A stretch of 64,000 nucleotides of DNA from Cyclobacteriaceae bacterium (GTDB lineage: Bacteria; Bacteroidota; Bacteroidia; Cytophagales; Cyclobacteriaceae), in assembly GCA_028284125.1 (NCBI GenBank), contig JANQSI010000001.1, forward strand, positions 1 to 64,000, given 5' to 3'. Positions 1 to 64,000 of the stretch are shown in pieces. How positions within the stretch are numbered: position 1 is the first letter of the stretch; the number at the start of each line of letters is the position of its first letter. The translations under genes were made by a program, and so were the position numbers. Under the pieces are notes generated by a model. The model saw only the letters and a list, made by a program, of their open reading frames with translations. It was not told the DNA's origin and did not search any database.

Positions 1-3000
1 GTGGAATCTGCGCCGGATGAAGCATGTAACACCGGTACTTCTACAGGTATCGCTACGGCTACTGCTTTTGTCAGTGGTGCTTCGCAAGCTGCGGCTGACT
101 TCATCTTTACCTGGTATGCCAATGACCAGGTCACGCTGCTCGATGCTGCAGGACTGGGAGCTACTTTCAACGGTGCTGGTAATGGTACGGCTGGTGCTAA
201 TGAAGTTTCTACTCTTCCTAATAACCCTGCTGGGGAATCATACTATGTGCAGATTACAGATATCACTGGTACGAGTATCGGATGTACGAGTTCGCCGCTT
301 GTGCCGGTAACTATCACCCAGTTCGAACCTACTTTCTCGCTCATTGAAGCAGCAGCTGACTTTACTACTCAAGATGCTTCTGATTGTGAGCCTACTAATG
401 GTAACTTCGTCATCGCTACTGTTACTACTTCTAATCCTGTCACGCCTTCTAACCCAACTGGGGCTTCTACCCAAGAAGCGGCGGCTAACTTCGATTATCA
501 GTGGTTCCAAAATGGCACACAGATCTATCCTATCCCTTTCACGCCTGGGGTAGCTACGTGGGTCGTAGGGGAAACTGTAACCTTCGATGGTGGTAGTGCT
601 ACCGCTACGCTCATCTCTTATGATCTTACTAATAACCAACTGCTCGTATCTGGCCTCTCTGGTAATCTAACCAACGGATGGACCATCGCAGGGGCTACTG
701 GTACAGGTACGGTGAACTTTGCCGGTGGAATTACAGCCGGTGGAGCTACCGACGGGCTAGCTAGTGCTTATGGGCTCGTAGCGGACGATTATACCGTCAT
801 CATCAATCGTGTAGCCGATGGATGCCCTACAGTTGTTGACTCTCAAATTACGCCGTTTACTATAACCAACGAAACTCAGGAAATCACAATAGCGAAAGAC
901 GATTTGAATTCTTCAGATGATACCTACTGTGTTAACACGGGGAATTCTGGCGATGGAGTAATTATGGTAACCCTTACAGAAAATGGAGCTGCGGCTACAA
1001 TAGCTGATTACACCATTGAATGGTATCGAGGAACTTCAACGAGTGCAGCAAATCAAATTTATCCTGCTGATGGAGGTACCAGAGGTACAGCCGTGGACTT
1101 AAGCGGAGATCTGACACAAATTGGTGGTCTTTCCACTGGAGATTACACAGTCGTAGCGACAAAAACTACGAACACACCTAATATTGGATGCTCTCAAACT
1201 GCAGTATTCAATGTGGGATCAATGGATAATATCCCAGAATTTGACTTAACAGCAATTCTAGCAACAGTGGAACCTGATACAGTTTGTTCTCCTCCAGGAG
1301 TTTCTAGTGGTACATTTACCATCACAGATGCTGATATCACTCCTGGCAACTTGTCTGATTATGATGTCACTATCAGACAAACAACAGCAACTGGTACAAT
1401 CGTATTCAGTGCAACGCCTGCTTCTTCTCCAATTTCTCTCACAACATTGGCTGGTGATGATTACTACGTATTTGCTCAAAACAGAACTACAGGATGTTTT
1501 GCTCCTACTGCTCTCATCAACGTACCAGACTCAATAAGAAATCCACAAATTGGATTGGTCAGTATTACGCCAAATCAAGATTGTGGTGGCGGAGCTGAAG
1601 TTGGAGGGCTGGAAATTCTTATAGATAATCAGTTTACTCATACTGCAGGTCATATCGATATTCAGTGGGTAGATGTTGCATCTACGATGAATGTAAGTGC
1701 CGTTTATGCTGGAGTAACTGATACGGAAGCGATATTAACTGGAGTCCCAGCCGGAGATTATCGAGCCGATGTTACAAACAATTTAACAAGCTGTACATCG
1801 AGTCTAACATTCACTGTGCCAAACGAGCAAGTGCTGCCTGTCATAAGAAACTATGAAGTCAATGATGTGACCTACTGCTTTGACAATGGTTCATTTGTAC
1901 TTCTAGGGGTAAGCTTTGATGGAACATTGCTTGATTCAGCTACCATGAGTGGAGATTATACACTGGAAGTATACGATGATCCAGGATTAGCTCCTGCAGA
2001 TCGTGTGACGGATGGAGATGGCAATCTTACCAACTTCATTGTTGCTGGTCTTGGAACTGGAACGTATTATGGTATCACAAGAAAAACAGATTCTGATTGT
2101 CCATCGGAAGCGGTACAATTTGAAGTTGGGGATAATATATTCTTACCTGAAATTCAAATAACCTTGGTTGAAGCAGATTCTACCTGTGCAGCAGGAGGAA
2201 CACCAAATGGATCTCTTTCCGCAATGGCAGATTCGAATGACGATACCAACACCGACTACACCTTTGAATGGTTTGCTGGATCTGGAACAGGCGGAACTTC
2301 TGTAGGTACAACTTCTACTGTTTCTGGACTCTCAGCAGGTACATATACTGTTCGTGTCAGCTTTACGCCGAGCACATGCTTTAGTACTGCAGAAATCGAA
2401 GTTCCTAGTGTACCTGCTGATGTTGCAATTTTAGATGTTACTTCTACTGCTGCCACGGCTTGTACTCCAGGAGACGGTGTTATTACTGTTACCTCTGTTA
2501 GTAGAGATAACATCACAGATTATACCTTCGATTATTATGATGTTGATCCTACGGTAGGCTCTCCTACCCCCGTCTTTACAGGATTGGCTGGTGCAGCATA
2601 TACACAAGCAGAAGGTGGAATCACTTATTATGTAATTGGCACAAACACCTTATTAAATTGTGAAACACTTCCATTCGAAATAGCTGTAGGCGAAAACTTC
2701 ATAAGACCTCAAATTGAGTTGAGTGCTTTTGATGAGCAAGCGAATTGCGATCCATCAAATCCTAATGGTAGCTTAACTGTCACTGCTGATGGAGGAACTC
2801 CTACTAATGTTCAATGGTACTTTGGAACTGACACCAGCACACCACTTACAGATGCATTGATCGGAGGAAATGGTACACTATCCGGAGAAACTACCGCAAC
2901 GGTATCTGGGCTTCCAGCAGGTTTTTATACTGTTGAAGTTTTCAATGCTAACGGATGTTCTTCAACAGAAACTTACGAAATGGCGGATGATGTTCCTAAC

Positions 3001-4395
3001 CCTACATTAATTTCCACTTCGACATCTGCTAACACAAATTGTGTGAATCCGAATGGTCAGCTAGGCGCGTCAGTTATCATTCCTGGACCAGGAAGATCGG
3101 TTAGTGATTACAACTACTATTGGTACATTGGTGATTTGACAAATCCTGCAAGTAATCCACTAACATCTGGTTCAATTACACCGAACCCTGCTCCTGATTT
3201 CACTGGATCTCTTATTACAAATGTGGATGCTGGTACATACACCGTATTTGTTGTTGACACAATGGATCCATTCTGTCAATCCGAAGGTACTTTGGTTGAA
3301 GTAGAAGACGGTACTTCTCCTCCTGAGTATACATTAACTATCGATAACCATGTGACGGTTTGTTTCGATGTGAAGGATGGTTTTGCAAGCGTTGAAGTTC
3401 CTGATTTCTCCAAAGTGAACGTTGAATGGATCGATGATTCAAACACAGTAATCAGCACACAATTCTTCGCAGATTCATTAGATGCTGGATCTTATATCGT
3501 TTCATTGACGGATGTCAATACTGGATGTGTGGCTCAAGAGGTATTTAACATCAATAACGACGCAATCATCCCATCAGATCCAATGGTGATTGTAAACAAT
3601 AACAGAACGAACTGTACCACGCCAAATGGAAGCGCGGTGGCTAACGTGGATGGATCTCAAACTGGTTTCTTATTCGAGTGGTTCGATCAGGATGACATGA
3701 CAACTCCATACACGATCGGTGCTGAAGTTTTCAATCTTGACTCGACTACTTACCTAGTGAGAGCAACGAACCTGGCAACAGGTTGTGAGTCTGCATTGAC
3801 TTCCGTGACAATTGAGTATCAAGTGACTGATCCAATTTTTGAAGTCTTCTTCACTTTGGCTACATGTTTAAGAACAGAGGATGGGGCTACCAACCAGTTT
3901 GATGGTGAAGCTCAAGTTAATATTGATGAAGAATCGAATCCACAACAGTTTGCTGGTCAACTTAAAGCTACCGATTACGAGTGGAGAGATAGTAATGGTG
4001 ATATCATCAGTACGGATGCAAAACTGATTGATGCGGCTCCAGGCAGCTACACTGTTTCGTTTATGGCCAGAAATGGATGTACGTATACAGCTGGTTTTGA
4101 TATGACAACCCAGTTAATGGTTTATAATGGAGTTTCTGCGAATGACGATCAAATGAATGATTTCTTCCTCATCGACTGTGTGGATCAATTCCCTGGAAAC
4201 TCTGTCAAAATATATAACAGAGCTGGAACGTTAGTTTATGAAGTTGAGGAATACGATAATGTGAATACAAGGTTTGCTGGGCAGAGTAATGTTGGATCAA
4301 GGCAACGTGATCTTCCTGAAGGAACTTACTATTACATCATCGATAAAGGGGACGGAAGTGACTTAATTCAAGGTTATTTAGAATTAGTTAGATAA
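1..4395 (+). CDS. Giant secreted multi-repeat adhesin with T9SS type B C-terminal signal (5' end outside window)
   Basis: The reading frame is already open at base 1, so the N-terminus and signal peptide lie outside the window; 1464 residues are visible. The protein is a chain of Ig-like or SprB-like modules of roughly 110-130 residues. Each tends to hold a conserved Cys near its start and end in a phrase such as LSAGTYTV, VPAGDYRADV or LPAGFYTVEV. The last 90 or so residues (YNGVSANDDQMNDFF, VKIYNRAGTLVYE, LPEGTYYYIID) match the gliding-motility-associated CHU_C domain that directs T9SS export and surface attachment. A PorP/SprF gene follows 9 bp downstream, the usual pairing for type B substrates. 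Likely an extracellular adhesin or mobile-adhesin-like protein; the ligand is unknown. Residues about 176-246 hold an extra Gly/Thr-rich module that breaks the repeat, and bases 1-840 are clearly GC-richer than the rest. Confidence 0.85.
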   Translation: MESAPDEACNTGTSTGIATATAFVSGASQAAADFIFTWYANDQVTLLDAAGLGATFNGAGNGTAGANEVSTLPNNPAGESYYVQITDITGTSIGCTSSPLVPVTITQFEPTFSLIEAAADFTTQDASDCEPTNGNFVIATVTTSNPVTPSNPTGASTQEAAANFDYQWFQNGTQIYPIPFTPGVATWVVGETVTFDGGSATATLISYDLTNNQLLVSGLSGNLTNGWTIAGATGTGTVNFAGGITAGGATDGLASAYGLVADDYTVIINRVADGCPTVVDSQITPFTITNETQEITIAKDDLNSSDDTYCVNTGNSGDGVIMVTLTENGAAATIADYTIEWYRGTSTSAANQIYPADGGTRGTAVDLSGDLTQIGGLSTGDYTVVATKTTNTPNIGCSQTAVFNVGSMDNIPEFDLTAILATVEPDTVCSPPGVSSGTFTITDADITPGNLSDYDVTIRQTTATGTIVFSATPASSPISLTTLAGDDYYVFAQNRTTGCFAPTALINVPDSIRNPQIGLVSITPNQDCGGGAEVGGLEILIDNQFTHTAGHIDIQWVDVASTMNVSAVYAGVTDTEAILTGVPAGDYRADVTNNLTSCTSSLTFTVPNEQVLPVIRNYEVNDVTYCFDNGSFVLLGVSFDGTLLDSATMSGDYTLEVYDDPGLAPADRVTDGDGNLTNFIVAGLGTGTYYGITRKTDSDCPSEAVQFEVGDNIFLPEIQITLVEADSTCAAGGTPNGSLSAMADSNDDTNTDYTFEWFAGSGTGGTSVGTTSTVSGLSAGTYTVRVSFTPSTCFSTAEIEVPSVPADVAILDVTSTAATACTPGDGVITVTSVSRDNITDYTFDYYDVDPTVGSPTPVFTGLAGAAYTQAEGGITYYVIGTNTLLNCETLPFEIAVGENFIRPQIELSAFDEQANCDPSNPNGSLTVTADGGTPTNVQWYFGTDTSTPLTDALIGGNGTLSGETTATVSGLPAGFYTVEVFNANGCSSTETYEMADDVPNPTLISTSTSANTNCVNPNGQLGASVIIPGPGRSVSDYNYYWYIGDLTNPASNPLTSGSITPNPAPDFTGSLITNVDAGTYTVFVVDTMDPFCQSEGTLVEVEDGTSPPEYTLTIDNHVTVCFDVKDGFASVEVPDFSKVNVEWIDDSNTVISTQFFADSLDAGSYIVSLTDVNTGCVAQEVFNINNDAIIPSDPMVIVNNNRTNCTTPNGSAVANVDGSQTGFLFEWFDQDDMTTPYTIGAEVFNLDSTTYLVRATNLATGCESALTSVTIEYQVTDPIFEVFFTLATCLRTEDGATNQFDGEAQVNIDEESNPQQFAGQLKATDYEWRDSNGDIISTDAKLIDAAPGSYTVSFMARNGCTYTAGFDMTTQLMVYNGVSANDDQMNDFFLIDCVDQFPGNSVKIYNRAGTLVYEVEEYDNVNTRFAGQSNVGSRQRDLPEGTYYYIIDKGDGSDLIQGYLELVR

Positions 4396-4404
4396 ATTTA
4401 GCAC

Positions 4405-5322
4405 ATGAGAAAGGTCATCGCTTTTATTTTCCTAGGCACGATTGCGTTCTGCTCACTTGCGCAGCAACGGCCTGTGATGTCTACCTACATGTTCAATGGA
4501 CTCGTTCTCAACCCAGCATATGCTGGCAGCCTTAACTTATTTGTAAGCACTTTCATTCATAGAAAACAATGGATCAATGTTGAGGGTGCTCCAACGTCTA
4601 ATGTGTTTACAGTCCACAACTCATTTTTATCCAACCAGATCGGTGTTGGGCTTTTGGTGTCACAAGATCGGGTTGGCGTTCACGAAGAGACAGCCCTTTA
4701 CACAAGTTATGCCTACAAAATAAAAACCTCAGCTGGAATTTTGTCATTCGGACTTCAGGGTGGTTTTGATAACCGAAGAGCCGATTTCAGTATGTTGACA
4801 GTATTAAATAGTGAAGATCCCCTATTGAACTCAGCGTCTTCGAAATTGAGTCCAAACTTTGGAACGGGAATTTATTTCGCAAATCCGGTCATGTATGCTG
4901 GGATTTCTGTTCCGTACATCCTAGAAAACAACTTGTATCAGGTGGAGAGTATCACGACACAATCTAGAGAAAGTAGATACTACTATGGAACGGCTGGAGT
5001 CATCTTGGATATCAACAGAAACATAAAACTAGCTCCAGCTTTTCTAGTAACTGTTCAGGAAAAAAACAGACCTACTTGGGATTTCAATGCTACCGTGATT
5101 TTTGATGAAATCGCTTACGCAGGTGTTTCTTACAGAAATGGGGATGCACTTGTTTTGTTAGCTCAGATGATTTTAAATGAAAATTTCCGTGTCGGCTACT
5201 CCTATGACGCAACTGTGTCTTCACTCTCGAATCATTCGAAGGGATCGCATGAAATCATGCTTATTTACAGACGAAAGTTCAAGAATTCGAGAAACGATCC
5301 TCAATGTCCGGTTTACTTCTGA
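4405..5322 (+). CDS. PorP/SprF family type IX secretion outer-membrane protein
   Basis: 305 residues with an N-terminal signal peptide (cleavage probably after SLA, before QQRPVMSTYMFNG). The segment MFNGLVLNPAYAGS is the family hallmark, and the rest reads as alternating beta strands of a 14-strand-like barrel. PorP/SprF proteins sit in the outer membrane and help export or anchor specific T9SS substrates. Copies lying directly behind a CHU_C adhesin are usually dedicated to it, and here the gap is only 9 bp, so co-transcription is likely. The 3' end overlaps the convergent membrane-protein gene by 10 bp. The family call is firm; the dedication to the upstream adhesin is inferred from position. 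Confidence 0.9.
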   Translation: MRKVIAFIFLGTIAFCSLAQQRPVMSTYMFNGLVLNPAYAGSLNLFVSTFIHRKQWINVEGAPTSNVFTVHNSFLSNQIGVGLLVSQDRVGVHEETALYTSYAYKIKTSAGILSFGLQGGFDNRRADFSMLTVLNSEDPLLNSASSKLSPNFGTGIYFANPVMYAGISVPYILENNLYQVESITTQSRESRYYYGTAGVILDINRNIKLAPAFLVTVQEKNRPTWDFNATVIFDEIAYAGVSYRNGDALVLLAQMILNENFRVGYSYDATVSSLSNHSKGSHEIMLIYRRKFKNSRNDPQCPVYF

Positions 5323-5663
5323 TCTTCTTTCTGGCTCAAATCCGAAAGTAGAGAATTTGTCAGTGATAGCACCAAGCTAAAAAGCAACGCCCACCAAAAT
5401 CCATCAACTTCAAAACCAGGGACAAGCGAACTTGCCATCAAAATAATCAAGGCATTAATCACCAGTAAAAAAAGTCCCAGTGATAGTATGGTGAGTGGAA
5501 TGGTAAAAATGATCAACAGAGGTTTTACGGTGACATTTAGCAACGAGAGCAATACAGCAATCACAATAGCTACCATAAAACTATCTACATAGATTCCGGG
5601 AAGGATGTAGGAAGCAATAATTACCGCAATTGAAGACAGAAGGATTTTCGTTAGAAAGTTCAT
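5313..5663 (-). CDS. Phage holin family 4 / YvlD-like small membrane protein
   Basis: 116 residues with four hydrophobic segments (about 6-22, 28-47, 50-75, 86-104). The pattern SYILPGIYVDSF followed by LLSLLNVTVKPLL is typical of the YvlD / phage-holin-4-2 family. Despite that name, most members are chromosomal inner-membrane proteins of unknown role and nothing phage-like is nearby. The start overlaps the stop of the upstream gamma-carbonic anhydrase gene by 4 bp (ATGA), so the two are translationally coupled. Family assignment is good; function is unknown. Confidence 0.8.
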   Translation of the reverse strand: MNFLTKILLSSIAVIIASYILPGIYVDSFMVAIVIAVLLSLLNVTVKPLLIIFTIPLTILSLGLFLLVINALIILMASSLVPGFEVDGFWWALLFSLVLSLTNSLLSDLSQKEDQK

Positions 5664-6181
5664 TTTTCAGATTCTTTAAACCAGCCTGCGTACATGTTGT
5701 AACTGGAAGCTATACGTGATTGCATTTTCCTATTTTCCTCATCAATCTCTTTGATCTTTTTCCCCGGTATCCCTCCTATCACCACGTTTTCCTCAACTAC
5801 CGTATTGGCCAAAACGACTGAGCCTGCTCCAATAATGGAACCTGATTTGATAACAGCATTGTCTAAAATAATGGCCCCAATTCCAATCAACACATCATCT
5901 TCAATGGTGCAACCGTGAATCACCGCATTATGTCCAATTGTAACGTTATTTCCAATGGTCGTAGAAGCTTTTTCATAAGTCCCGTGAATGGTGACATTAT
6001 CTTGAATATTGGTATTGTTCCCAACAGTAATTGAATTTACATCACCACGGACAACTGCACTGAACCACACGGTACAGTTATCACCCAATTCCACTTCGCC
6101 AACGATTGTGGCGTTTTCAGCAAACCAACAGTCATTTCCGAATTTGGGAGTAAATCCTCTTACTTCTTTGATTAAAGCCAT
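5660..6181 (-). CDS. Gamma-class carbonic anhydrase family protein (left-handed beta-helix)
   Basis: 173 residues, normal for the YrdA/PaaY/CaiE-like gamma-carbonic anhydrase group. Hexapeptide repeats of the left-handed beta-helix run through the whole protein (IVGEVELGDNCTVW, ITVGNNTNIQDN, TTIGNNVTIGHNAVI). His residues in TIHGTY and in IGHNAVIHGC occupy the positions used for trimer-interface zinc. The C-terminal helix ends in YAGWFKESEK. Expected to be a cytoplasmic trimer catalysing CO2 hydration or a related acyl-CoA reaction; family members differ, so the substrate is uncertain. First gene of a two-gene minus-strand unit, divergent from miaB. Confidence 0.87.
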   Translation of the reverse strand: MALIKEVRGFTPKFGNDCWFAENATIVGEVELGDNCTVWFSAVVRGDVNSITVGNNTNIQDNVTIHGTYEKASTTIGNNVTIGHNAVIHGCTIEDDVLIGIGAIILDNAVIKSGSIIGAGSVVLANTVVEENVVIGGIPGKKIKEIDEENRKMQSRIASSYNMYAGWFKESEK

Positions 6182-6232
6182 TTATTATGCATTTATCGAC
6201 TAAACTAATAGAAAATTCAGAAGGTTCAATGC

Positions 6233-6263
6233 TGACAAAATGTCACAACTGTTTCTATCTTTG
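6233..6263 (+). promoter_or_regulatory. miaB promoter: TAnnTTTG -7 box with TGACA-AAA-TGTCA palindrome
   Basis: TATCTTTG at 6256-6263 matches the Bacteroidetes sigma-ABfr -7 consensus TAnnTTTG and lies only 5 bases before the miaB ATG at 6269. Transcription should therefore begin at or next to the start codon, giving a nearly leaderless mRNA. A perfect inverted repeat TGACA-AAA-TGTCA (6233-6245) overlaps the region where the -33 element should be, so it may be an operator. Confidence 0.55.
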
Positions 6264-6268
6264 CGCCC

Positions 6269-7717
6269 ATGCAGGGATTGATAGCAGATATTGATTTAGT
6301 TGAAGAGGAAAAGGCGGAAGCATGCGATTACAAAGTATCCGCCGACGAGAAGTTTGGAGCCAAAAAACTCTACATCGAAAGTTATGGTTGTCAGATGAAT
6401 TTCTCAGATAGTGAAATTGTCACTTCTATATTAAAAGAAGAAGGGTTTGGAACTACTTCGCAGGTTGAGCAAGCCGATGTAATACTGATCAACACTTGTT
6501 CCATTCGCGAAAAAGCAGAGCAAACGGTTAGAAATCGACTGAACTACTTCAGAGGGGTCAAGAAAAGAAACGGTGAAGTGACAATTGGAGTATTAGGCTG
6601 CATGGCCGAGCGACTTAAATCAAAATTGCTGGAGGAAGAAAAGATCGTTGACCTAGTATTGGGGCCAGATGCGTACAGAGATCTTCCAAAATTGGTTAAA
6701 CAGGCAGAGGAAGGTGAAAAAGGCATCAATACGTTCCTGTCCCGTGAAGAAACATATGCAGATATCGCTCCAGTTCGGTTGAATTCGAATGGAGTGACAG
6801 CTTTTATTTCCATCATGCGAGGCTGTGACAACATGTGTTCCTTCTGTGTGGTACCATTTACAAGAGGACGTGAAAGAAGCAGAGATCCCCAATCCATTGT
6901 TAAAGAAGCATCGGACCTATTTAATCAAGGTTTTAGAGAAGTGACCCTGCTTGGTCAAAATGTTGATTCTTATAAATGGTCGGCAAGCGAAAACAACAAG
7001 GCCAGATTGGAAAAGAGTAACGAAGATGAGATTGTGAGTTTTGCAAACTTGCTTGAAATGGTGGCGAAAGTTCATCCAGATCTCCGAGTCCGGTTTTCTA
7101 CTTCACATCCGAAAGACATCACAGATGAAGTTCTCCATACCATGAAAAAGTATGACAACATCTGCAAGAACATTCATTTACCAGCACAAAGCGGAAACTC
7201 CCGAGTACTGAAATTAATGAACAGAACCTATGATCGTGAATGGTATATGGGACGAGTCGATGCAATTCGGAACATTCTTGGAGAAAATTGCGGAATCACT
7301 TCTGACATGATTGCCGGTTTTTGTTCCGAAACAGAAGAAGAACATCAGGATACTTTATCGCTGATGGACTATGTGAAGTATGACTTTTCCTACATGTTTT
7401 TCTACTCGGAAAGACCTGGAACGCTAGCGGCAAAAAAATACGAAGATGATATTCCATTGGAAGTCAAAAAACGAAGGCTTCAGGAAATCATGGAAAAACA
7501 ACGAGAGTATTCCATTAAACGAAATCAACGAGATGTTGGAAAAACATTTAAAGTGTTAGTCGAAGGCAAAAGCAAAAGATCTGACGAGCAGATGCAAGGC
7601 AGAAATTCAGCAAACAAAGTGGTGGTCTTTGATGGTGACTACCCGAAAGGATCTTATTTAAATGTTGAAGTGTTTGATTGTTCGGCTGGAACATTGTTCG
7701 GTAAAGTAGTAGCATGA
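6269..7717 (+). CDS. miaB: tRNA-2-methylthio-N6-dimethylallyladenosine synthase MiaB
   Basis: 482 residues. Radical-SAM methylthiotransferase that adds the methylthio group to i6A37 of tRNAs reading UNN codons, in the cytoplasm. The N-terminal UPF0004 domain carries its three cluster-binding cysteines (about C41 in YGCQMNF, C77 in NTCSIRE, C111 in LGCMAER). The radical-SAM motif is [20 protein letters not shown] (C186, C190, C193). The C-terminal 60 residues form the TRAM domain. The length is slightly above the usual 440-475 because of an acidic N-terminal extension of about 30 residues. The stop overlaps the next gene's start by 4 bp. First gene of a run that includes a sigma-54 activator, lptE, a TPR protein and secG. 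Confidence 0.96.
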
Positions 7718-8985
7718 GTGAAAAAGTAGATCCGGAAGTTCAAGCGATTAAGCAACGCTTTGAGATTGTAGGCAATTCTCCTAAGCTAAACAATGCTATA
7801 CGTGTGGCGTTGCAAGTGGCACCGACAGACATGAGTGTATTGATCACTGGAGAAAGTGGCGCTGGTAAGGAATCATTTTCCAAGATCATTCACAGCTTAT
7901 CCCATCGCAAGCACGGACAATTTATAGCTATCAACTGTGGCGCGATCCCTGAAGGAACCATCGATTCCGAACTCTTTGGGCATGAGAAAGGAGCATTCAC
8001 AGGCGCATCCGAAAGCAGAAAAGGATATTTCGAAGTAACTGATGGAGGAACGATTTTCCTTGATGAAATCGGAGAAATGCCTCAAAGTACCCAAGCCAGA
8101 CTTCTGCGTGTGTTGGAAAATGGTGAATTTATAAAAGTTGGCTCTTCTAAAGTGCTCAAAACCAACGTGCGCGTAATCGCTGCAACCAATGTGAACCTTT
8201 TGGATGCAGTCAACAAAGGGAAATTCAGGGAAGATTTATTTTATCGACTCAGTACCGTTCCAATTTATGTCCCGGCGTTGAGAGAACGAGGTGATGATGT
8301 GATGCTTTTGTTCAAAAAGTTCACCTATGATTTTTCAGAAAATTACAAGACCGAGCCCATCAAGCTTACACCGGATGCCCAGGAATACCTCAAATCACAT
8401 CGTTTTCCTGGCAACATTCGACAGCTGAAAAATTTGGCTGAACAAATGAGTATTCTCAGCGTCGATCGAGAAGTCAACGCCATTCAATTGGAGACTTTTC
8501 TGCCAAGATCAGGTAGCAACCTTCCTGCATTGATTGACAAAGCTGAATCACAAGATAACTTCACAGAGCGAGACATTTTGTACAAGGTTTTGTTCGATAT
8601 GAAAGCTGATATGGCTGATTTGAAAAAATTGGTATTTAAAATGCTGGAAGGAACAGAGAACAAAAGTGAAATTCTAGAAGAACACAAGAATCTGTTTACA
8701 AATGCGGAATCAGTGCCATCCGTAATCGAAGAAAGCACACCAGATCCGGAACCTCCTACCCTGGTCATTTCTTCCAATGAAGAAGACTTTGACGAAGAAG
8801 TAGAAGACATCACACACGAAACGGAGTTTGAAGATTCGTTGCTTTTGGAGAAGAAAGAAAAGGAAATGATCATTCGGGCGTTGAAGAAAAACAACAACAA
8901 AAGAAAATACGCTGCTGAGGACCTGGGAATATCGGAACGAACTTTGTATAGAAAGATCAAACAATATGAAATTGAGAAAATTTAG
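7714..8985 (+). CDS. Sigma-54 interaction domain transcriptional activator (no receiver domain)
   Basis: 423 residues. AAA+ activator of RpoN-dependent promoters: Walker A GESGAGKE (about 46-53), sigma-54 contact loop GAFTGA (about 93-98), Walker B region [11 protein letters not shown] (about 111-121), and a Fis-type HTH at the C-terminus (about 385-420, [20 protein letters not shown]). There is no N-terminal receiver, GAF or PAS domain, so activity is probably set by expression or by a partner. A long acidic linker (about 310-375, rich in E, D, S and P) separates the AAA+ and DNA-binding parts. It starts inside miaB (ATGA overlap) and ends 20 bp inside lptE. The miaB-activator-lptE-secG neighbourhood is, from memory, common in Bacteroidetes; the target promoters are not known to me. 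Confidence 0.92.
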
Positions 8986-9493
8986 TCTGATCTTTTGCCT
9001 TTTGTCTCTAGGAATTTTTACTGATTGTGGGATTTATTCCTTTACAGGCGCTTCCATTTCGCCCGACGTTAGAACTATTTCTATTCAGACTTTTTACAAC
9101 AATGCACCACTTGGACCCTCAAATATGAGTGTTCTATTTACAGAAAGTATCAGAGATTATTTCCAACAAAACACAAGCTTAGACCTTGTAGATTCCAATG
9201 GCGACCTTCAATTTGACGGATTCATCACTAACTACACCATTACTCCTGTAGCAGCTACCGCCTCAGGACAAAACAATGGAATTGACGTTTCTGCACTTTC
9301 CAGGATTACAATAACCGTAAGTGCATCCTACATAAATGTGAAGGATCCGACCTTCGATTTTGATCAAAATTTCTCTTTTTTCAAGGATTACGACAACACA
9401 ATTGATCTTTCGTCGAATGAAGAAGCATTTGTAGAGGAAATATTCGACCAAATCATCCTGGATATCTTTAACGCTTCAGTTGCAAATTGGTGA
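8966..9493 (+). CDS. lptE: LptE-family LPS-assembly lipoprotein
   Basis: 175 residues, the usual size of Bacteroidetes LptE. Expected to be the outer-membrane lipoprotein plug of the LptD translocon that inserts lipopolysaccharide. The N-terminal signal is followed by C21 in IFTDCGIYSFTGASI; CGIYSFTG is the family signature. The residue before the lipidated Cys is Asp, which is unusual (normally G, A or S). The body (ISIQTFYNNAPLGPSNMS, LTESIRDYFQQNTSL) fits the LptE fold. It overlaps the sigma-54 activator by 20 bp, so it is very probably co-transcribed with it. Confidence 0.85.
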   Translation: MKLRKFSLIFCLLSLGIFTDCGIYSFTGASISPDVRTISIQTFYNNAPLGPSNMSVLFTESIRDYFQQNTSLDLVDSNGDLQFDGFITNYTITPVAATASGQNNGIDVSALSRITITVSASYINVKDPTFDFDQNFSFFKDYDNTIDLSSNEEAFVEEIFDQIILDIFNASVANW

Positions 9494-9533
9494 TTTTGCT
9501 TAATTTTAGCATTAACACCTTCTACCAAACCCT

Positions 9534-11603
9534 GTGAATAGGAACGATTTAGTTGACTTTATTAGAGATCCTGAATCTCTCAAGACTGAAAACCTGACAC
9601 AATTAGAGGACATTGTGAAAGACGCACCCTATTTCCAAAGCGCAAGGATGCTTTTGGCGAAGGGAAGTGCCATTTTAAATGAGCCAGCTACAAAAAAACG
9701 AGTCTCTTCAGCAGCCATTTATGCCACAGACAGACCACTTCTGAAGAAGTATATCAGTGGAAATCTATTGTTCCTTACCAAACCTCCGGAGGAAACCAAA
9801 TCCGTACCGAAACAAGTAAAACCGGTCGAAGGCGAAGAACCACCAGAGATCAGAGAGCCTAAATTCACTGATGCAAAAGCCAAAGAATCCATTGCGGATA
9901 AAGGTGAATTAACTACAGAAGCTCCAACAGACGACAAGCTGTTTATCCCTGGAATTCCGGTGGGAGCCTTGGACGCAATTCTTGATGAATTGGAGCAGGA
10001 CATGGAAGATCTTAAGTCTTCCCGATCGAAGTTTGCCGATTTACAGGACAAGCTTGATGACGAGGATGTAGAAGAGATCGCAGAGCCATTAGCGGAAACA
10101 TCTGAAGAAGAAAGTGAAGATACCGCTACAATACAGGAAGATTCACAAGAGCCTGTTGAAGAAACTCCGGTTTCAGCTCCTGATCTGGATTCAATCGAGG
10201 AAGTTGATGAACCCGAGGTGAAGGAAGAAGTTACTGTCCCAGAGAAAGAGACAGAAACTCAAGAGGAAGAAGTTCCAGCATCGGAAGAACCCGCACGGGA
10301 AGTCGTGCAAGAAGAATCAACACCAGTGGAACCTGATGAAGCAGAGGATGAAGAGGACGAAATGGAGAAGGCCATTGCTGAGAAACTAAAAAATCTTCAA
10401 ACGAAAAGCGCACCTAAGCCAGAAGAGAAATCAGAGGAACCAGAACAGTCAGAACAAACTGAAGAACCAAAAGAAGAAACACCAACGGAATCTGCCCCTC
10501 CTGTTTTAGATCAGCTAACAGAAATAAAACTGGAATCTGATATCAAGCGAGAAAAGCGAATGGAGAAGCGCATGGAACGAGAAAAACGCTTGTCCAGTCT
10601 CAATAAATTATCTGCTTCCAGTATCAAGAAACTGGAAGACCAAATGTGGGGAGATGCTGATGATGACACTGCCAAAGAAGAAGTAAAGGAAGAACCTAAA
10701 CCAAAAACTGAAGCTAAAACCAAAGCTTCAAGTACTAAAAAAGAGTCTCCAAAAACTGAATCAACTAAAAAAGAAGATTCAAAAAAGAGCATAGCAAGCA
10801 CAGAAAAGAAAGCTCCAACAAAAACAACTTCCAGCACCAAATCGTCATCAAAAACGACAGCTAAAAGCGAGCCTAAAAAAGAACCTGCCAAGAAGAGCCC
10901 AACAGCAACGACCAAGAAAACTACAGCTAAAAAAGCTACAGCTACCAAAGCAACTCCAAAGAAAGAAGCACCAAAGAAAACTACTGCAACAAAAGCAGTA
11001 GCTAAGAAGACAACAACCGCAAAGAAATCCACAACTGCTTCAAAGGCTACTACAGCTAAAAAGCCTGTCACAAAAAAGACCACTACTAAATCAACAGCAA
11101 AGTCGACTGCAGCTAAAAAGACAGCTACCAAAGCAGCAACTTCGAAATCGACCGTAGCTAAAAAGACAACTGCAGCAGCCAAAAAGACGACAACAGCCAA
11201 AAAGGCAACAACGAAAACGACTACAGCTAAAAAGACACCAGCTAAAAAAACAGCGGCCAGCAAATCAACAGCTGCAAAAGCTACCACAAAGAGGAGCACT
11301 ACTAAGAAAGCCGCTCCTAAAAAAAAAAGTGACGATGACGCCAAAGGCGACCAAGAAAAGGTGATCAACGCATTCATCAAAGAGAATCCGTCCATCACCA
11401 GACCCGCAAAAAAAACAAAAAGTACAGTTGATCTTTCGGCTGACAGCTCTACCTGGAACAAGGAATTAGTTTCTGAATACTTAGCTGAGATCTACTTAAA
11501 TCAAGGAAATAAACAACGAGCAATTGAAATCTATAGGGCATTAAGCTTGAAATTCCCCGAAAAAAAATCTTACTTTGCGGACTTAATTTCAAAGATCAAG
11601 TAG
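9534..11603 (+). CDS. TPR-end protein with long Lys/Thr/Ala histone-like segment
   Basis: 689 residues starting at GTG. Four parts can be seen: a conserved N-terminal domain (about 1-80, FIRDPESLKTENLTQLEDIV, PYFQSARMLLAK); a long acidic disordered region rich in E, P and D (about 100-360); a low-complexity Lys/Thr/Ala/Ser region (about 385-600) built of AKKTTTAKK-like words and resembling histone H1 tails; and a short TPR-like end (about 640-689, EYLAEIYLNQGNKQRAIEIY). The N-terminus and TPR end are seen in a Bacteroidetes family that usually sits between lptE and secG; the Lys-rich insert varies greatly. No signal peptide, so cytoplasmic. Function unknown; the basic tail might bind nucleic acid or polyanions. 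SecG begins directly at its stop. Confidence 0.75.
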   Translation: MNRNDLVDFIRDPESLKTENLTQLEDIVKDAPYFQSARMLLAKGSAILNEPATKKRVSSAAIYATDRPLLKKYISGNLLFLTKPPEETKSVPKQVKPVEGEEPPEIREPKFTDAKAKESIADKGELTTEAPTDDKLFIPGIPVGALDAILDELEQDMEDLKSSRSKFADLQDKLDDEDVEEIAEPLAETSEEESEDTATIQEDSQEPVEETPVSAPDLDSIEEVDEPEVKEEVTVPEKETETQEEEVPASEEPAREVVQEESTPVEPDEAEDEEDEMEKAIAEKLKNLQTKSAPKPEEKSEEPEQSEQTEEPKEETPTESAPPVLDQLTEIKLESDIKREKRMEKRMEREKRLSSLNKLSASSIKKLEDQMWGDADDDTAKEEVKEEPKPKTEAKTKASSTKKESPKTESTKKEDSKKSIASTEKKAPTKTTSSTKSSSKTTAKSEPKKEPAKKSPTATTKKTTAKKATATKATPKKEAPKKTTATKAVAKKTTTAKKSTTASKATTAKKPVTKKTTTKSTAKSTAAKKTATKAATSKSTVAKKTTAAAKKTTTAKKATTKTTTAKKTPAKKTAASKSTAAKATTKRSTTKKAAPKKKSDDDAKGDQEKVINAFIKENPSITRPAKKTKSTVDLSADSSTWNKELVSEYLAEIYLNQGNKQRAIEIYRALSLKFPEKKSYFADLISKIK

Positions 11604-11969
11604 ATGTACGGAGTAATAGTGACCCTTATTGTAGTTGTGGCCATCCTTTTGATTCTAGTAGTACTAGCTCAAAACCCAAAGGGAGGCGGACTTTCCAGCC
11701 AATTCGGTGGTTCAGGATCAACACAATTGATGGGAGTTAAGAAAACTGGAGATTTGTTGGAAAAACTGACTTGGGGTTTCGCAATAGCTCTTTTGGTACT
11801 TTCCGTGGCAACAAACTTTGTACTCCCTCAGGAAACAGAAGGATTATCAAGTCCGAACATTGATAATGCTCAAAACCAGGTAGTACCTACTCCTGCGTTC
11901 CCAACACCTCAAGATGGCGCTCAGCAAGAGCTGAACCTAGAGACTGAGGCTCCAGAGGATTCGCTGTAA
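11604..11969 (+). CDS. secG: Preprotein translocase subunit SecG
   Basis: 121 residues. Two membrane segments (about 3-22 and 52-72) flank the conserved loop LAQNPKGGGLSSQFGGSGS, the SecG signature. It stimulates SecYEG/SecA protein export in the inner membrane. The C-terminal 40 residues are an acidic, Pro/Gln-rich tail common in Bacteroidetes SecG. It begins at the base after the stop of the Lys-rich protein, so it belongs to the same transcript. The next genes are on the opposite strand and converge on it. Confidence 0.93.
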   Translation: MYGVIVTLIVVVAILLILVVLAQNPKGGGLSSQFGGSGSTQLMGVKKTGDLLEKLTWGFAIALLVLSVATNFVLPQETEGLSSPNIDNAQNQVVPTPAFPTPQDGAQQELNLETEAPEDSL

Positions 11970-11999
11970 AGAATTATTGATTCTTGTTTTAGTTTGACC

Positions 12000-14183
12000 T
12001 TACTCCGGAATACTCGTTCGGAAGCTTGAAAAGGTCCCGTCTTTTTGCAACGTTTCCACAAACAATTGAAGCCCTGGGGTTTCATTGCGTTCAAGGATCT
12101 CAGAAAAAAACACTTGATCACTAAGCTTGAAAAGTTTTGTCGTTCCAAATCGATTAAGCATATCATGCTTATTGTTTTTATTTTCCTCTATTCCGTTTAT
12201 TGATGTGAAATTAGCATCAAGAGCGTCTGAAGGAATAGTAATAGCATCTGCAGTCGTAACTATGAGCACCCCTCCTGAAAATTTGGTTCCAATAGTCAAT
12301 AGATTCTCTTTCGAATCTATCACGTGTATCGACTTAATATTGGCTAAGGGTAAATCAAATAAAATTGAATGATCTTCTATGACCCGATCATTTAGTATAA
12401 CCAGTTTGGGTTCAGTCGGATACCCTTTAAACGGATTCAATATCCGAAGGGACTTTTTACTATTTTCATTACGAACAGAAACATTATGTACTGCTTCTTT
12501 AATGAATTCCTCAAAATCAGCAATATCCCGATAATCTTCGACATTAAAAGTTGCATCGATTGGGAGATTGGTCCAGAAAGCATCATTTGGTTCTTCAAGA
12601 TCAGCAAAAGTCGATAACACATAATAATGTTCATACTTCGAGTAAAGCAATGAATCAGAATAGTCTTTCTCCAAATAAGCTGAATTAGGGATATAGGATA
12701 AATATGGCCCTGAATCAAAAACAATTTCAAATTCACTTGATAGGTCTTTTCCATCCCCATTTATGATAAAAGCATATGCATAATCATCTGGAAGAGGGTA
12801 ATTAATATCCATTATCACCTTACCATTTGGACCAATAGGTATAGAAAATTCAACATTTTCTTCAAAGAAATGGATACTCAGAATGGCTTCATCTAGAAGA
12901 GTTAAATCCCCTTCTATTTGAGCCCTTAGCTGAGAGTTGACTTCAGGAATATATGCATAACCATCCGGAAGAGGGTAATTAATATCCATTATCACCTTAC
13001 CATCAGGACCTATAGATTTGGAAAACTCAACATTTTTGTCAATGAATCGGATGCTAAGAATGGCATTATCAAGACTAGTTAAATCTCCTTCTATTTCAGT
13101 CCTTAACTGCAAGCTAATTTCAGGAATATATTCATTCACATCCTGTTCGTCAATAGAGAGAATGTTTTCCCAAAGCTGTAATCCGTTGGAAGGGAGTTCA
13201 ATTAACGTTTTTGAGTTAGAACTATTATCAAAAGAATTCTTCACCCTAGAACCAAAGTAGATTTCACAAATCCTTTCAAATAATGTAGCATGATTTGTTA
13301 TTGGTTTATTAAGAGCTACACTGGTAATCAGATTGTCGGGAACAAATAGCTTTATTGAATCTTGATTCAAGGTGTAGCTAGGCTCAAGAGCACCAACCTC
13401 ATGGTTCACTAGAAACGATTTTGATGCCATTACTTCTTTAGAATTACTGATTACAGTCATCCGTTGAAAGCTTCCACCCAACTTCTGCTTTGGCAATGAA
13501 GTAACATGGGGATCAAATTTTTGAATAAACTCAATGCCTTGAAGTCCCTCTCCCACCAGATAGAACTCTTGGTCAACTTTGTTGTTAGGAATTTCAATTT
13601 CAAACAAAATCCTATCAACCTCCTCTTCTACATTTAGGCTTATTTTTTTTTCTGGCAATGTGACTTGTTGCTCATATTTGATCGAGATGTTATGATCCAT
13701 CGCAATACTTTGAGTTGGCTCAAGGGTATTTTGAATATACAGCAATCTGCGATCCATCAACCTATTTAAATCGAAGTTTCGCATCGCATTGGTATAAGCC
13801 ACCAGTTGATAATTACCTGTAGGGATATCAAGGGGTAGTTTAATGATTGCAGAAATTAACCCATTCTCTATCTCATACTTGTATTTCCTTCGATATTCAT
13901 TATTCTCATGAATAAGTTCTAGGTGAACAATCTTGCTTATCGTTGAAGGCTTTAGGAATTGATCAAACAATACGGCATTAAATGCTATCTGCGATCCGCT
14001 ATAAAAAACACCATTGTCTATGGCGAGGTAGGCATACTCCGCTAAATTTTTACTAGTATAAGCATTATATCTTTTTAGAATTTCACTTTGAATGGTTTGA
14101 CCGTGAACCTGGTTTATGGAAACCAGTAAAACGAAAAAAAAATACAACCTCATTGTTCTCATTATGTCAGGCGATATAGTCAT
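12000..14183 (-). CDS. MG2-like / plug-domain envelope protein of the TonB receptor cassette
   Basis: 727 residues. The N-terminus MRLYFFFVLLVSINQVHGQ is a signal peptide, so the true start may be an internal ATG (14162 or 14153), although the ATG at 14183 overlaps the previous stop by 4 bp. Residues about 45-130 resemble an MG2 macroglobulin-type domain (YLAIDNGVFYSGSQI, IPTGNYQLVAYTNAMRN). The region around 600-660 (LVILNDRVIEDHSI, NIKSIHVIDSKE, GGVLIVTTAD) looks like a TonB-receptor plug domain without a barrel. Two tandem 59-residue copies occur between them (12774-13127). Proteins of this design often accompany TonB receptors and DUF4249 lipoproteins in Bacteroidetes; the substrate is unknown. 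Last gene of the cassette. Confidence 0.65.
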   Translation of the reverse strand: MTISPDIMRTMRLYFFFVLLVSINQVHGQTIQSEILKRYNAYTSKNLAEYAYLAIDNGVFYSGSQIAFNAVLFDQFLKPSTISKIVHLELIHENNEYRRKYKYEIENGLISAIIKLPLDIPTGNYQLVAYTNAMRNFDLNRLMDRRLLYIQNTLEPTQSIAMDHNISIKYEQQVTLPEKKISLNVEEEVDRILFEIEIPNNKVDQEFYLVGEGLQGIEFIQKFDPHVTSLPKQKLGGSFQRMTVISNSKEVMASKSFLVNHEVGALEPSYTLNQDSIKLFVPDNLITSVALNKPITNHATLFERICEIYFGSRVKNSFDNSSNSKTLIELPSNGLQLWENILSIDEQDVNEYIPEISLQLRTEIEGDLTSLDNAILSIRFIDKNVEFSKSIGPDGKVIMDINYPLPDGYAYIPEVNSQLRAQIEGDLTLLDEAILSIHFFEENVEFSIPIGPNGKVIMDINYPLPDDYAYAFIINGDGKDLSSEFEIVFDSGPYLSYIPNSAYLEKDYSDSLLYSKYEHYYVLSTFADLEEPNDAFWTNLPIDATFNVEDYRDIADFEEFIKEAVHNVSVRNENSKKSLRILNPFKGYPTEPKLVILNDRVIEDHSILFDLPLANIKSIHVIDSKENLLTIGTKFSGGVLIVTTADAITIPSDALDANFTSINGIEENKNNKHDMLNRFGTTKLFKLSDQVFFSEILERNETPGLQLFVETLQKDGTFSSFRTSIPE
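12774..13127 (-). repeat. Tandem 177-bp duplication inside the MG2/plug protein gene
   Basis: Copies lie at 12951-13127 (first in the protein) and 12774-12950. Each encodes 59 residues running from IPE to YAY. The distance between matching bases is exactly 177, which keeps the frame. The DNA stretch coding for KVIMDINYPLP is identical in the two copies, while other parts have drifted, so the duplication is real but not brand new. Confidence 0.9.
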
Positions 14184-15169
14184 TGTACTAAAACTCTGAG
14201 TTCTCTTTGAACAGAACTAACAGATTCTGATACAGCTTGAAACAAACCTAAGGTCTGATTATCACACCCTGTACACTCAACGTTACCTTCAACTGGGAAA
14301 GGAAAAGTATCAAAAATTAATCCATCGTTGTTTCTCAGTTTTTCTACATTTTCCCAATAATCGTAAGTAGCCGGAGAGAGACTTTCCTGAACGAGTCTAA
14401 AGTCCATAACCCAACGATCTTCGAAATGACAACAGGGATTTCCACAACAAGGATTAGGACAGTTAAACAGTATAACACTATTACAGAACGCAGCTGGTTG
14501 AGTGGCATCAAAAAACAGCCACGGTTCATTTACCCTTATTCCTAAAGGAATTATCGCACCTGAAGAAGGTATGTCTACCTGAAAGTTATTGAAGAGTATG
14601 AAATTATCTATCTCCTCCACAATGGTACTGTCGCTCATCCAATAATCTTGGTATGCATACACCAATTTAAGTCTTGAATAAAAAACATCAGATGTAAAAG
14701 GTACGATGGCGGTAGATACAACAGCCTCTGTCAAAATAAAAGAATCCAGGACTGTACTAAGCTTTAAAACCAGCGTATCTGCAATATTGATATCAATAGG
14801 AAATGAGTCAGGAATTGAATCATAGGATGAATCGAATAGAATTCCATCATTGTTGAAGGCACTGAAACGGTATCTAACTCCATTATCCCCTCTAAATGTT
14901 GGATCCACTGGCAAATAATTACCTGACGATCGATCATAGGAAAAATCAACTACTTCCCCCCTATCTGAAATTACCTGAACGGTAAAGTCATTTCTTAACG
15001 TTTCGGTGCTATCATTAAGCGCTATAATTCTCACATAAGAGCCACCCTCTGCTGTTGACACCTTTGCATCGATTACATTAAAAGCGCCTTCTTCAACATC
15101 AAATTCAAATGGTTCACTACATGAACTAAGAATAAATAAGAGGAGTATTATATGTTTTAAGTACCTCAC
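14180..15169 (-). CDS. DUF4249-type outer-membrane lipoprotein
   Basis: 329 residues with a lipoprotein signal (LLLFILSSCSEPFEFDVEE, Cys about 17), starting at a GTG that overlaps the TonB receptor stop by one base. The beginning (FNVIDAKVSTAEGGSYVRI) and the beta-rich body fit DUF4249, a family coupled to TonB receptors in Bacteroidetes and presumed to be a surface or periplasmic partner. An unusual Cys-rich stretch near residues 239-251 (NCPNPCCGNPCCHFED), together with a later CTGC, could bind metal or form disulfides. Middle gene of the three-gene cassette, overlapping both neighbours. The family call is probable; the ligand is unknown. Confidence 0.75.
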   Translation of the reverse strand: MRYLKHIILLLFILSSCSEPFEFDVEEGAFNVIDAKVSTAEGGSYVRIIALNDSTETLRNDFTVQVISDRGEVVDFSYDRSSGNYLPVDPTFRGDNGVRYRFSAFNNDGILFDSSYDSIPDSFPIDINIADTLVLKLSTVLDSFILTEAVVSTAIVPFTSDVFYSRLKLVYAYQDYWMSDSTIVEEIDNFILFNNFQVDIPSSGAIIPLGIRVNEPWLFFDATQPAAFCNSVILFNCPNPCCGNPCCHFEDRWVMDFRLVQESLSPATYDYWENVEKLRNNDGLIFDTFPFPVEGNVECTGCDNQTLGLFQAVSESVSSVQRELRVLVQ

Positions 15170-17802
15170 TAGATTTCAAATTTGTATGTTAGGGTTGGTA
15201 CTAAACGTCCGATGTTGACCAACTGAAATGGCTGAGATGGAGCATCATTTTGATTGGAGAAATAGATGTTTGCTACATTCTCTCTTCCATATAGATTGTA
15301 GAGTGTAAGCACCCACCTATCATTGTTCTTCTTTGTACGCCTAATCCTACTCTTTCCTGTAATCACCAAATCCAGCCGGTGATAATCAGGAATACGCTCC
15401 GAGTTACGCTCTGAAAAATATGGGATGGATATGCCATCTACTTCAAAAACGGTAATCGGGGCACTAATGGGCGCACCGGTAAGGAAAATGAAGTTTGAAG
15501 ACACTGTCCATTTTTTAGAAATCTTCCAGTCTACGTTAAACTTGATATTGTGAGGTCTGTCCGTGTAATAAGAATACCATTCACCATCATTGATAGAAAC
15601 ATCCTGAAGGCGATCTTGTACTTTGGCCAGTGTGCGAGAATAGGTGTAAGATGCTGAACCAGAAAGTCGACCACTATTTTTTGAAACAAGTAATTCTGCC
15701 CCATAAGAGACACCTTCCGCTCTGAGTATTTCCTGTTCCAAACTCTCGTTCATCAGAAACGTAGCTCCATTCCGATATTCTATGAGATCATCCAATTCTT
15801 TATAGTAGCCATCAATTGAAATAGATAGATCACGTTCATCTACCGTGTATTGATATCCCAATGAAAACTGGTCGATTTTAGTCGGTGGGATATATCGGTC
15901 ACTCCCTTTCCAAACCGAGGAAGGATTTACCAACACTGTATTTGAGATTAGATGTAAAAACTGGTTAGTCCTGGAGTAACTGGCCCTCAGGAGGTTGTTT
16001 CCCAAAGTATAATTAACACTAACCCGAGGTTCTACTACGAAATCAGAGGAAATGGCTTCACCCCGACCTACCCTTTCTACGTTCTGAACATTTGCCGGCA
16101 ATAGTGGGCTCTCCTCGCGATAGATATTGACCTCACCGGGACCAAGATTTTGAAAATAATTTGCTCTTAACCCCGCGTTCACTTCAAGTCCACCCGTACT
16201 TTTGAAAATACGATTGACATGCGCTCCGATATTCAAAAGTCTTTCACGATCCAGCGTACGATCATCTACTTGTGTAGTCTCCGTAGCAGGGGCTATTTCA
16301 CCAGGTTTGATTGAATAGTTGGTGACATCTAAACCAAATTCAAATTGACTGTTTGATAACGTTCCTCTAAGGGCTGTTTCTGAAAGGCCATTGTTGAATA
16401 TAAACTCATCATTTTGCTCAAGGCCTTCAGAAGTATTTGATAAGGTACTTACCGCTAGCTCTGACTCCAACACCCAATCGTTAGTTAGAAGACGAGACCA
16501 CCTTAGCCCTCCATTTAGTGTCCTCCATTTATAAATAATCCTGTTGGAATATCTAAAAAAATCTTTTCCATAAAACCCGGTCAAGAAAAAGCTGTTTTTC
16601 TCATCCATAATAAACCGAGAACTAATATTTACATCCCCAAACCTTGCTGAACTTCTAAGTACATCTTCATCCCGGACATAATTTAAAATCCAGTTTACAT
16701 ATGAGATCCTTCCTCCAAGGTTTATATCCAACTTATTATCCATCAGTTTACGCTTGATCCCAAGATTGGAGTCAATTAATCCTAGCCCACCGTAAACATT
16801 CAGTTCTTTTGTTCCCCATTTATTCATCTTCACATCAAGTACAGAAGATGATCGCATTCCAAACCTTGTTGGTATACCCCCTTTGTAGACTGCCATATCA
16901 GAAATAAAATCACCATTGAAGACAGAATAAAAGCCTAACAAATGGCCGGGATTATAAATGGTGGTCCCATTCATTAAAATGAGCGTTTGATCATTTGTAC
17001 CACCTCTAACATTAAGGTAAGAGGAGCTCTCCCCTGCCGCTGCAATCCCAGGTAAGGATGTAGCGCTTTTAATAACATCTACATTTCCCAAAAAAGAGGG
17101 TAGCTTTTCAAGCTTTTCAAGGCCTATTCTTTGGACTCCCACGGATCCATCCTCAAATATCTGACCCGATGAATTTCCCTCTATAACAATTTCATCTAGC
17201 AAGCGTGAATCTGGGAATAGCGACGTGTTAAGACTACCGGAAGAATATACCGTTACAAGCTTCTTTTCTGACTCGAGTCCAACAAAGCTGTATAGCAGTT
17301 CATAATTACCTGGCTTTAAAACGATACGGTAAGTTCCCTGCTCATCGGTGCTAGCAGCAAGATTACCATTTACCTGTATATTGACGCCTATCAGTGTCTG
17401 ACCAAATTCACCAGTTACCACTCCTTCGATAACCGCGTCGGTATCTTTGTCATACTCTTCAGGATCTCCTACTTGTAATTCCTCAATTTGATCCTTCCGG
17501 CTTCCCTTATTATTTAGCAGTAAATTCCTTTCAAATTCTAATCGATTTGGATAGATAAAAACAAAGGTATCTTCATAGATGTAAAGCTTCAATCCTTTCT
17601 TTATGATCGCGGACCTGATAATGGATAGCTCGTCTAGGCTAGAGGAAGGGTCCACATAGATAGAATCGATCCAGCTCTCTTTATAGAGAAATTCCCTACT
17701 ACCCTCCAGTTCACTTAGGTATTGCTTTAGGCTAATCAATTCCTGGCAAAATGCAATATTCACGATAGTGAATAACTGCATCAGCAGTAGGGTCCTCTTC
17801 AT
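15169..17802 (-). CDS. TonB-dependent outer-membrane receptor with N-terminal STN-like and carboxypeptidase-regulatory domains
   Basis: 877 residues. Signal peptide at 1-19 (ending IAFC, before QELIS). Residues about 20-95 look like a short STN/secretin-type domain. They are followed by a CarboxypepD_reg-like beta sandwich (about 127-200, VIEGVVTGEFGQTLIGVNI), a plug domain (about 205-320, YLNVRGGTNDQTLILMNG, GGIPTRFGMRSSSVLDV) and a barrel ending LVPTLTYKFEI with the aromatic terminal strand. It imports a large or scarce ligand with TonB energy. No SusD gene follows; DUF4249 takes that place. An STN domain often signals to an anti-sigma factor, but none is adjacent. It heads a three-gene overlapping operon. 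Ligand unknown. Confidence 0.88.
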   Translation of the reverse strand: MKRTLLLMQLFTIVNIAFCQELISLKQYLSELEGSREFLYKESWIDSIYVDPSSSLDELSIIRSAIIKKGLKLYIYEDTFVFIYPNRLEFERNLLLNNKGSRKDQIEELQVGDPEEYDKDTDAVIEGVVTGEFGQTLIGVNIQVNGNLAASTDEQGTYRIVLKPGNYELLYSFVGLESEKKLVTVYSSGSLNTSLFPDSRLLDEIVIEGNSSGQIFEDGSVGVQRIGLEKLEKLPSFLGNVDVIKSATSLPGIAAAGESSSYLNVRGGTNDQTLILMNGTTIYNPGHLLGFYSVFNGDFISDMAVYKGGIPTRFGMRSSSVLDVKMNKWGTKELNVYGGLGLIDSNLGIKRKLMDNKLDINLGGRISYVNWILNYVRDEDVLRSSARFGDVNISSRFIMDEKNSFFLTGFYGKDFFRYSNRIIYKWRTLNGGLRWSRLLTNDWVLESELAVSTLSNTSEGLEQNDEFIFNNGLSETALRGTLSNSQFEFGLDVTNYSIKPGEIAPATETTQVDDRTLDRERLLNIGAHVNRIFKSTGGLEVNAGLRANYFQNLGPGEVNIYREESPLLPANVQNVERVGRGEAISSDFVVEPRVSVNYTLGNNLLRASYSRTNQFLHLISNTVLVNPSSVWKGSDRYIPPTKIDQFSLGYQYTVDERDLSISIDGYYKELDDLIEYRNGATFLMNESLEQEILRAEGVSYGAELLVSKNSGRLSGSASYTYSRTLAKVQDRLQDVSINDGEWYSYYTDRPHNIKFNVDWKISKKWTVSSNFIFLTGAPISAPITVFEVDGISIPYFSERNSERIPDYHRLDLVITGKSRIRRTKKNNDRWVLTLYNLYGRENVANIYFSNQNDAPSQPFQLVNIGRLVPTLTYKFEI

Positions 17803-17900
17803 GCCGTTGAAGTTAGCAAAATTCAGGCATTGAGATTTATTAAATTACGTTGACGGTCACATTATTGTGAGAAGAATGACTGACTTATTGTAAACAAAGA

Positions 17901-18614
17901 TTAATTGATACTAATTTTCCTCACCAACATCCGTTTGGCCACAGGTAAAACGGTTTGCTCAAGCGGGAACTTCAGCTTAGTCTCTACCATATAAGTAGCA
18001 GGGTTAGGGAGCTCTTTAAACTGTTTAGCCAGATCTAATTTAAGATTCTCATACGTGCGATTGATTTTCTTTATCTCATTTTTGACAAAGGTTGTTGCCA
18101 TACTTCTGAACTTCTCCTCAGCGTGTTCAAAAAATGTGAGTTGATATCGATATACTGCAACATCTATGGACGAATCCTGATTGATAAACAGATACCCTTC
18201 GTCCTCATATATTGGTGACACTCCGACCGGCTCCATGACGATATTCTCCTCTACAAACTCAAAGAGTTCTTTTCCTTCTTCAAGGGTCTCTTTCATTTTG
18301 GGAAGTGCAAATTTTAAGATCTCCTCTATCTGCTCCATAACCTCATCGTCATTGATAATTTTCTTATACGTTAGCTGCAGCTTCTCAAAATCAGCTCTAG
18401 AGAGAGATTCAGGGAAATGCTCATACATCATCTCTTTACTCTCCTTGACTTTTACCAGGTTTCGATAGTGAAATACCAAATCTGCCATAAAAGGATACAG
18501 CTCTGATTGATTGAACCTTTTTTTCACATCTTTCAAATAAGCAAGAAGAATGTACTTCTTGTATTCGTAATCAATGAGTCCCTCAGTCAGCCAGTCATGC
18601 TTCAATTGATCCAT
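17901..18614 (-). CDS. Conserved protein of unknown function upstream of groESL
   Basis: 237 residues, mostly alpha-helical and highly charged (YEYKKYILLAYLKDVKKRF, EILKFALPKMKETLEEGKEL, VKNEIKKINRTYENLKLDLA). There is no signal peptide or membrane segment, so it is probably cytoplasmic. The C-terminus MLVRKISIN is basic. I recognise no domain. It is transcribed divergently from groES across a 194-bp gap, and 98 bp separate its stop from the TonB receptor start; it may have its own promoter in the shared groES upstream region. The even codon use and good start make it a real gene. Confidence 0.6.
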   Translation of the reverse strand: MDQLKHDWLTEGLIDYEYKKYILLAYLKDVKKRFNQSELYPFMADLVFHYRNLVKVKESKEMMYEHFPESLSRADFEKLQLTYKKIINDDEVMEQIEEILKFALPKMKETLEEGKELFEFVEENIVMEPVGVSPIYEDEGYLFINQDSSIDVAVYRYQLTFFEHAEEKFRSMATTFVKNEIKKINRTYENLKLDLAKQFKELPNPATYMVETKLKFPLEQTVLPVAKRMLVRKISIN

Positions 18615-18706
18615 ATCCTTTGTTTTATTAATAATACGATCAAAATGTCAGAAAATCCAGAAATCATCGTCCCAGATCGATGAGTAATTGCGCATATCTG
18701 CAAAAA

Positions 18707-18765
18707 TGTCAGTATTACTGACAGAATTCGGACAAAATTTCCAATTGGCACACTTAATGATCAAG
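18707..18765 (+). promoter_or_regulatory. groES upstream region: 17-bp palindrome and possible -24/-12 element
   Basis: TGTCAGTATTACTGACA at 18707-18723 is a perfect inverted repeat (8-bp arms, one central base). A further half site TGTCAG lies near 18646. Downstream, TTGGCACACTTAATGAT (about 18746-18762) resembles a sigma-54 promoter (TGGCAC at -24), but its -12 dinucleotide is GA, not GC. No CIRCE element is present. The palindrome is clearly visible; the role as a heat-shock or activator site is inferred. Confidence 0.4.
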
Positions 18766-18808
18766 CGTCAGGAAATTGAATTCAAACTAAACTATAAACG
18801 TTTAACAC

Positions 18809-19087
18809 ATGTCAAAATTAAGTTTCAAACCACTTGCCGACAGGGTTTTGGTTGAACCTGCGGCAGCCGAAGAGAAAACTGCAAGCGGAATCATTATTCC
18901 AGATACAGCAAAAGAGAAGCCTCAGCAAGGCAAAATTGTCGCTATCGGTAATGGTACGAAAGACGAACCGATTATTGTCAAAGTTGGAGACCAAGTCCTT
19001 TACGGCAAATACTCTGGCACAGAAGTTACCATCGAAGGAAAAGATTATCTGATCATGAAAGAATCAGACATCTACGGTATCGTTTAA
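18809..19087 (+). CDS. groES: Co-chaperonin GroES
   Basis: 92 residues, the standard length. Contains [20 protein letters not shown] (start of the beta barrel and mobile loop), [19 protein letters not shown] and the ending [14 protein letters not shown]. It forms the heptameric lid of GroEL in the cytoplasm. GroEL follows after 35 bp, in the normal operon order. The 194-bp upstream gap holds a strong palindrome and possible promoter elements but no CIRCE, so the control is not of the HrcA type. Confidence 0.98.
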
Positions 19088-19119
19088 AAAACTAAATCTA
19101 AAAATTGAAAATCATTTAA

Positions 19120-20757
<1,638 letters not shown>

Positions 20758-20779
20758 TTAAATCAATATACATACATCC

Positions 20780-20810
20780 AAAACCCTGTTGCTTTGCGAC
20801 AGGGTTTTTT
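20780..20810 (+). terminator. Rho-independent terminator of groESL
   Basis: The stem AAAACCCTGT pairs with ACAGGGTTTT around the loop TGCTTTGCG and is followed by a T run. It lies just after groEL. Confidence 0.9.
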
Positions 20811-20960
20811 ATTATCAAGTTATCAAGTTGAAGTGATTTACAAGAAACAAAACCGTGCTTGGCGTGATATTTCTTCTGACTAAAAATCGACTGACAGAGG
20901 TCTCTTTTTGCATTCAAATTTCTGTCAACAGATTAACTCAATAAGTTTTACATTAGTTGA

Positions 20961-21530
20961 ATGAAAAAACAATCCTTGTGGCCAATAGTCTTCGAATTCC
21001 TTTCCATTGTATTTGCAGTCTTATTGGCATTGGGTCTGAATTCCTATAAAGAGAATTGGGATTTGCAAAAAGAAAGCGAAGTTCTTTCAAAAAAAATCAT
21101 ACTTGAATGCAGAAAAAATTCAAGCAAGTTGGACTCTGTAATCACTCAAAATCAAGCTTTTAAGTCCTATTTAGATTCTCTTTTAGCACAAGAAACAGTA
21201 ACAGATTTTAGCTTTGATTTCAACAATAAGTTACTTTCTGCCAGTGCTTGGAAATTCACGCAAATATCAAGATCATTTCCATTAATGGATCAAGAGTTTC
21301 TGGATTATGCGACTGAAATGTATGAAGTGCAAAACTATTACATGACGATCTCCAATAACATGTTTCAAAATCTTGGAGAAATGATCATGAAAGCCGAAAA
21401 TACAGAACCAAGGATATTTGTCCTTGTATCCCATTATTACTTAACAAACATATTGGATGCCGCACTAGCACTCAGAAAAACCTATCAAGGATTTCTGAAT
21501 GAGTACGATATTGAGCAGAATCAATCTTAG
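20961..21530 (+). CDS. Single-pass membrane protein of unknown function
   Basis: 189 residues. One membrane segment near the N-terminus (about 8-26, WPIVFEFLSIVFAVLLALGL) is followed at once by NSYKENWDLQKESEVLSKKI and a helical soluble part. Many Bacteroidetes genomes carry proteins of this layout with no known function; I do not recognise a catalytic motif. It stands alone between the groEL terminator and a convergent M14 peptidase gene, with about 150 bp of AT-rich sequence upstream that should hold its promoter. Confidence 0.55.
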   Translation: MKKQSLWPIVFEFLSIVFAVLLALGLNSYKENWDLQKESEVLSKKIILECRKNSSKLDSVITQNQAFKSYLDSLLAQETVTDFSFDFNNKLLSASAWKFTQISRSFPLMDQEFLDYATEMYEVQNYYMTISNNMFQNLGEMIMKAENTEPRIFVLVSHYYLTNILDAALALRKTYQGFLNEYDIEQNQS

Positions 21531-21557
21531 TTTTTCCAAGTTAACTTGGCGAGTTTA

Positions 21558-23024
21558 TTAGAGCTTTTTCATCCCATTAATGATGGTTTTCCATTCTTCT
21601 TGAGGAGAAAAAAAGTAGCCATTAATCAAGACGTATTCCAATACTCCATTCTTATAGAAAAGCAGAGATGGATTAGAACCTAGACTCAGTCGCGAGGCAT
21701 TGGAATTATTATTCCCATTTGCAATTTTAAAAGGAATAGATTTTCGATCTGAAATGGTCGGATCAAACTCAACCTTTATGTCAGTAACGCCTGATTTCAA
21801 TAAGCCATGCAGGGTTCCTTTCTTTAATTGGTCAGCGCTTGAATATATTTCTTCACTCATTTTTCCTTTTTTAACTTCATAGCCCTCAACATCATGAATC
21901 AAGTACCCACCAGAAGTGCTCAAATCTCCAATATCAACTAAACTAGCTCTCAAATAGTACTCAGATCTAGACTCATTTTCTCGTTCTTGAAAGTTGAACG
22001 CAATGTCTGTGATGTTCCCACCTAAAGATTCCGGCAATTGGATGTTTTTGACAATCACATCCCTAAAACCACGGTTGGTCGGAGGAATTTGGAAATAATC
22101 ATCGGTAGTGAATCGATTGTAAGAGTCAGTTGCGATACCGTGTAATGCCATCAACATGGCCATGAAATTCAGTTTTCGAATTTCTTGTTTTTCCCTATCA
22201 TAAATCAACCCGCCTGATTCAATCAATATTGTTCGTGTACCCCACTTCTGAATGTTATCCCCAAAAGCTCGCGGCTCAAAAGAATCATCATATTGACTTA
22301 CTTGATCAGGTATGAATTTTTGGAAGCTTTCATTCATCAAAGCAATCAATTGCATGGCATTTCCACGCTTTTCATTTATTGACTTTGGAAAATCATATGC
22401 TGGAGCGAGCACAGATATCGTCGCTGATTTATCTGTTATATAAGAAGCGCGACCTTGATCATGAAGATTAAAACCCCAATCCGCGTCTAAGCTATCTCTC
22501 ATTCGCTTCAATATTCTTCCTTCAGGAGTTTGTAAACGCAACGCATCCCGATTAATATCAATACCCTGATCATTACGCCTAACATATTTGTCTGCTCCAT
22601 CCGGATTCAACATCGGAATGAAATGAACAGATAAATTTTCCGATACCAATTTGCGATAATCGTCGAAACCATCATTTGAAGCAGTTAGAAAGTTAAAAAT
22701 ATCCATCAACGCCATGGTGGCAGTTGGTTCGTTTCCATGCATCTGAGACCATAATAGGACTTTGGTTTCCCCTTCACCATAACTCACCATTCGTATTTCC
22801 TTTCCAGCAACTGATGAACCTACTTTTCGCAATTCGAGTGGACTCTTCAGATCATCTAAGTAGTTCATAACCTGTTCATGCTTGAATCTTCGATTGACAA
22901 TAAAATCAGCTTTATATTTTTCATGTGACTGAGAAATCTTTTCATCAAGGTTGATTTCTGTATTTTGGCCATTGGCATGGATGGTAACAAAAAGAAAGGT
23001 CGTATACATTATTAGGTTTTTCAT
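21558..23024 (-). CDS. Secreted M14 family zinc carboxypeptidase
   Basis: I choose the ATG at 23024 (488 residues) because it gives a clean signal peptide, MKNLIMYTTFLFVTIHANGQ; the frame stays open up to 23102. Zinc ligands fit the M14 pattern: HGNE in SQMHGNEPTATMALMDI, and a later His in FNLHDQGR. Downstream are the substrate-binding segment GIDINRDALRLQTPEG and the catalytic Glu in ILIESGG. A beta-rich C-terminal domain of about 150 residues follows. Expected to trim amino acids from peptides or cell-wall peptides outside the cytoplasm. Convergent with the upstream membrane-protein gene and divergent from the symporter gene, so nutrient peptide use is plausible. Confidence 0.88.
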   Translation of the reverse strand: MKNLIMYTTFLFVTIHANGQNTEINLDEKISQSHEKYKADFIVNRRFKHEQVMNYLDDLKSPLELRKVGSSVAGKEIRMVSYGEGETKVLLWSQMHGNEPTATMALMDIFNFLTASNDGFDDYRKLVSENLSVHFIPMLNPDGADKYVRRNDQGIDINRDALRLQTPEGRILKRMRDSLDADWGFNLHDQGRASYITDKSATISVLAPAYDFPKSINEKRGNAMQLIALMNESFQKFIPDQVSQYDDSFEPRAFGDNIQKWGTRTILIESGGLIYDREKQEIRKLNFMAMLMALHGIATDSYNRFTTDDYFQIPPTNRGFRDVIVKNIQLPESLGGNITDIAFNFQERENESRSEYYLRASLVDIGDLSTSGGYLIHDVEGYEVKKGKMSEEIYSSADQLKKGTLHGLLKSGVTDIKVEFDPTISDRKSIPFKIANGNNNSNASRLSLGSNPSLLFYKNGVLEYVLINGYFFSPQEEWKTIINGMKKL

Positions 23025-23136
23025 CGCTCTATATTGGTCTATTGATTTCGAATTTCCTCTAAAACTATTAAGTGGCGCAGGTAAATTCCTGCCATTCATC
23101 AAATTAGTTATCTTGGTGGCTTAACCAAACTTAAAA

Positions 23137-24630
23137 ATGACCTATCTCATAGTAACCCTTGTCTATATTTTAATACTGACTGGTATCATTATCTACAAAA
23201 GTCGGACGATTAAAAATGAAGAAGATTTCGTAGTTGCAGGAAGAAGTGTACCCGTTTATTTATTGGTTGGAACGCTGGTCACTACATGGATTGGGTCAGG
23301 AAGTTTGTTTGGTACAGCTGGTCTCTCTTTTCAAGTAGGTTTTGCTGAATTATGGTTTTCGCTCGGAGCCTGGATTGGAATTTTAGCAGTCTATTTCATT
23401 GCTGCGAGAGTTCGAAGGATTTCTCAGTATACGCTGACAGACATCCTTGAAAAAAGATATTCTCCTTTAGCGAGACTTCTTGGCACCATAACTATTATCG
23501 TTGCTTATCTGATTATTGCCGGTTATCAATTCAAAGGTGGCGGCAGGTTTTTATCCATACTAACAGAAGGAGGAATCAACGTCGATCAGGGGACATTCAT
23601 CACCTTCATAATCATTATCATTTTCACCGCTTTGGCTGGAATGGTTTCCATTGTTTCCATTGATATTTTCAATGGTATTATCATGATTATTGCCATCGTT
23701 TTGGCAGTCCCGTTTGCGATTTCCGGTTTCGGTGGCTGGGATAACGTGGTTTCAACGATAAACGAAGTAAGTCCGGATCACCTCTCCGTGTTTGAAGGCC
23801 ACGAACCGCAATGGTACATTGGCATCATGCTACCAACTTTAATTCTACTTCTAAGTGAGAGTAGTGTGTATCAGAAATTTTCATCTGCCAAGGATGCAAA
23901 GTCTGCGAAGAAAGCGGTAATGGGAATGTTCATTGGAGTAGTTTCCATTGAGTTTCTCATGTGCTTACTTGCAGTGGTAGGATTTGCCATTTACGCCCAT
24001 GACCCACGGTTTTTCCTTGCTGATGGATCTGTGAATGCACCAATGTCCGAAGAGATTATTCTCCGAATCGGATTTGAGCAGTTACCTCCATATGTGGGAT
24101 CACTACTCTTTGCCGGTGGAGCTGCTATTATTCTATCCACTGGAAATACTTTTTTGATGGTTACATCCACAAATTTTTCTAGAGATATTCTGGAGAAGTT
24201 CTTTATCAAAAATCCTTCGGAAAAGAAAAAGTTGGTTATCCAACGTGTGTCAATTGCCATTCTCGGATTGGTAGCGTTCCTAATCATGACTCAATTCGAA
24301 GAAATTCTCGAAATGGCATTCATTTCGTATACCATGATTGGCGCTTCCCTTGCTCCAGCATTGTTGGCTACCTTCTTCTGGAAAAGAGTGACCAAGCAAG
24401 GTGGTATAGCCTCAATATTGGCAGGAATGCTTTCTGTGATCATTATAGAAGTTATGAATCGGGTTTATGCGACTGATCCAATCGACATAGGAATCATGTC
24501 ATTTCCTTACGATTCCAAGATGATTGCAATTCCGGCATTGCTTGCTTCTATCATTGCACTGGTGGTTGTCAGCCTGCTAACTGAACCAACGAAAAAAGAA
24601 ATTGTCGATCCTTTTTTCGAGAAAGACTGA
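23137..24630 (+). CDS. Sodium:solute symporter (SSS family)
   Basis: 497 residues with about 13 membrane helices. The N-terminus (YKSRTIKNEEDFVVAGRSVP, LVGTLVTTWIGSGSLFGTAG) is the typical SSS opening, and the middle holds GYQFKGGGRFL and LLLSESSVYQKFSSAKDAK. It imports an organic solute with sodium across the inner membrane; the substrate (sugar, amino acid, nucleoside, pantothenate and so on) cannot be read from the sequence. The start follows a short intergenic region shared with the divergent M14 peptidase gene, which hints at linked use of peptide breakdown products. Confidence 0.9.
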   Translation: MTYLIVTLVYILILTGIIIYKSRTIKNEEDFVVAGRSVPVYLLVGTLVTTWIGSGSLFGTAGLSFQVGFAELWFSLGAWIGILAVYFIAARVRRISQYTLTDILEKRYSPLARLLGTITIIVAYLIIAGYQFKGGGRFLSILTEGGINVDQGTFITFIIIIIFTALAGMVSIVSIDIFNGIIMIIAIVLAVPFAISGFGGWDNVVSTINEVSPDHLSVFEGHEPQWYIGIMLPTLILLLSESSVYQKFSSAKDAKSAKKAVMGMFIGVVSIEFLMCLLAVVGFAIYAHDPRFFLADGSVNAPMSEEIILRIGFEQLPPYVGSLLFAGGAAIILSTGNTFLMVTSTNFSRDILEKFFIKNPSEKKKLVIQRVSIAILGLVAFLIMTQFEEILEMAFISYTMIGASLAPALLATFFWKRVTKQGGIASILAGMLSVIIIEVMNRVYATDPIDIGIMSFPYDSKMIAIPALLASIIALVVVSLLTEPTKKEIVDPFFEKD

Positions 24631-24706
24631 GTATAGCTAACTTCGCGCAAGTGTTCTCAATATCAACATTTTAGGTACTTAAAATAACTTTCTAACACAC
24701 CAAAAC

Positions 24707-26329
24707 ATGCAAGAATTCGGCGTAAAGTCAAGCAAAAACGATCTCTCAAGTCTCGGAATAAATGTCAAAGAAGCTCATTGGAATCTAAGTCAGTCTGAAC
24801 TTATTGAAGAAACGCTTAAAAATGGAGAAGGCGTTCTTACATCTACGGGTTCACTGATGTGCGATACCGGCAAATTCACTGGTAGATCTCCTAAAGATCG
24901 ATTCATCGTAGAAGATGATAAAACCAAGGACTCTGTTTGGTGGGGAAATATCAATATTCCATTTTCCGAAGAAAACTTTGATAAGCTATATGCCAAGATG
25001 TTGAAGTTCGTAGAGGACAAAAAAGTCTACGTTCGAGAAGCATATGCAGGTGCCGACAAAACCTATCGATTGAGAGTTCGGGTAATCAACACAATGGCTT
25101 GGCACAACCTATTTGCCTTCAACATGTTCCTTCGACCAGAACTGTACAAGCTCAAAGAATTTGACCCGAATTTCACAATTCTGTGCGTTCCTGAATTTGA
25201 AGCTGATCCCGAAGTAGATGGAACTCGACAAAAGAACTTCGCAATCGTGAATTTCACCAAGCGAATGATCATCATTGGTGGAACTGCCTATTCGGGAGAA
25301 ATGAAAAAAGGAATCTTCTCAGTTCTTAACTACATTCTTCCTCATGACGAAGGTATTTTAAGTATGCACTGCTCGGCCAACATGGGTGTTGAGGAACACG
25401 ACACTGCGATCTATTTTGGGTTATCAGGAACTGGAAAAACTACCCTATCAGCAGATCCTAATCGTCTATTAATCGGAGATGATGAGCACGGCTGGACAGA
25501 TAAAAATGTCTTCAATTTTGAAGGTGGCTGCTACGCCAAAGTGATCGATCTTTCAGAAGAAAAGGAACCGGACATTTACAATGCCATTCAGTACGGTGCA
25601 ATCCTGGAAAATACAAGATTCAAAGAAGGTTTGAGAGAAGTTGACTACCAGAACTCATCCGTCACGGAAAATACCAGAGCTTCTTATCCACTCTACCATA
25701 TTCGAAACGCGGTAGATCCATCTATCGGTGGAATTCCAAAAAATATTTTCTTCTTGACTTGCGATGCATTTGGTGTTATCCCTCCTATCCAACGACTATC
25801 GAAAGGTCAGGCGATGTATCACTTCATTTCTGGATATACTTCCAAAGTGGCTGGAACAGAAGCCGGAGTAACCGATCCGGAACCTGTTTTCTCGGCATGT
25901 TTTGGCGCACCTTTCTTACCGTTACATCCCACTAAATACGCGGAAATGCTCGGCGCTAAAATGGATGAAAACGATGTGAATGTTTGGTTGGTTAATACTG
26001 GCTGGACCGGCGGACCATACGGTGTTGGAAGTAGAATTAGCTTGAAATATACAAGAGCTATGATCACTGCTGCTCTTAATGGAACACTGGACAATGTTGG
26101 GTACAGAACTCACTCCATTTTTGGAGCAGAAATACCGATGACTTGTCCGAATGTTCCCGGTGAAATACTTAGCCCAAGAGAAACCTGGAAGGATGATATT
26201 GCATTCTATACGAAAGCCAATGACCTTGCGCGCAAATTCAACGAAAACTTCAAGAAATTTGAAGAATTTGCCAACGATGAAATTATGGCTGGCTCTCCAA
26301 CACCAAACTTGAAGTATGTGAAGGAATAA
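24707..26329 (+). CDS. pckA: Phosphoenolpyruvate carboxykinase (ATP)
   Basis: 540 residues, the normal size of the ATP-dependent enzyme. Signature motifs: GRSPKDRFIVEDD, the oxaloacetate- and metal-binding CSANMGVEEHD, the kinase-1a loop GLSGTGKTTLSADP, GDDEHGW, and NTGWTGGPYGVGSRI near the C-terminus. It interconverts oxaloacetate plus ATP with PEP, CO2 and ADP, the first step of gluconeogenesis. About 75 bp of leader precede the ATG, and a strong terminator follows, so it is a single-gene transcript. Confidence 0.97.
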   Translation: MQEFGVKSSKNDLSSLGINVKEAHWNLSQSELIEETLKNGEGVLTSTGSLMCDTGKFTGRSPKDRFIVEDDKTKDSVWWGNINIPFSEENFDKLYAKMLKFVEDKKVYVREAYAGADKTYRLRVRVINTMAWHNLFAFNMFLRPELYKLKEFDPNFTILCVPEFEADPEVDGTRQKNFAIVNFTKRMIIIGGTAYSGEMKKGIFSVLNYILPHDEGILSMHCSANMGVEEHDTAIYFGLSGTGKTTLSADPNRLLIGDDEHGWTDKNVFNFEGGCYAKVIDLSEEKEPDIYNAIQYGAILENTRFKEGLREVDYQNSSVTENTRASYPLYHIRNAVDPSIGGIPKNIFFLTCDAFGVIPPIQRLSKGQAMYHFISGYTSKVAGTEAGVTDPEPVFSACFGAPFLPLHPTKYAEMLGAKMDENDVNVWLVNTGWTGGPYGVGSRISLKYTRAMITAALNGTLDNVGYRTHSIFGAEIPMTCPNVPGEILSPRETWKDDIAFYTKANDLARKFNENFKKFEEFANDEIMAGSPTPNLKYVKE

Positions 26330-26350
26330 ACACACATTTCCAAGAAATTG

Positions 26351-26389
26351 AAAGCCTCGTTCTCACATGTTTAGGACGAGGCTTTTTTT
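26351..26389 (+). terminator. Rho-independent terminator after pckA
   Basis: AAGCCTCGT pairs with ACGAGGCTT around a loop of about 16 bases and is followed by seven T residues. Confidence 0.9.
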
Positions 26390-26452
26390 ATTACTTTCAT
26401 ACAACCTTTATATGATCGCCCCATCTTATAACCAAATGCCGATACTTACCTA

Positions 26453-26986
26453 GTGACAGATATTCAACATGTATGGATCAATCAATTGAAGCAGGGCAAT
26501 GAATTGGCAGCTTTCAATATTTACAACAGTTACTCAAAGGCGATGTATAATACCCTTATTCGGATAACAAGTGATCAAGAAACAGCTAAAGATCTGTTGC
26601 AGGAAGCATTCGTAAAGGCTTTTCGAAAAATAGACATGCTGGATGATCCGAAAGCATTTCCAGGGTGGCTTAAGCGAATTGTGGTAAATACAGGAGTAGA
26701 ACATTTAAGAAAAAAGAAATACGAATTCGAAGAAATAACTAATCAGACAGAGGAATTGGAAGAAGATCTGGAAGATGGACTTCCAATAGAGCCGGAAATG
26801 CTTCATGCAGCTATCAAAGAACTTCCTGATGGATGCAGAAGTGTATTGAGTCTTCATTTATTCGAAGGCTATAAACATGCGGAAATAGCTGAACAAATGG
26901 GAATATCTGAGTCAACATCGAAGACACAGTTTCGCCATGCAAAAGCTTTATTAAAAAAGAAATTAGAAGGGATTTATGCGAATTGA
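26453..26986 (+). CDS. ECF-type RNA polymerase sigma-70 factor
   Basis: 177 residues from a GTG start. Region 2 is visible at about 25-90 (YNTLIRITSDQETAKDLLQE, AFVKAFRKIDMLDDPKAFPGW) and region 4 at about 120-172 (LPDGCRSVLSLHLFEGYKHA, EIAEQMGISESTSKTQFRHA). No other domain. It would recruit RNA polymerase to envelope or stress genes. The next gene starts 11 bp inside it and encodes a single-pass membrane protein that looks like an anti-sigma factor; the third gene overlaps too. The operon is therefore sigma, membrane regulator, beta-repeat protein, the same logic as 34833-37880. Confidence 0.92.
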   Translation: MTDIQHVWINQLKQGNELAAFNIYNSYSKAMYNTLIRITSDQETAKDLLQEAFVKAFRKIDMLDDPKAFPGWLKRIVVNTGVEHLRKKKYEFEEITNQTEELEEDLEDGLPIEPEMLHAAIKELPDGCRSVLSLHLFEGYKHAEIAEQMGISESTSKTQFRHAKALLKKKLEGIYAN

Positions 26987-27521
26987 AGACATTATAGAAA
27001 AGCAAAGAGAACAACTCGATCTTGAAAACCCGCCTGAAGAAATTTGGGAAGGAATTAAAGCCGAGTGGAAAGATGAGAAAAAAGGAAACAACTATCAGTG
27101 GTGGAAAGTAGCTGCTATTGTATTCATCTCCACTTCAGTTGTTCTCCTCCTTTACTCTCTTTCACTGCAAAATCAAGTGAACCAACTGGCGTCCTTGGGA
27201 GATATCTCAAGCGAATACCAGGAAATGGAAACGCAATATGAGCAAGAAATTGCAAGTCTTGAGTCAGTGGTGAATATCCAGGAAGTAAGTGAAACTGATG
27301 ATTTCGGATGGATAATTGAAGAGATGAAAACGCTTGAAGAGATCAATGAACTTTATAGAAGGGACATAGGAAAAGCGGCTGATCAGCATCAACTAGTAGG
27401 TGCGCTAATCGATTATTATGAGAAAAAAATTAAGCTCTTGAAAAAGTTGGAGCTTGAGATGAATAGGACCCAAAAATTCGAACCAAATGAAAAAGACAAT
27501 ACTGATACTGTTAGCATTTAA
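26976..27521 (+). CDS. Putative membrane anti-sigma factor
   Basis: 181 residues. A short cytoplasmic N-terminus (IIEKQREQLDLENPPEEIWE) precedes one membrane helix (about 45-64, WWKVAAIVFISTSVVLLLYS) and an extracytoplasmic coiled coil of about 115 residues (EYQEMETQYEQEIASLESVV, LIDYYEKKIKLLKKLELEMN). It overlaps the sigma gene by 11 bp and the next gene by 35 bp, so all three are co-translated. Topology and position suggest that it holds the ECF sigma factor at the membrane. No classic zinc anti-sigma HxxxCxxC motif is present, so this is inference from context. Confidence 0.6.
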   Translation: MRIEDIIEKQREQLDLENPPEEIWEGIKAEWKDEKKGNNYQWWKVAAIVFISTSVVLLLYSLSLQNQVNQLASLGDISSEYQEMETQYEQEIASLESVVNIQEVSETDDFGWIIEEMKTLEEINELYRRDIGKAADQHQLVGALIDYYEKKIKLLKKLELEMNRTQKFEPNEKDNTDTVSI

Positions 27522-28794
27522 TTTAGTTTTTGCCACAGCATTGGCTAATAAGGATGACGGAGAAACAAGAACCGCGACATTTACCTATCAAGTAAGCCCC
27601 AATGATGCAATTGATCTTAAGGCAAAATATACGGATGTCTTGATCGAGGCGTGGGATAAGAGTGAGGTTTATATAGAAGCCACAATTCGCTTCGACGGTA
27701 AAATGAATGATCGAGTTCAACGATTCCTGGATTCGTTTGAAGAAGAAGTAGAATCCAATATTTCGGAAAGCCCAGGAGTACTTTATATCAAAACGAAGCT
27801 TGACGAGCCAAACAAGTTTCAACTCGGCAGCAAGGGAATCGGAATTCAAATCGACTATGGCGATGATGAACTAAGGCTAGAATACAAGCTCAAAGTTCCG
27901 GCCACAAACAAACTGAAAATTGAAAATTCATACAGAGACGTGGTTCTCGATGGTGATTTCGGTGAGGTAGAGATTGATCAGTACTCAGGCGATCTTGAAG
28001 TAGGAACAATCGACGAGGCAGAGATTAAACTAAAATATGGAACAGCCCTTTTTGAAGAGATCAAGGTTGGAGAAATGGAGTTGTATGAGCAAGATTTAAC
28101 TGTCAATGCAATTGGACAGCTAGATATTGAGACAAAATACTCGGAGTTAAAAATTAAAAATCTTGGAAACACAGAAATTGTTTCTTATGAATCAGATTTC
28201 GAGATCACCAATCTCACTTCACTGAATGGCAATCTCAAATACGGAAAACTAGAAGTGACCGAAAGATTTGAAGAAGGTGAGTTAGTTACTTACGAATTTG
28301 ATATCGAGGCTAAATCCATTGGGTCTTTAACTTTCAAAGAAAGCAAATATGGAAAGGTAGAAGCTGACTTAATTGAGACACTAACGCTTGTGGAATCATA
28401 TGAAGATGATTTCGAATTAGAGTCTATTGGAACGCTAAATGTGGAAGAATCTAAGTATGTGAACTACGACATAGGCAACCTGACAGGAAAACTCGAAATC
28501 GAGCAAGGCTATGAAGGAAGCGTAGATATCGATGCGTTGGGAGACAATGCTCGCTCCATAGAAATTACCGGCAAATACATAGAAACATCAATAGATACAG
28601 GCGGAATTGCCTACAAGCTTCTTTCTGATACAAAATACGGCTCAGTAAACATCGATAAGGACAGCATGAACGTAACTAGGTACATCAAAGACGGGGATCA
28701 GCTCGAAATTGAAGCAACCTCAAACACTAAAGATTCCGACAATCCATTACTTATCTCAATCAAAGGTTATGAAATGGACCTGAAGTTGGATTGA
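27487..28794 (+). CDS. DUF4097-like beta-strand repeat envelope protein
   Basis: 435 residues with a signal peptide (MKKTILILLAFNLVFATALA). The mature part is a long series of short beta strands with recurring KYG or KYS phrases (KLKYGTALFEEIK, ETKYSELKIKN, LKYGKLEVTER, ESKYGKVEADL, ESKYVNYDIGN), which suggests a beta-helix or solenoid like DUF4097 putative adhesins. The N-terminal piece (TYQVSPNDAIDLKAKYTDVL, IEAWDKSEVYIEATI) matches the usual DUF4097 opening. Probably periplasmic or surface-exposed. It overlaps the putative anti-sigma gene by 35 bp and may be a product of its own sigma factor. Very acidic overall. Confidence 0.7.
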   Translation: MKKTILILLAFNLVFATALANKDDGETRTATFTYQVSPNDAIDLKAKYTDVLIEAWDKSEVYIEATIRFDGKMNDRVQRFLDSFEEEVESNISESPGVLYIKTKLDEPNKFQLGSKGIGIQIDYGDDELRLEYKLKVPATNKLKIENSYRDVVLDGDFGEVEIDQYSGDLEVGTIDEAEIKLKYGTALFEEIKVGEMELYEQDLTVNAIGQLDIETKYSELKIKNLGNTEIVSYESDFEITNLTSLNGNLKYGKLEVTERFEEGELVTYEFDIEAKSIGSLTFKESKYGKVEADLIETLTLVESYEDDFELESIGTLNVEESKYVNYDIGNLTGKLEIEQGYEGSVDIDALGDNARSIEITGKYIETSIDTGGIAYKLLSDTKYGSVNIDKDSMNVTRYIKDGDQLEIEATSNTKDSDNPLLISIKGYEMDLKLD

Positions 28795-28795
28795 T

Positions 28796-29266
28796 CTAAA
28801 TGACTATTTCTACCAATTCTATATCAAATATGAGACTAGAATTAGCTGGAATTTGTCCCCTTTGTGCATTACCGTAGGCATAAACTGAAGGAGTGTAGAT
28901 AGTGATCTTCCCTCCTTCTTTCATTGTAGGGATCATGATCTGCCAAGCAGGTATTAGTTGATTTAATTGGAAAACAGCACCTTCAGCATTTGAGTCCACT
29001 ACTGTGCCGTCAAGAAGTCTAGCTTCGTATATAACTCGGATCAAATCAATGGGTTGCGGAGAAATGCCAGTTCCTTCTTCAGTAACAACAAACCGAATTC
29101 CGGATTCATGAACCTCTGTCGTTATTTCATTTTCATTCAGATACGCATCTATTAATTCAAGATCCATCGCTAACTGTTCTTCGAAACTTACCGTTTCTGT
29201 CGCATCACTTTCAAGGCAAGAAGTTGCGATGAAAAACAAAACTGCAATAGCTACTAACCGATTCAT
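28796..29266 (-). CDS. FKBP-type peptidyl-prolyl isomerase lipoprotein
   Basis: 156 residues with a lipoprotein signal (AVLFFIATSCLESDA, Cys about 17). The FKBP fold covers about 55-156: SGIRFVVTEEGTG, VIYEARLLDGTVVDSN, QLIPAWQIMIPTMKEGGKI, PSVYAYGNAQRGQIPANSSL and FDIELVEI. The active-site aromatic positions are mostly kept, and YGNAQRGQIPANS replaces the usual YG...IPPNS. It would assist proline isomerisation in secreted proteins at the outer membrane. Two bases separate its stop from the convergent beta-repeat gene, and the cupin gene lies 3 bp upstream in the same direction. Confidence 0.9.
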   Translation of the reverse strand: MNRLVAIAVLFFIATSCLESDATETVSFEEQLAMDLELIDAYLNENEITTEVHESGIRFVVTEEGTGISPQPIDLIRVIYEARLLDGTVVDSNAEGAVFQLNQLIPAWQIMIPTMKEGGKITIYTPSVYAYGNAQRGQIPANSSLIFDIELVEIVI

Positions 29267-29269
29267 ATT

Positions 29270-29650
29270 TCAATCATTTTTCTTGGAAAAGAAAACCAAC
29301 ACCTTGAGGTCTTCTTCAATATCCACAAAGGTATGTTCGATTTCAGCCTTTACGAAAAGAATAGAACCCGGACGGGCTTCATACCGCTCATTTTCAACCT
29401 TCAATGTCGCCTTCCCTTCTAAAATGTAATATAGTTCATCATACTGGTGAGGCTGTTGATTGTCAACATCACCTTTTTTCAACTGGTAAATTCCCGAGCT
29501 TAGTCGCTCATTGTCGATAAACCTCAGGTAATTACCTCCTTCCTCTTTTGCTTGCTTGTAAAGCTCCTCTAACTCAAAACTTCCACTATTCTGTGCCATA
29601 GAAATACTAACTACTGGAAAAACCAATAGAAACAAAAAACGCTTTTTCAA
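29270..29650 (-). CDS. Secreted cupin-domain protein
   Basis: 126 residues with a signal peptide (MKKRFLFLLVFPVVSISMAQ). A single conserved cupin barrel follows (about 50-120): GDVDNQQPHQYDELYYILEG is motif 1, with a His and a Glu as possible metal ligands, and PGSILFVKAEIEHTF is motif 2 with the last His. Cupins of this size bind metal and small ligands; the reaction is unknown. It lies 3 bp upstream of the FKBP gene and 12 bp downstream of the small membrane-protein gene, so it is probably in the same transcript. Confidence 0.82.
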   Translation of the reverse strand: MKKRFLFLLVFPVVSISMAQNSGSFELEELYKQAKEEGGNYLRFIDNERLSSGIYQLKKGDVDNQQPHQYDELYYILEGKATLKVENERYEARPGSILFVKAEIEHTFVDIEEDLKVLVFFSKKND

Positions 29651-29662
29651 GATGTTTAAGTT

Positions 29663-30067
29663 TTATTCTTCCTCTTCGTCGAGAAAAGTAATGTTCTCTG
29701 TTAGAACAGTTATGACTTGCTCCTCCCCATTGATCATCACCTTTACACCGCGAGCTCCATTGTATCTCTTAGAAAAAAGTACACCTTCCGAACATCTGGC
29801 CACATGAATGGTGTCCTTGTAAAAATTTTCAATTTTAAAAGCCTCTTCTGCATCAAACTTGGCCTTATCATGAGAGTAATCTTTCAATAAATCCAGCGAC
29901 CTTGTATTGGTTACACCTACATTCTCATAAGCGGAATCACAGAAAATTTTAACCTCCCGAGTATGATGCCTGTGCAACTCGAAATACTCATAGATAAGAA
30001 CACCAGTTCCAGAAAGAGCTAATACACTGAGCACGTACCAGGCAAATTTTCGAAAGTTAATATCCAT
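29663..30067 (-). CDS. Small single-pass membrane protein of unknown function
   Basis: 134 residues. One membrane segment near the N-terminus (about 8-28, FAWYVLSVLALSGTGVLIYE) is followed by a soluble, probably periplasmic domain (YFELHRHHTREVKIFCDSAY) that ends in an acidic tail (FLDEEEE). I recognise no family. It lies 12 bp upstream of the cupin gene and likely opens the cupin-FKBP transcript. The AT-rich gap to the HIRAN gene is 34 bp. Confidence 0.5.
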   Translation of the reverse strand: MDINFRKFAWYVLSVLALSGTGVLIYEYFELHRHHTREVKIFCDSAYENVGVTNTRSLDLLKDYSHDKAKFDAEEAFKIENFYKDTIHVARCSEGVLFSKRYNGARGVKVMINGEEQVITVLTENITFLDEEEE

Positions 30068-30101
30068 AATTAGGTGATTAGGTTTACAATTATACTTAAA
30101 G

Positions 30102-30443
30102 TTAACTTACCAATTCGATCCTTAAACCGACACCCAACATTTTATCCCCATTGACCCAAGTAGCCTTAACATGTATTTCCGCATTGTTTTCTATAGCGGG
30201 ATGTACCTTTTCAGCTAACTCTCTATTTAGGTATCCAATCTGGTTTCCATTTCTGGACAAAACTTTGACGGCATTTTTATCATAAGCATTATCCGGCTCC
30301 ATTTCCAGCTTCAGTTTATCTTCTTCCTCCACCTCTCGTTTTATTATTTCCTGCCTTGAGGTGCCGTCATCATTAGCCTTGGAAACACCTACCACCTTGG
30401 ATTCATAAATAAATACTGATGGTATTTTGATAATTTTAGCCAT
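30102..30443 (-). CDS. Stand-alone HIRAN domain protein
   Basis: I take the ATG at 30443 (113 residues); an upstream TTG at 30449 would add only two. The whole protein is one HIRAN domain: VFIYESKVVGVSKANDDG, LKLEMEPDNAYDKNAVKVLS, RNGNQIGYLNRELAEKV. HIRAN domains bind 3' single-stranded DNA ends or DNA damage and are often fused to helicases or nucleases, but here no partner domain is present. Predicted cytoplasmic. It is divergent from the M20 peptidase gene, 16 bp away. Role unknown; a link to DNA repair is inferred from the fold only. Confidence 0.82.
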   Translation of the reverse strand: MAKIIKIPSVFIYESKVVGVSKANDDGTSRQEIIKREVEEEDKLKLEMEPDNAYDKNAVKVLSRNGNQIGYLNRELAEKVHPAIENNAEIHVKATWVNGDKMLGVGLRIELVS

Positions 30444-30459
30444 AATCAAATCTTAACCA

Positions 30460-31974
30460 ATGAGATCTAATTTAGTGTTTCTTCTTCTGATTTCAAGCTC
30501 GATTCTGTTTTCTCAAGATGTCGGGAAAATGAGTGAAGATTATATATCCGAAAATGGAGTACAGATTCTCAACGACTTCAAAGAACTCCTTTCCATTCCA
30601 AATGTCGCTTTCGATCTGAAAAACATCAATAAGAATGGGGAGCACATTATATCGGAACTGGAAAAACGAGGAGTAGAAACTAAACTTCTCAGAATGGTCG
30701 GTACTCCACCAATCGTTTATGGTTATCTCCCTGTAAAAAAAGCCAAAAGAACGTTAGCATTCTATGTTCACTACGACGGTCAACCCGTAGATAAAACCAA
30801 ATGGACCAATGACCCCTGGCAGCCGACCTACTACTCCAAAGCAATTTTCGAAGGTGGAGAGCCGATTGATTTTCCTTCAAAATCATCCGATATTGATCCA
30901 AACAATCGAATCTATGCTCGCGCAGCAGGAGATGACAAAGCACCAATCATTTCTATACTTAGCGCACTTGATTTAATCAAAGAAAATAAATTGAAAATCA
31001 CTTCAAATCTGGTTTTCTTCTTTGAAGGCCAGGAAGAGGCGGGATCAAGACAGTTAAGAGAATACCTGGAAGACAACAAGGAATTGATTGATCAAATAGA
31101 TCTTTGGATGTTCTGCGATGGCCCAGTTCACCAATCCAGAAAACCTCAACTGGTATTTGGTGTCAGAGGTGTAACAGGAATGGAAATCACCGTTTATGGT
31201 CCAAATCGTCCACTGCATAGTGGACATTATGGAAATTGGGCACCTGTACCTGGACAAATGCTCTCCGATCTCATTTCCAGCATGAAAGATGAAAAAGGAA
31301 ATATCATTATAGACGGATTTTACGATGATGTGGAGCCACTTTCTGAAAGCGAAAAATTAGCGCTTCAGAATGTTCCGGAAATTGATTCTCAACTTAAGTC
31401 AGAACTTGGTGTAAACACAACAGAAGGTTCAGGCTCTTATTATGAAAGATTGCTGCTTCCAACATTAACTATTCGTGGCTTAAGCAGTGGAAATACGGGC
31501 AAGCTTGCTAGAAACGTAATTCCTGCGACCGCAACAGCGTCCATCGGAATTCGACTGGTCAAAGGTTGTGATCCGGAGAAACAAAAAGACCTTGTAGAAG
31601 CCCACATCAAAAAACAGGGATACCACATTGTGAGAGAAGAACCAGATCAAGAAACAAGATTGAAATATCCAAAAATCGCATTCATCACACGAGATAGTGG
31701 CTATCCAGCAGCCAGAACCTCGATGGACACTCCGGTTGTCCAATCAGTAATCAATAGAACCAAGGAAGTTATTGGCGAAGATCTGATTCTTCTTCCAACG
31801 TTAGGCGGTTCTCTCCCACTCTATCTCTTCACAGATGTTTTACAAAAACCAGCTATCATCGTCCCCATCGCTAACCACGATAACAATCAACATGCGGCCG
31901 ACGAAAATTTACGGGTTGAAAATTTATGGTATGGAATTAAGCTAATGAGCGCCTTGATGACAATTCAGAAATAA
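30460..31974 (+). CDS. Secreted M20/M25/M40 family peptidase (dipeptidase-like)
   Basis: 504 residues with a signal peptide (MRSNLVFLLLISSSILFSQ). Metal-site motifs of the M20 family are clear: FYVHYDGQPVDKTKW (His ligand and Asp), GAGDDKAP-like AAGDDKAPIISIL (bridging Asp), FFEGQEEAGSRQLREYL (catalytic Glu pair) and a C-terminal His in VPIANHDNNQHAADENLRV. A dimerisation domain lies between (about 225-390). It should cleave di- or small peptides or deacylate amino acids with two zinc ions in the periplasm. It stands as a single gene; the small membrane-protein genes follow after 46 bp. Confidence 0.92.
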   Translation: MRSNLVFLLLISSSILFSQDVGKMSEDYISENGVQILNDFKELLSIPNVAFDLKNINKNGEHIISELEKRGVETKLLRMVGTPPIVYGYLPVKKAKRTLAFYVHYDGQPVDKTKWTNDPWQPTYYSKAIFEGGEPIDFPSKSSDIDPNNRIYARAAGDDKAPIISILSALDLIKENKLKITSNLVFFFEGQEEAGSRQLREYLEDNKELIDQIDLWMFCDGPVHQSRKPQLVFGVRGVTGMEITVYGPNRPLHSGHYGNWAPVPGQMLSDLISSMKDEKGNIIIDGFYDDVEPLSESEKLALQNVPEIDSQLKSELGVNTTEGSGSYYERLLLPTLTIRGLSSGNTGKLARNVIPATATASIGIRLVKGCDPEKQKDLVEAHIKKQGYHIVREEPDQETRLKYPKIAFITRDSGYPAARTSMDTPVVQSVINRTKEVIGEDLILLPTLGGSLPLYLFTDVLQKPAIIVPIANHDNNQHAADENLRVENLWYGIKLMSALMTIQK

Positions 31975-32020
31975 TCAGAATTGTTATTTAGCTTATTATT
32001 TTCAACTAACTAAATCGTAA

Positions 32021-32404
32021 ATGGAAGAGATTTTTCTAACCGCGAGAATGACGGTTACTCTATTGACGCTTGCTGCTGGAGCTATACTTAGCTTAAAGTC
32101 AATATTAAGTTTATTCTCGGGACTTAAATACACACAATTTGACAATGTACTTGCTCAATTTTTTATTGTGGCAATATACGTTCAGTTTACCCTAGAGCTA
32201 GTCAATTTCTTTAGTTCCACTCATACCTATGAAGAAAGCTTTGAAGCAATAGAACACATCGCTTTAATCATTGTAGCTACGGCATGTACCCAGGTTGGAC
32301 GGATGATAAGTATTAAATCAGATGATGATCTCGTAAAGTTCAGGTTCAGAACAATTTTTTACGGGATTGCAACTCTTCTCCTTCTCTACAGCTACGTTCT
32401 ATGA
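32021..32404 (+). CDS. Four-helix membrane protein, diverged paralogue of the next gene
   Basis: 127 residues with four predicted membrane helices (about 10-32, 44-64, 77-95, 105-127). It shares with the next gene the phrases LKSILSLFSGLKYTQFDN, EHIALIIVATA and KSDDDLVKFRFRTIFYGI, so the two are tandem paralogues. It lacks the HFHSGLRW motif near the N-terminus that the second copy has. The second copy's family occurs widely in Bacteroidetes without known function. 41 bp separate the two genes. Confidence 0.6.
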   Translation: MEEIFLTARMTVTLLTLAAGAILSLKSILSLFSGLKYTQFDNVLAQFFIVAIYVQFTLELVNFFSSTHTYEESFEAIEHIALIIVATACTQVGRMISIKSDDDLVKFRFRTIFYGIATLLLLYSYVL

Positions 32405-32420
32405 GCATAAAACTGAGCGG

Positions 32421-32443
32421 CTTATATTTGGCGAAAATATAAG
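32421..32443 (+). promoter_or_regulatory. Inverted repeat overlapping a TAnnTTTG -7 box before the second paralogue
   Basis: CTTATATTT (32421-32429) and AAATATAAG (32435-32443) are perfect 9-bp arms around GGCGA. TATATTTG (32423-32430), a good -7 element, lies in the left arm. The ATG follows two bases after the repeat. It could be an operator or an RNA hairpin hiding the start. Confidence 0.5.
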
Positions 32444-32445
32444 TC

Positions 32446-32868
32446 ATGTATACCTTTTTCTTGCATTTTCACTCGGGCTTAAGATGGTTAATCTTGTTAG
32501 CTGCAGTAATTGTGGTTTTAAAATCATTGGTTGGCCTTTTTGCAGGTGGTCAATACTCTAAGTTTGACAAAATCACTGCCACCTCATTCACGATGTTGAT
32601 GCGTGTTCAATTCGTGATTGGAATTGTCCTGTATTTCTTCCTGAGCCCATTCACGACTCGATTTACGTTCAATATGAGTGATGCAACGGAAAGGTTTTGG
32701 TCTGTTGAGCACTTGCTCCTCATGATTTTTGCAATAGGCGCCGCTGAAATGGGAAGCAAAATCAGCAAGAAATCGGATGACGCAGTTGTGAAATTTAAAT
32801 TCCAGGCAATCCTGTTTGGAATATCACTTTTGCTCATGCTGATAGGAATTCCTTGGAACAGAGTTTAG
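32446..32868 (+). CDS. Four-helix membrane protein with HFHSGLRW motif
   Basis: 140 residues and four membrane helices (about 13-33, 45-66, 85-102, 112-136). The conserved opening LHFHSGLRWLIL, the central VEHLLLMIFAIGAAEMG and the phrase KKSDDAVVKFKFQAILFGIS characterise a small Bacteroidetes membrane-protein family. The His residues facing helix 1 and VEH in helix 3 could be haem or quinone ligands as in cytochrome-b-like bundles, but this is conjecture. It overlaps the convergent HAD phosphatase gene by 4 bp. Function unknown. Confidence 0.7.
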   Translation: MYTFFLHFHSGLRWLILLAAVIVVLKSLVGLFAGGQYSKFDKITATSFTMLMRVQFVIGIVLYFFLSPFTTRFTFNMSDATERFWSVEHLLLMIFAIGAAEMGSKISKKSDDAVVKFKFQAILFGISLLLMLIGIPWNRV

Positions 32869-33395
32869 GGACACAAAAACTCATAAATACCTTTCCAATT
32901 CTTTGTTGTAAATGCAGCATCAATATTTTTATCAGAATAAATAGAATTGAGGTAGATCGCTTTACATCCAAGGTTGTTAGCTAACATGACATCAGTAGCT
33001 CGATCCCCAATGACAAAGGAGTTGGCAATGTCATACTCTCCAGTCAGATAACTTTCCAGCATACCTATGCCAGGTTTCCTATTCGGGTGATTATCAGACT
33101 CGAAGTGCTCGTCAATGTGGATCGCATCGAATTTGACCTTCTCTCCTTCTAATGTCCTTACAATAAAATTTTGAACAGGCCAGAATTCTTCATCAGGGAA
33201 ATAGGAAGTTCCCAATCCATCCTGATTGCTTACCATTACAAATAGGTAATCGGTCTCTTCTTTGATTTTCCGTAAATAATAAATTACATCTTCCAGAAAT
33301 GTGAGTTTCTCAATTCGTTCAATTTTTTCATCTTCAGTCTCATGAATGATTACTCCATCTCGGTCAATGAAAAGGATCGGTCGCATACGCTGCAT
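32865..33395 (-). CDS. HAD-superfamily phosphatase, histidinol-phosphatase (HisB N-terminal) type
   Basis: 176 residues. HAD motif I is FIDRDGVIIHE (nucleophile and acid Asp), motif II is VSNQDGLGTSYFP, motif III is the Lys in NRKPGIGMLESYL, and motif IV is VIGDRATDVMLANNLGC. The layout matches the phosphatase half of bifunctional HisB. The zinc-binding cysteines of Proteobacterial HisB/GmhB are replaced by IDEHFESDNHP, similar to Bacteroidetes HisB as I remember it. The dehydratase half is absent, so this is a free-standing enzyme: histidinol-phosphate phosphatase or a sugar-phosphate relative. No other his genes are in the window. Confidence 0.8.
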   Translation of the reverse strand: MQRMRPILFIDRDGVIIHETEDEKIERIEKLTFLEDVIYYLRKIKEETDYLFVMVSNQDGLGTSYFPDEEFWPVQNFIVRTLEGEKVKFDAIHIDEHFESDNHPNRKPGIGMLESYLTGEYDIANSFVIGDRATDVMLANNLGCKAIYLNSIYSDKNIDAAFTTKNWKGIYEFLCP

Positions 33396-33460
33396 TTTTT
33401 CCCGAATTTAAAATCAAATTACCAACTTCTCCATCGCCTGGGTAAATTAGCTTTTGAACT

Positions 33461-34504
33461 ATGAAAGCAGTAATCTACGATCGCTTCAAAGGAGCGTTAG
33501 AAGTTCAACGAGTAAAAGATCCTACTCCTCAAAAAAATGGAGTTGTTATAGAAGTGAAATCCTCTGGTTTATGCCTCAGCGATTGGCACGGCTGGATGGG
33601 ACACGACAAAGACATTGAACTTCCACACGTTCCAGGCCATGAGTTGGCTGGAACCATTACTGAAGTAGGTAAAGAAATTAAAAACTTCAAAGTTGGAGAT
33701 CGGGTAACAGTTCCTTTTGTCTCTGGTTGTGGGAAATGTCCAGAATGTGAAGCTGGAAATCACCAGATCTGTGACAATCAATTCCAGCCAGGCTTTACTC
33801 ACTGGGGTTCTTTTGCTCAATATGTAGCTATAAATTATGCGGATATTAACTTGGTTAAGCTCCCGGATGAAATGGAATTCGCAACAGCTGCAAGTCTCGG
33901 CTGTCGGTTTGCTACCTCCTTCCGGGGAGTCGTCGATCAAGGCAAAGTCAGTCAAGACCAGTGGGTGGCAGTACACGGTTGTGGCGGAGTTGGGTTATCT
34001 GCTATCATGATCGCAGCAGCTTATGGCGCAAAAGTCTTGGCAGTAGATATCAATCAAGAGGCTCTGGAACTTGCTAAAAAGTTAGGAGCATTGGAAGTGG
34101 TCAATGTAAGTGATTCCACAAGTGTTTCTGAAATGATCAACGAAATTACGAAGGGCGGTGTACACCTATCCATTGATGCTTTGGGAAATCCAGAAATCTT
34201 GTTGAACTCAATGAACAGTCTGCGAAAACGAGGAAAGCATATCCAAATTGGCTTGATGCCACCTGCACATAATTCATCAAAAATTCCAGTTGACAAAATC
34301 ATTGCGCGAGAGCTGGAATTGTTAGGTAGCCACGGAATGCAAGCTTACAGATATGACGAGATGATTGATTTAATACAATTAGGAAAACTTCATCCTGAGA
34401 AATTAATCTCGGATACCATTTCACTCGAAGATGCAGCCCGGGAATTGCCATCTATGAATCAATCTTCATCTACTGGTATAAAAGTGATTACAGATTTCAA
34501 CTAA
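33461..34504 (+). CDS. Zinc-dependent alcohol dehydrogenase (MDR family)
   Basis: 347 residues. The catalytic-zinc region is SSGLCLSDWHGWMGHDKDIE followed by PGHELAGTITEVGKEIKNF. The structural-zinc lobe keeps its four cysteines (GCGKCPECEAGNHQIC). The nucleotide-binding motif is GCGGVGLSAIMIA, and AVDINQEALELAKKLGA follows; the acidic residue after the second strand favours NAD+ over NADP+. It oxidises an alcohol or reduces an aldehyde; the substrate is undefined. A possible -7 element lies just upstream. The 77-residue membrane protein follows after 14 bp, perhaps in the same transcript. Confidence 0.93.
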   Translation: MKAVIYDRFKGALEVQRVKDPTPQKNGVVIEVKSSGLCLSDWHGWMGHDKDIELPHVPGHELAGTITEVGKEIKNFKVGDRVTVPFVSGCGKCPECEAGNHQICDNQFQPGFTHWGSFAQYVAINYADINLVKLPDEMEFATAASLGCRFATSFRGVVDQGKVSQDQWVAVHGCGGVGLSAIMIAAAYGAKVLAVDINQEALELAKKLGALEVVNVSDSTSVSEMINEITKGGVHLSIDALGNPEILLNSMNSLRKRGKHIQIGLMPPAHNSSKIPVDKIIARELELLGSHGMQAYRYDEMIDLIQLGKLHPEKLISDTISLEDAARELPSMNQSSSTGIKVITDFN

Positions 34505-34518
34505 AAAGCTGATAACAA

Positions 34519-34752
34519 ATGAGTATTCTTGAATTAATAGGCTGGCTGGGGGCATTTTTCCTTTTATTGGCATTTGCGCTCAACTTGTATCACAAAATAA
34601 CCACAGAATCCATGAGTTACCTGCTCATGAATATTGCCGGATCGGCACTGCTACTTTACAATGCATATGAAAACCAGGCCTACCCCTTTGTTGCTGTTAA
34701 CCTCGTCTGGACGGTTGTATCAGTATTTAAGTTCGTCAAGATTCATCTTTAG
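34519..34752 (+). CDS. Small three-helix membrane protein (CBU_0592-like)
   Basis: 77 residues, almost wholly hydrophobic with three membrane helices (about 6-24, 31-47, 53-74). The phrases IGWLGAFFLLLAFALNLYHK, SYLLMNIAGSALLLYNAYEN and AVNLVWTVVSVFKF match a widespread small-protein family whose members have no known function. The start lies 14 bp after the dehydrogenase stop. Confidence 0.75.
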   Translation: MSILELIGWLGAFFLLLAFALNLYHKITTESMSYLLMNIAGSALLLYNAYENQAYPFVAVNLVWTVVSVFKFVKIHL

Positions 34753-34832
34753 CTGAAACGCACAAAAAAATTTCTTTTCACCCAGCAACTATTCCGAACT
34801 ATTGAAGTTTGTCCTTTGAATAGCAAAAACCA

Positions 34833-35387
34833 TTGGAAAGCTTAGAAGATAATTATTTGATGAAAAAAGTCCAGGACGGGGACTTTAGCAAAATGGGTGA
34901 GCTATTTGATCGTCATCATGGAGCACTTTTTGGATACTTCTATCGGATGACGAACAATGCAGCTCAAAGTGAAGATCTGATTCAAAATGTGTTTTACCGC
35001 TTATTGAAATACAGACATACTTACAAGAATGATGGAAAATTCGTGTATTGGATGTATGCAATCGCAAGGAACATTTACAAGGATCAGTATCGAAAAAAAG
35101 ACCCAATGCTATACTCGGATGAATTATCAGAAGTGAGTGAAAAAGAATCTGAAGATATGAATATGGAGGAGCACATTGAATCGACCGAGCAAGAAGCACT
35201 TTTGAAAAAGGCAATGAAGAAAATTGATCCGGAAAAAAGAGAAGCTATTGTACTCAGTAAATTCCAGGGGCTCAAATATCAGGAAATAGCAGCCATGGCT
35301 GATGTTTCAGAAAATGCAATTAAGGCACGTGTCAGGCGTGGTTTGATGGAATTAAGAAGTATTATGGAAGGTACAGAACTAGAATGA
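34833..35387 (+). CDS. ECF-type RNA polymerase sigma-70 factor (second operon)
   Basis: 184 residues from a TTG start; the first ATG (34860) would remove nine residues in front of LMKKVQDGDFSKMGELFDRH, and related sigma factors usually have those residues, so I keep the TTG. Region 2: RMTNNAAQSEDLIQNVFYRL, LKYRHTYKNDGKFVYWMYAI. Region 4: IDPEKREAIVLSKFQGLKYQ, EIAAMADVSENAIKARVRRG. An acidic linker (ESEDMNMEEHIESTEQEALL) joins them. It heads an operon with a membrane-anchored HEAT-repeat protein 3 bp downstream and two DUF4097 proteins, the second such sigma operon in the window. Confidence 0.92.
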   Translation: MESLEDNYLMKKVQDGDFSKMGELFDRHHGALFGYFYRMTNNAAQSEDLIQNVFYRLLKYRHTYKNDGKFVYWMYAIARNIYKDQYRKKDPMLYSDELSEVSEKESEDMNMEEHIESTEQEALLKKAMKKIDPEKREAIVLSKFQGLKYQEIAAMADVSENAIKARVRRGLMELRSIMEGTELE

Positions 35388-35390
35388 ACG

Positions 35391-36170
35391 ATGAAAGAGA
35401 TAGATGATTTTTTAAGCAACGAATGCAAAGATGCTAGTGATGAACTCACACTTAAGTTGAATCAAGGCAATGCAAGTGCCGAAGATCTTGAGATTCTGTG
35501 TCTAAAGCATCCGGATTGTGAAAAGACACTTAGAGAGATTTTTGACACCTGGCAGAAACTTGACGATCTGAAATTACCCAAGGAAAGCTCAGATCGCCGG
35601 GATCGATTCTACAAAATGCTCGGTGATTTCGAAAAAGAGAACCAGGAAAAAGTAGTTCCTATTTCGAGCGCCCGATCATTCGAATTTTCTTCGATCTTAA
35701 AATTTGCAGCAGTTCTAGTTATTGGAATATTCATTGGCGTTTTAAGCGCAAATTATACCCCAGGTGATAGCAATGGAGATAATGGTTCCAACACCTCTAT
35801 TTTGACTTCAATGGTTTCTGCCTCGACTACAGAACGGCTAGCTGCCGTCCAGTCCATTAAAAGTATTGACAGTCCTGAAGATCATGTATTTGAAGCATTG
35901 TATCAGGCAATCATTAATGATCCGAATATCAATGTAAGATTAAGCTCCATTGAAGCCATTCTTCATTTTGCTGATCAGCCGGCTGCACGATCTAAGCTTA
36001 TTAAAGCACTTGTTTATCAAGATTCTCCTATAGTTCAAATGACGTTGGCAGAAGTAGTCATCCGATTGCAGGAAGAAGGAGCTATTGAAGAATTACGCGA
36101 GCTAATTAAAACGAATCAGTTGCATCCGGAAGTGAAAATGCAGCTTAGAGAAACACTAGAAAGTTTGTAA
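35391..36170 (+). CDS. Membrane-anchored HEAT-repeat protein, probable anti-sigma factor
   Basis: 259 residues. The N-terminal cytoplasmic part (about 1-95) contains LSNECKDASDELTLKLNQGN and ILCLKHPDCEKTLREIFDTW. One membrane helix follows (about 103-122, ILKFAAVLVIGIFIGVLSAN), then an extracytoplasmic part with two or three HEAT-type helical repeats (DSPEDHVFEALYQAIINDPN, INVRLSSIEAILHFADQPAA, DSPIVQMTLAEVVIRLQEEG). Three bases separate it from the sigma gene. Topology and position suggest anti-sigma function with the HEAT repeats as a periplasmic sensor or protein-binding surface. This is inference; there is no zinc anti-sigma motif. Confidence 0.7.
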   Translation: MKEIDDFLSNECKDASDELTLKLNQGNASAEDLEILCLKHPDCEKTLREIFDTWQKLDDLKLPKESSDRRDRFYKMLGDFEKENQEKVVPISSARSFEFSSILKFAAVLVIGIFIGVLSANYTPGDSNGDNGSNTSILTSMVSASTTERLAAVQSIKSIDSPEDHVFEALYQAIINDPNINVRLSSIEAILHFADQPAARSKLIKALVYQDSPIVQMTLAEVVIRLQEEGAIEELRELIKTNQLHPEVKMQLRETLESL

Positions 36171-36188
36171 AAAGAAAATAAACTCAAA

Positions 36189-37043
36189 ATGAAACTAATA
36201 GTCACAACCACATTTCTACTCCTTTTTTTTGTTTCGGTTGGACAATCACATACCGATAAGCAGGAGTACACCATTGATACCAAAGGACTGGAAGCCTTCC
36301 ATCTTTACAATAGAGACGGATATGTGAAAGTCACGGGTATCGCAGGTCAGATTGCTAAAATGAAAGTTACTCGAAAACTAACCACCTCCTCTTCAAACCG
36401 ATTGGAGGAAGCAAAAAAGGACATTCAGATGGATTCCGTTCGAGAAGAAAATAATATCTACTTCTTCATCCAATCTGATGAGCACACTTTTCGAATCAAT
36501 GAAAAAGGCATTGGCTATTACAACAGTTGCTGTGACCCAGACTGGGATGATAACAGGCGCGAGGTAGATTTTGAATTTACCATTGAATTAGAAATTCCAA
36601 AGTCATTGGATCTATTCGTTGCAACACACAGAGAAGATTTGGAAATTGAAAATTTCGACGGAGACCTGTACGCCAGAAATCATCATGATGACCTGACCGC
36701 TAAAAACCTGGGGGGAGTTGTAATGCTTCGAACACATCATGGAGATATCAACGCAAGTTTCACAAAAAACCCTTCTGATGATTGCTCTTATAAAACACAT
36801 CACGGAGATATTAAGATCAAATATCAAGAAGGACTTTCCAGTGTAGCCTATTTTCAAAGCCACCATGGATCTTTTTTTACAGACTTTGATTGGAGTCCCG
36901 AAACAGTCCCAGTGGTGAAAACTAACCTTAAAAACGGAACAAGATATAAGATGAGCAACCGAACAGCTGTAAAAATTGGTTCAGGAGGACCTGAACAAGA
37001 TTTCAAAACCTGGCATGGAGATATCTATCTGTTAAAGGAATAA
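36189..37043 (+). CDS. DUF4097-family beta-repeat envelope protein with HHGD motifs
   Basis: 284 residues with a signal peptide (MKLIVTTTFLLLFFVSVGQS). The mature protein has short beta strands with a recurring His-rich turn: NHHDDLTA, RTHHGDINA, KTHHGDIKI, QSHHGSFFT and, at the end, KTWHGDIYL. In a beta-helix these would stack into a His/Asp ladder on one face, a possible metal site. A Cys pair lies in YNSCCDPDWDD. Usually called a putative adhesin; location periplasm or surface. Third gene of the sigma operon, 18 bp after the HEAT-repeat gene and 3 bp before its paralogue. Confidence 0.78.
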   Translation: MKLIVTTTFLLLFFVSVGQSHTDKQEYTIDTKGLEAFHLYNRDGYVKVTGIAGQIAKMKVTRKLTTSSSNRLEEAKKDIQMDSVREENNIYFFIQSDEHTFRINEKGIGYYNSCCDPDWDDNRREVDFEFTIELEIPKSLDLFVATHREDLEIENFDGDLYARNHHDDLTAKNLGGVVMLRTHHGDINASFTKNPSDDCSYKTHHGDIKIKYQEGLSSVAYFQSHHGSFFTDFDWSPETVPVVKTNLKNGTRYKMSNRTAVKIGSGGPEQDFKTWHGDIYLLKE

Positions 37044-37046
37044 TTA

Positions 37047-37880
37047 ATGAAAACATTCAATTTTAGGATAATGAAAATACAAAAACTATATACACTACTA
37101 ATTGCACTCCTAATGCTGATGCAATTTGAAGGAACCGCACAAAGTTCCAGCAAACAAGAATACACGCTACCACTCAGCAATCCTGGTCAACCAGGGAAAC
37201 TGTACGCCAAGCTACATAGAGGAGCTATCAAGGTCGAGGGTTATTCTGGTAAAGATGTAATTGTAACAGTTCTTCCCGGGGATGACGATGACGAAGATGG
37301 TTATTCCTCAAGATCGTCACTTAGAAGGATTCCTAACACCGCTACTCAATTTGAAATTGTAGAACAAAACAACGAAGTAAGAATCCAGGGAGTGAACAAC
37401 AAGCACATCAACTTTGAGGTAAAAGTCCCGACAGATTTCTCGCTGCAACTGAACACTCACCATGATGGATATATTGAAGTTTCAGATGTAAATGGAGAAA
37501 TAGTAGCTGACGGACATCACGAAGATATCGTTCTGAGGAACATTGGTGGATCTGCGATTGTAGATACACATCACGGTGAAATCAAAGTTTCTTTCACATC
37601 AGTTACAAAAGGAACACCAATGGCTTTCAGTACCTATCATGGAGATATTGATGTCTCTTTCCCAGCAGGGATCGATGGATCTACGAAGATAAAAACGACA
37701 AAAGGTGAGATCTACACGGATTTTGATATTGACCTTAAAGTAGAGTCTGCAGTTGTGAAATCAGGAGGATCAGGAACAAAAATAGAAGTAGGTGGCTGGT
37801 TAAGAGGAGATATTGGTTCTGGTGGAGCAGAATATTTGTTTAGTACTTACCACGGAGATGTAATTCTTAGAGAGAAGTGA
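37047..37880 (+). CDS. DUF4097-family beta-repeat envelope protein, paralogue of the previous gene
   Basis: 277 residues; the signal peptide (MKIQKLYTLLIALLMLMQFE, before GTAQ) fits an internal ATG at 37071 better, but the ATG at 37047 is also possible. It carries the same His turns as its neighbour: NTHHDGYIE, DGHHEDIVL, DTHHGEIKV, STYHGDIDV, STYHGDVIL. An acidic stretch PGDDDDEDGYSS lies near residue 83. It is clearly a tandem paralogue of 36189-37043. Last gene of the operon; a strong terminator follows after 19 bp. Function unknown, presumed periplasmic or surface-exposed. Confidence 0.78.
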   Translation: MKTFNFRIMKIQKLYTLLIALLMLMQFEGTAQSSSKQEYTLPLSNPGQPGKLYAKLHRGAIKVEGYSGKDVIVTVLPGDDDDEDGYSSRSSLRRIPNTATQFEIVEQNNEVRIQGVNNKHINFEVKVPTDFSLQLNTHHDGYIEVSDVNGEIVADGHHEDIVLRNIGGSAIVDTHHGEIKVSFTSVTKGTPMAFSTYHGDIDVSFPAGIDGSTKIKTTKGEIYTDFDIDLKVESAVVKSGGSGTKIEVGGWLRGDIGSGGAEYLFSTYHGDVILREK

Positions 37881-37899
37881 AAACCTCTCAACCTATGAG

Positions 37900-37930
37900 A
37901 AATGCCAATGAGAATTCATTGGCATTTTTT
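37900..37930 (+). terminator. Rho-independent terminator of the second ECF operon
   Basis: AAATGCCAATGA and TCATTGGCATTT form a perfect 12-bp stem around GAAT, with six T residues at the 3' side. Confidence 0.93.
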
Positions 37931-37983
37931 ATTTCTAAATGATTTGAAAAACTGGTTGAGAAATTGATAAGGCTCTTCTTTGC

Positions 37984-37991
37984 TAGATTTG
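37984..37991 (+). promoter_or_regulatory. TAnnTTTG -7 element before the STAS-like/kinase operon
   Basis: TAGATTTG is an exact match to the Bacteroidetes -7 consensus. The ATG of the first gene follows 19 bases later. No clear -33 TTTG is visible at the ideal distance. Confidence 0.5.
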
Positions 37992-38010
37992 TCATGATCT
38001 AAGAATTTGT

Positions 38011-38403
38011 ATGAAAAAAACAACTGAAACTACAGAAGAAATTGTTTGGATATACAACAGAGAAAAAAAGATCATCTATTACGAAGAGCCATACTCTACA
38101 ACCAAAGAACAACTTGACCACAATTTTCAAAGGATTTCCAAATTGAGTCGGGAATTTGGAAAGTTCTTTTTAATCGTTGATTTAACAAAGGCATCAAGGC
38201 CTAACGCAGAAATCCGACAGCATATTCATCAAAAGTTCGCTATTATAAAATCTACAGTAATTCACGTTTCCATTTTCACAGAAAAAAATCTTCTACTTAA
38301 CATGGCAGCCACCTTTGTCATGAAAAAAACCGGATTACCATCGTTTTCTATTCACAAAAAATTAGCCGAAGCAGAGAAAGCAATTGAAAAACACCAAGGA
38401 TAG
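38011..38403 (+). CDS. STAS/SpoIIAA-like protein preceding a histidine kinase
   Basis: 130 residues with no signal or membrane segment. The pattern strand (EEIVWIYNREKKIIYY), helix, strand (KFFLIVDLTKASRPNAEIRQ), helix, strand (TVIHVSIFTEKNLLLNMAAT) and the final FSIHKKLAEAEKAIEKH resemble the STAS/SpoIIAA-like fold, in which IVDLTKASRP corresponds to the region that often carries the regulatory Ser. Overlap of 20 bp with the kinase gene implies co-translation and a shared pathway. The fold call is tentative, made from pattern and not from a search. Confidence 0.55.
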   Translation: MKKTTETTEEIVWIYNREKKIIYYEEPYSTTKEQLDHNFQRISKLSREFGKFFLIVDLTKASRPNAEIRQHIHQKFAIIKSTVIHVSIFTEKNLLLNMAATFVMKKTGLPSFSIHKKLAEAEKAIEKHQG

Positions 38404-39280
38404 AAATATTACCAATGAGATCCTGAATCATATACTCGAAATCACCTCGGGTAAGTGCAGCATTACAGAGAAAAGCATTTTGGAAGAAAAAAATGAAGAT
38501 CTTCAGCTTATTCTTGGCGGGCTTCTCCATATGCACGAAGATTTCCAGTTGCAAGTGAGTAAGCTGAAGAAAAACGAGCAGCTCGAAAAATTGAATTCTC
38601 AACTCACAGCTAAAAACCGTGAAATGGAACAATTTGCTTATATCGCCTCTCATGATTTACAAGAGCCTGTTCGCACCATTTCAAATTTTGCCAAACTACT
38701 TGATACCAACTATTCCGGAAAATTCGATGAGACTGCTGATAAGAGTCTGAAATTCATCATTGAGGCTTCAGATCGTATGAGCTCCCTCATTAAAGGACTG
38801 CTTGATTATTCCAGAATTGGCAGAGAAATAAGACTCGCTACAGTCAATTGCAATCAACTTTTGGTTGATATAAAGTACGATTTATCAACTATCATTGAAG
38901 AAACTGGAACTACACTCGAAGTAGGTGATCTACCCAACATTCTTGGAAATCCAACAGACATCCGACTGGTCTTTCAAAACCTGATTAACAATTCAATTAA
39001 ATTCAGAAAACAAGACGTGTCTCCGAGAATTAAAATCTCTTGCAAAAAGCAAAAAACTAATTGGAAGTTTGCTTCTAGCGACAATGGAATAGGTTTTGAA
39101 AACAAACACAGCAAAAAAATCTTTCACATTTTTCAGAGACTACACAGCCGAAAGGATTATGATGGAACCGGGATCGGACTGTCGCATTGCAGAAAAATAG
39201 TGGAGCTTCATGGTGGAAAAATTTGGGCAGAATCTAAACCAAATGAGGGAACAACGTTTTATTTTACGATCCCAAATTAA
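38384..39280 (+). CDS. Cytoplasmic sensor histidine kinase
   Basis: 298 residues from a TTG start. There is no membrane helix and no PAS or GAF domain; about 60 N-terminal residues and a coiled coil (about 55-85) lead to the H box YIASHDLQEPVRTISNFAKL (His about 90). The ATPase part has the N box FQNLINNSIKFR, G1 SSDNGIGFE, F box KKIFHIFQRLH and G2 DGTGIGLSHCRKIVELHGG. The type resembles bacteriophytochrome-like or Bacteroidetes hybrid kinases (HisKA/HATPase). The input must come from a partner, perhaps the STAS-like protein whose gene overlaps by 20 bp. A single-domain response regulator follows after 5 bp. Confidence 0.92.
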   Translation: MKNTKDRNITNEILNHILEITSGKCSITEKSILEEKNEDLQLILGGLLHMHEDFQLQVSKLKKNEQLEKLNSQLTAKNREMEQFAYIASHDLQEPVRTISNFAKLLDTNYSGKFDETADKSLKFIIEASDRMSSLIKGLLDYSRIGREIRLATVNCNQLLVDIKYDLSTIIEETGTTLEVGDLPNILGNPTDIRLVFQNLINNSIKFRKQDVSPRIKISCKKQKTNWKFASSDNGIGFENKHSKKIFHIFQRLHSRKDYDGTGIGLSHCRKIVELHGGKIWAESKPNEGTTFYFTIPN

Positions 39281-39285
39281 CACCA

Positions 39286-39702
39286 ATGAAGAACAAACTG
39301 AATTGCGTCTTACTAATCGATGATGACGAATCGACAAATTTTCTTCATGAGATTATCATCAACCAAGCGGAGATTACTAACAAAGTAATCGCACGCCAAA
39401 GTGGTAGTTCAGCCCTTGAATACCTCCGTCAGAAGAAAATGAATGGAGAATACCCTCAACCAGATCTGATTTTTCTGGACATAAACATGCCGGGAATGAA
39501 TGGTTGGGAGTTTCTCGAAGAATACAAACAGCTTGAAAAAGCTCAACAAGGAAAATTTGTGGTTGTTATGTTGACCACATCACTCCATCCAGAGGATGAA
39601 GAACGAGCTAAGGGAATGTCTGAGATCAATGATTTTATGAACAAGCCTTTGACCGTTGAGATGCTTCACGAAGTGATAGAAAAGTACTTTCCCGATCATT
39701 AA
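39286..39702 (+). CDS. Single-domain response regulator (Rcp1/CheY-like)
   Basis: 138 residues, receiver domain only. The acidic pocket is LLIDDDEST, the phospho-acceptor is D65 in FLDINMPGMNGWEFL, the Thr switch is MLTTSLHPEDEER, and the Lys is in NKPLTVEML. The lack of an output domain suggests action by protein contact or a phosphorelay. The partner is almost certainly the kinase 5 bp upstream; that kinase type and such receivers (Rcp1 group) commonly pair. Confidence 0.93.
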   Translation: MKNKLNCVLLIDDDESTNFLHEIIINQAEITNKVIARQSGSSALEYLRQKKMNGEYPQPDLIFLDINMPGMNGWEFLEEYKQLEKAQQGKFVVVMLTTSLHPEDEERAKGMSEINDFMNKPLTVEMLHEVIEKYFPDH

Positions 39703-39714
39703 TAAGGTTTAGCC

Positions 39715-40077
39715 ATGAAACTCAATCCTGAAGTCGACGAATATCTCAAGAACAAGAACCATCCACTTACTGCAGAAATTCAACGAGTTAGGGAAATCAT
39801 CATGGCCACAGATGATAAGGTAGAAGAAACGATTAAGTGGAGCAGTCCTACTTTCATGTATAAAGGAAACATTGCCTCCTATTTCATGAATGCCAAAAAA
39901 CATGTGAGTTTAATGTTTCATAAAGGAGCCAACATCAAGGATGAGAACGGTCTACTCGAAGGTGATGGCAAAGAGGCAAGAACCGCTAAGTTTTATGATC
40001 TCGATGATATAGAAAGCAAAAAAGAAGCACTAGAGGCGGTTGTCAAAGAATGGATCCGAATGCAAGATGCTAACTAA
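39715..40077 (+). CDS. DUF1801 (YdhG-like) protein
   Basis: 120 residues. The motif VEETIKWSSPTFMYKGNIAS and the later VSLMFHKGANIKDENGLLEG, GKEARTAKFYDLDDIESKKE fit the DUF1801/YdhG family, small cytoplasmic proteins of unknown function (some bind iron or haem-like ligands in their deep pocket). It lies 12 bp after the response regulator and may be the last gene of that transcript; the functional link is unclear. Confidence 0.85.
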   Translation: MKLNPEVDEYLKNKNHPLTAEIQRVREIIMATDDKVEETIKWSSPTFMYKGNIASYFMNAKKHVSLMFHKGANIKDENGLLEGDGKEARTAKFYDLDDIESKKEALEAVVKEWIRMQDAN

Positions 40078-40126
40078 CTGAGTTTATCACTCTCCTCTCC
40101 TCTCCTCTTTTCCTACTGTTTTTCAT

Positions 40127-40200
40127 ATTTATTCTCAAAAATAGAAACATATTAATCCGAACTGACGTACTTACATTTATTCTCAAAAATAGAAACATAT
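40127..40200 (+). repeat. 26-bp direct repeat immediately upstream of padR
   Basis: Identical 26-base units at 40127-40152 and 40175-40200, 48 bp apart (start to start), both containing TTCTCAAAAATAGAAACAT. The second unit ends exactly at the base before the PadR ATG. A PadR operator pair or promoter duplication is the likeliest reading. Confidence 0.85.
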
Positions 40201-40527
40201 ATGAAAGGCTATTTAGGTGAATTTGAAGAACTCGTCCTGCTGACGATTGCGAACCTTGGAGAAGATGCTTACGGGCTTGCCATTTTACGTGATATCAACG
40301 AACGGGCAAAACGAAACTTAAGCATTGGGGCAATACATTCCACACTGACCCGTCTCGAAGAAAAAGGATTCATTACCTCCTACCAAGGTGAACCGACAAA
40401 AGAGCGAGGTGGTAGAAGAAAACGATACTTTGAATTAACAAGTAGTGCCATTACCGGACTCAACGATATGAAATCGCTAAGAGACCAACTCTGGGCAAAC
40501 GCCAAGGTGGAACTTACTTTAAAATGA
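40201..40527 (+). CDS. PadR-family transcriptional regulator
   Basis: 108 residues, the short PadR form: winged helix at about 5-85 (GEFEELVLLTIANLGEDAYG, SIGAIHSTLTRLEEKGFITS, GRRKRYFELTSSAITGL) and a short C-terminal dimer helix. It probably represses its own operon; an identical 26-bp repeat sits right before its start codon. The permease gene begins 4 bp before its stop (ATGA), so the two are translationally coupled. PadR plus a permease-prefix FtsX protein is a recurring pair in Bacteroidetes and Acidobacteria, from memory. Confidence 0.93.
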   Translation: MKGYLGEFEELVLLTIANLGEDAYGLAILRDINERAKRNLSIGAIHSTLTRLEEKGFITSYQGEPTKERGGRRKRYFELTSSAITGLNDMKSLRDQLWANAKVELTLK

Positions 40528-43160
40528 AAAGCGAGCGAAAAATAGAATCTCCAAGACTAGCACGAAGTTTTTTCAAATGGTGGTCGCAACGAGCAGATAC
40601 AGACGATTTGCTTGGTGATATTGATGAATATTTTCAAATCAACGTTGATGAGAAAGGGAAATCAAAAGCTCAATTCATTTACTTCCGACAAGTTTTATCA
40701 CTCTCCTTTTCCTATGCCTTAAAGAAGCGAAAAAGGTCCGCTTCGTACTCAAATTATTATTATCCCAAAAACTCAATTTCTATGTTCAAGAACTATTTCA
40801 AAATCGCGTTACGAAATTTCGCTAAGCAAAAACTGTTTACACTCATCAACATTGGTGGACTAGCGATGGGGATGTCTGTTAGTTTGTTAATTCTCGCCGT
40901 GCTCAATCAAGTTGTTCAATTCGATGATTTTCAAGAAAACAAGGATGACATTCACCGTGTGGTGACAAATGTAAGAGACCAGGAGGAAAATAGAACTTAC
41001 GCCACTACCTCCCAGAGCATTTATGATGCATTCAATAATGATTATCCAGGGATACAAAACCTTACGAGAATTAACTATGGATTTGATCCTATTATCATTC
41101 ATCAAGACAATGAAATAGAGCTTTCTGGAGTCTATACCGATCCTGATTACTTCAATATGTTCTCCTTTGATTTAAAAAGCGGAGATAAGAATACTGCCCT
41201 TAGCGAACCAAATAGCATCATTCTTTCCTCAGAAATGGCCATAAAGTTCTTTCCCGACAAAAATCCTGTGGGTTTGATTCTTAACTCAAAAGAAATGGGT
41301 GATTTTAAAATCACCGGAGTTCTTGAAGAACATCCAAGGCAAACTCACTTAAAGTTTGACGCACTTGCCTCCTACAGTTCATTGGAGCAAAGAAGGAGCA
41401 TAAGTGTGACCGAAAAATGGCAAATATACTGGCGAGACTATGTCTACCTTCACTTTGAAGAGGATAAATCACCAACAGATTTTGGTGCTGCATTGAATGA
41501 CTTGTCTGCAAAAACCAATGAGTTTTATGATGACAGAACAATAACATACGATTTGCAAGCATTCACTAAGATCAGTCCAGGGCGAAACTTGAATAACGAT
41601 AACACTCCCTTCGACTGGTTGATGACCATTCTACTTTTCTTCATGGGATTCTTGATCTTAATTCCAGCGTGTTTTAATTATACGAACCTCATGATTGCCA
41701 GAGCCCTTAAGCGAGCCAAGGAAATTGGGATTAGAAAAGTGGTCGGAAGCAGTAGAAAGCAAATCGCTTATCAGTTTATTGTAGAAGCTGTAATCCTGAC
41801 CAGTATTGCCCTTATCGGAACAATTTTCATATTCACTATGATAAGAGCAGAGTTTTCCAATATGGTCGCTGGATCAGAAATGTTAGACTTATCACTGACC
41901 CCTAGAATGATTGGATGGTTCATTGTTTTCGGTTTATTAACCGGATTGGGTGCAGGTGTTTTTCCGGCGTTATATTTTTCTAAAATTGAACCCTTACAGT
42001 CACTTAAGACAGAAATTTCCACAAAATCTGTAAGTATATCAGTGGTCAGGAAATCATTGATGGTTGTACAATTTGTCATTTCCCTGGTATTCATCATCGG
42101 CATTGGCGTAATCATCAAGCAGCACAAAGACATGCTCAGCTACAACCTGGGATTTGATAAAAACAACGTTCTCGCGGTTCCGCTAAAAGGAATAGATGAA
42201 CAATTACTATATAATGAGTTTAGTGCAACCTCAGGAGTTAATAGTATTAGCCTCTCATCAAACATGCCAGGGCTTGAAGCGGGATTAAACTGGACAACAG
42301 TGAAGCAAACGGATAACCTGGAGGATTCTCTTCTAGCCTACCAAATCTTCATCGATGAAAACTTCATCCCCTCCTTGGGTTTCAAAATCAAGTGGGGAGA
42401 AAATTTTGAAAGTACCAACCAGAAAACCAATGAGCGTTTTCTAGTGAATGAGGAATTCATGCGAATAAATCGTATCATCAATTCTGAAGGTGACTCATTA
42501 AGTTTCGAGATTGCCGGACAGCAAAAAGGCACAATCGTTGGCGTTATTGAAAATTTCAACTTCATGCAGCTCAACATGGACATTTCTCCGCTAATTCTCA
42601 GACAATCAACAGAAGAAGCCAGATATGCATTGCTTAAAGTCAATGGAGAAGATATCATTAGAACAATAGACCAATTAGAAAAGAAATGGGAAACCATAGA
42701 CCAAGACCTCACATTTGAATCTTTCTTTCTTGACCATCGCATTGAAGAATCCTATGAATCAACATTAGGAATCTTAAAGATATTCAGCTTTCTGGGAGCA
42801 TTATCTATTACCATATCCTGCATCGGTTTGTTGGGAATGGTGGTCTATTTTACCGAAAATCGAGTGAAAGAAGTAGCTGTTAGAAAAATCATGGGAGCTT
42901 CTTTGATGGATCTTTACAAAGTTTTGGGTTGGAGTTTCTTCAGACTATTGGTGATCGCAACGCTTATTGCTACTCCTATTGCCTACATCTTTTACGACAA
43001 AGCGTTCGTCAATATGATCAATAAATACAATGTAGGTGTCGGATGGATGGAGATACTACTCAGCATTTTATTCATGTTCGCTCTCGGGGGTTTACCTATC
43101 CTTTGGATGGTGAAAAAGATTTCCAACGTAAATCCGGCAAACAACTTGAGAATGGAATGA
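40524..43160 (+). CDS. FtsX/MacB-type ABC permease with permease-prefix domain
   Basis: 878 residues. A cytoplasmic prefix (about 1-75, SFFKWWSQRADTDDLLGDID) is followed by the MacB-type architecture: TM1 (about 108-130, INIGGLAMGMSVSLLILAVL), a large periplasmic core, three TMs with the FtsX signature (KRAKEIGIRKVVGSSRKQIA), a second half with another TM (MVVQFVISLVFIIGIGVIIK), a second periplasmic core, and the end with ENRVKEVAVRKIMGASLMDL and two final TMs. Such fused double FtsX permeases act with a separate ATPase in mechanotransmission or efflux; no ATPase gene is present here. Controlled presumably by the coupled PadR regulator. Confidence 0.92.
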   Translation: MKSERKIESPRLARSFFKWWSQRADTDDLLGDIDEYFQINVDEKGKSKAQFIYFRQVLSLSFSYALKKRKRSASYSNYYYPKNSISMFKNYFKIALRNFAKQKLFTLINIGGLAMGMSVSLLILAVLNQVVQFDDFQENKDDIHRVVTNVRDQEENRTYATTSQSIYDAFNNDYPGIQNLTRINYGFDPIIIHQDNEIELSGVYTDPDYFNMFSFDLKSGDKNTALSEPNSIILSSEMAIKFFPDKNPVGLILNSKEMGDFKITGVLEEHPRQTHLKFDALASYSSLEQRRSISVTEKWQIYWRDYVYLHFEEDKSPTDFGAALNDLSAKTNEFYDDRTITYDLQAFTKISPGRNLNNDNTPFDWLMTILLFFMGFLILIPACFNYTNLMIARALKRAKEIGIRKVVGSSRKQIAYQFIVEAVILTSIALIGTIFIFTMIRAEFSNMVAGSEMLDLSLTPRMIGWFIVFGLLTGLGAGVFPALYFSKIEPLQSLKTEISTKSVSISVVRKSLMVVQFVISLVFIIGIGVIIKQHKDMLSYNLGFDKNNVLAVPLKGIDEQLLYNEFSATSGVNSISLSSNMPGLEAGLNWTTVKQTDNLEDSLLAYQIFIDENFIPSLGFKIKWGENFESTNQKTNERFLVNEEFMRINRIINSEGDSLSFEIAGQQKGTIVGVIENFNFMQLNMDISPLILRQSTEEARYALLKVNGEDIIRTIDQLEKKWETIDQDLTFESFFLDHRIEESYESTLGILKIFSFLGALSITISCIGLLGMVVYFTENRVKEVAVRKIMGASLMDLYKVLGWSFFRLLVIATLIATPIAYIFYDKAFVNMINKYNVGVGWMEILLSILFMFALGGLPILWMVKKISNVNPANNLRME

Positions 43161-43341
43161 TTCATCTAAAACTCCTACTCTTTTGCGTAGGATTTAGAAT
43201 CATGATGCAGAACTAAGATCATTTCCGAAATGTCTATTCTGTTCATTAAAACCTTGAAAAATCCACCCAACACTTTTAGATGCCAAAAAATATGAATAAT
43301 GCTTAAATTGATCGGATTAACCAAACCGAGTCTATCAGCTA

Positions 43342-44886
43342 ATGAGCACTTCATCTCTAAAAAACCATTCAATAGTTTCTTTTATAATTCTAGCAATCTG
43401 CCTGGTTTCCTGTCAACCCGCAGCTCAAAAATCAGATTTTAAGGTTGCAGTCGTTCGATACATGCATGAGACCTGCACCTTCTGTCCAGGTGGTGATACA
43501 CAAACGGAAGATTGGCGGGGTCTCGCCGGGGGTGAAGACCTTCTCAATTCAGGCGGATACATTGGAGGATTTGTCAAAAGAGCAAGGGATTATGGCGACA
43601 TTTCCCTTATCGGAGTAAGATCTCCAGGCGGTGTATTTGGAGGTTCTTCCAGAAGTTGGAATAGTGAAGAAAGCTTCGATCACTTCATGGGAATGATCTT
43701 AGAGGATATTAATGCGAACATGCCACTGGATGGTGTGTATTTAGCATTGCATGGAGCTATGGCTACAAGAAACATTCCGCGTCCGGAAGCAGAAATCGCG
43801 AAGCGAATTAGAGAAGTTGTTGGACCTGACGTACCAATTGTCGCAACTTTTGATCTACATGGAAATGAAGACGAGGAATTTCTCCAGTGGGCGGATGGAG
43901 CTTTCACGACAAAACGATACCCGCACTATGACGCCTATCTCCAAGGTGAACGAGCAGCTCATTACATGAGAAATATGATGCTGGGAACCTACAAACCAGC
44001 TAAAGCCACACGAAAGCCAGGGATCATATCTGCTACCGTTGCTCAATGGACGGGTCAGTCCCCATCAATGGATTTAATGGAAAGAGCTAGAAGATGGGAA
44101 TCTCGACACCCGGATGTATTTGTCAATGTATTCTTTGGGTTTCCATGGTCTGATGTTCCGGATGTCGGAACAACTATTCAAGTCATGACCAATGGAGATC
44201 AAAAATTAGCTGACAGCATCGCTGATGACGTGAATGAATTTGCGTGGCGTACCCGAAAAGAATTTGTAGATCGAGATTATCCAATGCCAGATGTTGCTGC
44301 CAATAGAACTGTTGAAGCAGTTAGAAAAGGTGAAGTTCCAGTCGTGTTGGGTAACTACTCAGACAGGCCGGGTGATGCAACCTGGATTTTGAAAGCACTT
44401 ATGTCAAAAAATTTGGAAAACATTATCTACAGCGCACTAAGAGACGAAAAAGTCCTGGACTCACTTGCAAAAACCAATGCTCAAGTTGGCGATTCATTTG
44501 ATTTCGAAGTAGGTGGATTTACAGGACCGCAAGCCGGAACACCAATTAGACTGAAAGGAACGATCAAATATTTTGGTCCTCGTTGGGGATATGATAATAT
44601 AGCTGCTGTTGAGCTTCCTGGAAATAACCTGGTAATTGTTGTACCCGCATATGAACAGATCATTTACCCATCACAGCTAACATTTGACACGATCAACGCA
44701 GATGATTATGAAATCTTCGTGGTGAACTCAAGAGTACATTTCAGACGTGGCTTTGACGAGACCGGGTATGCAAAAACCATTATGGTCGTGGACGCGCCTG
44801 GTCCTTGGTTTGGTACGACACGACTCAATGCTTTGGACTACCAAAATGTAGATATACAGTCGTTGTATCCATATAACAGAAAGTAG
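43342..44886 (+). CDS. M81-family metallopeptidase (MlrC/microcystinase-like) lipoprotein
   Basis: 514 residues with a lipoprotein signal (FIILAICLVSCQPAAQ, Cys about 23). The N-terminal metal motif is VVRYMHETCTFCPGG, then LALHGAMATRNIPRPEAEIA, VATFDLHGNEDEE and TTKRYPHYDAYLQGERA carry the conserved His/Asp residues. The C-terminal domain (about 350-510) contains FEVGGFTGPQAGTPIRLKG and NSRVHFRRGFDETGYAKTI. The family includes MlrC of microcystin breakdown, but most members act on unknown peptides. The two Cys residues close to the first His (HETCTFC) are unusual. A single gene, anchored in the outer or inner membrane. Confidence 0.9.
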   Translation: MSTSSLKNHSIVSFIILAICLVSCQPAAQKSDFKVAVVRYMHETCTFCPGGDTQTEDWRGLAGGEDLLNSGGYIGGFVKRARDYGDISLIGVRSPGGVFGGSSRSWNSEESFDHFMGMILEDINANMPLDGVYLALHGAMATRNIPRPEAEIAKRIREVVGPDVPIVATFDLHGNEDEEFLQWADGAFTTKRYPHYDAYLQGERAAHYMRNMMLGTYKPAKATRKPGIISATVAQWTGQSPSMDLMERARRWESRHPDVFVNVFFGFPWSDVPDVGTTIQVMTNGDQKLADSIADDVNEFAWRTRKEFVDRDYPMPDVAANRTVEAVRKGEVPVVLGNYSDRPGDATWILKALMSKNLENIIYSALRDEKVLDSLAKTNAQVGDSFDFEVGGFTGPQAGTPIRLKGTIKYFGPRWGYDNIAAVELPGNNLVIVVPAYEQIIYPSQLTFDTINADDYEIFVVNSRVHFRRGFDETGYAKTIMVVDAPGPWFGTTRLNALDYQNVDIQSLYPYNRK

Positions 44887-44982
44887 ATTAAAAGTTTGCA
44901 CATAATTAGAATAGTTGATTTGCTATTTTCAGGACACCATTGAAATCGGTAAATTGACACTAGAAATTAACAAAACCTTTCA

Positions 44983-46893
44983 ATGAAAATCTTGAAATTT
45001 ATATTGCCACTATTAGTATTTATTGGATGTACTCCTACTTCAGAAGTTAGAGAAGTCAATAAATACACCATCGAACAGTTTTATGAAAACGTTAAACTTG
45101 GCGGTGGAAGCTTTTCACCAGATGAATCTAAGTTACTGATAAGCAGCAACGAATCGGGTATTTACAACGCTTACGAGATTAATGTCGAAAGTGGTGAAAC
45201 CACTATGCTGACGAATTCCACAGAAGAATCTTATTTGGCACAAAGCTATTTTCCGAATGACGACCGATTCGTTTTCAGCTTTGATGAAGGTGGGAATGAA
45301 AACTTCAAAGTGTATATGATGTCCACCGATGGAGTAGCCAAAGACCTTACTCCTGGTGATAGCATCCGGAACGGCTTTTGGGGTTGGAGCAGAGATGATA
45401 AAAGCATGTTCTTGATGTCAAATAAGCGAGATCCTCGTTTTATGGACATTTATGAATTAGCAATCGAGACAATGGATGACGAAAATCCAATCAGTGAGAT
45501 GCTCTATCAAAACAATGATGGAATGAATGTGAGTGCTATTTCTCCAAACAAGCGGTTTTTTGCTCTCACACAGACGCTCACTAGCGCAGATTCAAAAATG
45601 TACCTGTATGATAAAGAGACTGGAGAAAAAAAGGATATCAGCGTTCATGAAGGAGATGTTCAATACAGTCCACAGTTTTTCAGTTTGGACAATTCTGAAC
45701 TATACTATACCACTGATCAAGATGCGGAGTTTGTGTATTTAGCAAAACTCAATATCGAAACAGGTGAAGTGGAAAAAGTGTATGAGGATAGTTGGGATGT
45801 TTGGTATTCATATCCTTCGAGAAATGAAAAATATCGAGTAGTTGGAATCAATCAAGATGCAAAAACGAATGTGAAAATTTTTGATCTTGAAAATGGTGGA
45901 GAAGTTCAGTTGCCAGAAATTCCAGGTGGAAGTATTTCTTCTGTGGGTATTTCTAAAAGTGAGAAATTGGCACGATTAACTGTCAGTACTTCTTCGTCTC
46001 CAAACAATATGTACCTCTATAATTTTGAGACAGGTGATTTGAAGCAATTGACAAATACGCTTAATCCTGATATGGATCCGGCGGATTTAGTAGAAGGTCA
46101 AGTCGTTCGATTCAAATCATTCGATGGACTAGAAATCCCTGCCATCTACTATCAACCAAAGCAAGCTTCTGAGAATAACAAAGTGCCAGCATTAGTGAGA
46201 GTTCATGGAGGCCCAGGTGGTCAATCAAGGCTCAACTATTCAGAGCTAAATCAATATCTCGTTAATCATGGATACGCTGTATTGGCGGTAAACAACAGAG
46301 GGAGCAGCGGATACGGAAAAACCTTTTTCCACTTGGACGACAAAAACCATGGTGATAAGGATCTGAAAGATTGTATTGCTGGCAAAGACTTCCTTGAGTC
46401 CACAGGGGTGATTGATATGGATAAAGTTGGTATTCTGGGCGGATCTTATGGCGGTTATATGACGATGGCCGCACTCGCATTCGAACCTGAAGCGTTCGAC
46501 GTGGGCGTAAACATTTTTGGAGTTACCAACTGGTTGAGAACCTTGAAATCTATTCCACCTCACTGGGAAAGCTTTAGAAAGGCACTTTACGATGAGCTCG
46601 GAGATCCGTTTTCAGAAGATTCCGTTAGACTTTATAATATATCTCCACTGTTTCACGCACAAAATGTAACCAAACCTTTGATTGTGTTACAAGGAGCAAA
46701 TGACATACGAGTTCTCCAGGTTGAATCTGATGAGATTGTAGAAGGTGTGAAAGCAAACGGTGTCCCCGTTGAATACATCATTTTCGATGATGAAGGACAT
46801 GGGTTTAGAAAGAAAGAAAATGAGATAGAGGGATATGGTCAAATCAAAGTTTTTCTTGACAAATATTTGAAACAAGTCGAATACACAGATTAA
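44983..46893 (+). CDS. S9 family prolyl oligopeptidase-like lipoprotein
   Basis: 636 residues with a lipoprotein signal (LLVFIGCTPTSEV, Cys about 16). Residues about 40-370 form a beta propeller (GGGSFSPDESKLLISSNESG, FPNDDRFVFSFDEGGNENF, YSPQFFSLDNSELYYTTDQD). The alpha/beta hydrolase part has the oxyanion segment VRVHGGPGGQ, the nucleophile Ser in GGSYGGYMTMAAL, the Asp in QGANDIRVLQVES and the His in DDEGHGFRKKENE. It would cleave short peptides, often after proline or at the N-terminus, in the periplasm or at the cell surface. DinB starts at the very next base after its stop. Confidence 0.94.
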   Translation: MKILKFILPLLVFIGCTPTSEVREVNKYTIEQFYENVKLGGGSFSPDESKLLISSNESGIYNAYEINVESGETTMLTNSTEESYLAQSYFPNDDRFVFSFDEGGNENFKVYMMSTDGVAKDLTPGDSIRNGFWGWSRDDKSMFLMSNKRDPRFMDIYELAIETMDDENPISEMLYQNNDGMNVSAISPNKRFFALTQTLTSADSKMYLYDKETGEKKDISVHEGDVQYSPQFFSLDNSELYYTTDQDAEFVYLAKLNIETGEVEKVYEDSWDVWYSYPSRNEKYRVVGINQDAKTNVKIFDLENGGEVQLPEIPGGSISSVGISKSEKLARLTVSTSSSPNNMYLYNFETGDLKQLTNTLNPDMDPADLVEGQVVRFKSFDGLEIPAIYYQPKQASENNKVPALVRVHGGPGGQSRLNYSELNQYLVNHGYAVLAVNNRGSSGYGKTFFHLDDKNHGDKDLKDCIAGKDFLESTGVIDMDKVGILGGSYGGYMTMAALAFEPEAFDVGVNIFGVTNWLRTLKSIPPHWESFRKALYDELGDPFSEDSVRLYNISPLFHAQNVTKPLIVLQGANDIRVLQVESDEIVEGVKANGVPVEYIIFDDEGHGFRKKENEIEGYGQIKVFLDKYLKQVEYTD

Positions 46894-47400
46894 ATGGAGC
46901 GAACCAAATGGGTAGAACGAACTTTCAATTTTGATTTTCCAGAAGGAATTCTACCCTCCATTTTGGAACGCTTAAAGGGTACAGAGTTGAGAATGCTCAA
47001 TCTCACAAGGGGATTGTCTGAAGCGGAAATGTCAGTTCGTCGTGAGGAAAAATGGAGTGTAAAGGAAGAAATTGGTCACTTGGTAGATCTGGAAGATTTA
47101 CATATTTCCAGGTTGAAAGAAATGATCGCTCGAAAACCTGAACTATCGGCGGCTGATATGTCGAATAAGAAGACAGAAGAAGCGAATCACAATGAAATGA
47201 CAACTTCCGCATTAATCGACGCATTTTCAATCAAACGCAAAGGATTTATTGATCTGCTCGAATCAATGGATGATGATACTCAGTTGTCCAGTTCGTTGCA
47301 TCCTCGATTGCAAATTCAAATGAGACCCATTGATGTAGCATTTTTCACAGCGGAGCACGATGACCATCACCTGGCGAGCATGCGGGAAATTTTAGGATAA
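46894..47400 (+). CDS. DinB-family putative metal-dependent hydrolase
   Basis: 168 residues, one DinB/YfiT four-helix domain. The three metal-binding His positions are visible: SVKEEIGHLVDLEDLHISRL (first), the His in the middle helix (EEANHNEM), and EHDDHHLASMREIL at the C-terminus. Family members are thiol transferases or hydrolases; the substrate is unknown. The start directly abuts the S9 peptidase stop, and the aminotransferase follows after 25 bp, so all three could be one transcript. Confidence 0.88.
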   Translation: MERTKWVERTFNFDFPEGILPSILERLKGTELRMLNLTRGLSEAEMSVRREEKWSVKEEIGHLVDLEDLHISRLKEMIARKPELSAADMSNKKTEEANHNEMTTSALIDAFSIKRKGFIDLLESMDDDTQLSSSLHPRLQIQMRPIDVAFFTAEHDDHHLASMREILG

Positions 47401-47425
47401 AACTTCTTTGTTCTATATTCAAGCC

Positions 47426-48604
47426 ATGAGCTTTGACATTGATAAAATCAGAAAAGATACACCGTATTGCAGCGATAAATTATTCTTAAACAGTGCAGGG
47501 TCATCCCTCATGTCAACGGTGGTCGTGGATAAAGTGGAGGAATATCTTGAAGCTGAGCAGCAGTTGGGTGGATACAAAGTGAAGGACACTAGAAATGATG
47601 AAATTGATGAGCTCTATGATGAGGCGGCAAGATTAATTAACTGCGAACCACGCAACATTGCCTTTACACACGATGCGACCGATGCCTATGGAAAAGCACT
47701 CTCATCCATTGATTTCAAACCCGGAGACAAGATCATCACTTCCAACGACGATTACATTTCCAATCAAATCAATTTCTTGTCGCTTCAAAAGAGATATGGA
47801 ATTGAAATCATAAGAGGAAACAATCTTGAAAATGGAGATCTAGATTTGGATCATTTCGATAAATTGATTCGCGAGAACAATCCAAGACTAGTGGCCATCA
47901 CACACATCCCAACCAATTCGGGTTTGGTTCAGGATGTTGAAGCCGTTGGTCAAATCTGTGAAAAGTATGACCGATTGTACCTCGTTGATGCCTGTCAGTC
48001 CGTTGGACAAATTCCGGTTAATGTTAAAAAGATTAAGTGTGATTTTCTAAGCACCACAGGCAGAAAGTATCTGAGAGGTCCTAGAGGCACAGGATTTCTT
48101 TTTGTTTCAGATAAAGCGTTTCAATCCGATTACGCTCCTCTATTCATTGACATGCGTGGCGCGGACTGGACTGCCAAGGATAGTTATAAGGTACGAAGTG
48201 ATGCAAAGCGATTCGAGACATGGGAATCACCCTATGCACTAATCATTGGATTGAAAGAGGCAATCAAATATGCAAACACTGTTGGTATAGAAGCGATTGA
48301 TAATTATAATCAACAAATTGTTTCAGAGTTAAGAGACCTGATGGCCTCAATACCTGGAGTCAATGTTTATGACAAAGGATCTACCACTTGCAGTTTGGTC
48401 ACTTTCACTAAGGACGGAAAATCTCTTATCGAAACAGAGAATCATCTATCTCAAAACAACGTATTTTATTCTGTCACGGATGTAAGCAGCGCTCGAATTG
48501 ATTTTGCTAAGAAAGGCATTGAATGGGCTATACGACTATCACCGCACTATTTTAATACCTCGGATGAGATGAAGAGAGTTGCTGATGTTATTAGGGAAAT
48601 GTAA
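47426..48604 (+). CDS. Class V aminotransferase-fold PLP enzyme
   Basis: 392 residues from the ATG at 47426; the longer TTG start at 47408 adds only FYIQA-type residues and is less likely. The PLP Lys lies in DFLSTTGRKYLRGPRGTGFL, preceded by the Asp/Gln motif LVDACQSVGQIPVNV; the phosphate-binding THDATDAYGKAL and the segment AITHIPTNSGLVQDVEAVG agree with the EgtE / isopenicillin-epimerase branch. It could act as a desulfurase, lyase or epimerase; the substrate is not given by the neighbours. It may be co-transcribed with DinB. Confidence 0.9.
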   Translation: MSFDIDKIRKDTPYCSDKLFLNSAGSSLMSTVVVDKVEEYLEAEQQLGGYKVKDTRNDEIDELYDEAARLINCEPRNIAFTHDATDAYGKALSSIDFKPGDKIITSNDDYISNQINFLSLQKRYGIEIIRGNNLENGDLDLDHFDKLIRENNPRLVAITHIPTNSGLVQDVEAVGQICEKYDRLYLVDACQSVGQIPVNVKKIKCDFLSTTGRKYLRGPRGTGFLFVSDKAFQSDYAPLFIDMRGADWTAKDSYKVRSDAKRFETWESPYALIIGLKEAIKYANTVGIEAIDNYNQQIVSELRDLMASIPGVNVYDKGSTTCSLVTFTKDGKSLIETENHLSQNNVFYSVTDVSSARIDFAKKGIEWAIRLSPHYFNTSDEMKRVADVIREM

Positions 48605-48612
48605 CTCGTTTG

Positions 48613-50094
48613 TCAAACAACTAAATCATGATAAGTTCCCTCTACATATACCTGGCATTGAATGATCTCCCGTAGTACAGTAGGTTTTAAGAGCGACTTG
48701 CCCATAAACACGCGTCCGCATTCCTGAATCCCTTCAATGATAGATGGATGTGGATGAATCAATTCGGCTAACTCAATAATACTTTTATCTTGTGATATGA
48801 GAAGTGCTACGGCTTGGATGGCACTTGACGCATGTTCACCAACAACACGCATTCCGAGAATTCTCAATTTCTCATCGTTCGTAACCAGAATCTTGATGAA
48901 GCCCTGAGTGTTTCTCATCGCCGTTGCTCTTGGAATACAGCCATAGTCAAGACTCACAACTTTGTAATCAAGTCCTGCTTGTTTTGCCTGGATCTCGTTC
49001 ATTCCCACGCCGGCCACTTCTGGATCCAAAAACATAATCGTTGAAATGTTCTTGTAAATCAACGGCTGTTCAGGCTTTCCAAATATTCGCTCGATAGCAT
49101 AACGTCCTTCCAATTCTCCTACATTGACCAATGAAATATCAGCAGTAATATCCCCTACCGCATAAATGTTGGAAACACTGGTTTGGGTCAAATCATCTTT
49201 GATTCCTCGATCGTCAATTTCAACACCCAAGTCATCTGCCATTAGATCTTCGTACTGTGGAACTCGGCCAACCGAGACAAGCGCCTTCTCTACTTTAAAT
49301 GTTTCTTTTTTCCCATCGGTATATTCGAGGTTATAGACGACCTCTCCATCTTCTATTGACATGTCAACCAGCTTAGAATTCCGATGAATCAATACACCTT
49401 TTTCCTCCAGGTTTCGCTCAATTATCTTCACCACATCTTCATCCTCAATTGGTAGAATTCGATCTCCTTTATCGATAAGATGAACCTTCGTTTGTCCGAA
49501 ATTTGAAAAGATGGTAGCAAACTCACACCCAATCACCCCGGCACCAACAATCACAATGGATTTGGGGAAATCCTCTAGGTTATCCAATCCGTCGCTAGTA
49601 AAAACTATTTTTTCATCAATTGGAAGATGAGATAATTTCCTCGGAACACTTCCGGTCGCAAGAATGATGTAATCTGCTTCGATTTTATCTGTCCCATCCG
49701 AGGTAGTCACTTCAACCTCGTTTTTACCTACTACTTTGCCTTTGCCTTGAATAAATTCAAAAAGATCACGCCCCATTCCAGCATTTATCCTATCCATATG
49801 ACTAGCAAGCAAATTGTAGCGTTCATCAACTGCTGACATTACTTCATCTCGAACATTCTTATAATTGAAGCCATTCGATTCGAGGTTTAGCGCTTGACCA
49901 TGGAGATATAACATTCGTGATTCACGTGATATCTCCCACCACGTTTTACTCCATAAGGCACCTTGATGAATACCGGCACCTCCGAGTTTGTCTTTTTCAA
50001 TAAGGACTACAGATTTTCCAAAATCGAGCGCACGCATAGCGGATGCATATCCAGCTGGACCTCCACCAATGACGCAAACATCATATTTTTTCAT
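48613..50094 (-). CDS. Pyridine nucleotide-disulfide family flavoprotein lacking the redox disulfide
   Basis: 493 residues. FAD motif GGGPAGYASAMRALDFGKSV, NAD(P) motif GAGVIGCEFATIFSNFGQTK, second FAD motif SNIYAVGDITADI and the dimerisation domain (about 360-493) make it a dihydrolipoamide-dehydrogenase relative. Where the active-site CxxxxC should be, the sequence reads GGAGIHQGALWSKTWW, with no cysteine. This resembles soluble transhydrogenases such as SthA (which have THWGTIPSK there) more than Lpd. The distal HPHPSIIEG resembles the usual HxHPT acid-base motif. A pyridine nucleotide transhydrogenase or quinone/other reductase role is inferred. A monocistronic minus-strand gene; the ncRNA locus lies upstream of its start. 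Confidence 0.85.
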   Translation of the reverse strand: MKKYDVCVIGGGPAGYASAMRALDFGKSVVLIEKDKLGGAGIHQGALWSKTWWEISRESRMLYLHGQALNLESNGFNYKNVRDEVMSAVDERYNLLASHMDRINAGMGRDLFEFIQGKGKVVGKNEVEVTTSDGTDKIEADYIILATGSVPRKLSHLPIDEKIVFTSDGLDNLEDFPKSIVIVGAGVIGCEFATIFSNFGQTKVHLIDKGDRILPIEDEDVVKIIERNLEEKGVLIHRNSKLVDMSIEDGEVVYNLEYTDGKKETFKVEKALVSVGRVPQYEDLMADDLGVEIDDRGIKDDLTQTSVSNIYAVGDITADISLVNVGELEGRYAIERIFGKPEQPLIYKNISTIMFLDPEVAGVGMNEIQAKQAGLDYKVVSLDYGCIPRATAMRNTQGFIKILVTNDEKLRILGMRVVGEHASSAIQAVALLISQDKSIIELAELIHPHPSIIEGIQECGRVFMGKSLLKPTVLREIIQCQVYVEGTYHDLVV

Positions 50095-50171
50095 AAATAG
50101 GCGGTTGGGTTCCTTAAAGATAAGCTTTTTGTAATGTTCTATAGAAATAGAACTAAGAAGGGCTTAAAAAG

Positions 50172-50435
50172 CAAAAAGGGTGAGAATTCATTGCTGAATA
50201 TCACCCTTTCAATTCTGCAGGTGCCGTAGCTCCTGCAAAACTCCAAATTACTGTTCGGTGTGCCTTCAGATCCGTTGCTTCAGGTTGCCCTTCCACTCGG
50301 TCTTCCTCTCAACCTTTCAAACTACGCTAACCAAACCGTGGCTTAGCTAGCTTCCCTTCGAAAGGCTGGAAACTCGCGTTTCGGTTTCCTATCCCTCGTT
50401 TGGTATTACTAATGTAAGTTCTAATTTTACATCTC
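50172..50435 (-). ncRNA. Predicted structured small RNA, copy A
   Basis: On the minus strand, a region of about 260 nt begins near a TAAAATTTG promoter-like box (50436-50444) and ends in a rho-independent terminator (50173-50209). Visible helices: GGAAAC with GTTTCC around CGAAACGC; GCTAA-GCC with GG-TTAGC; GGTTG with CAACC; TGCAGG with CCTGCA closing a loop that contains GCTACGGCA. No ORF of note. Copy B shares the unpaired motifs and keeps several helices by paired base changes (C-G to T-A). I do not recognise the family; 6S-like RNA is one option. Strand and ends are inferred. Confidence 0.6.
50173..50209 (-). terminator. Terminator of ncRNA copy A
   Basis: On the minus strand AAAGGGTGA and TCACCCTTT form the outer stem with an inner ATTCA/TGAAT pairing and loop GCAA, followed by a T run. 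Confidence 0.8.
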
Positions 50436-50455
50436 CAAATTTTATAACTACTTAA

Positions 50456-50510
50456 TTATCAACAAGTTTTACACGTAGTTATACCCTACTTATACACCTG
50501 GTTATCCACA
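50456..50510 (+). promoter_or_regulatory. Phased DnaA-box-like cluster A
   Basis: Four TTAT-starting units in one orientation: TTATCAACA (50456), TTATACCCT (50479), TTATACACC (50490) and the perfect DnaA box TTATCCACA (50502). Start-to-start steps are 23, 11 and 12 bp, close to helical repeats. The first and last are both followed by AGTTTT. It lies just upstream of ncRNA copy A. Confidence 0.6.
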
Positions 50511-50607
50511 AGTTTTTAACATTCTCAAGAAAAATCCACGAGTATTGGATGATGAGCTTCAATGAAAGAAATGTTGTTGGGAGTTAAATGATTAAGAGGG
50601 TAGAAAA

Positions 50608-50646
50608 CAAAAAGGGTGAAAATCCATTGCTGAATTTCACCCCTTT
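50608..50646 (-). terminator. Terminator of ncRNA copy B
   Basis: On the minus strand GGGTGAAA and TTTCACCC form the stem (50614-50621 with 50635-50642), followed by a T run. Confidence 0.8.
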
Positions 50647-50875
50647 AATTTTGTAGCTGCCGTAGCATCTACAAAACTCCAAATTACTGTTTGAACTCCT
50701 TCAGAATCCGTGGCTTCAGGTTGCCCATCCACTCGGTGTTCATCTCGAACTCTCAAATTTCGTCAATCAGAACCGAGGTTAAGATTAACTTCCCTTTGAG
50801 TGATCGGAAACTTGCGTTTCGGCTTTCTATCCCTCGTTTGGTGATACTAAGGTAGACCCTAACTTTACAATTCCA
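50608..50875 (-). ncRNA. Predicted structured small RNA, copy B
   Basis: Diverged tandem copy of copy A, offset 436-438 bp, roughly three quarters identical by eye. Conserved unpaired motifs (minus strand) include CCAAACGAGGGATAG, CCGAAACGC, AAGGGAAG, ACCGAGTGGA, GGGCAACCTGAAGC and AACAGTAATTTGGAG. Paired changes keep helices: the stem TGCAG/CTGCA of copy A is TGTAG/CTACA here, and GCTAA/TTAGC is GTTAA/TTGAC. It ends in its own terminator (50608-50646). The promoter box is weaker (CAAAATTTG). No coding potential seen. Confidence 0.6.
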
Positions 50876-50893
50876 AATTTTGTAACTCCCTAG

Positions 50894-50948
50894 TTATCAA
50901 CAAGTTTTGAACCTGATTATACCTTAGTTATGCACTGGGTTATCCACA
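50894..50948 (+). promoter_or_regulatory. Phased DnaA-box-like cluster B
   Basis: TTATCAACA (50894), TTATACCTT (50917), TTATGCACT (50928) and the perfect box TTATCCACA (50940), with steps of 23, 11 and 12 bp, exactly as in cluster A although the sequence between has changed. It lies just upstream of ncRNA copy B. Confidence 0.6.
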
Positions 50949-50959
50949 AGTTTTCTTTA

Positions 50960-51060
50960 TCGATTCGTTTAAAAAAAACCTGCAATACTTGATAATTAGA
51001 TATCTTATACTTAAATTAATACAAGTATTTCATTAAATTATCATATTCATTTCCCAATGG
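50960..51060. other. AT-rich tract beside the DnaA-box clusters (possible unwinding region)
   Basis: About 100 bp of strongly AT-rich DNA beginning with a run of eight A. It contains the inverted repeat AATACTTG (50984-50991) and CAAGTATT (51022-51029) around a 30-bp AT-rich spacer. It may be a duplex-unwinding element, or simply the promoter of the gene at 51091. Confidence 0.4.
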
Positions 51061-51090
51061 ATGGATAATTATCCACTAACGTATACAACC

Positions 51091-51636
51091 ATGAAAAGAA
51101 CACTCACCTTTCTATCTGGTCTGTTTCTAGTATTATTTTCTTTTTCTCAAAACCAATTAGATGTAACCATTGGAGCTGGATATACGGCAATAGATATCGA
51201 ATCCTTGGTCGAGGAAGATGAAATAAGCGGAACAGTAGCCACCGATTGGGATCAATTTACCATCGGCCTAAGCGCTCAGTACTTTTTCTTAAATACTTCC
51301 AGCTTTCAATTTGGAGTAGAAGCGATGTATCATCATTTGTATTGGTATAGTGTACGTGTTCCCTTTGGAAGCCAAGACATCAACCGAGAGTACACTGTAA
51401 CAGCTTTCCGGATTACGCCCATTTTTAGATTTGGAAAAGAGAATTTTGCATTCGACGTTGGACCCGAGCTAAACTTCAATGATGGGACTGAAATTGGATT
51501 AATGCTTTCCGCTAATCAATACTTTCCAATCAACGACAAAATTGATATTCCAGTCAAGGCTCGACTAGATATCATCAATGGTATAGTTATTACGGTTCCA
51601 ATCACATTACATGCTGGTGTGAGAGTCAGAATTTGA
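51091..51636 (+). CDS. Outer-membrane beta-barrel-like protein of unknown function
   Basis: 181 residues from the ATG at 51091, which gives the signal peptide MKRTLTFLSGLFLVLFSFSQ; the frame is open from 51061. The mature part has alternating beta strands (LDVTIGAGYTAIDIESLVEE, FTIGLSAQYFFLNTSSFQFG, EYTVTAFRITPIFRFG) and the ending LHAGVRVRI, compatible with a small eight-strand barrel. I recognise no specific family. It stands alone after the ncRNA/AT-rich region and converges with phhA with an 8-bp gap. Confidence 0.65.
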   Translation: MKRTLTFLSGLFLVLFSFSQNQLDVTIGAGYTAIDIESLVEEDEISGTVATDWDQFTIGLSAQYFFLNTSSFQFGVEAMYHHLYWYSVRVPFGSQDINREYTVTAFRITPIFRFGKENFAFDVGPELNFNDGTEIGLMLSANQYFPINDKIDIPVKARLDIINGIVITVPITLHAGVRVRI

Positions 51637-51644
51637 TTCCCAGG

Positions 51645-52370
51645 CTAGACTAGCTGCTCCAATTTAGAAGCCAGTAGCTCCTTTATTGCGGGAATGGACT
51701 CATATAATTGCTTGTATGATTCTGTAACAAAGTATTCTTTTTGGAAAACATCCTTTCTATAAGCGGTGTCTAACATATGCTCTATATTGAACTCATGCTT
51801 AGGCGGTTCTTCACTAAGCGAAAATTTGGTCTCCCCTGCCGATGATAGAATTCCTGCTCCATAGATTCGAAGACCTTGTTCTTCCTGAATCAAGCCAAAT
51901 TCTACCGTGAACCAGTAAACTCTGGAAAGGAGTTGAATGGCTTCATCATTACCAACATAATCCAAACCTATTTTGCTCAACTCTTCCAGGAAGTTCACAA
52001 AATGTTGATTCGTCAATAATGGAACATGAGCAAAGACATCATGAAACATGTCAGGCTCCTCGAGATAGTCCAACTCTCTTTTTTTCCTTAACCAGGTAGT
52101 TGCAGGAAATCGTTTATTGGCCATTAGTTCGAAGAACGTATAATCAGGAACAATCCCCGGAACAACAGCCAATTGCCAACCGGTCGTTTCTTTTAAGATT
52201 TGATTGGTCTCCTTAAAATCAGGAATGATACCGGTCTCGAAATTGGCAATTTTCAATCCCTCCAGATAGGCTTTACTGGCATGCGTAGGAAATTGTTGAA
52301 TCTGTCGATCAAACAGAATCTTCCAAACTTCAAAATCTTCATCACTATAATGTTCGTAAATCTGCTTCAT
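51645..52370 (-). CDS. phhA: Phenylalanine 4-monooxygenase
   Basis: 241 residues, catalytic domain only, the size of bacterial PhhA. Iron ligands: the two His in MFHDVFAHVPLL and the Glu in YWFTVEFGLIQEE. The segments WQLAVVPGIVPDYTFFELMA and ATTWLRKKRELDYLEEPDMF are typical of the family. With tetrahydropterin and O2 it turns phenylalanine into tyrosine. It lies 9 bp behind aroF at the end of the trp operon, all on one strand without a terminator in between, so it probably responds to the trp attenuator. A biosynthetic role (Tyr supply) fits this place better than Phe breakdown, because no hmgA or fah-type genes are near. Confidence 0.93.
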   Translation of the reverse strand: MKQIYEHYSDEDFEVWKILFDRQIQQFPTHASKAYLEGLKIANFETGIIPDFKETNQILKETTGWQLAVVPGIVPDYTFFELMANKRFPATTWLRKKRELDYLEEPDMFHDVFAHVPLLTNQHFVNFLEELSKIGLDYVGNDEAIQLLSRVYWFTVEFGLIQEEQGLRIYGAGILSSAGETKFSLSEEPPKHEFNIEHMLDTAYRKDVFQKEYFVTESYKQLYESIPAIKELLASKLEQLV

Positions 52371-52379
52371 TCCTCTTCC

Positions 52380-53393
52380 TTATTCTGCGTTCGTTAATAG
52401 TTCTCTTAACTGATTTAATCGCTTGATCAATCGTTCGCTCTCTCCGAGATCCAGCGTTTGTTGTCCATCCGAATACGCTTCTTCCGGTTTTGCATGGATC
52501 TCGAAAATGATGCCATCGGCTCCAGCAACTGTGGATGCCATCGCAATTGAATCCACATAATCTCTGATTCCTATGCCGTGAGAAGGATCCGCGATGACTG
52601 GTAAATGAGATTTCTCTCTCAAAATCGGGATCGCATTAATGTCGAAAGTGTTTCTGGATGCACGTTCATAAGTTCGGATTCCACGTTCACAAAGAAGAAG
52701 TCGCTCATTTCCTCCAGAAAAAACATACTCAGCGCTATAAAGTAATTCGTCTATCGTTCCGGAAATACCACGCTTTATCATTACTGGTTTATCTACTTGT
52801 CCCAGCGCATCAAGTAAATTATAGTTTTGAGTGTTTCGAGCTCCAACCTGGAACATATCCACAAAGTCATGCATTGCTTCAATTTGAGAAACTTGCATTA
52901 CTTCTGTCACGATCTTGATTCCATTCTCTTTAGCTATCTCATACCATAATTTCAAGCCATCAATTCCAAGTCCTCGAAATGAGTAAGGAGAACTTCTTGG
53001 TTTATAAACTCCACCCCGCATGATGGCTACATTGTTTTTCTTAAGAAAATCAACCGTATCCTCGATGTTCTTCTCCCCTTCTATGCTACATGGTCCAGCC
53101 ATGATTGAAAAAATGCCATCTCCAATCTTCACATCATCGCCAAGGTCGATCTGCGTTCGATTCACCTTCCACTTTCTTGATACCAACTTGTAGTCATCCG
53201 AAACCACATGGATATCCTTAATCCCATCAATGTGACCAATTTTTCTGATATCAAAAACCTTTTTTCCGGTTCCGATCAAATAATCACTATACTGTGTTTT
53301 GACTGATGTTGTTTTGTATTTTAAGTCACTCAGTTGGTCTTCAACTGAATTCCTCATTTCATCCTTAATCCCTTTTTCTAATTGTATGATCAT
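52380..53393 (-). CDS. aroF: 3-deoxy-7-phosphoheptulonate (DAHP) synthase, type I-beta
   Basis: 337 residues. The first 75 or so form a ferredoxin-like regulatory domain (TGTGKKVFDIRKIGHIDGI-like, with VVSDDYKLVSRKWK), as in Thermotoga-type I-beta enzymes. The TIM barrel has IMAGPCSIEGEKNIEDTVDF, RGGVYKPRSSPYSFRGLG, QVGARNTQNYNLL, VMIKRGISGTIDELL and PVIADPSHGIGIRDYV. No chorismate-mutase domain is present. It joins PEP and erythrose-4-phosphate, the first step of the aromatic pathway. It overlaps trpA by 4 bp, so it is part of the trp transcript; feedback by Phe or Tyr on the N-terminal domain is expected from the family. Confidence 0.94.
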   Translation of the reverse strand: MIIQLEKGIKDEMRNSVEDQLSDLKYKTTSVKTQYSDYLIGTGKKVFDIRKIGHIDGIKDIHVVSDDYKLVSRKWKVNRTQIDLGDDVKIGDGIFSIMAGPCSIEGEKNIEDTVDFLKKNNVAIMRGGVYKPRSSPYSFRGLGIDGLKLWYEIAKENGIKIVTEVMQVSQIEAMHDFVDMFQVGARNTQNYNLLDALGQVDKPVMIKRGISGTIDELLYSAEYVFSGGNERLLLCERGIRTYERASRNTFDINAIPILREKSHLPVIADPSHGIGIRDYVDSIAMASTVAGADGIIFEIHAKPEEAYSDGQQTLDLGESERLIKRLNQLRELLTNAE

Positions 53394-54160
53394 TGCTTCT
53401 TTATTGAATGAACAAATTTCTGAATGCCTTCATCTGAAGGCTCTTTTTCCAATTGATTAATAAATGCACTTCCGATTATTGCTCCATGAGCATGTTCGCA
53501 TGCTATGTTAAATGTTTCGCTATTTGAGATCCCAAATCCAATGAGTCTGGGGCTTTTCAAATTCATATCCTGAATCCGCTGGTAATATTCCAGCTGTCCG
53601 TCTTGAACACTCTCCTTAGCTCCAGTTGTGCTGGCAGATGAAACCATATAAATAAATCCATTCGAAATAGCGTCGATCGTCTCGATTCGTTCTTCAGAGG
53701 TGTTCGGACTTATTAGAAAAATGTTCTCCAAGCCAGCTTCTTCGAAATGGTGCTTGTAAGTATCCAGAAATTCCTGAACTGGAAGATCGGGAATGATTGT
53801 CCCGTCGATTCCAACCTCTTTGCACTTTTTACAAAACTCTTCTATTCCAAACTGGAGGATAGGGTTTACATATCCCATAAGAAGCACAGGTATTGACACT
53901 TTTTCTCTCAAAGTGACTAACTGATCAAACAAAAGTGCCAGTGTCATTCCATTATCCAAAGCTTGCTTCGAACTCTTTTGGATTGTCGGACCGTCCGCTA
54001 CTGGATCTGAAAATGGAATCCCTATCTCCAACATATCAGCTCCACTATTTTCAAGTGCGCTGGCAATTCTAATTGTGTCTCTCAGATCCGGAAACCCCGC
54101 CGTAAAGTAGATATTGAGAATGGAATTCTCTTTTTCAAAAGCTTTGTTTATCCTGTTCAT
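53390..54160 (-). CDS. trpA: Tryptophan synthase alpha subunit
   Basis: 256 residues. NILNIYFTAGFPDLRDTIRI, the catalytic Glu in DMLEIGIPFSDPVADGPTIQ, VPVLLMGYVNP-like IPVLLMGYVNPILQFGIEEF, the Asp in IPDLPVQE and the phosphate-binding FGISNSETF and GAIIGSAF complete the TIM-barrel active site. It cleaves indole-3-glycerol phosphate and channels indole to TrpB. It is separated from trpB by 97 bp, the only large gap in the operon, which holds a possible 17-residue ORF. AroF starts inside its last codons (ATGA overlap). Confidence 0.97.
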   Translation of the reverse strand: MNRINKAFEKENSILNIYFTAGFPDLRDTIRIASALENSGADMLEIGIPFSDPVADGPTIQKSSKQALDNGMTLALLFDQLVTLREKVSIPVLLMGYVNPILQFGIEEFCKKCKEVGIDGTIIPDLPVQEFLDTYKHHFEEAGLENIFLISPNTSEERIETIDAISNGFIYMVSSASTTGAKESVQDGQLEYYQRIQDMNLKSPRLIGFGISNSETFNIACEHAHGAIIGSAFINQLEKEPSDEGIQKFVHSIKKQ

Positions 54161-54204
54161 TTCTAAGAATGACGATTTATTCGATTTATGATTTATTCAA
54201 TTAT

Positions 54205-54258
54205 TTATTCTTTGAACAATCGAGTTAATCCACTAATTCCTTTAATCAAATCAATCAT
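54205..54258 (-). CDS. Possible 17-residue peptide between trpB and trpA
   Basis: The TrpB stop reads TGATG, so an ATG shares its A with the stop, and translation could re-start. The short frame encodes [17 protein letters not shown], which would form an amphipathic helix, and stops at TAA 47 bp before trpA. No family known. It may be a chance ORF in the 97-bp gap or the relic of a longer gene. Confidence 0.2.
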   Translation of the reverse strand: MIDLIKGISGLTRLFKE

Positions 54259-55442
54259 CAATATTTCCCCCATTTGATGTAAGTCTCAAGATCCTTATCT
54301 CCTCTTCCAGACAAATTAATAACCACAACATCTTGTTTATTGAAATCCATTTTTTTCAACACAGCAAAAGCATGTGCCGACTCAATCGCAGGAATAATTC
54401 CTTCCAACTTGCTTAGTTCCACACCAGCGATCATTGCCTCTTCGTCTGTAATGTCATAAAAGGATGCACGCTTAGAATCAAAAAGATGAGCGTGCATTGG
54501 TCCAATTCCAGGATAATCCAGACCGGCAGAAATACTATGTGGCTCTACCACTTGACCGTCTTCAGTTTGCATCAACAACGTTTTGCTTCCATGTAGCACT
54601 CCTGACTTTCCAATGAATGTCGTTGCGGCAGATTTCCCTGTTGCTACTCCATGACCTGCGGCTTCAGCAGCAACTAATTTAACTTCTGTGTTTTCCAAAA
54701 AATGATAAAATGCCCCAGCAGCATTACTTCCTCCACCGACGCATGCGATCACATAATCCGGAGAATTTCGACCTTCTTCTCTGGATAGCTGATTTTTGAT
54801 TTCCTGACTGATTACCGATTGAAACCTCGCTACCATGTCAGGATATGGGTGAGGTCCAACGACAGATCCAATGATGTAATGCGTATCGTCTGGGTGGTTG
54901 ATCCAATGTCGCATGGCTTCATTCGTAGCATCCTTGAGCGTTTTGCTTCCTGAAGTTGCAGCCTTAACCTCGGCTCCCAAAATCTTCATCCGTTCGACGT
55001 TCGGTTTCTGGCGTGCCATGTCCACTTCTCCCATGTAAACAGTACAATCCATTCCCATCAAGGCACAAACAGTTGCGGTAGCTACACCATGTTGGCCTGC
55101 ACCCGTTTCCGCGATGATTTTGTCTTTTCCCAGTTTCTTGGCTAGTAAGATTTGCCCGATGGTATTGTTCACTTTATGTGCTCCGGTATGGCAAAGGTCT
55201 TCACGCTTCAAATAGATTTTTGCGCCATATTTTTCTGACAGTCGATTGGCGAAATAAAGTGGAGTTGGACGACCTACATATGTTTCCAATAATTCCTTAA
55301 ACTCGGCTTGAAAGTCTTCTGAATTAATGATTTCCAAATAGTTTGCCCTTAATTCCTCTACATTCGGATACAACATTTCAGGAATGTAAGCTCCGCCAAA
55401 GCTCCCATAGTATCCGGTATCGCTGACATTGAAACTACTCAT
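54258..55442 (-). CDS. trpB: Tryptophan synthase beta subunit
   Basis: 394 residues, the normal TrpB1 length. The PLP Lys lies in [20 protein letters not shown], the phosphate loop is [10 protein letters not shown], and the segments [40 protein letters not shown] and [16 protein letters not shown] are diagnostic. It joins indole with serine to make tryptophan. It overlaps trpF by 4 bp. After it comes a 97-bp gap before trpA. Confidence 0.98.
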
Positions 55443-56059
55443 AAGTTACTCTTTAGTTCTTGGATCCTGTTGATGTCTTTCATTGCTGGCGAAATTTCAA
55501 AACGACTGTTGACATCAATACCCACAAGATTTTTAATTCCCAATTTGGTTACTTCTCGCATGTCTTTGCTTTCAATTCCTCCACTTAACAAAACAGGAGT
55601 GTCAAGGTTGTAAGTCTTCAAAATGGACCAATCAAAATGACGGCCGGAACCACCATAATCCGGGGTGGCGGTATCGAAAAGAAAGTAATCAGAATATTCA
55701 CTGTAGCTAACCAATGAATAGGGTAAACTATCCAACACGTGGAAAACCTTAATGATCCCAACCCCATGTTTCTTAAGCTCTTGTGAATACTCCAAATCCT
55801 CATCTCCGTGTAACTGGACATAGTCAAGCCCATATTTTTCATATAACTCGAGGACTGTTTCAATGTCTTCATTTACGAAAACTCCAACTTTCTTAATGCT
55901 AAGAGGTATTCTGGCAATAAGATCCTCATCTAGCTCTGCAACAAAACGAGGTGATTTATGATAAAAGATAAACCCAATGAAGTCGGGCTTCAACCTTATC
56001 AATTCCCTGATGTTTTCGGGATCTCGCATTCCGCATACCTTTAATTTCAGCTTATTCAT
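55439..56059 (-). CDS. trpF: Phosphoribosylanthranilate isomerase
   Basis: 206 residues. [20 protein letters not shown] contains the catalytic Cys, and [46 protein letters not shown], the catalytic Asp in [18 protein letters not shown] and [13 protein letters not shown] follow in family order. It performs the Amadori step from PRA to CdRP. Overlaps of 4 bp at both ends couple it to trpC and trpB. Confidence 0.96.
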
Positions 56060-56841
56060 TGCAATTGTTTAATGAATTCTTTTGCAGCTTTTTCGGGACG
56101 TCCATGACTCATGAAAGTCTCTCCAATCAAAAACCCTTCGAACCCGTGATTCTTAAGTTCTTTAACAGTTTCCGGGTCTGACAATCCACTTTCAGATACC
56201 TTAACAAAATCAGATGGAATTGATGACGCCAATGATTTTGAAACCGCAACGTCTGTTTCGAAGGTTCTAAGATTTCGATTATTAACTCCTACCAAATTGG
56301 CATGGTTTCCTATTGATTTTTCCAATTCTTCTGCATTATGAACTTCCAGGAGAACTTCCATTCCCATACTTTGAGCTAATGATCCAAGAGACTCCAATTC
56401 ATCTTTATCCAAAATGGCAGCTATCAATAAGATTACATCAGCGCCTATGGATTTAGCCTCAATCACCTGGTATTCATCAATAATGAAGTCTTTTCGAAGA
56501 ATTGGACAAAAATTGAAAGCACGAGCTTCTTTTAGGTCCTCAGCGGAACCTCCAAAAAACTCCTTGTCGGTAAGGATAGACAAGCCGGAAGCTCCCGCCT
56601 GCATGTAACCAATGGACGTTTTTTCAATGGAGACGTGTTCATTAATCACTCCTTTTGATGGAGATTTCCGTTTGATTTCGGCGATTACCCCCGACTTATC
56701 TTCTCGCTGGATGTACTTTCTTAGTGAAACTGGTTGTCCCTCAAAATAGGTGCTTTTCTCTAGTAATTTGACTGGGTAAAGTTCTTTTTGAGAAGCTATT
56801 TCCTTCTGCTTATGTGCTACTATTTTTTCTAGTATGTCCAT
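56056..56841 (-). CDS. trpC: Indole-3-glycerol phosphate synthase
   Basis: 261 residues. VIAEIKRKSPSKGVINEHVS holds the catalytic Lys pair, GASGLSILTDKEFFGGSAED the next motif, CPILRKDFIIDEYQVIEAKS the catalytic Lys on strand 3, and LLEVHNAEELEK, LVGVNNRNLRTFETD, VSESGLSDPETV and GFLIGETFM complete the barrel. It closes the indole ring by decarboxylation of CdRP. It is a free-standing TrpC, not fused to TrpF. One base separates its start from the trpD stop. Confidence 0.97.
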   Translation of the reverse strand: MDILEKIVAHKQKEIASQKELYPVKLLEKSTYFEGQPVSLRKYIQREDKSGVIAEIKRKSPSKGVINEHVSIEKTSIGYMQAGASGLSILTDKEFFGGSAEDLKEARAFNFCPILRKDFIIDEYQVIEAKSIGADVILLIAAILDKDELESLGSLAQSMGMEVLLEVHNAEELEKSIGNHANLVGVNNRNLRTFETDVAVSKSLASSIPSDFVKVSESGLSDPETVKELKNHGFEGFLIGETFMSHGRPEKAAKEFIKQLQ

Positions 56842-56842
56842 T

Positions 56843-57835
56843 CTATTTGTTGACCTTTATGAATTTTTCGAACGCTTCTTTTGCGTCTCCTGAATCCAAT
56901 GAATTTTTAGCCTCTTCAATGCCTTTGTTAAATGAAATTTGTTTCGCTGTTGAAATAGCAAGACCTGCATTCGCCACAACAGCTGCTGACTGTGCCTTAG
57001 TTCCTTTCTTATTCAAAACATCAAGGAAAATTTTAGCCGAATCTTCGATGGTTTCTCCTCCGTACAAAGACTCCTGATTCAACAGTTCAAAACCAAACTC
57101 TTCAGGTGTGAAAAGCTTTTCTTCATTGTTAGAAATTAGCTTGAAATCACTTGTTAGAGAAATCTCATCATATCCATCTAGTGAATGAACAATTGAAAAG
57201 TTTTTATCCGTATTCTGATATAAATAACCGTACAATCTTGCCAATTCAAGGTTAAAAACTCCTACCAGCTGATTCGGCGGGAATGAAGGATTGACCATAG
57301 GGCCCAACATGTTGAAAAAGGTCTTTACCCCAAGTTCTTTTCGAATTGGTCCTACATTTTTCATCGCCGGATGGAAAAGTGGTGCATGCATAAAACAAAT
57401 GCCACTCGTATCCATCGATCGCTTCATCTGATCGGGCGCTCCAGAGAACTTACATCCCAGCGATTCGAGTACGTTGGATGAGCCGCTTACTGAGGAAACT
57501 CCGTAGTTGCCGTGCTTCGCCACATTTACTCCGGCTCCTGCAACAATGAATGAAGAAATAGTTGAAATATTAAATGTATTCTTGCTGTCTCCTCCTGTTC
57601 CACAAACATCGATGGCATTATATCCATCCAAGTCGACTTGGACGCAAAGCTCGAGCATCGCATCTCGGAATCCTTCGAGTTCTTCGACGCGAATCGCACG
57701 CATCAGATAAATGGTTAAAAATGCTGCCACTTGACTATTGTTAAATACTCCAGTGGCCAGCCCGGTCAAAACCTCTTTGGCCTCTTCTTTCGAGAGCGTC
57801 TGATTTTGAATTAAGCGATTAAGAACTTCTTTCAT
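56843..57835 (-). CDS. trpD: Anthranilate phosphoribosyltransferase
   Basis: 330 residues. The PRPP-binding motif is IDVCGTGGDSKNTFNISTIS, followed by VAKHGNYGVSSVSGSSNVLE and LGVKTFFNMLGPMVNPSFPP; the N-terminal helical part starts LNRLIQNQTLSKEEAKEVL. It moves the phosphoribosyl group from PRPP to anthranilate. It is not fused to TrpG here. A 4-bp overlap with trpG is present. Confidence 0.97.
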   Translation of the reverse strand: MKEVLNRLIQNQTLSKEEAKEVLTGLATGVFNNSQVAAFLTIYLMRAIRVEELEGFRDAMLELCVQVDLDGYNAIDVCGTGGDSKNTFNISTISSFIVAGAGVNVAKHGNYGVSSVSGSSNVLESLGCKFSGAPDQMKRSMDTSGICFMHAPLFHPAMKNVGPIRKELGVKTFFNMLGPMVNPSFPPNQLVGVFNLELARLYGYLYQNTDKNFSIVHSLDGYDEISLTSDFKLISNNEEKLFTPEEFGFELLNQESLYGGETIEDSAKIFLDVLNKKGTKAQSAAVVANAGLAISTAKQISFNKGIEEAKNSLDSGDAKEAFEKFIKVNK

Positions 57836-58404
57836 AGGTTCAGCCAGTTTTGGATCATCTTTTCTCCATGTTTTGTCATAATTGATTCTGGGTGAAATTG
57901 AACACCCCGAACACTGTATTCCTTATGCCGCACAGACATTATGTTCCCATTCTCTGCTACGCTCGTCACTTCAAGGTCTTCACCCAAGGATTCTTTCTCA
58001 ATTACCCATGAATGGTACCTACAAGCTTCAAACGCTTTAGGAATATCTTTGAAAATTTCATCTTCCTGAATCACCTCCACCTGGGTGACAACTCCATGAT
58101 ACACTTGGGGCAAATTGAACAGTTCACTTCCAAATGCTTCGCCAATTCCCTGATGTCCAAGACAAACGCCTAACATGTTCTTTGTTGGCGCGTACCGTTG
58201 AATTACTTCGGGCATAAGACCTGCTTCGCTTGGCAACCCTGGACCTGGAGATAACAGAATATGATCATAATCCGAGATCTCATCCAACTCAAATTGATCA
58301 TTACGAACAATCCTTAAGTCATCCTTCAATCCCAACTCGCGCAGTATATGAACCAAGTTGTAGGTAAATGAATCGTAGTTATCTATAACAATCACTTTGC
58401 TCAT
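57832..58404 (-). CDS. trpG: Anthranilate synthase component II (glutamine amidotransferase)
   Basis: 190 residues. IDNYDSFTYNLVHILRELGL is the typical start, LLSPGPGLPSEAGLMPEVI carries the oxyanion strand, the nucleophile Cys is in LGVCLGHQGIGEAFG, and the His/Glu pair is in GVQFHPESIMTKHGEKMIQN. It supplies ammonia to TrpE. In other bacteria the same protein can also serve PabB; no pab genes are in the window. It overlaps trpE and trpD by 4 bp each. Confidence 0.97.
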   Translation of the reverse strand: MSKVIVIDNYDSFTYNLVHILRELGLKDDLRIVRNDQFELDEISDYDHILLSPGPGLPSEAGLMPEVIQRYAPTKNMLGVCLGHQGIGEAFGSELFNLPQVYHGVVTQVEVIQEDEIFKDIPKAFEACRYHSWVIEKESLGEDLEVTSVAENGNIMSVRHKEYSVRGVQFHPESIMTKHGEKMIQNWLNL

Positions 58405-59792
58405 ATCTTTTCAGCCTCCTCTATTGCCTTTTGTAAGGCTCCAATTTTGTTATACACTTCTTGTAACTCACTTTCCGGTTTTGATTGCGATACAACTCCA
58501 GCACCAGCCTGAAATCGAAGCATGTTGTTTTTGCTTAAAAAACTTCGAATCATGATCGCATGATTAAAATTTCCTTTGAAGTCCATAAAACCAACGGCAC
58601 CACCGTAATATCCACGAGAGTCTTTTTCGTTTTCATCTATGATTTCCATTGCCCTCAGTTTTGGAGCACCTGATAAAGTTCCAGCCGGAAACGAGTTGGC
58701 AACAATATCCATGAAGTTGGAACCTTCTTTGATGTCTCCGCTCACTTTGGAAACCATGTGAATGACGTGCGAATAGTATTGGATTTCCTTATAGGTCTCG
58801 ACCTGAACATTTTCACAGCTGTGGCTTAGATCGTTTCTGGCAAGATCAACCAGCATTACGTGTTCTGAATCTTCTTTTGGATCTTTTTTCAATTCTTCTG
58901 CCAACAACACATCTGCTTGATCATTTCCTGTTCGTTTGAATGTTCCTGCGATTGGGTAGATAATCGCTTTTCCATTTTTCAAAACAATTTGTGCCTCCGG
59001 AGAGGAACCAAATATTCGGTGGCTTCCATAGTCAAAATAGAAAAGGTATGGAGATGGATTAATGGAACGCAGTGTTCGATATACTTGAAAATCATCTCCT
59101 TGATAAAGAACTTCAAATCTCCTTGATAACACCACCTGAAAAACATCACCAATATTACAGTGGTGAATTCCTTTCTTCACCATTTCCATGTAGTCATCAT
59201 CTGTGATCCCTGATTCAGCTTTTCCGCTCTTACTAAACGAATACCCTGGAAGGTTTTTTTGCTGAATGAGTCCGATAATTTCTTCAAACAAGGAGTTGTT
59301 TGGCTCATCAACAAATGACTCGATAACGTAACATTCATTTTTAAAATGATTGAAAGCAATGATGAATTGAAACAACGAGTAATGAACAAGAGGAATTTCA
59401 TCCAATGTATCCTTCAAGTCAATTGCTTCAAAATGCCGAACTGCATCATAGTTAAAGTACCCGAACAAGCCAGACTGAATGTATCCTAGTTCTTCCTGCT
59501 CACTTTTAAAAGATGTAGCAAAGTCAACAATTTGTTCTTTCAGATTGGTTACAGACTCTTTTCTTGTTTCACCTGAAGGCATTTTAATTCCTACTTCATC
59601 ATTTTGAACCTTGAAACTGGCGATTGGAGAACAGCATATGTACGAGAAACTATTCTCGGAACCGTGGTAGTCTGAACTCTCTAGCAAGAAAGAATTGGCA
59701 AACCGATCCCGAAGTTTCAGGTATACTCCAACCGGCGTTATTGTATCCGCCAAAAGGCTTTCTTGTCGAGTGTGTATTCTTATTTTACTCAT
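58401..59792 (-). CDS. trpE: Anthranilate synthase component I
   Basis: 463 residues. The N-terminal Trp feedback site SFLLESSDYHGSENSFSYIC keeps the LLES motif, so allosteric inhibition by tryptophan is expected. The chorismate-binding domain has VVLSRRFEVLYQGDDFQVYR, PSPYLFYFDYGSHRIFGSSP, HVMLVDLARNDL, FPAGTLSGAPKLRAMEIIDE and QAGAGVVSQSKPESELQEVY. It turns chorismate plus ammonia into anthranilate. The first gene of the operon; its ATG is 12 bp behind the attenuator terminator. Confidence 0.98.
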   Translation of the reverse strand: MSKIRIHTRQESLLADTITPVGVYLKLRDRFANSFLLESSDYHGSENSFSYICCSPIASFKVQNDEVGIKMPSGETRKESVTNLKEQIVDFATSFKSEQEELGYIQSGLFGYFNYDAVRHFEAIDLKDTLDEIPLVHYSLFQFIIAFNHFKNECYVIESFVDEPNNSLFEEIIGLIQQKNLPGYSFSKSGKAESGITDDDYMEMVKKGIHHCNIGDVFQVVLSRRFEVLYQGDDFQVYRTLRSINPSPYLFYFDYGSHRIFGSSPEAQIVLKNGKAIIYPIAGTFKRTGNDQADVLLAEELKKDPKEDSEHVMLVDLARNDLSHSCENVQVETYKEIQYYSHVIHMVSKVSGDIKEGSNFMDIVANSFPAGTLSGAPKLRAMEIIDENEKDSRGYYGGAVGFMDFKGNFNHAIMIRSFLSKNNMLRFQAGAGVVSQSKPESELQEVYNKIGALQKAIEEAEKI

Positions 59793-59803
59793 AACATAAA
59801 AAC

Positions 59804-59828
59804 AAAAAACCCGCCAACAGGCGGGTTT
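59804..59828 (-). terminator. Attenuator terminator before trpE
   Basis: Perfect 9-bp GC-rich stem with a four-base loop and a T run of six, ending 12 bp before the trpE ATG. Confidence 0.92.
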
Positions 59829-59859
59829 CGTTTATATCTTTTGACATACTGATGACCTG

Positions 59860-59910
59860 TTAGCAAAGTATTCTGCTAATCCACCACCAATATGTTTTGT
59901 TATTCATCAT
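59860..59910 (-). CDS. trpL: trp leader peptide with three consecutive Trp codons
   Basis: The 16-residue frame MMNNKTYWWWISRILC starts at ATG 59910 (a second ATG directly follows) and stops at TAA 59860-59862. Three UGG codons in a row are far above chance and sit where a ribosome stall would free segment 2 of the attenuator. The stop codon overlaps segment 2. A Tyr codon precedes the Trp codons, which is notable because phhA in this operon makes tyrosine. Confidence 0.9.
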   Translation of the reverse strand: MMNNKTYWWWISRILC

Positions 59911-60043
59911 TTCAATGCGAAGCAAAAACAAATACTTTTAAAAAACAATACCGCCTGAATTATTTTTTTGAAACTTTTTTTTAATTCTCAATGTAAGAAT
60001 GATTGATAATGATCGTTTTTTACTTTTAGCCTAACTTTCCGCT

Positions 60044-60463
60044 ATGTTATCCACAGAAGACCAAATTAGCATTCTAGTTCACCTTTCAAAGGCAGACAAG
60101 GTGATTGCTGAAGAAGAATACCGTCTAATCATTCATGTAGCAGAAGGTCTGGGCATGAATAGTGATGATGCCGCCAGGATCATCAATGACCCTAACCCGA
60201 TTCCAAAGCTGAACGATTTACCGCCGGATGAGAAATTCGAATACTTGCTGAACGTTGTGAGGTTAATGAAAGCAGATGGTAAGATCCATCAAAAAGAAGT
60301 TTCATTTTGCGAAAAACTAGCGTTCAGACTTGGCTACAAACCAGGCGTCATATCAGAGCTGTCTGCATATATCTACAGAGATCCAGACATTAACACAAAT
60401 CGGTCCTATTTAAGATCAATTGTTGATCAACATTTGATTCCCATGAACGAACAGAAAGACTAA
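60044..60463 (+). CDS. TerB-like (co-chaperone-type) small protein
   Basis: 139 residues, all-helical TerB fold with two copies of the acidic helix motif: LVHLSKADKVIAEEEYRLII and VVRLMKADGKIHQKEVSFCE. The ADGKI/ADKVI turns are the TerB metal-binding signature. No tellurite-resistance genes surround it, so a stress or envelope-linked role is as likely as any. A TAACTTTC box near 60034 is close to the -7 consensus, 3-5 bases before the ATG, so the message may be nearly leaderless. It is divergent from the trp leader across 133 bp. Confidence 0.85.
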   Translation: MLSTEDQISILVHLSKADKVIAEEEYRLIIHVAEGLGMNSDDAARIINDPNPIPKLNDLPPDEKFEYLLNVVRLMKADGKIHQKEVSFCEKLAFRLGYKPGVISELSAYIYRDPDINTNRSYLRSIVDQHLIPMNEQKD

Positions 60464-60592
60464 CTCGCCTTTAGTCTTCTAACTTACATAAACCTCTAAT
60501 ACAAGAGTCTAGCAAAGATTTAAGCCACAAAATTCAGATTTGCTTCAGAATTTTATCAGAAACTATTCAGACGATATAACTAATCTTGCGCA

Positions 60593-62857
60593 ATGATTCG
60601 AAGGGTTCTTTCTTTCATCGTTTTTGTCACACTTTTTAACTGGATTTTCGCTCAAAATCTACCTGGGGAAGCGGACTATCATATAAAACGTGCAACCTCT
60701 GAAATAACGATTGATGGAGTCCTGGACGAAGAGACCTGGAAATCCGCAGAAGTTGGTGGTGGCTTCTATCAAAATTTTCCTACTGATAGCCAGCCAGCAT
60801 TGGATTCTACTCAATTCATGGTGTCTTATGATGATCAATTCATCTATGTAGCCGCCATTTGTCATGAACTTCTTCCCGGCAAGCCGATAACCAACACTTT
60901 ACAAAGGGATTTCAGCTGGCAAAGGAACGACAACATCAGTTTTTACATTGACCCTTACAACGACCGATCCAATGGCTTTACTTTTCAAGTCACTCCAGAT
61001 AATGTTCAACGTGAAGGTTTAGTGATCCTGGGCGGAGATGTACAAGATGACTGGGACAACAAATGGTTCAGTGCAGTCACCATGGGAGAAAAAGCCTGGT
61101 ATGTTGAAATGGCTATTCCATATAAAAGTATCCGTTACAATAGCATTCCTGAATGGAATCTTCAGTTTATCAGAAACAATCAAAAGCGGAATGAGCGCTC
61201 ATCCTGGATTCAAGTTCCGCAGCAGTTCAGAGCTAGCGATATGCTTTATTCGGGGAAAATGAGATGGGACGTTCCTCCACCGAAAGCCGGAACCAACATT
61301 GCATTGATTCCTTATGTGACTGGAAGCATTGGAAAAAATCATGAAGATGGGGAATCCACTATAACAGATTCTGGAACTGGTTTTGATGCAAAAATTGGTC
61401 TTTCAAATTCAGTCAATCTAGACCTGACGTTCAATCCAGATTTTTCTCAAGTAGAGGTAGATCAGCAAGTGACTAACCTTCAACGATTTGAAATTTCTTT
61501 TCCTGAAAGGAGACAGTTTTTTCTAGAAAACCAAGACCTGTTTGCACAAAATGGATTTAGATCTGTCAGACCATTCTTTTCAAGAAGAATAGGAATCCAG
61601 GGTCAGGGTAGTACTCAACGAAACGTTCCGATCATTGGTGGTGCTAGGGTCAGCGGAAAAATTGGTAACAATTGGAGGATCGGTGTTCTCAATATGATCA
61701 CGGATGAGGATAGAACATCAGAGGAGATTTCTCCGGCACAGAATTACTCGGTGGCTGTGCTTGAGCGACAGGTTTTCAGACGTTCGCGGGTCAGTGCTGT
61801 ATTTGTGGGTAGAACCAACTTAGGGAACAGCTTAGTTGAATATGATTCTACTGAATTTGCCAACACTGGTCGACTTCAGGATTTAGGTGGTAACGAGCTG
61901 AGTCCGGAAGATACCTTAATCACACTTTCTAAGCACAATTACGTTTACGGACTTGACTACAACCTTGCAACTGTCAGTAATCGCTGGGAAGGTAATTTTT
62001 TCTACCACCGCTCGCTGGACCCAGGAGAGCAGGATGAAAATTCAGCTTTTGGAGCTTTCTTAAGATATCAGACTACTAAAACAAATGTTCGATTATTTGC
62101 CAGATCAATTGGTGAAGGATACAATGCAGAAGTAGGATTTGTACCTAGAAGAGGAATAAGTTCTATTGGAGGAAGAGTAGATTTCAACTACTTCACAGAT
62201 GGGAAAGTTCAACGACACGGGCCGTCATTCGGTCCAAGCTATTTGGTTAATGCGGAAGGCAAAATCCTTGATAAGAACTTCTCTACTGATTATGAATTCC
62301 AGTTTCTAAATTCTTCCAGATTCAGAGTAGAGCTTGAATGGCGTTTTGTGACACTCACCCGACCTTTTGACCCATCGAGAACTGGAGGCGAGGAATTACC
62401 TGAGGATGCTGCTTTTGATTGGCTCAATTTTTCTATGTCCTACAATTCGGATAACAGGAAACCATTTACTTATGAATTGTTTGCAAATTCAGGGAGTTTC
62501 TACAATGGCAGCAGATCAAATGTGGGTGGAAATTTTGTCTACAGATATCAACCCATCTTTCAAGTAGGAGTGAACTTTGAGTACAACAACATTCAATTAC
62601 CTGATCCATTCAATGATGCAGATCTCCTTCTGCTCGGCCCAAGAATTGACCTTACATTAACCAACAAGGTGTTCTTCACAACTTTCATTCAGTACAATAC
62701 ACAGGATGAAAATCTAGGACATAATTCCAGATTCCAATGGAGGTTTAAACCAGTTTCCGACTTATTCATCGTATACACGGACAATTACTTTACAGATGAT
62801 TTTTCTGTAAGAAACAGAGCTTTGGTTGTGAAGCTTTCTTATTGGCTAAACCTGTAA
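60593..62857 (+). CDS. DUF5916 outer-membrane protein with N-terminal CBM9-like domain
   Basis: 754 residues with a signal peptide (FIVFVTLFNWIFAQ). Residues about 30-215 form a carbohydrate-binding-family-9-like domain (ITIDGVLDEETWKSAEVGGG, DDQFIYVAAICHELLPGKPI, DNISFYIDPYNDRSNGFTFQ). The rest is the DUF5916 domain (NLDLTFNPDFSQVEVDQQVT, FEISFPERRQFFLENQDLF) ending in beta strands with RALVVKLSYWLNL, as an outer-membrane barrel. Common in Bacteroidetes, function not established. A TAATCTTG box just before the start resembles the -7 consensus. Convergent with the hydroxylase gene, one base apart. Confidence 0.9.
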   Translation: MIRRVLSFIVFVTLFNWIFAQNLPGEADYHIKRATSEITIDGVLDEETWKSAEVGGGFYQNFPTDSQPALDSTQFMVSYDDQFIYVAAICHELLPGKPITNTLQRDFSWQRNDNISFYIDPYNDRSNGFTFQVTPDNVQREGLVILGGDVQDDWDNKWFSAVTMGEKAWYVEMAIPYKSIRYNSIPEWNLQFIRNNQKRNERSSWIQVPQQFRASDMLYSGKMRWDVPPPKAGTNIALIPYVTGSIGKNHEDGESTITDSGTGFDAKIGLSNSVNLDLTFNPDFSQVEVDQQVTNLQRFEISFPERRQFFLENQDLFAQNGFRSVRPFFSRRIGIQGQGSTQRNVPIIGGARVSGKIGNNWRIGVLNMITDEDRTSEEISPAQNYSVAVLERQVFRRSRVSAVFVGRTNLGNSLVEYDSTEFANTGRLQDLGGNELSPEDTLITLSKHNYVYGLDYNLATVSNRWEGNFFYHRSLDPGEQDENSAFGAFLRYQTTKTNVRLFARSIGEGYNAEVGFVPRRGISSIGGRVDFNYFTDGKVQRHGPSFGPSYLVNAEGKILDKNFSTDYEFQFLNSSRFRVELEWRFVTLTRPFDPSRTGGEELPEDAAFDWLNFSMSYNSDNRKPFTYELFANSGSFYNGSRSNVGGNFVYRYQPIFQVGVNFEYNNIQLPDPFNDADLLLLGPRIDLTLTNKVFFTTFIQYNTQDENLGHNSRFQWRFKPVSDLFIVYTDNYFTDDFSVRNRALVVKLSYWLNL

Positions 62858-62858
62858 A

Positions 62859-63914
62859 TCAGGCGGCCTCTCTTAGTTTAGATTCTCCAATTTTTTCCAA
62901 TTTCTTATTCATTACAAAAAACCAGATTGGAGGGATTGTAGCCAAAAGCATCATCCCGGGATAGCCGGTTGGCATTTGCGGACTTTCATCAATGTGTCTC
63001 AAAATCTGATACTTCCTACTTGCTATGTAATGGTGGTCTGAGTGCCTGGACAATTCGAACAAAACAAGACGACCTACGACATGATCAGAATTCCATGAAT
63101 GTTGGGGCATGACTCGTTCGTATACATCTCCCCTTTTATCCCTGCTCAATCCATAGTGCTCAATGTAGTTCACGGTTTCAAGCAACAAGAATCCCATTAT
63201 CGCAGCAAGCACGAAATAACCTGCAACTAGCCATCCAAAGAAATAGGCAATAACCGATACCAAGGCTATTTGGATGAATTGAAAAACAAGCATTTCATTA
63301 TGAAAAGAGAAGAAAGAATGGCCTTTCTTCTTCAATTTTTCCAACTGTATTTTCCATGCGGAGATGTAGCTAAAAACCACAGAACGAATCCAAAACGCAT
63401 ACAGCATTTCATTTCTCCGAGCGGAAGATGGATCTTCTTTGGTACTCACATTTTTATGGTGGCCTTGATTATGCTCTATAAAAAAGTGCATGTATAGTGA
63501 GCTTAGCAATAAGATTTTCGCCATTAGTTGTTCGTGTGGTTTTGACCGATGGCCCAGCTCATGTGCCACATTGATTCCAATAACCCCACACATCAAGCCC
63601 ATGGCTGTAATTCGACCGATTATGTCTGTTACCACCAATTCTGGCTCACCAATTGAGTTAAGGAAGAGAAAAACAATTACGCATTGAACGGGAACCATCA
63701 AGTATACCTGCCAATCATAGATTGGATCTTTTTTTCGTAGCTGTTCCTCTGTTTCAGAAAGATTGGTTTCATCTGCCTTAATGAACAATTCAAGTAATGG
63801 AATAAGTACAAACGCGTAAATGATAGGTAAAAATGTCTGCCATCCATAACTCGTGAACGAGACATACGCCAAGGCTGGAAGTACCAACACGTTCATGTAT
63901 TTAAACTTACTCAT
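62859..63914 (-). CDS. AlkB-type membrane di-iron alkane 1-monooxygenase / hydroxylase
   Basis: 351 residues with about six membrane helices. The His boxes of the AlkB/fatty-acid-desaturase superfamily are complete: HELGHRS (HxxxH), EHNQGHHKNVSTKEDPSSAR (HxxxHH), NYIEHYGLSRD and SRHSDHHYIASRKYQILRH (HxxHH). The spacing and the NYIEHYGL motif favour alkane hydroxylase over desaturase. It would oxidise a terminal methyl group with O2 and a rubredoxin partner; no rubredoxin gene is in view, so the substrate remains open. Its ATG overlaps the stop of the partial upstream gene by 4 bp. Confidence 0.9.
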   Translation of the reverse strand: MSKFKYMNVLVLPALAYVSFTSYGWQTFLPIIYAFVLIPLLELFIKADETNLSETEEQLRKKDPIYDWQVYLMVPVQCVIVFLFLNSIGEPELVVTDIIGRITAMGLMCGVIGINVAHELGHRSKPHEQLMAKILLLSSLYMHFFIEHNQGHHKNVSTKEDPSSARRNEMLYAFWIRSVVFSYISAWKIQLEKLKKKGHSFFSFHNEMLVFQFIQIALVSVIAYFFGWLVAGYFVLAAIMGFLLLETVNYIEHYGLSRDKRGDVYERVMPQHSWNSDHVVGRLVLFELSRHSDHHYIASRKYQILRHIDESPQMPTGYPGMMLLATIPPIWFFVMNKKLEKIGESKLREAA

Positions 63915-64000
63915 TCAACCATTTTAAGTTTTCCAAATGAAATCAAGTAGCCTATTGAAACTCCAAAACTCCAAAGATTGGAGATATCGGGAAGCTGATC
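63911..64000 (-). CDS. C-terminal end of a probable outer-membrane beta-barrel protein (truncated by window)
   Basis: The minus frame is open from the window edge and ends at TGA 63911-63913, which overlaps the hydroxylase ATG (ATGA). The 29 visible residues include LWSFGVSIGYLISFGKLKMV, with the alternating aromatic/hydrophobic pattern of a last beta strand. Likely a porin-like or OmpW-like protein co-transcribed with the hydroxylase; too short to name. Confidence 0.5.
   Translation of the reverse strand, partial: DQLPDISNLWSFGVSIGYLISFGKLKMVE

Follow-up and report, generated by a model that had tools for sequence, protein, structure and literature searches.

What is carried by a gap without genes in which closely similar sequences occur twice, head to tail? 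The gap lies in the window analysed here, 64 000 nucleotides of a contig of a Cyclobacteriaceae bacterium, and an earlier note made from the sequence of the window had read it as a tandem pair of structured, terminator-ended small RNAs. The gap, put there at 967 bp, is present and measures 966 bp (50095-51060). It lies between an lpd-like ORF on the minus strand, which ends at 50094 and contains the Pfam domains Pyr_redox_2 and Pyr_redox_dim, and an ORF of 191 amino acids on the plus strand, which starts at 51061 and resembles an outer-membrane protein by eye. The two copies of ~345 bp were recovered as described, head to tail on the minus strand, with 80% identity (blastn); a MAFFT alignment placed stretches of 381 bases from A and B over 385 columns. 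The longest ORF overlapping either copy has 54 amino acids and is encoded on the opposite strand.

Along the minus strand, 5' to 3', each copy begins with a DnaA-box-like array, followed by a promoter-like element and a leader. The structured domain comes next and spans 166-168 nt; after it come a hairpin capped by a C(UACG)G tetraloop and, last, a terminator-like hairpin and U-run. Copy A is predicted to start at ~50430, as judged from the promoter-like element, and to end at ~50172 in the U-run. The structured domains and predicted transcripts are:

50242-50407, minus strand: structured domain of copy A
50678-50845, minus strand: structured domain of copy B
50172-50430, minus strand: RNA of copy A, predicted transcript of ~259 nt, from an alignment of 14 copies
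50608-50868, minus strand: RNA of copy B, predicted transcript of ~261 nt, on the same basis

Folding z-scores of −6.21 and −3.50 were obtained for copies A and B, and none of 200 shuffled sequences folded as well. The elements of the fold were located as follows:

50398-50403, minus strand: P1, 5' strand, copy A, CCAAAC, pairing with 50243-50248
50243-50248, minus strand: P1, 3' strand, copy A, ATTTGG, with covariation in 26 copies
50369-50382, minus strand: P2 hairpin, copy A, GAAAC[GCGA]GTTTC, 100% of cells paired in 26 sequences
50308-50367, minus strand: P3, long interrupted hairpin, copy A, limits approximate and set by eye
50271-50301, minus strand: P4 hairpin with GCAA tetraloop, copy A, helices 7-8 of the 26-sequence model
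50210-50240, minus strand: C(UACG)G tetraloop hairpin, copy A
50174-50209, minus strand: terminator hairpin with the first part of the U-run, copy A, read by eye
50836-50841, minus strand: P1, 5' strand, copy B
50679-50684, minus strand: P1, 3' strand, copy B
50807-50820, minus strand: P2 hairpin, copy B, GAAAC[GCAA]GTTTC
50648-50677, minus strand: C(UACG)G hairpin, copy B
50611-50646, minus strand: terminator hairpin, copy B, read by eye

The domain is closed by P1 (CCAAAY/RUUUGG), in which three of six pairs show two-sided changes among 26 sequences and the other three are invariant; the innermost pair is an unpaired C-A in both copies. P1 is missing from the minimum-energy folds of A and B computed singly, though those of some relatives include it; its placement in these two copies rests on comparison. 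P2 has the family form GAAAC-loop-GUUUC, with a loop that is often GNRA; an alternative register, GGAAAC with GTTTCC, was dropped because it is broken in some rows, whereas GAAAC/GTTTC pairs in 26 of 26. P3 comprises helices 3-6 of the 26-sequence model, with 92, 80, 86 and 74% of cells paired. The GCAA tetraloop of P4 is present in most close members, and P4 aligns poorly in distant members. The CCCTTTTTG end was found in all 14 aligned rows, and the medium-form counterpart of the C(UACG)G hairpin also shows pair changes. Across 48 aligned 5' cores there is no variation at A33 or G36-A37-T38-A39, and G34 is conserved in at least 90%, giving an AGRGAUA strand after P1, and AACWGUA is common by eye before the P1 3' strand. 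A candidate pseudoknot pairing CUAC in the leader with GUAG ahead of P1 was visible by eye in many members and missing in others, and was dropped.

Both sets of compensatory changes on which the earlier note had based its case for a functional RNA were located in this fold: TGCAG/CTGCA, which becomes TGTAG/CTACA, belongs to the tetraloop-capped hairpin that precedes the terminator, and GCTAA/TTAGC, which becomes GTTAA/TTGAC, lies in the middle of P3. The motifs that it had listed as shared and unpaired need correction, as three of the four lie for the most part within hairpins; CCGAAACGC forms the loop of P2 together with the 5' arm, GGGCAACC the GCAA-capped stem and GCTACGGC the C(UACG)G-capped stem. 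Its terminators can be read by eye but were not returned by a mechanical scan, which found neither a terminator nor a sigma-70-type promoter at the RNA starts; as the scan is confined to short loops and to a single promoter type, its result is not taken as disproof.

Covariation was borne out in homologues. In 14 copies found by blastn, the 33 pairs of the model were 91% formed, with 42 two-sided changes and 15 pairs that carried them; on four measures out of five the observed value was reached by none of 500 shuffles, and on the fifth (further pair types) by 249. In 26 copies aligned to the model, pairs were 89% formed, with two-sided changes in 165 cells and at 29 of 35 pairs, and none of 500 shuffles matched on any of the five measures, in an alignment that was fitted to the model and leans toward it and with shuffles that ignore relatedness. 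For this alignment (R2, see below) two of 28 sequences, G313 and G009, which look real by eye but align poorly, were dropped. Sliding the partners by one column lowered pairing in the 26 copies from 89% to 45-50% of cells, and a separate alignment of 17 copies of the medium form (MAFFT/RNAalifold; two of 19 sequences, L160 and L273:5552-5806, were left out as divergent) showed 23 of the 48 predicted pairs to have changed on both sides. Both results speak against an artefact of fitting. Homologues whose changes break the helices, a check that the earlier note had proposed, were not found in these tests.

The earlier note did not recognise the family and had suggested a search for known ones, which returned none: at gathering thresholds, Rfam 15 gave no matches in the window, in 12 homologous loci or in 17 homologous loci. 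A permissive scan of the locus (E<=10) yielded 10 matches, all far below gathering, of which the best was IMES-5 on the plus strand (E 0.043, 23.5 bits against 96.1 required), and an Algoriphagus copy had no Rfam match at E<=3. Among the open-licence papers listed, judged by title and start of abstract, none dealt with structured or noncoding RNA in this lineage; one was a genome announcement for Algoriphagus/Roseivirga (PMC10112063). The copies almost certainly belong to a new family of structured RNA.

How far the family extends was determined with three models (R1, R2 and R3) in genome samples of the family, the order and the phylum, which overlap. Search R1 matched 21 of 390 family genomes (E<=0.01; three weak), and R2 matched 29 of 390 order genomes (E<=0.01; three of these rejected) and reached a second family of the order, f8, with genomes of 1.2-1.6 Mb and two matches in eight of its nine matched genomes. 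Model matches in G213, G600 and G682 look like coding sequence or chance by eye and were not counted. R3 models 68 positions of the 5' core, was built from 48 sequences and matched 88 of 295 host-family genomes (E<=0.001), which represent 31 of the 84 genera; two or three matches occur in 23 of these genomes, and the remaining 207 genomes of the sample had no R3 match. The RNA family, beyond the reach of any Rfam 15 model, is common in its host family. In the order sample R3 matched 66 of 390 genomes at E<=0.1 and 47 at E<=0.001, the latter comprising 37 of the host family, nine of f8 and one of f15 (G547; E 6.7e-6, yet the core expression finds nothing in its stretch). The phylum sample, of which the order is a part, gave matches at E<=0.1 in 17 of 395 genomes; five of these reach E<=0.001, all from the host family, outside which no credible match was obtained. 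The other 12, at E 0.004-0.1, are at the level expected by chance and were not counted. An exact 26-letter pattern retrieved 24 stretches from a named genome collection, all titled as this group or as Cytophagaceae/Cytophagia, from Cyclobacterium, Aquiflexum, Cognataquiflexum, Ekhidna lutea (placed by NCBI in Cytophagales, Reichenbachiellaceae), Algoriphagus, Roseivirga, Pararhodonellum and uncultured relatives. This spread, the box array and the long forms described below were absent from the earlier note.

The RNA occurs in three size classes of ~275, 335 and 650 nt. Lengths, available for the 24 of 49 copies in which a simple terminator rule worked (it failed for 25), were 272-279 nt (8 copies), 333-340 nt (6) and 647-679 nt (9), with one outlier of 1355 nt. 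Some lineages have lengthened the RNA through repetition of a module. The long forms of Algoriphagus contain ~3-4 repeats of a module of the type GGGCRCAAAGG-hairpin-GAGACGG-tetraloop-CCGCAGAAGUGC, flanked by the common ends; of the 42 module pieces collected, a few are artefacts of the search expression. The distance from core to 3' motif is ~540 nt in L130, L132 and L139. A second kind of long form is found in Roseivirga and a relative (L131, L137, L140), with more than 500 nt from core to 3' motif in L137 and L104; the same expression gave no match to the Algoriphagus module in the Roseivirga-type long forms L103, L104 and L137. Two cores only 160 bp from each other occur in G443; by eye, no array separates them.

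Upstream of both RNAs the promoter-like elements and box sequences are arranged as follows:

50436-50446, minus strand: promoter −7-like element, copy A, TATAAAATTTG along the RNA, conserved in homologues
50874-50884, minus strand: promoter −7-like element, copy B, TACAAAATTTG along the RNA, conserved in homologues
50456-50464, minus strand: DnaA-box-like variant, copy A, TTATCAACA on the plus strand and TGTTGATAA along the RNA
50490-50498, minus strand: DnaA-box-like, copy A, TTATACACC on the plus strand, one letter off
50502-50510, minus strand: perfect DnaA-box sequence, copy A, TTATCCACA on the plus strand
50894-50902, minus strand: DnaA-box-like variant, copy B, TTATCAACA on the plus strand
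50928-50936, minus strand: DnaA-box-like, copy B, TTATGCACT on the plus strand, one letter off
50940-50948, minus strand: perfect DnaA-box sequence, copy B, TTATCCACA on the plus strand

The −7-like elements keep only TTTG of the Bacteroidota promoter consensus, which we take to be TAnnTTTG. The variant box of copy A departs from the TTATNCACA consensus. Enrichment of boxes was assessed at 64 non-redundant loci picked via the RNA core, independently of the boxes. Exact TGTGNAWAA occurred 0.98 times per 140 nt upstream in the direction of the RNA versus 0.03 times in the opposite direction, compared with 0.016 for both directions together in 2045 control windows elsewhere in the same loci. In 571 intergenic windows upstream of genes the values were 0.007 in the gene direction and 0.021 in the opposite one, and none of these windows had two boxes in the gene direction. 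At least one exact box was present at 49 of the 64 loci, at least two at 10 and at least three at four, with none at 15; perfect TGTGGATAA occurred at 36. The spacing of near-boxes peaks at 11-12 bp, and the array ends at the promoter-like element. These are TTATNCACA-class 9-mers in one direction at close spacing, some of them degenerate.

In the host genome, TGTGNATAAC-N2-4-GTGNATAA was found only at the two copies. Of 10 relatives searched with a strict pair, TGTGNAWAA-N2-4-TGTGNAWAA, G103 alone had it at the RNA array (two overlapping matches); in each of G003, G005, G006, G007 and G118 it occurred at one place away from the RNA, and in four genomes nowhere. The reversed control gave one match. 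Since the strict pair is rarely at the RNA array, most arrays must consist of one or two exact boxes together with degenerate ones. In G005 the strict pair (L270:5112-5131) sits between yidC (Pfam 60KD_IMP, YidC_periplas) and parA-parB (AAA_31/CbiA, HTH_ParB, ParB_N), and it adjoins a parA-like gene by eye in G006, G003 and G007 (L209, L211, L212). The exact pairs beside parA suggest that the lineage uses such boxes at a segregation locus. DnaA domain IV was detected in five of six genomes searched, reading alike, with an intact stretch containing SIGYHFGGRDHSTVIHA, and had no match in the sixth, the fragmented G012. Several isolated sites were also noted. On contig 5 of G118, near 1763000 (L213/L271), there is a cluster of GTGGATAA-type repeats, possibly another DnaA site, beside which no RNA core was found. 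An RNA copy in G261 (L274:4634) has the core and 3' motif without a recognisable box array and begins ~50 bp after an ORF. In G043 a 26-bp match to the promoter region of the RNA stands alone, without an RNA core (L010:1501-1526); contig 44 of this genome has a separate R3 match in which the core expression finds nothing.

An origin of replication as the identity of the locus was rejected on sampled GC skew in G005, G131 and G159. In G005 skew turns from negative to positive near 2.0 Mb and the RNA locus lies at 3.45 of 4.17 Mb, away also from parAB (0.285 Mb); in G131 and G159 the distance of the RNA locus to the skew turn differs too. The yidC-parAB region is often near origins, and in G005 the yidC-parAB site at 0.285 Mb and the skew turn at ~2.0 Mb disagree as markers of the origin.

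Judging by the box sequences, DnaA is rather likely to be the ligand of the array, and the RNA itself probably serves as a scaffold or regulator in trans. We lean towards reading the two copies as paralogous genes for free-standing noncoding RNAs of a new structured, trans-acting family, the transcription of which would be set by DnaA. In this mechanism, DnaA would bind the array cooperatively and set transcription, so that RNA output would follow the amount or ATP state of DnaA and with it the replication cycle or growth state. The RNA would serve as a folded scaffold that acts in trans, either by itself or together with a protein, like raiA/ModT or OLE RNA, and perhaps as an oligomer of the two paralogues. 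More tentative, and in our view rather doubtful, is the full combination of a modular RNA ranging from ~260 to ~650 nt by means of a repeated tetraloop-capped module, direct control by DnaA, a replication-state signal passed to a target in trans and possibly an oligomer of two paralogues.

The array could instead be the functional part, as DNA, with transcription of the RNA doing nothing more than driving polymerase past a site for titration or recharging of DnaA, of the kind named datA and DARS. Box sequences in one direction at most loci would be explained in this way; structural selection on the RNA itself in two size classes, a distance to the skew turn that is not fixed in three genomes and the 15 of 64 loci without an exact box would not, and we regard this explanation as unlikely. 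Alternatively, the RNA might be the 6S RNA of this lineage, or some other RNA polymerase-binding regulator. It shares with 6S RNA (RF00013, RF01685) a size range and a terminator-ended gene, and paired 6S genes occur in some bacteria. RF00013 matched none of eight and RF01685 none of five host-lineage genomes, so that the 6S slot looks empty, unless the models miss the lineage; this absence says little, given that RF00013 was detected in six of 14 control genomes, Bacteroides not among them, and RF01685 in none. The 6S models do not match the copies, however, and the fold differs in topology, with a closed, multibranched consensus domain in place of a rod-like helix with a central open-promoter-like bubble, which leaves a slim chance for this identity.

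Copy A lies upstream of the lpd-like gene on the same strand, and its closed domain followed by a terminator would suit a leader or riboswitch acting on that gene in cis. The nearest ORF downstream shares the strand of the RNA in nine of 25 copies and is convergent in eight, at 82-176 bp from the domain (G005b, G006b, G118b, G050b, G205, G149, G242, G041); in the other eight it was unassigned, the fetched stretch being short or the ORFs overlapping. A same-strand gene directly downstream is thus not common to all homologues. The convergent neighbours led us to reject a riboswitch for the family as a whole and indicate that the RNA is free-standing. Each copy in the window has its own array and terminator, and downstream genes vary between genera, making control in cis highly improbable. 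The scanned neighbours, which likewise vary between genera, included Amidase, an AI-2E transporter, a beta-lactamase-family protein, DUF3108, MacB/FtsX and proteins without a family; a MacB/FtsX-type permease gene was seen upstream of the RNA in G134, G178, G205 and G105 (L084, L086, L088, L090). Patchy presence, paired copies and an iteron-like array would also be compatible with part of a mobile element such as a retron, an intron or an integrated plasmid origin. Against this, the exact core pattern had no match in viral contigs, blastn of both copies found none in plasmid and phage records, no reverse transcriptase or recombinase was identified among 20 neighbour proteins scanned with Pfam, and the order of ORFs around the pair, compared by ORF size, is kept in the host genus; a mobile origin has very little probability.

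Other intricately structured bacterial RNAs offer the closest parallels, and the likeness is one of kind, not of sequence; the novelty claimed here concerns the RNA lineage. We know of no DnaA-box array and no modular long forms in the raiA motif RNA, also called ModT. That RNA is likewise free-standing, highly structured, conserved and active in trans, as we propose for the RNA described here, and its molecular mechanism is given as open (PMC11706538). It stems from other phyla (Bacillota, Actinomycetota), and its Rfam model did not match the copies. OLE, ROOL and GOLLD are larger than the basic unit of ~260 nt found here. They are described as large and intricately folded bacterial RNAs (PMC12286853), and they have such folding in common with the new RNA; no Rfam model for them gave a match. 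On the DNA side, the array resembles DnaA-box clusters of E. coli. It shares TTATNCACA-class boxes in one direction, 11-12 bp apart, with oriC, datA and DARS clusters and DnaA-regulated promoters; unlike these, it precedes a noncoding RNA gene and lies away from the skew-inferred origin. If DnaA controls the RNA, a structured noncoding RNA would be coupled to the replication initiator, and the RNA may thereby be tied to the replication cycle. To our knowledge no RNA of this type has been described, and the open-licence papers listed, judged by title and abstract beginning, include none in Bacteroidota.

Two further features of the window were recorded. A third perfect TTATCCACA occurs singly at 60047-60055. 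On the minus strand, a cluster at 51645-57835 that adjoins the RNAs contains a gene for a biopterin-dependent hydroxylase (Pfam) and genes resembling, by eye, aroF and trpA, B, F, C and D.
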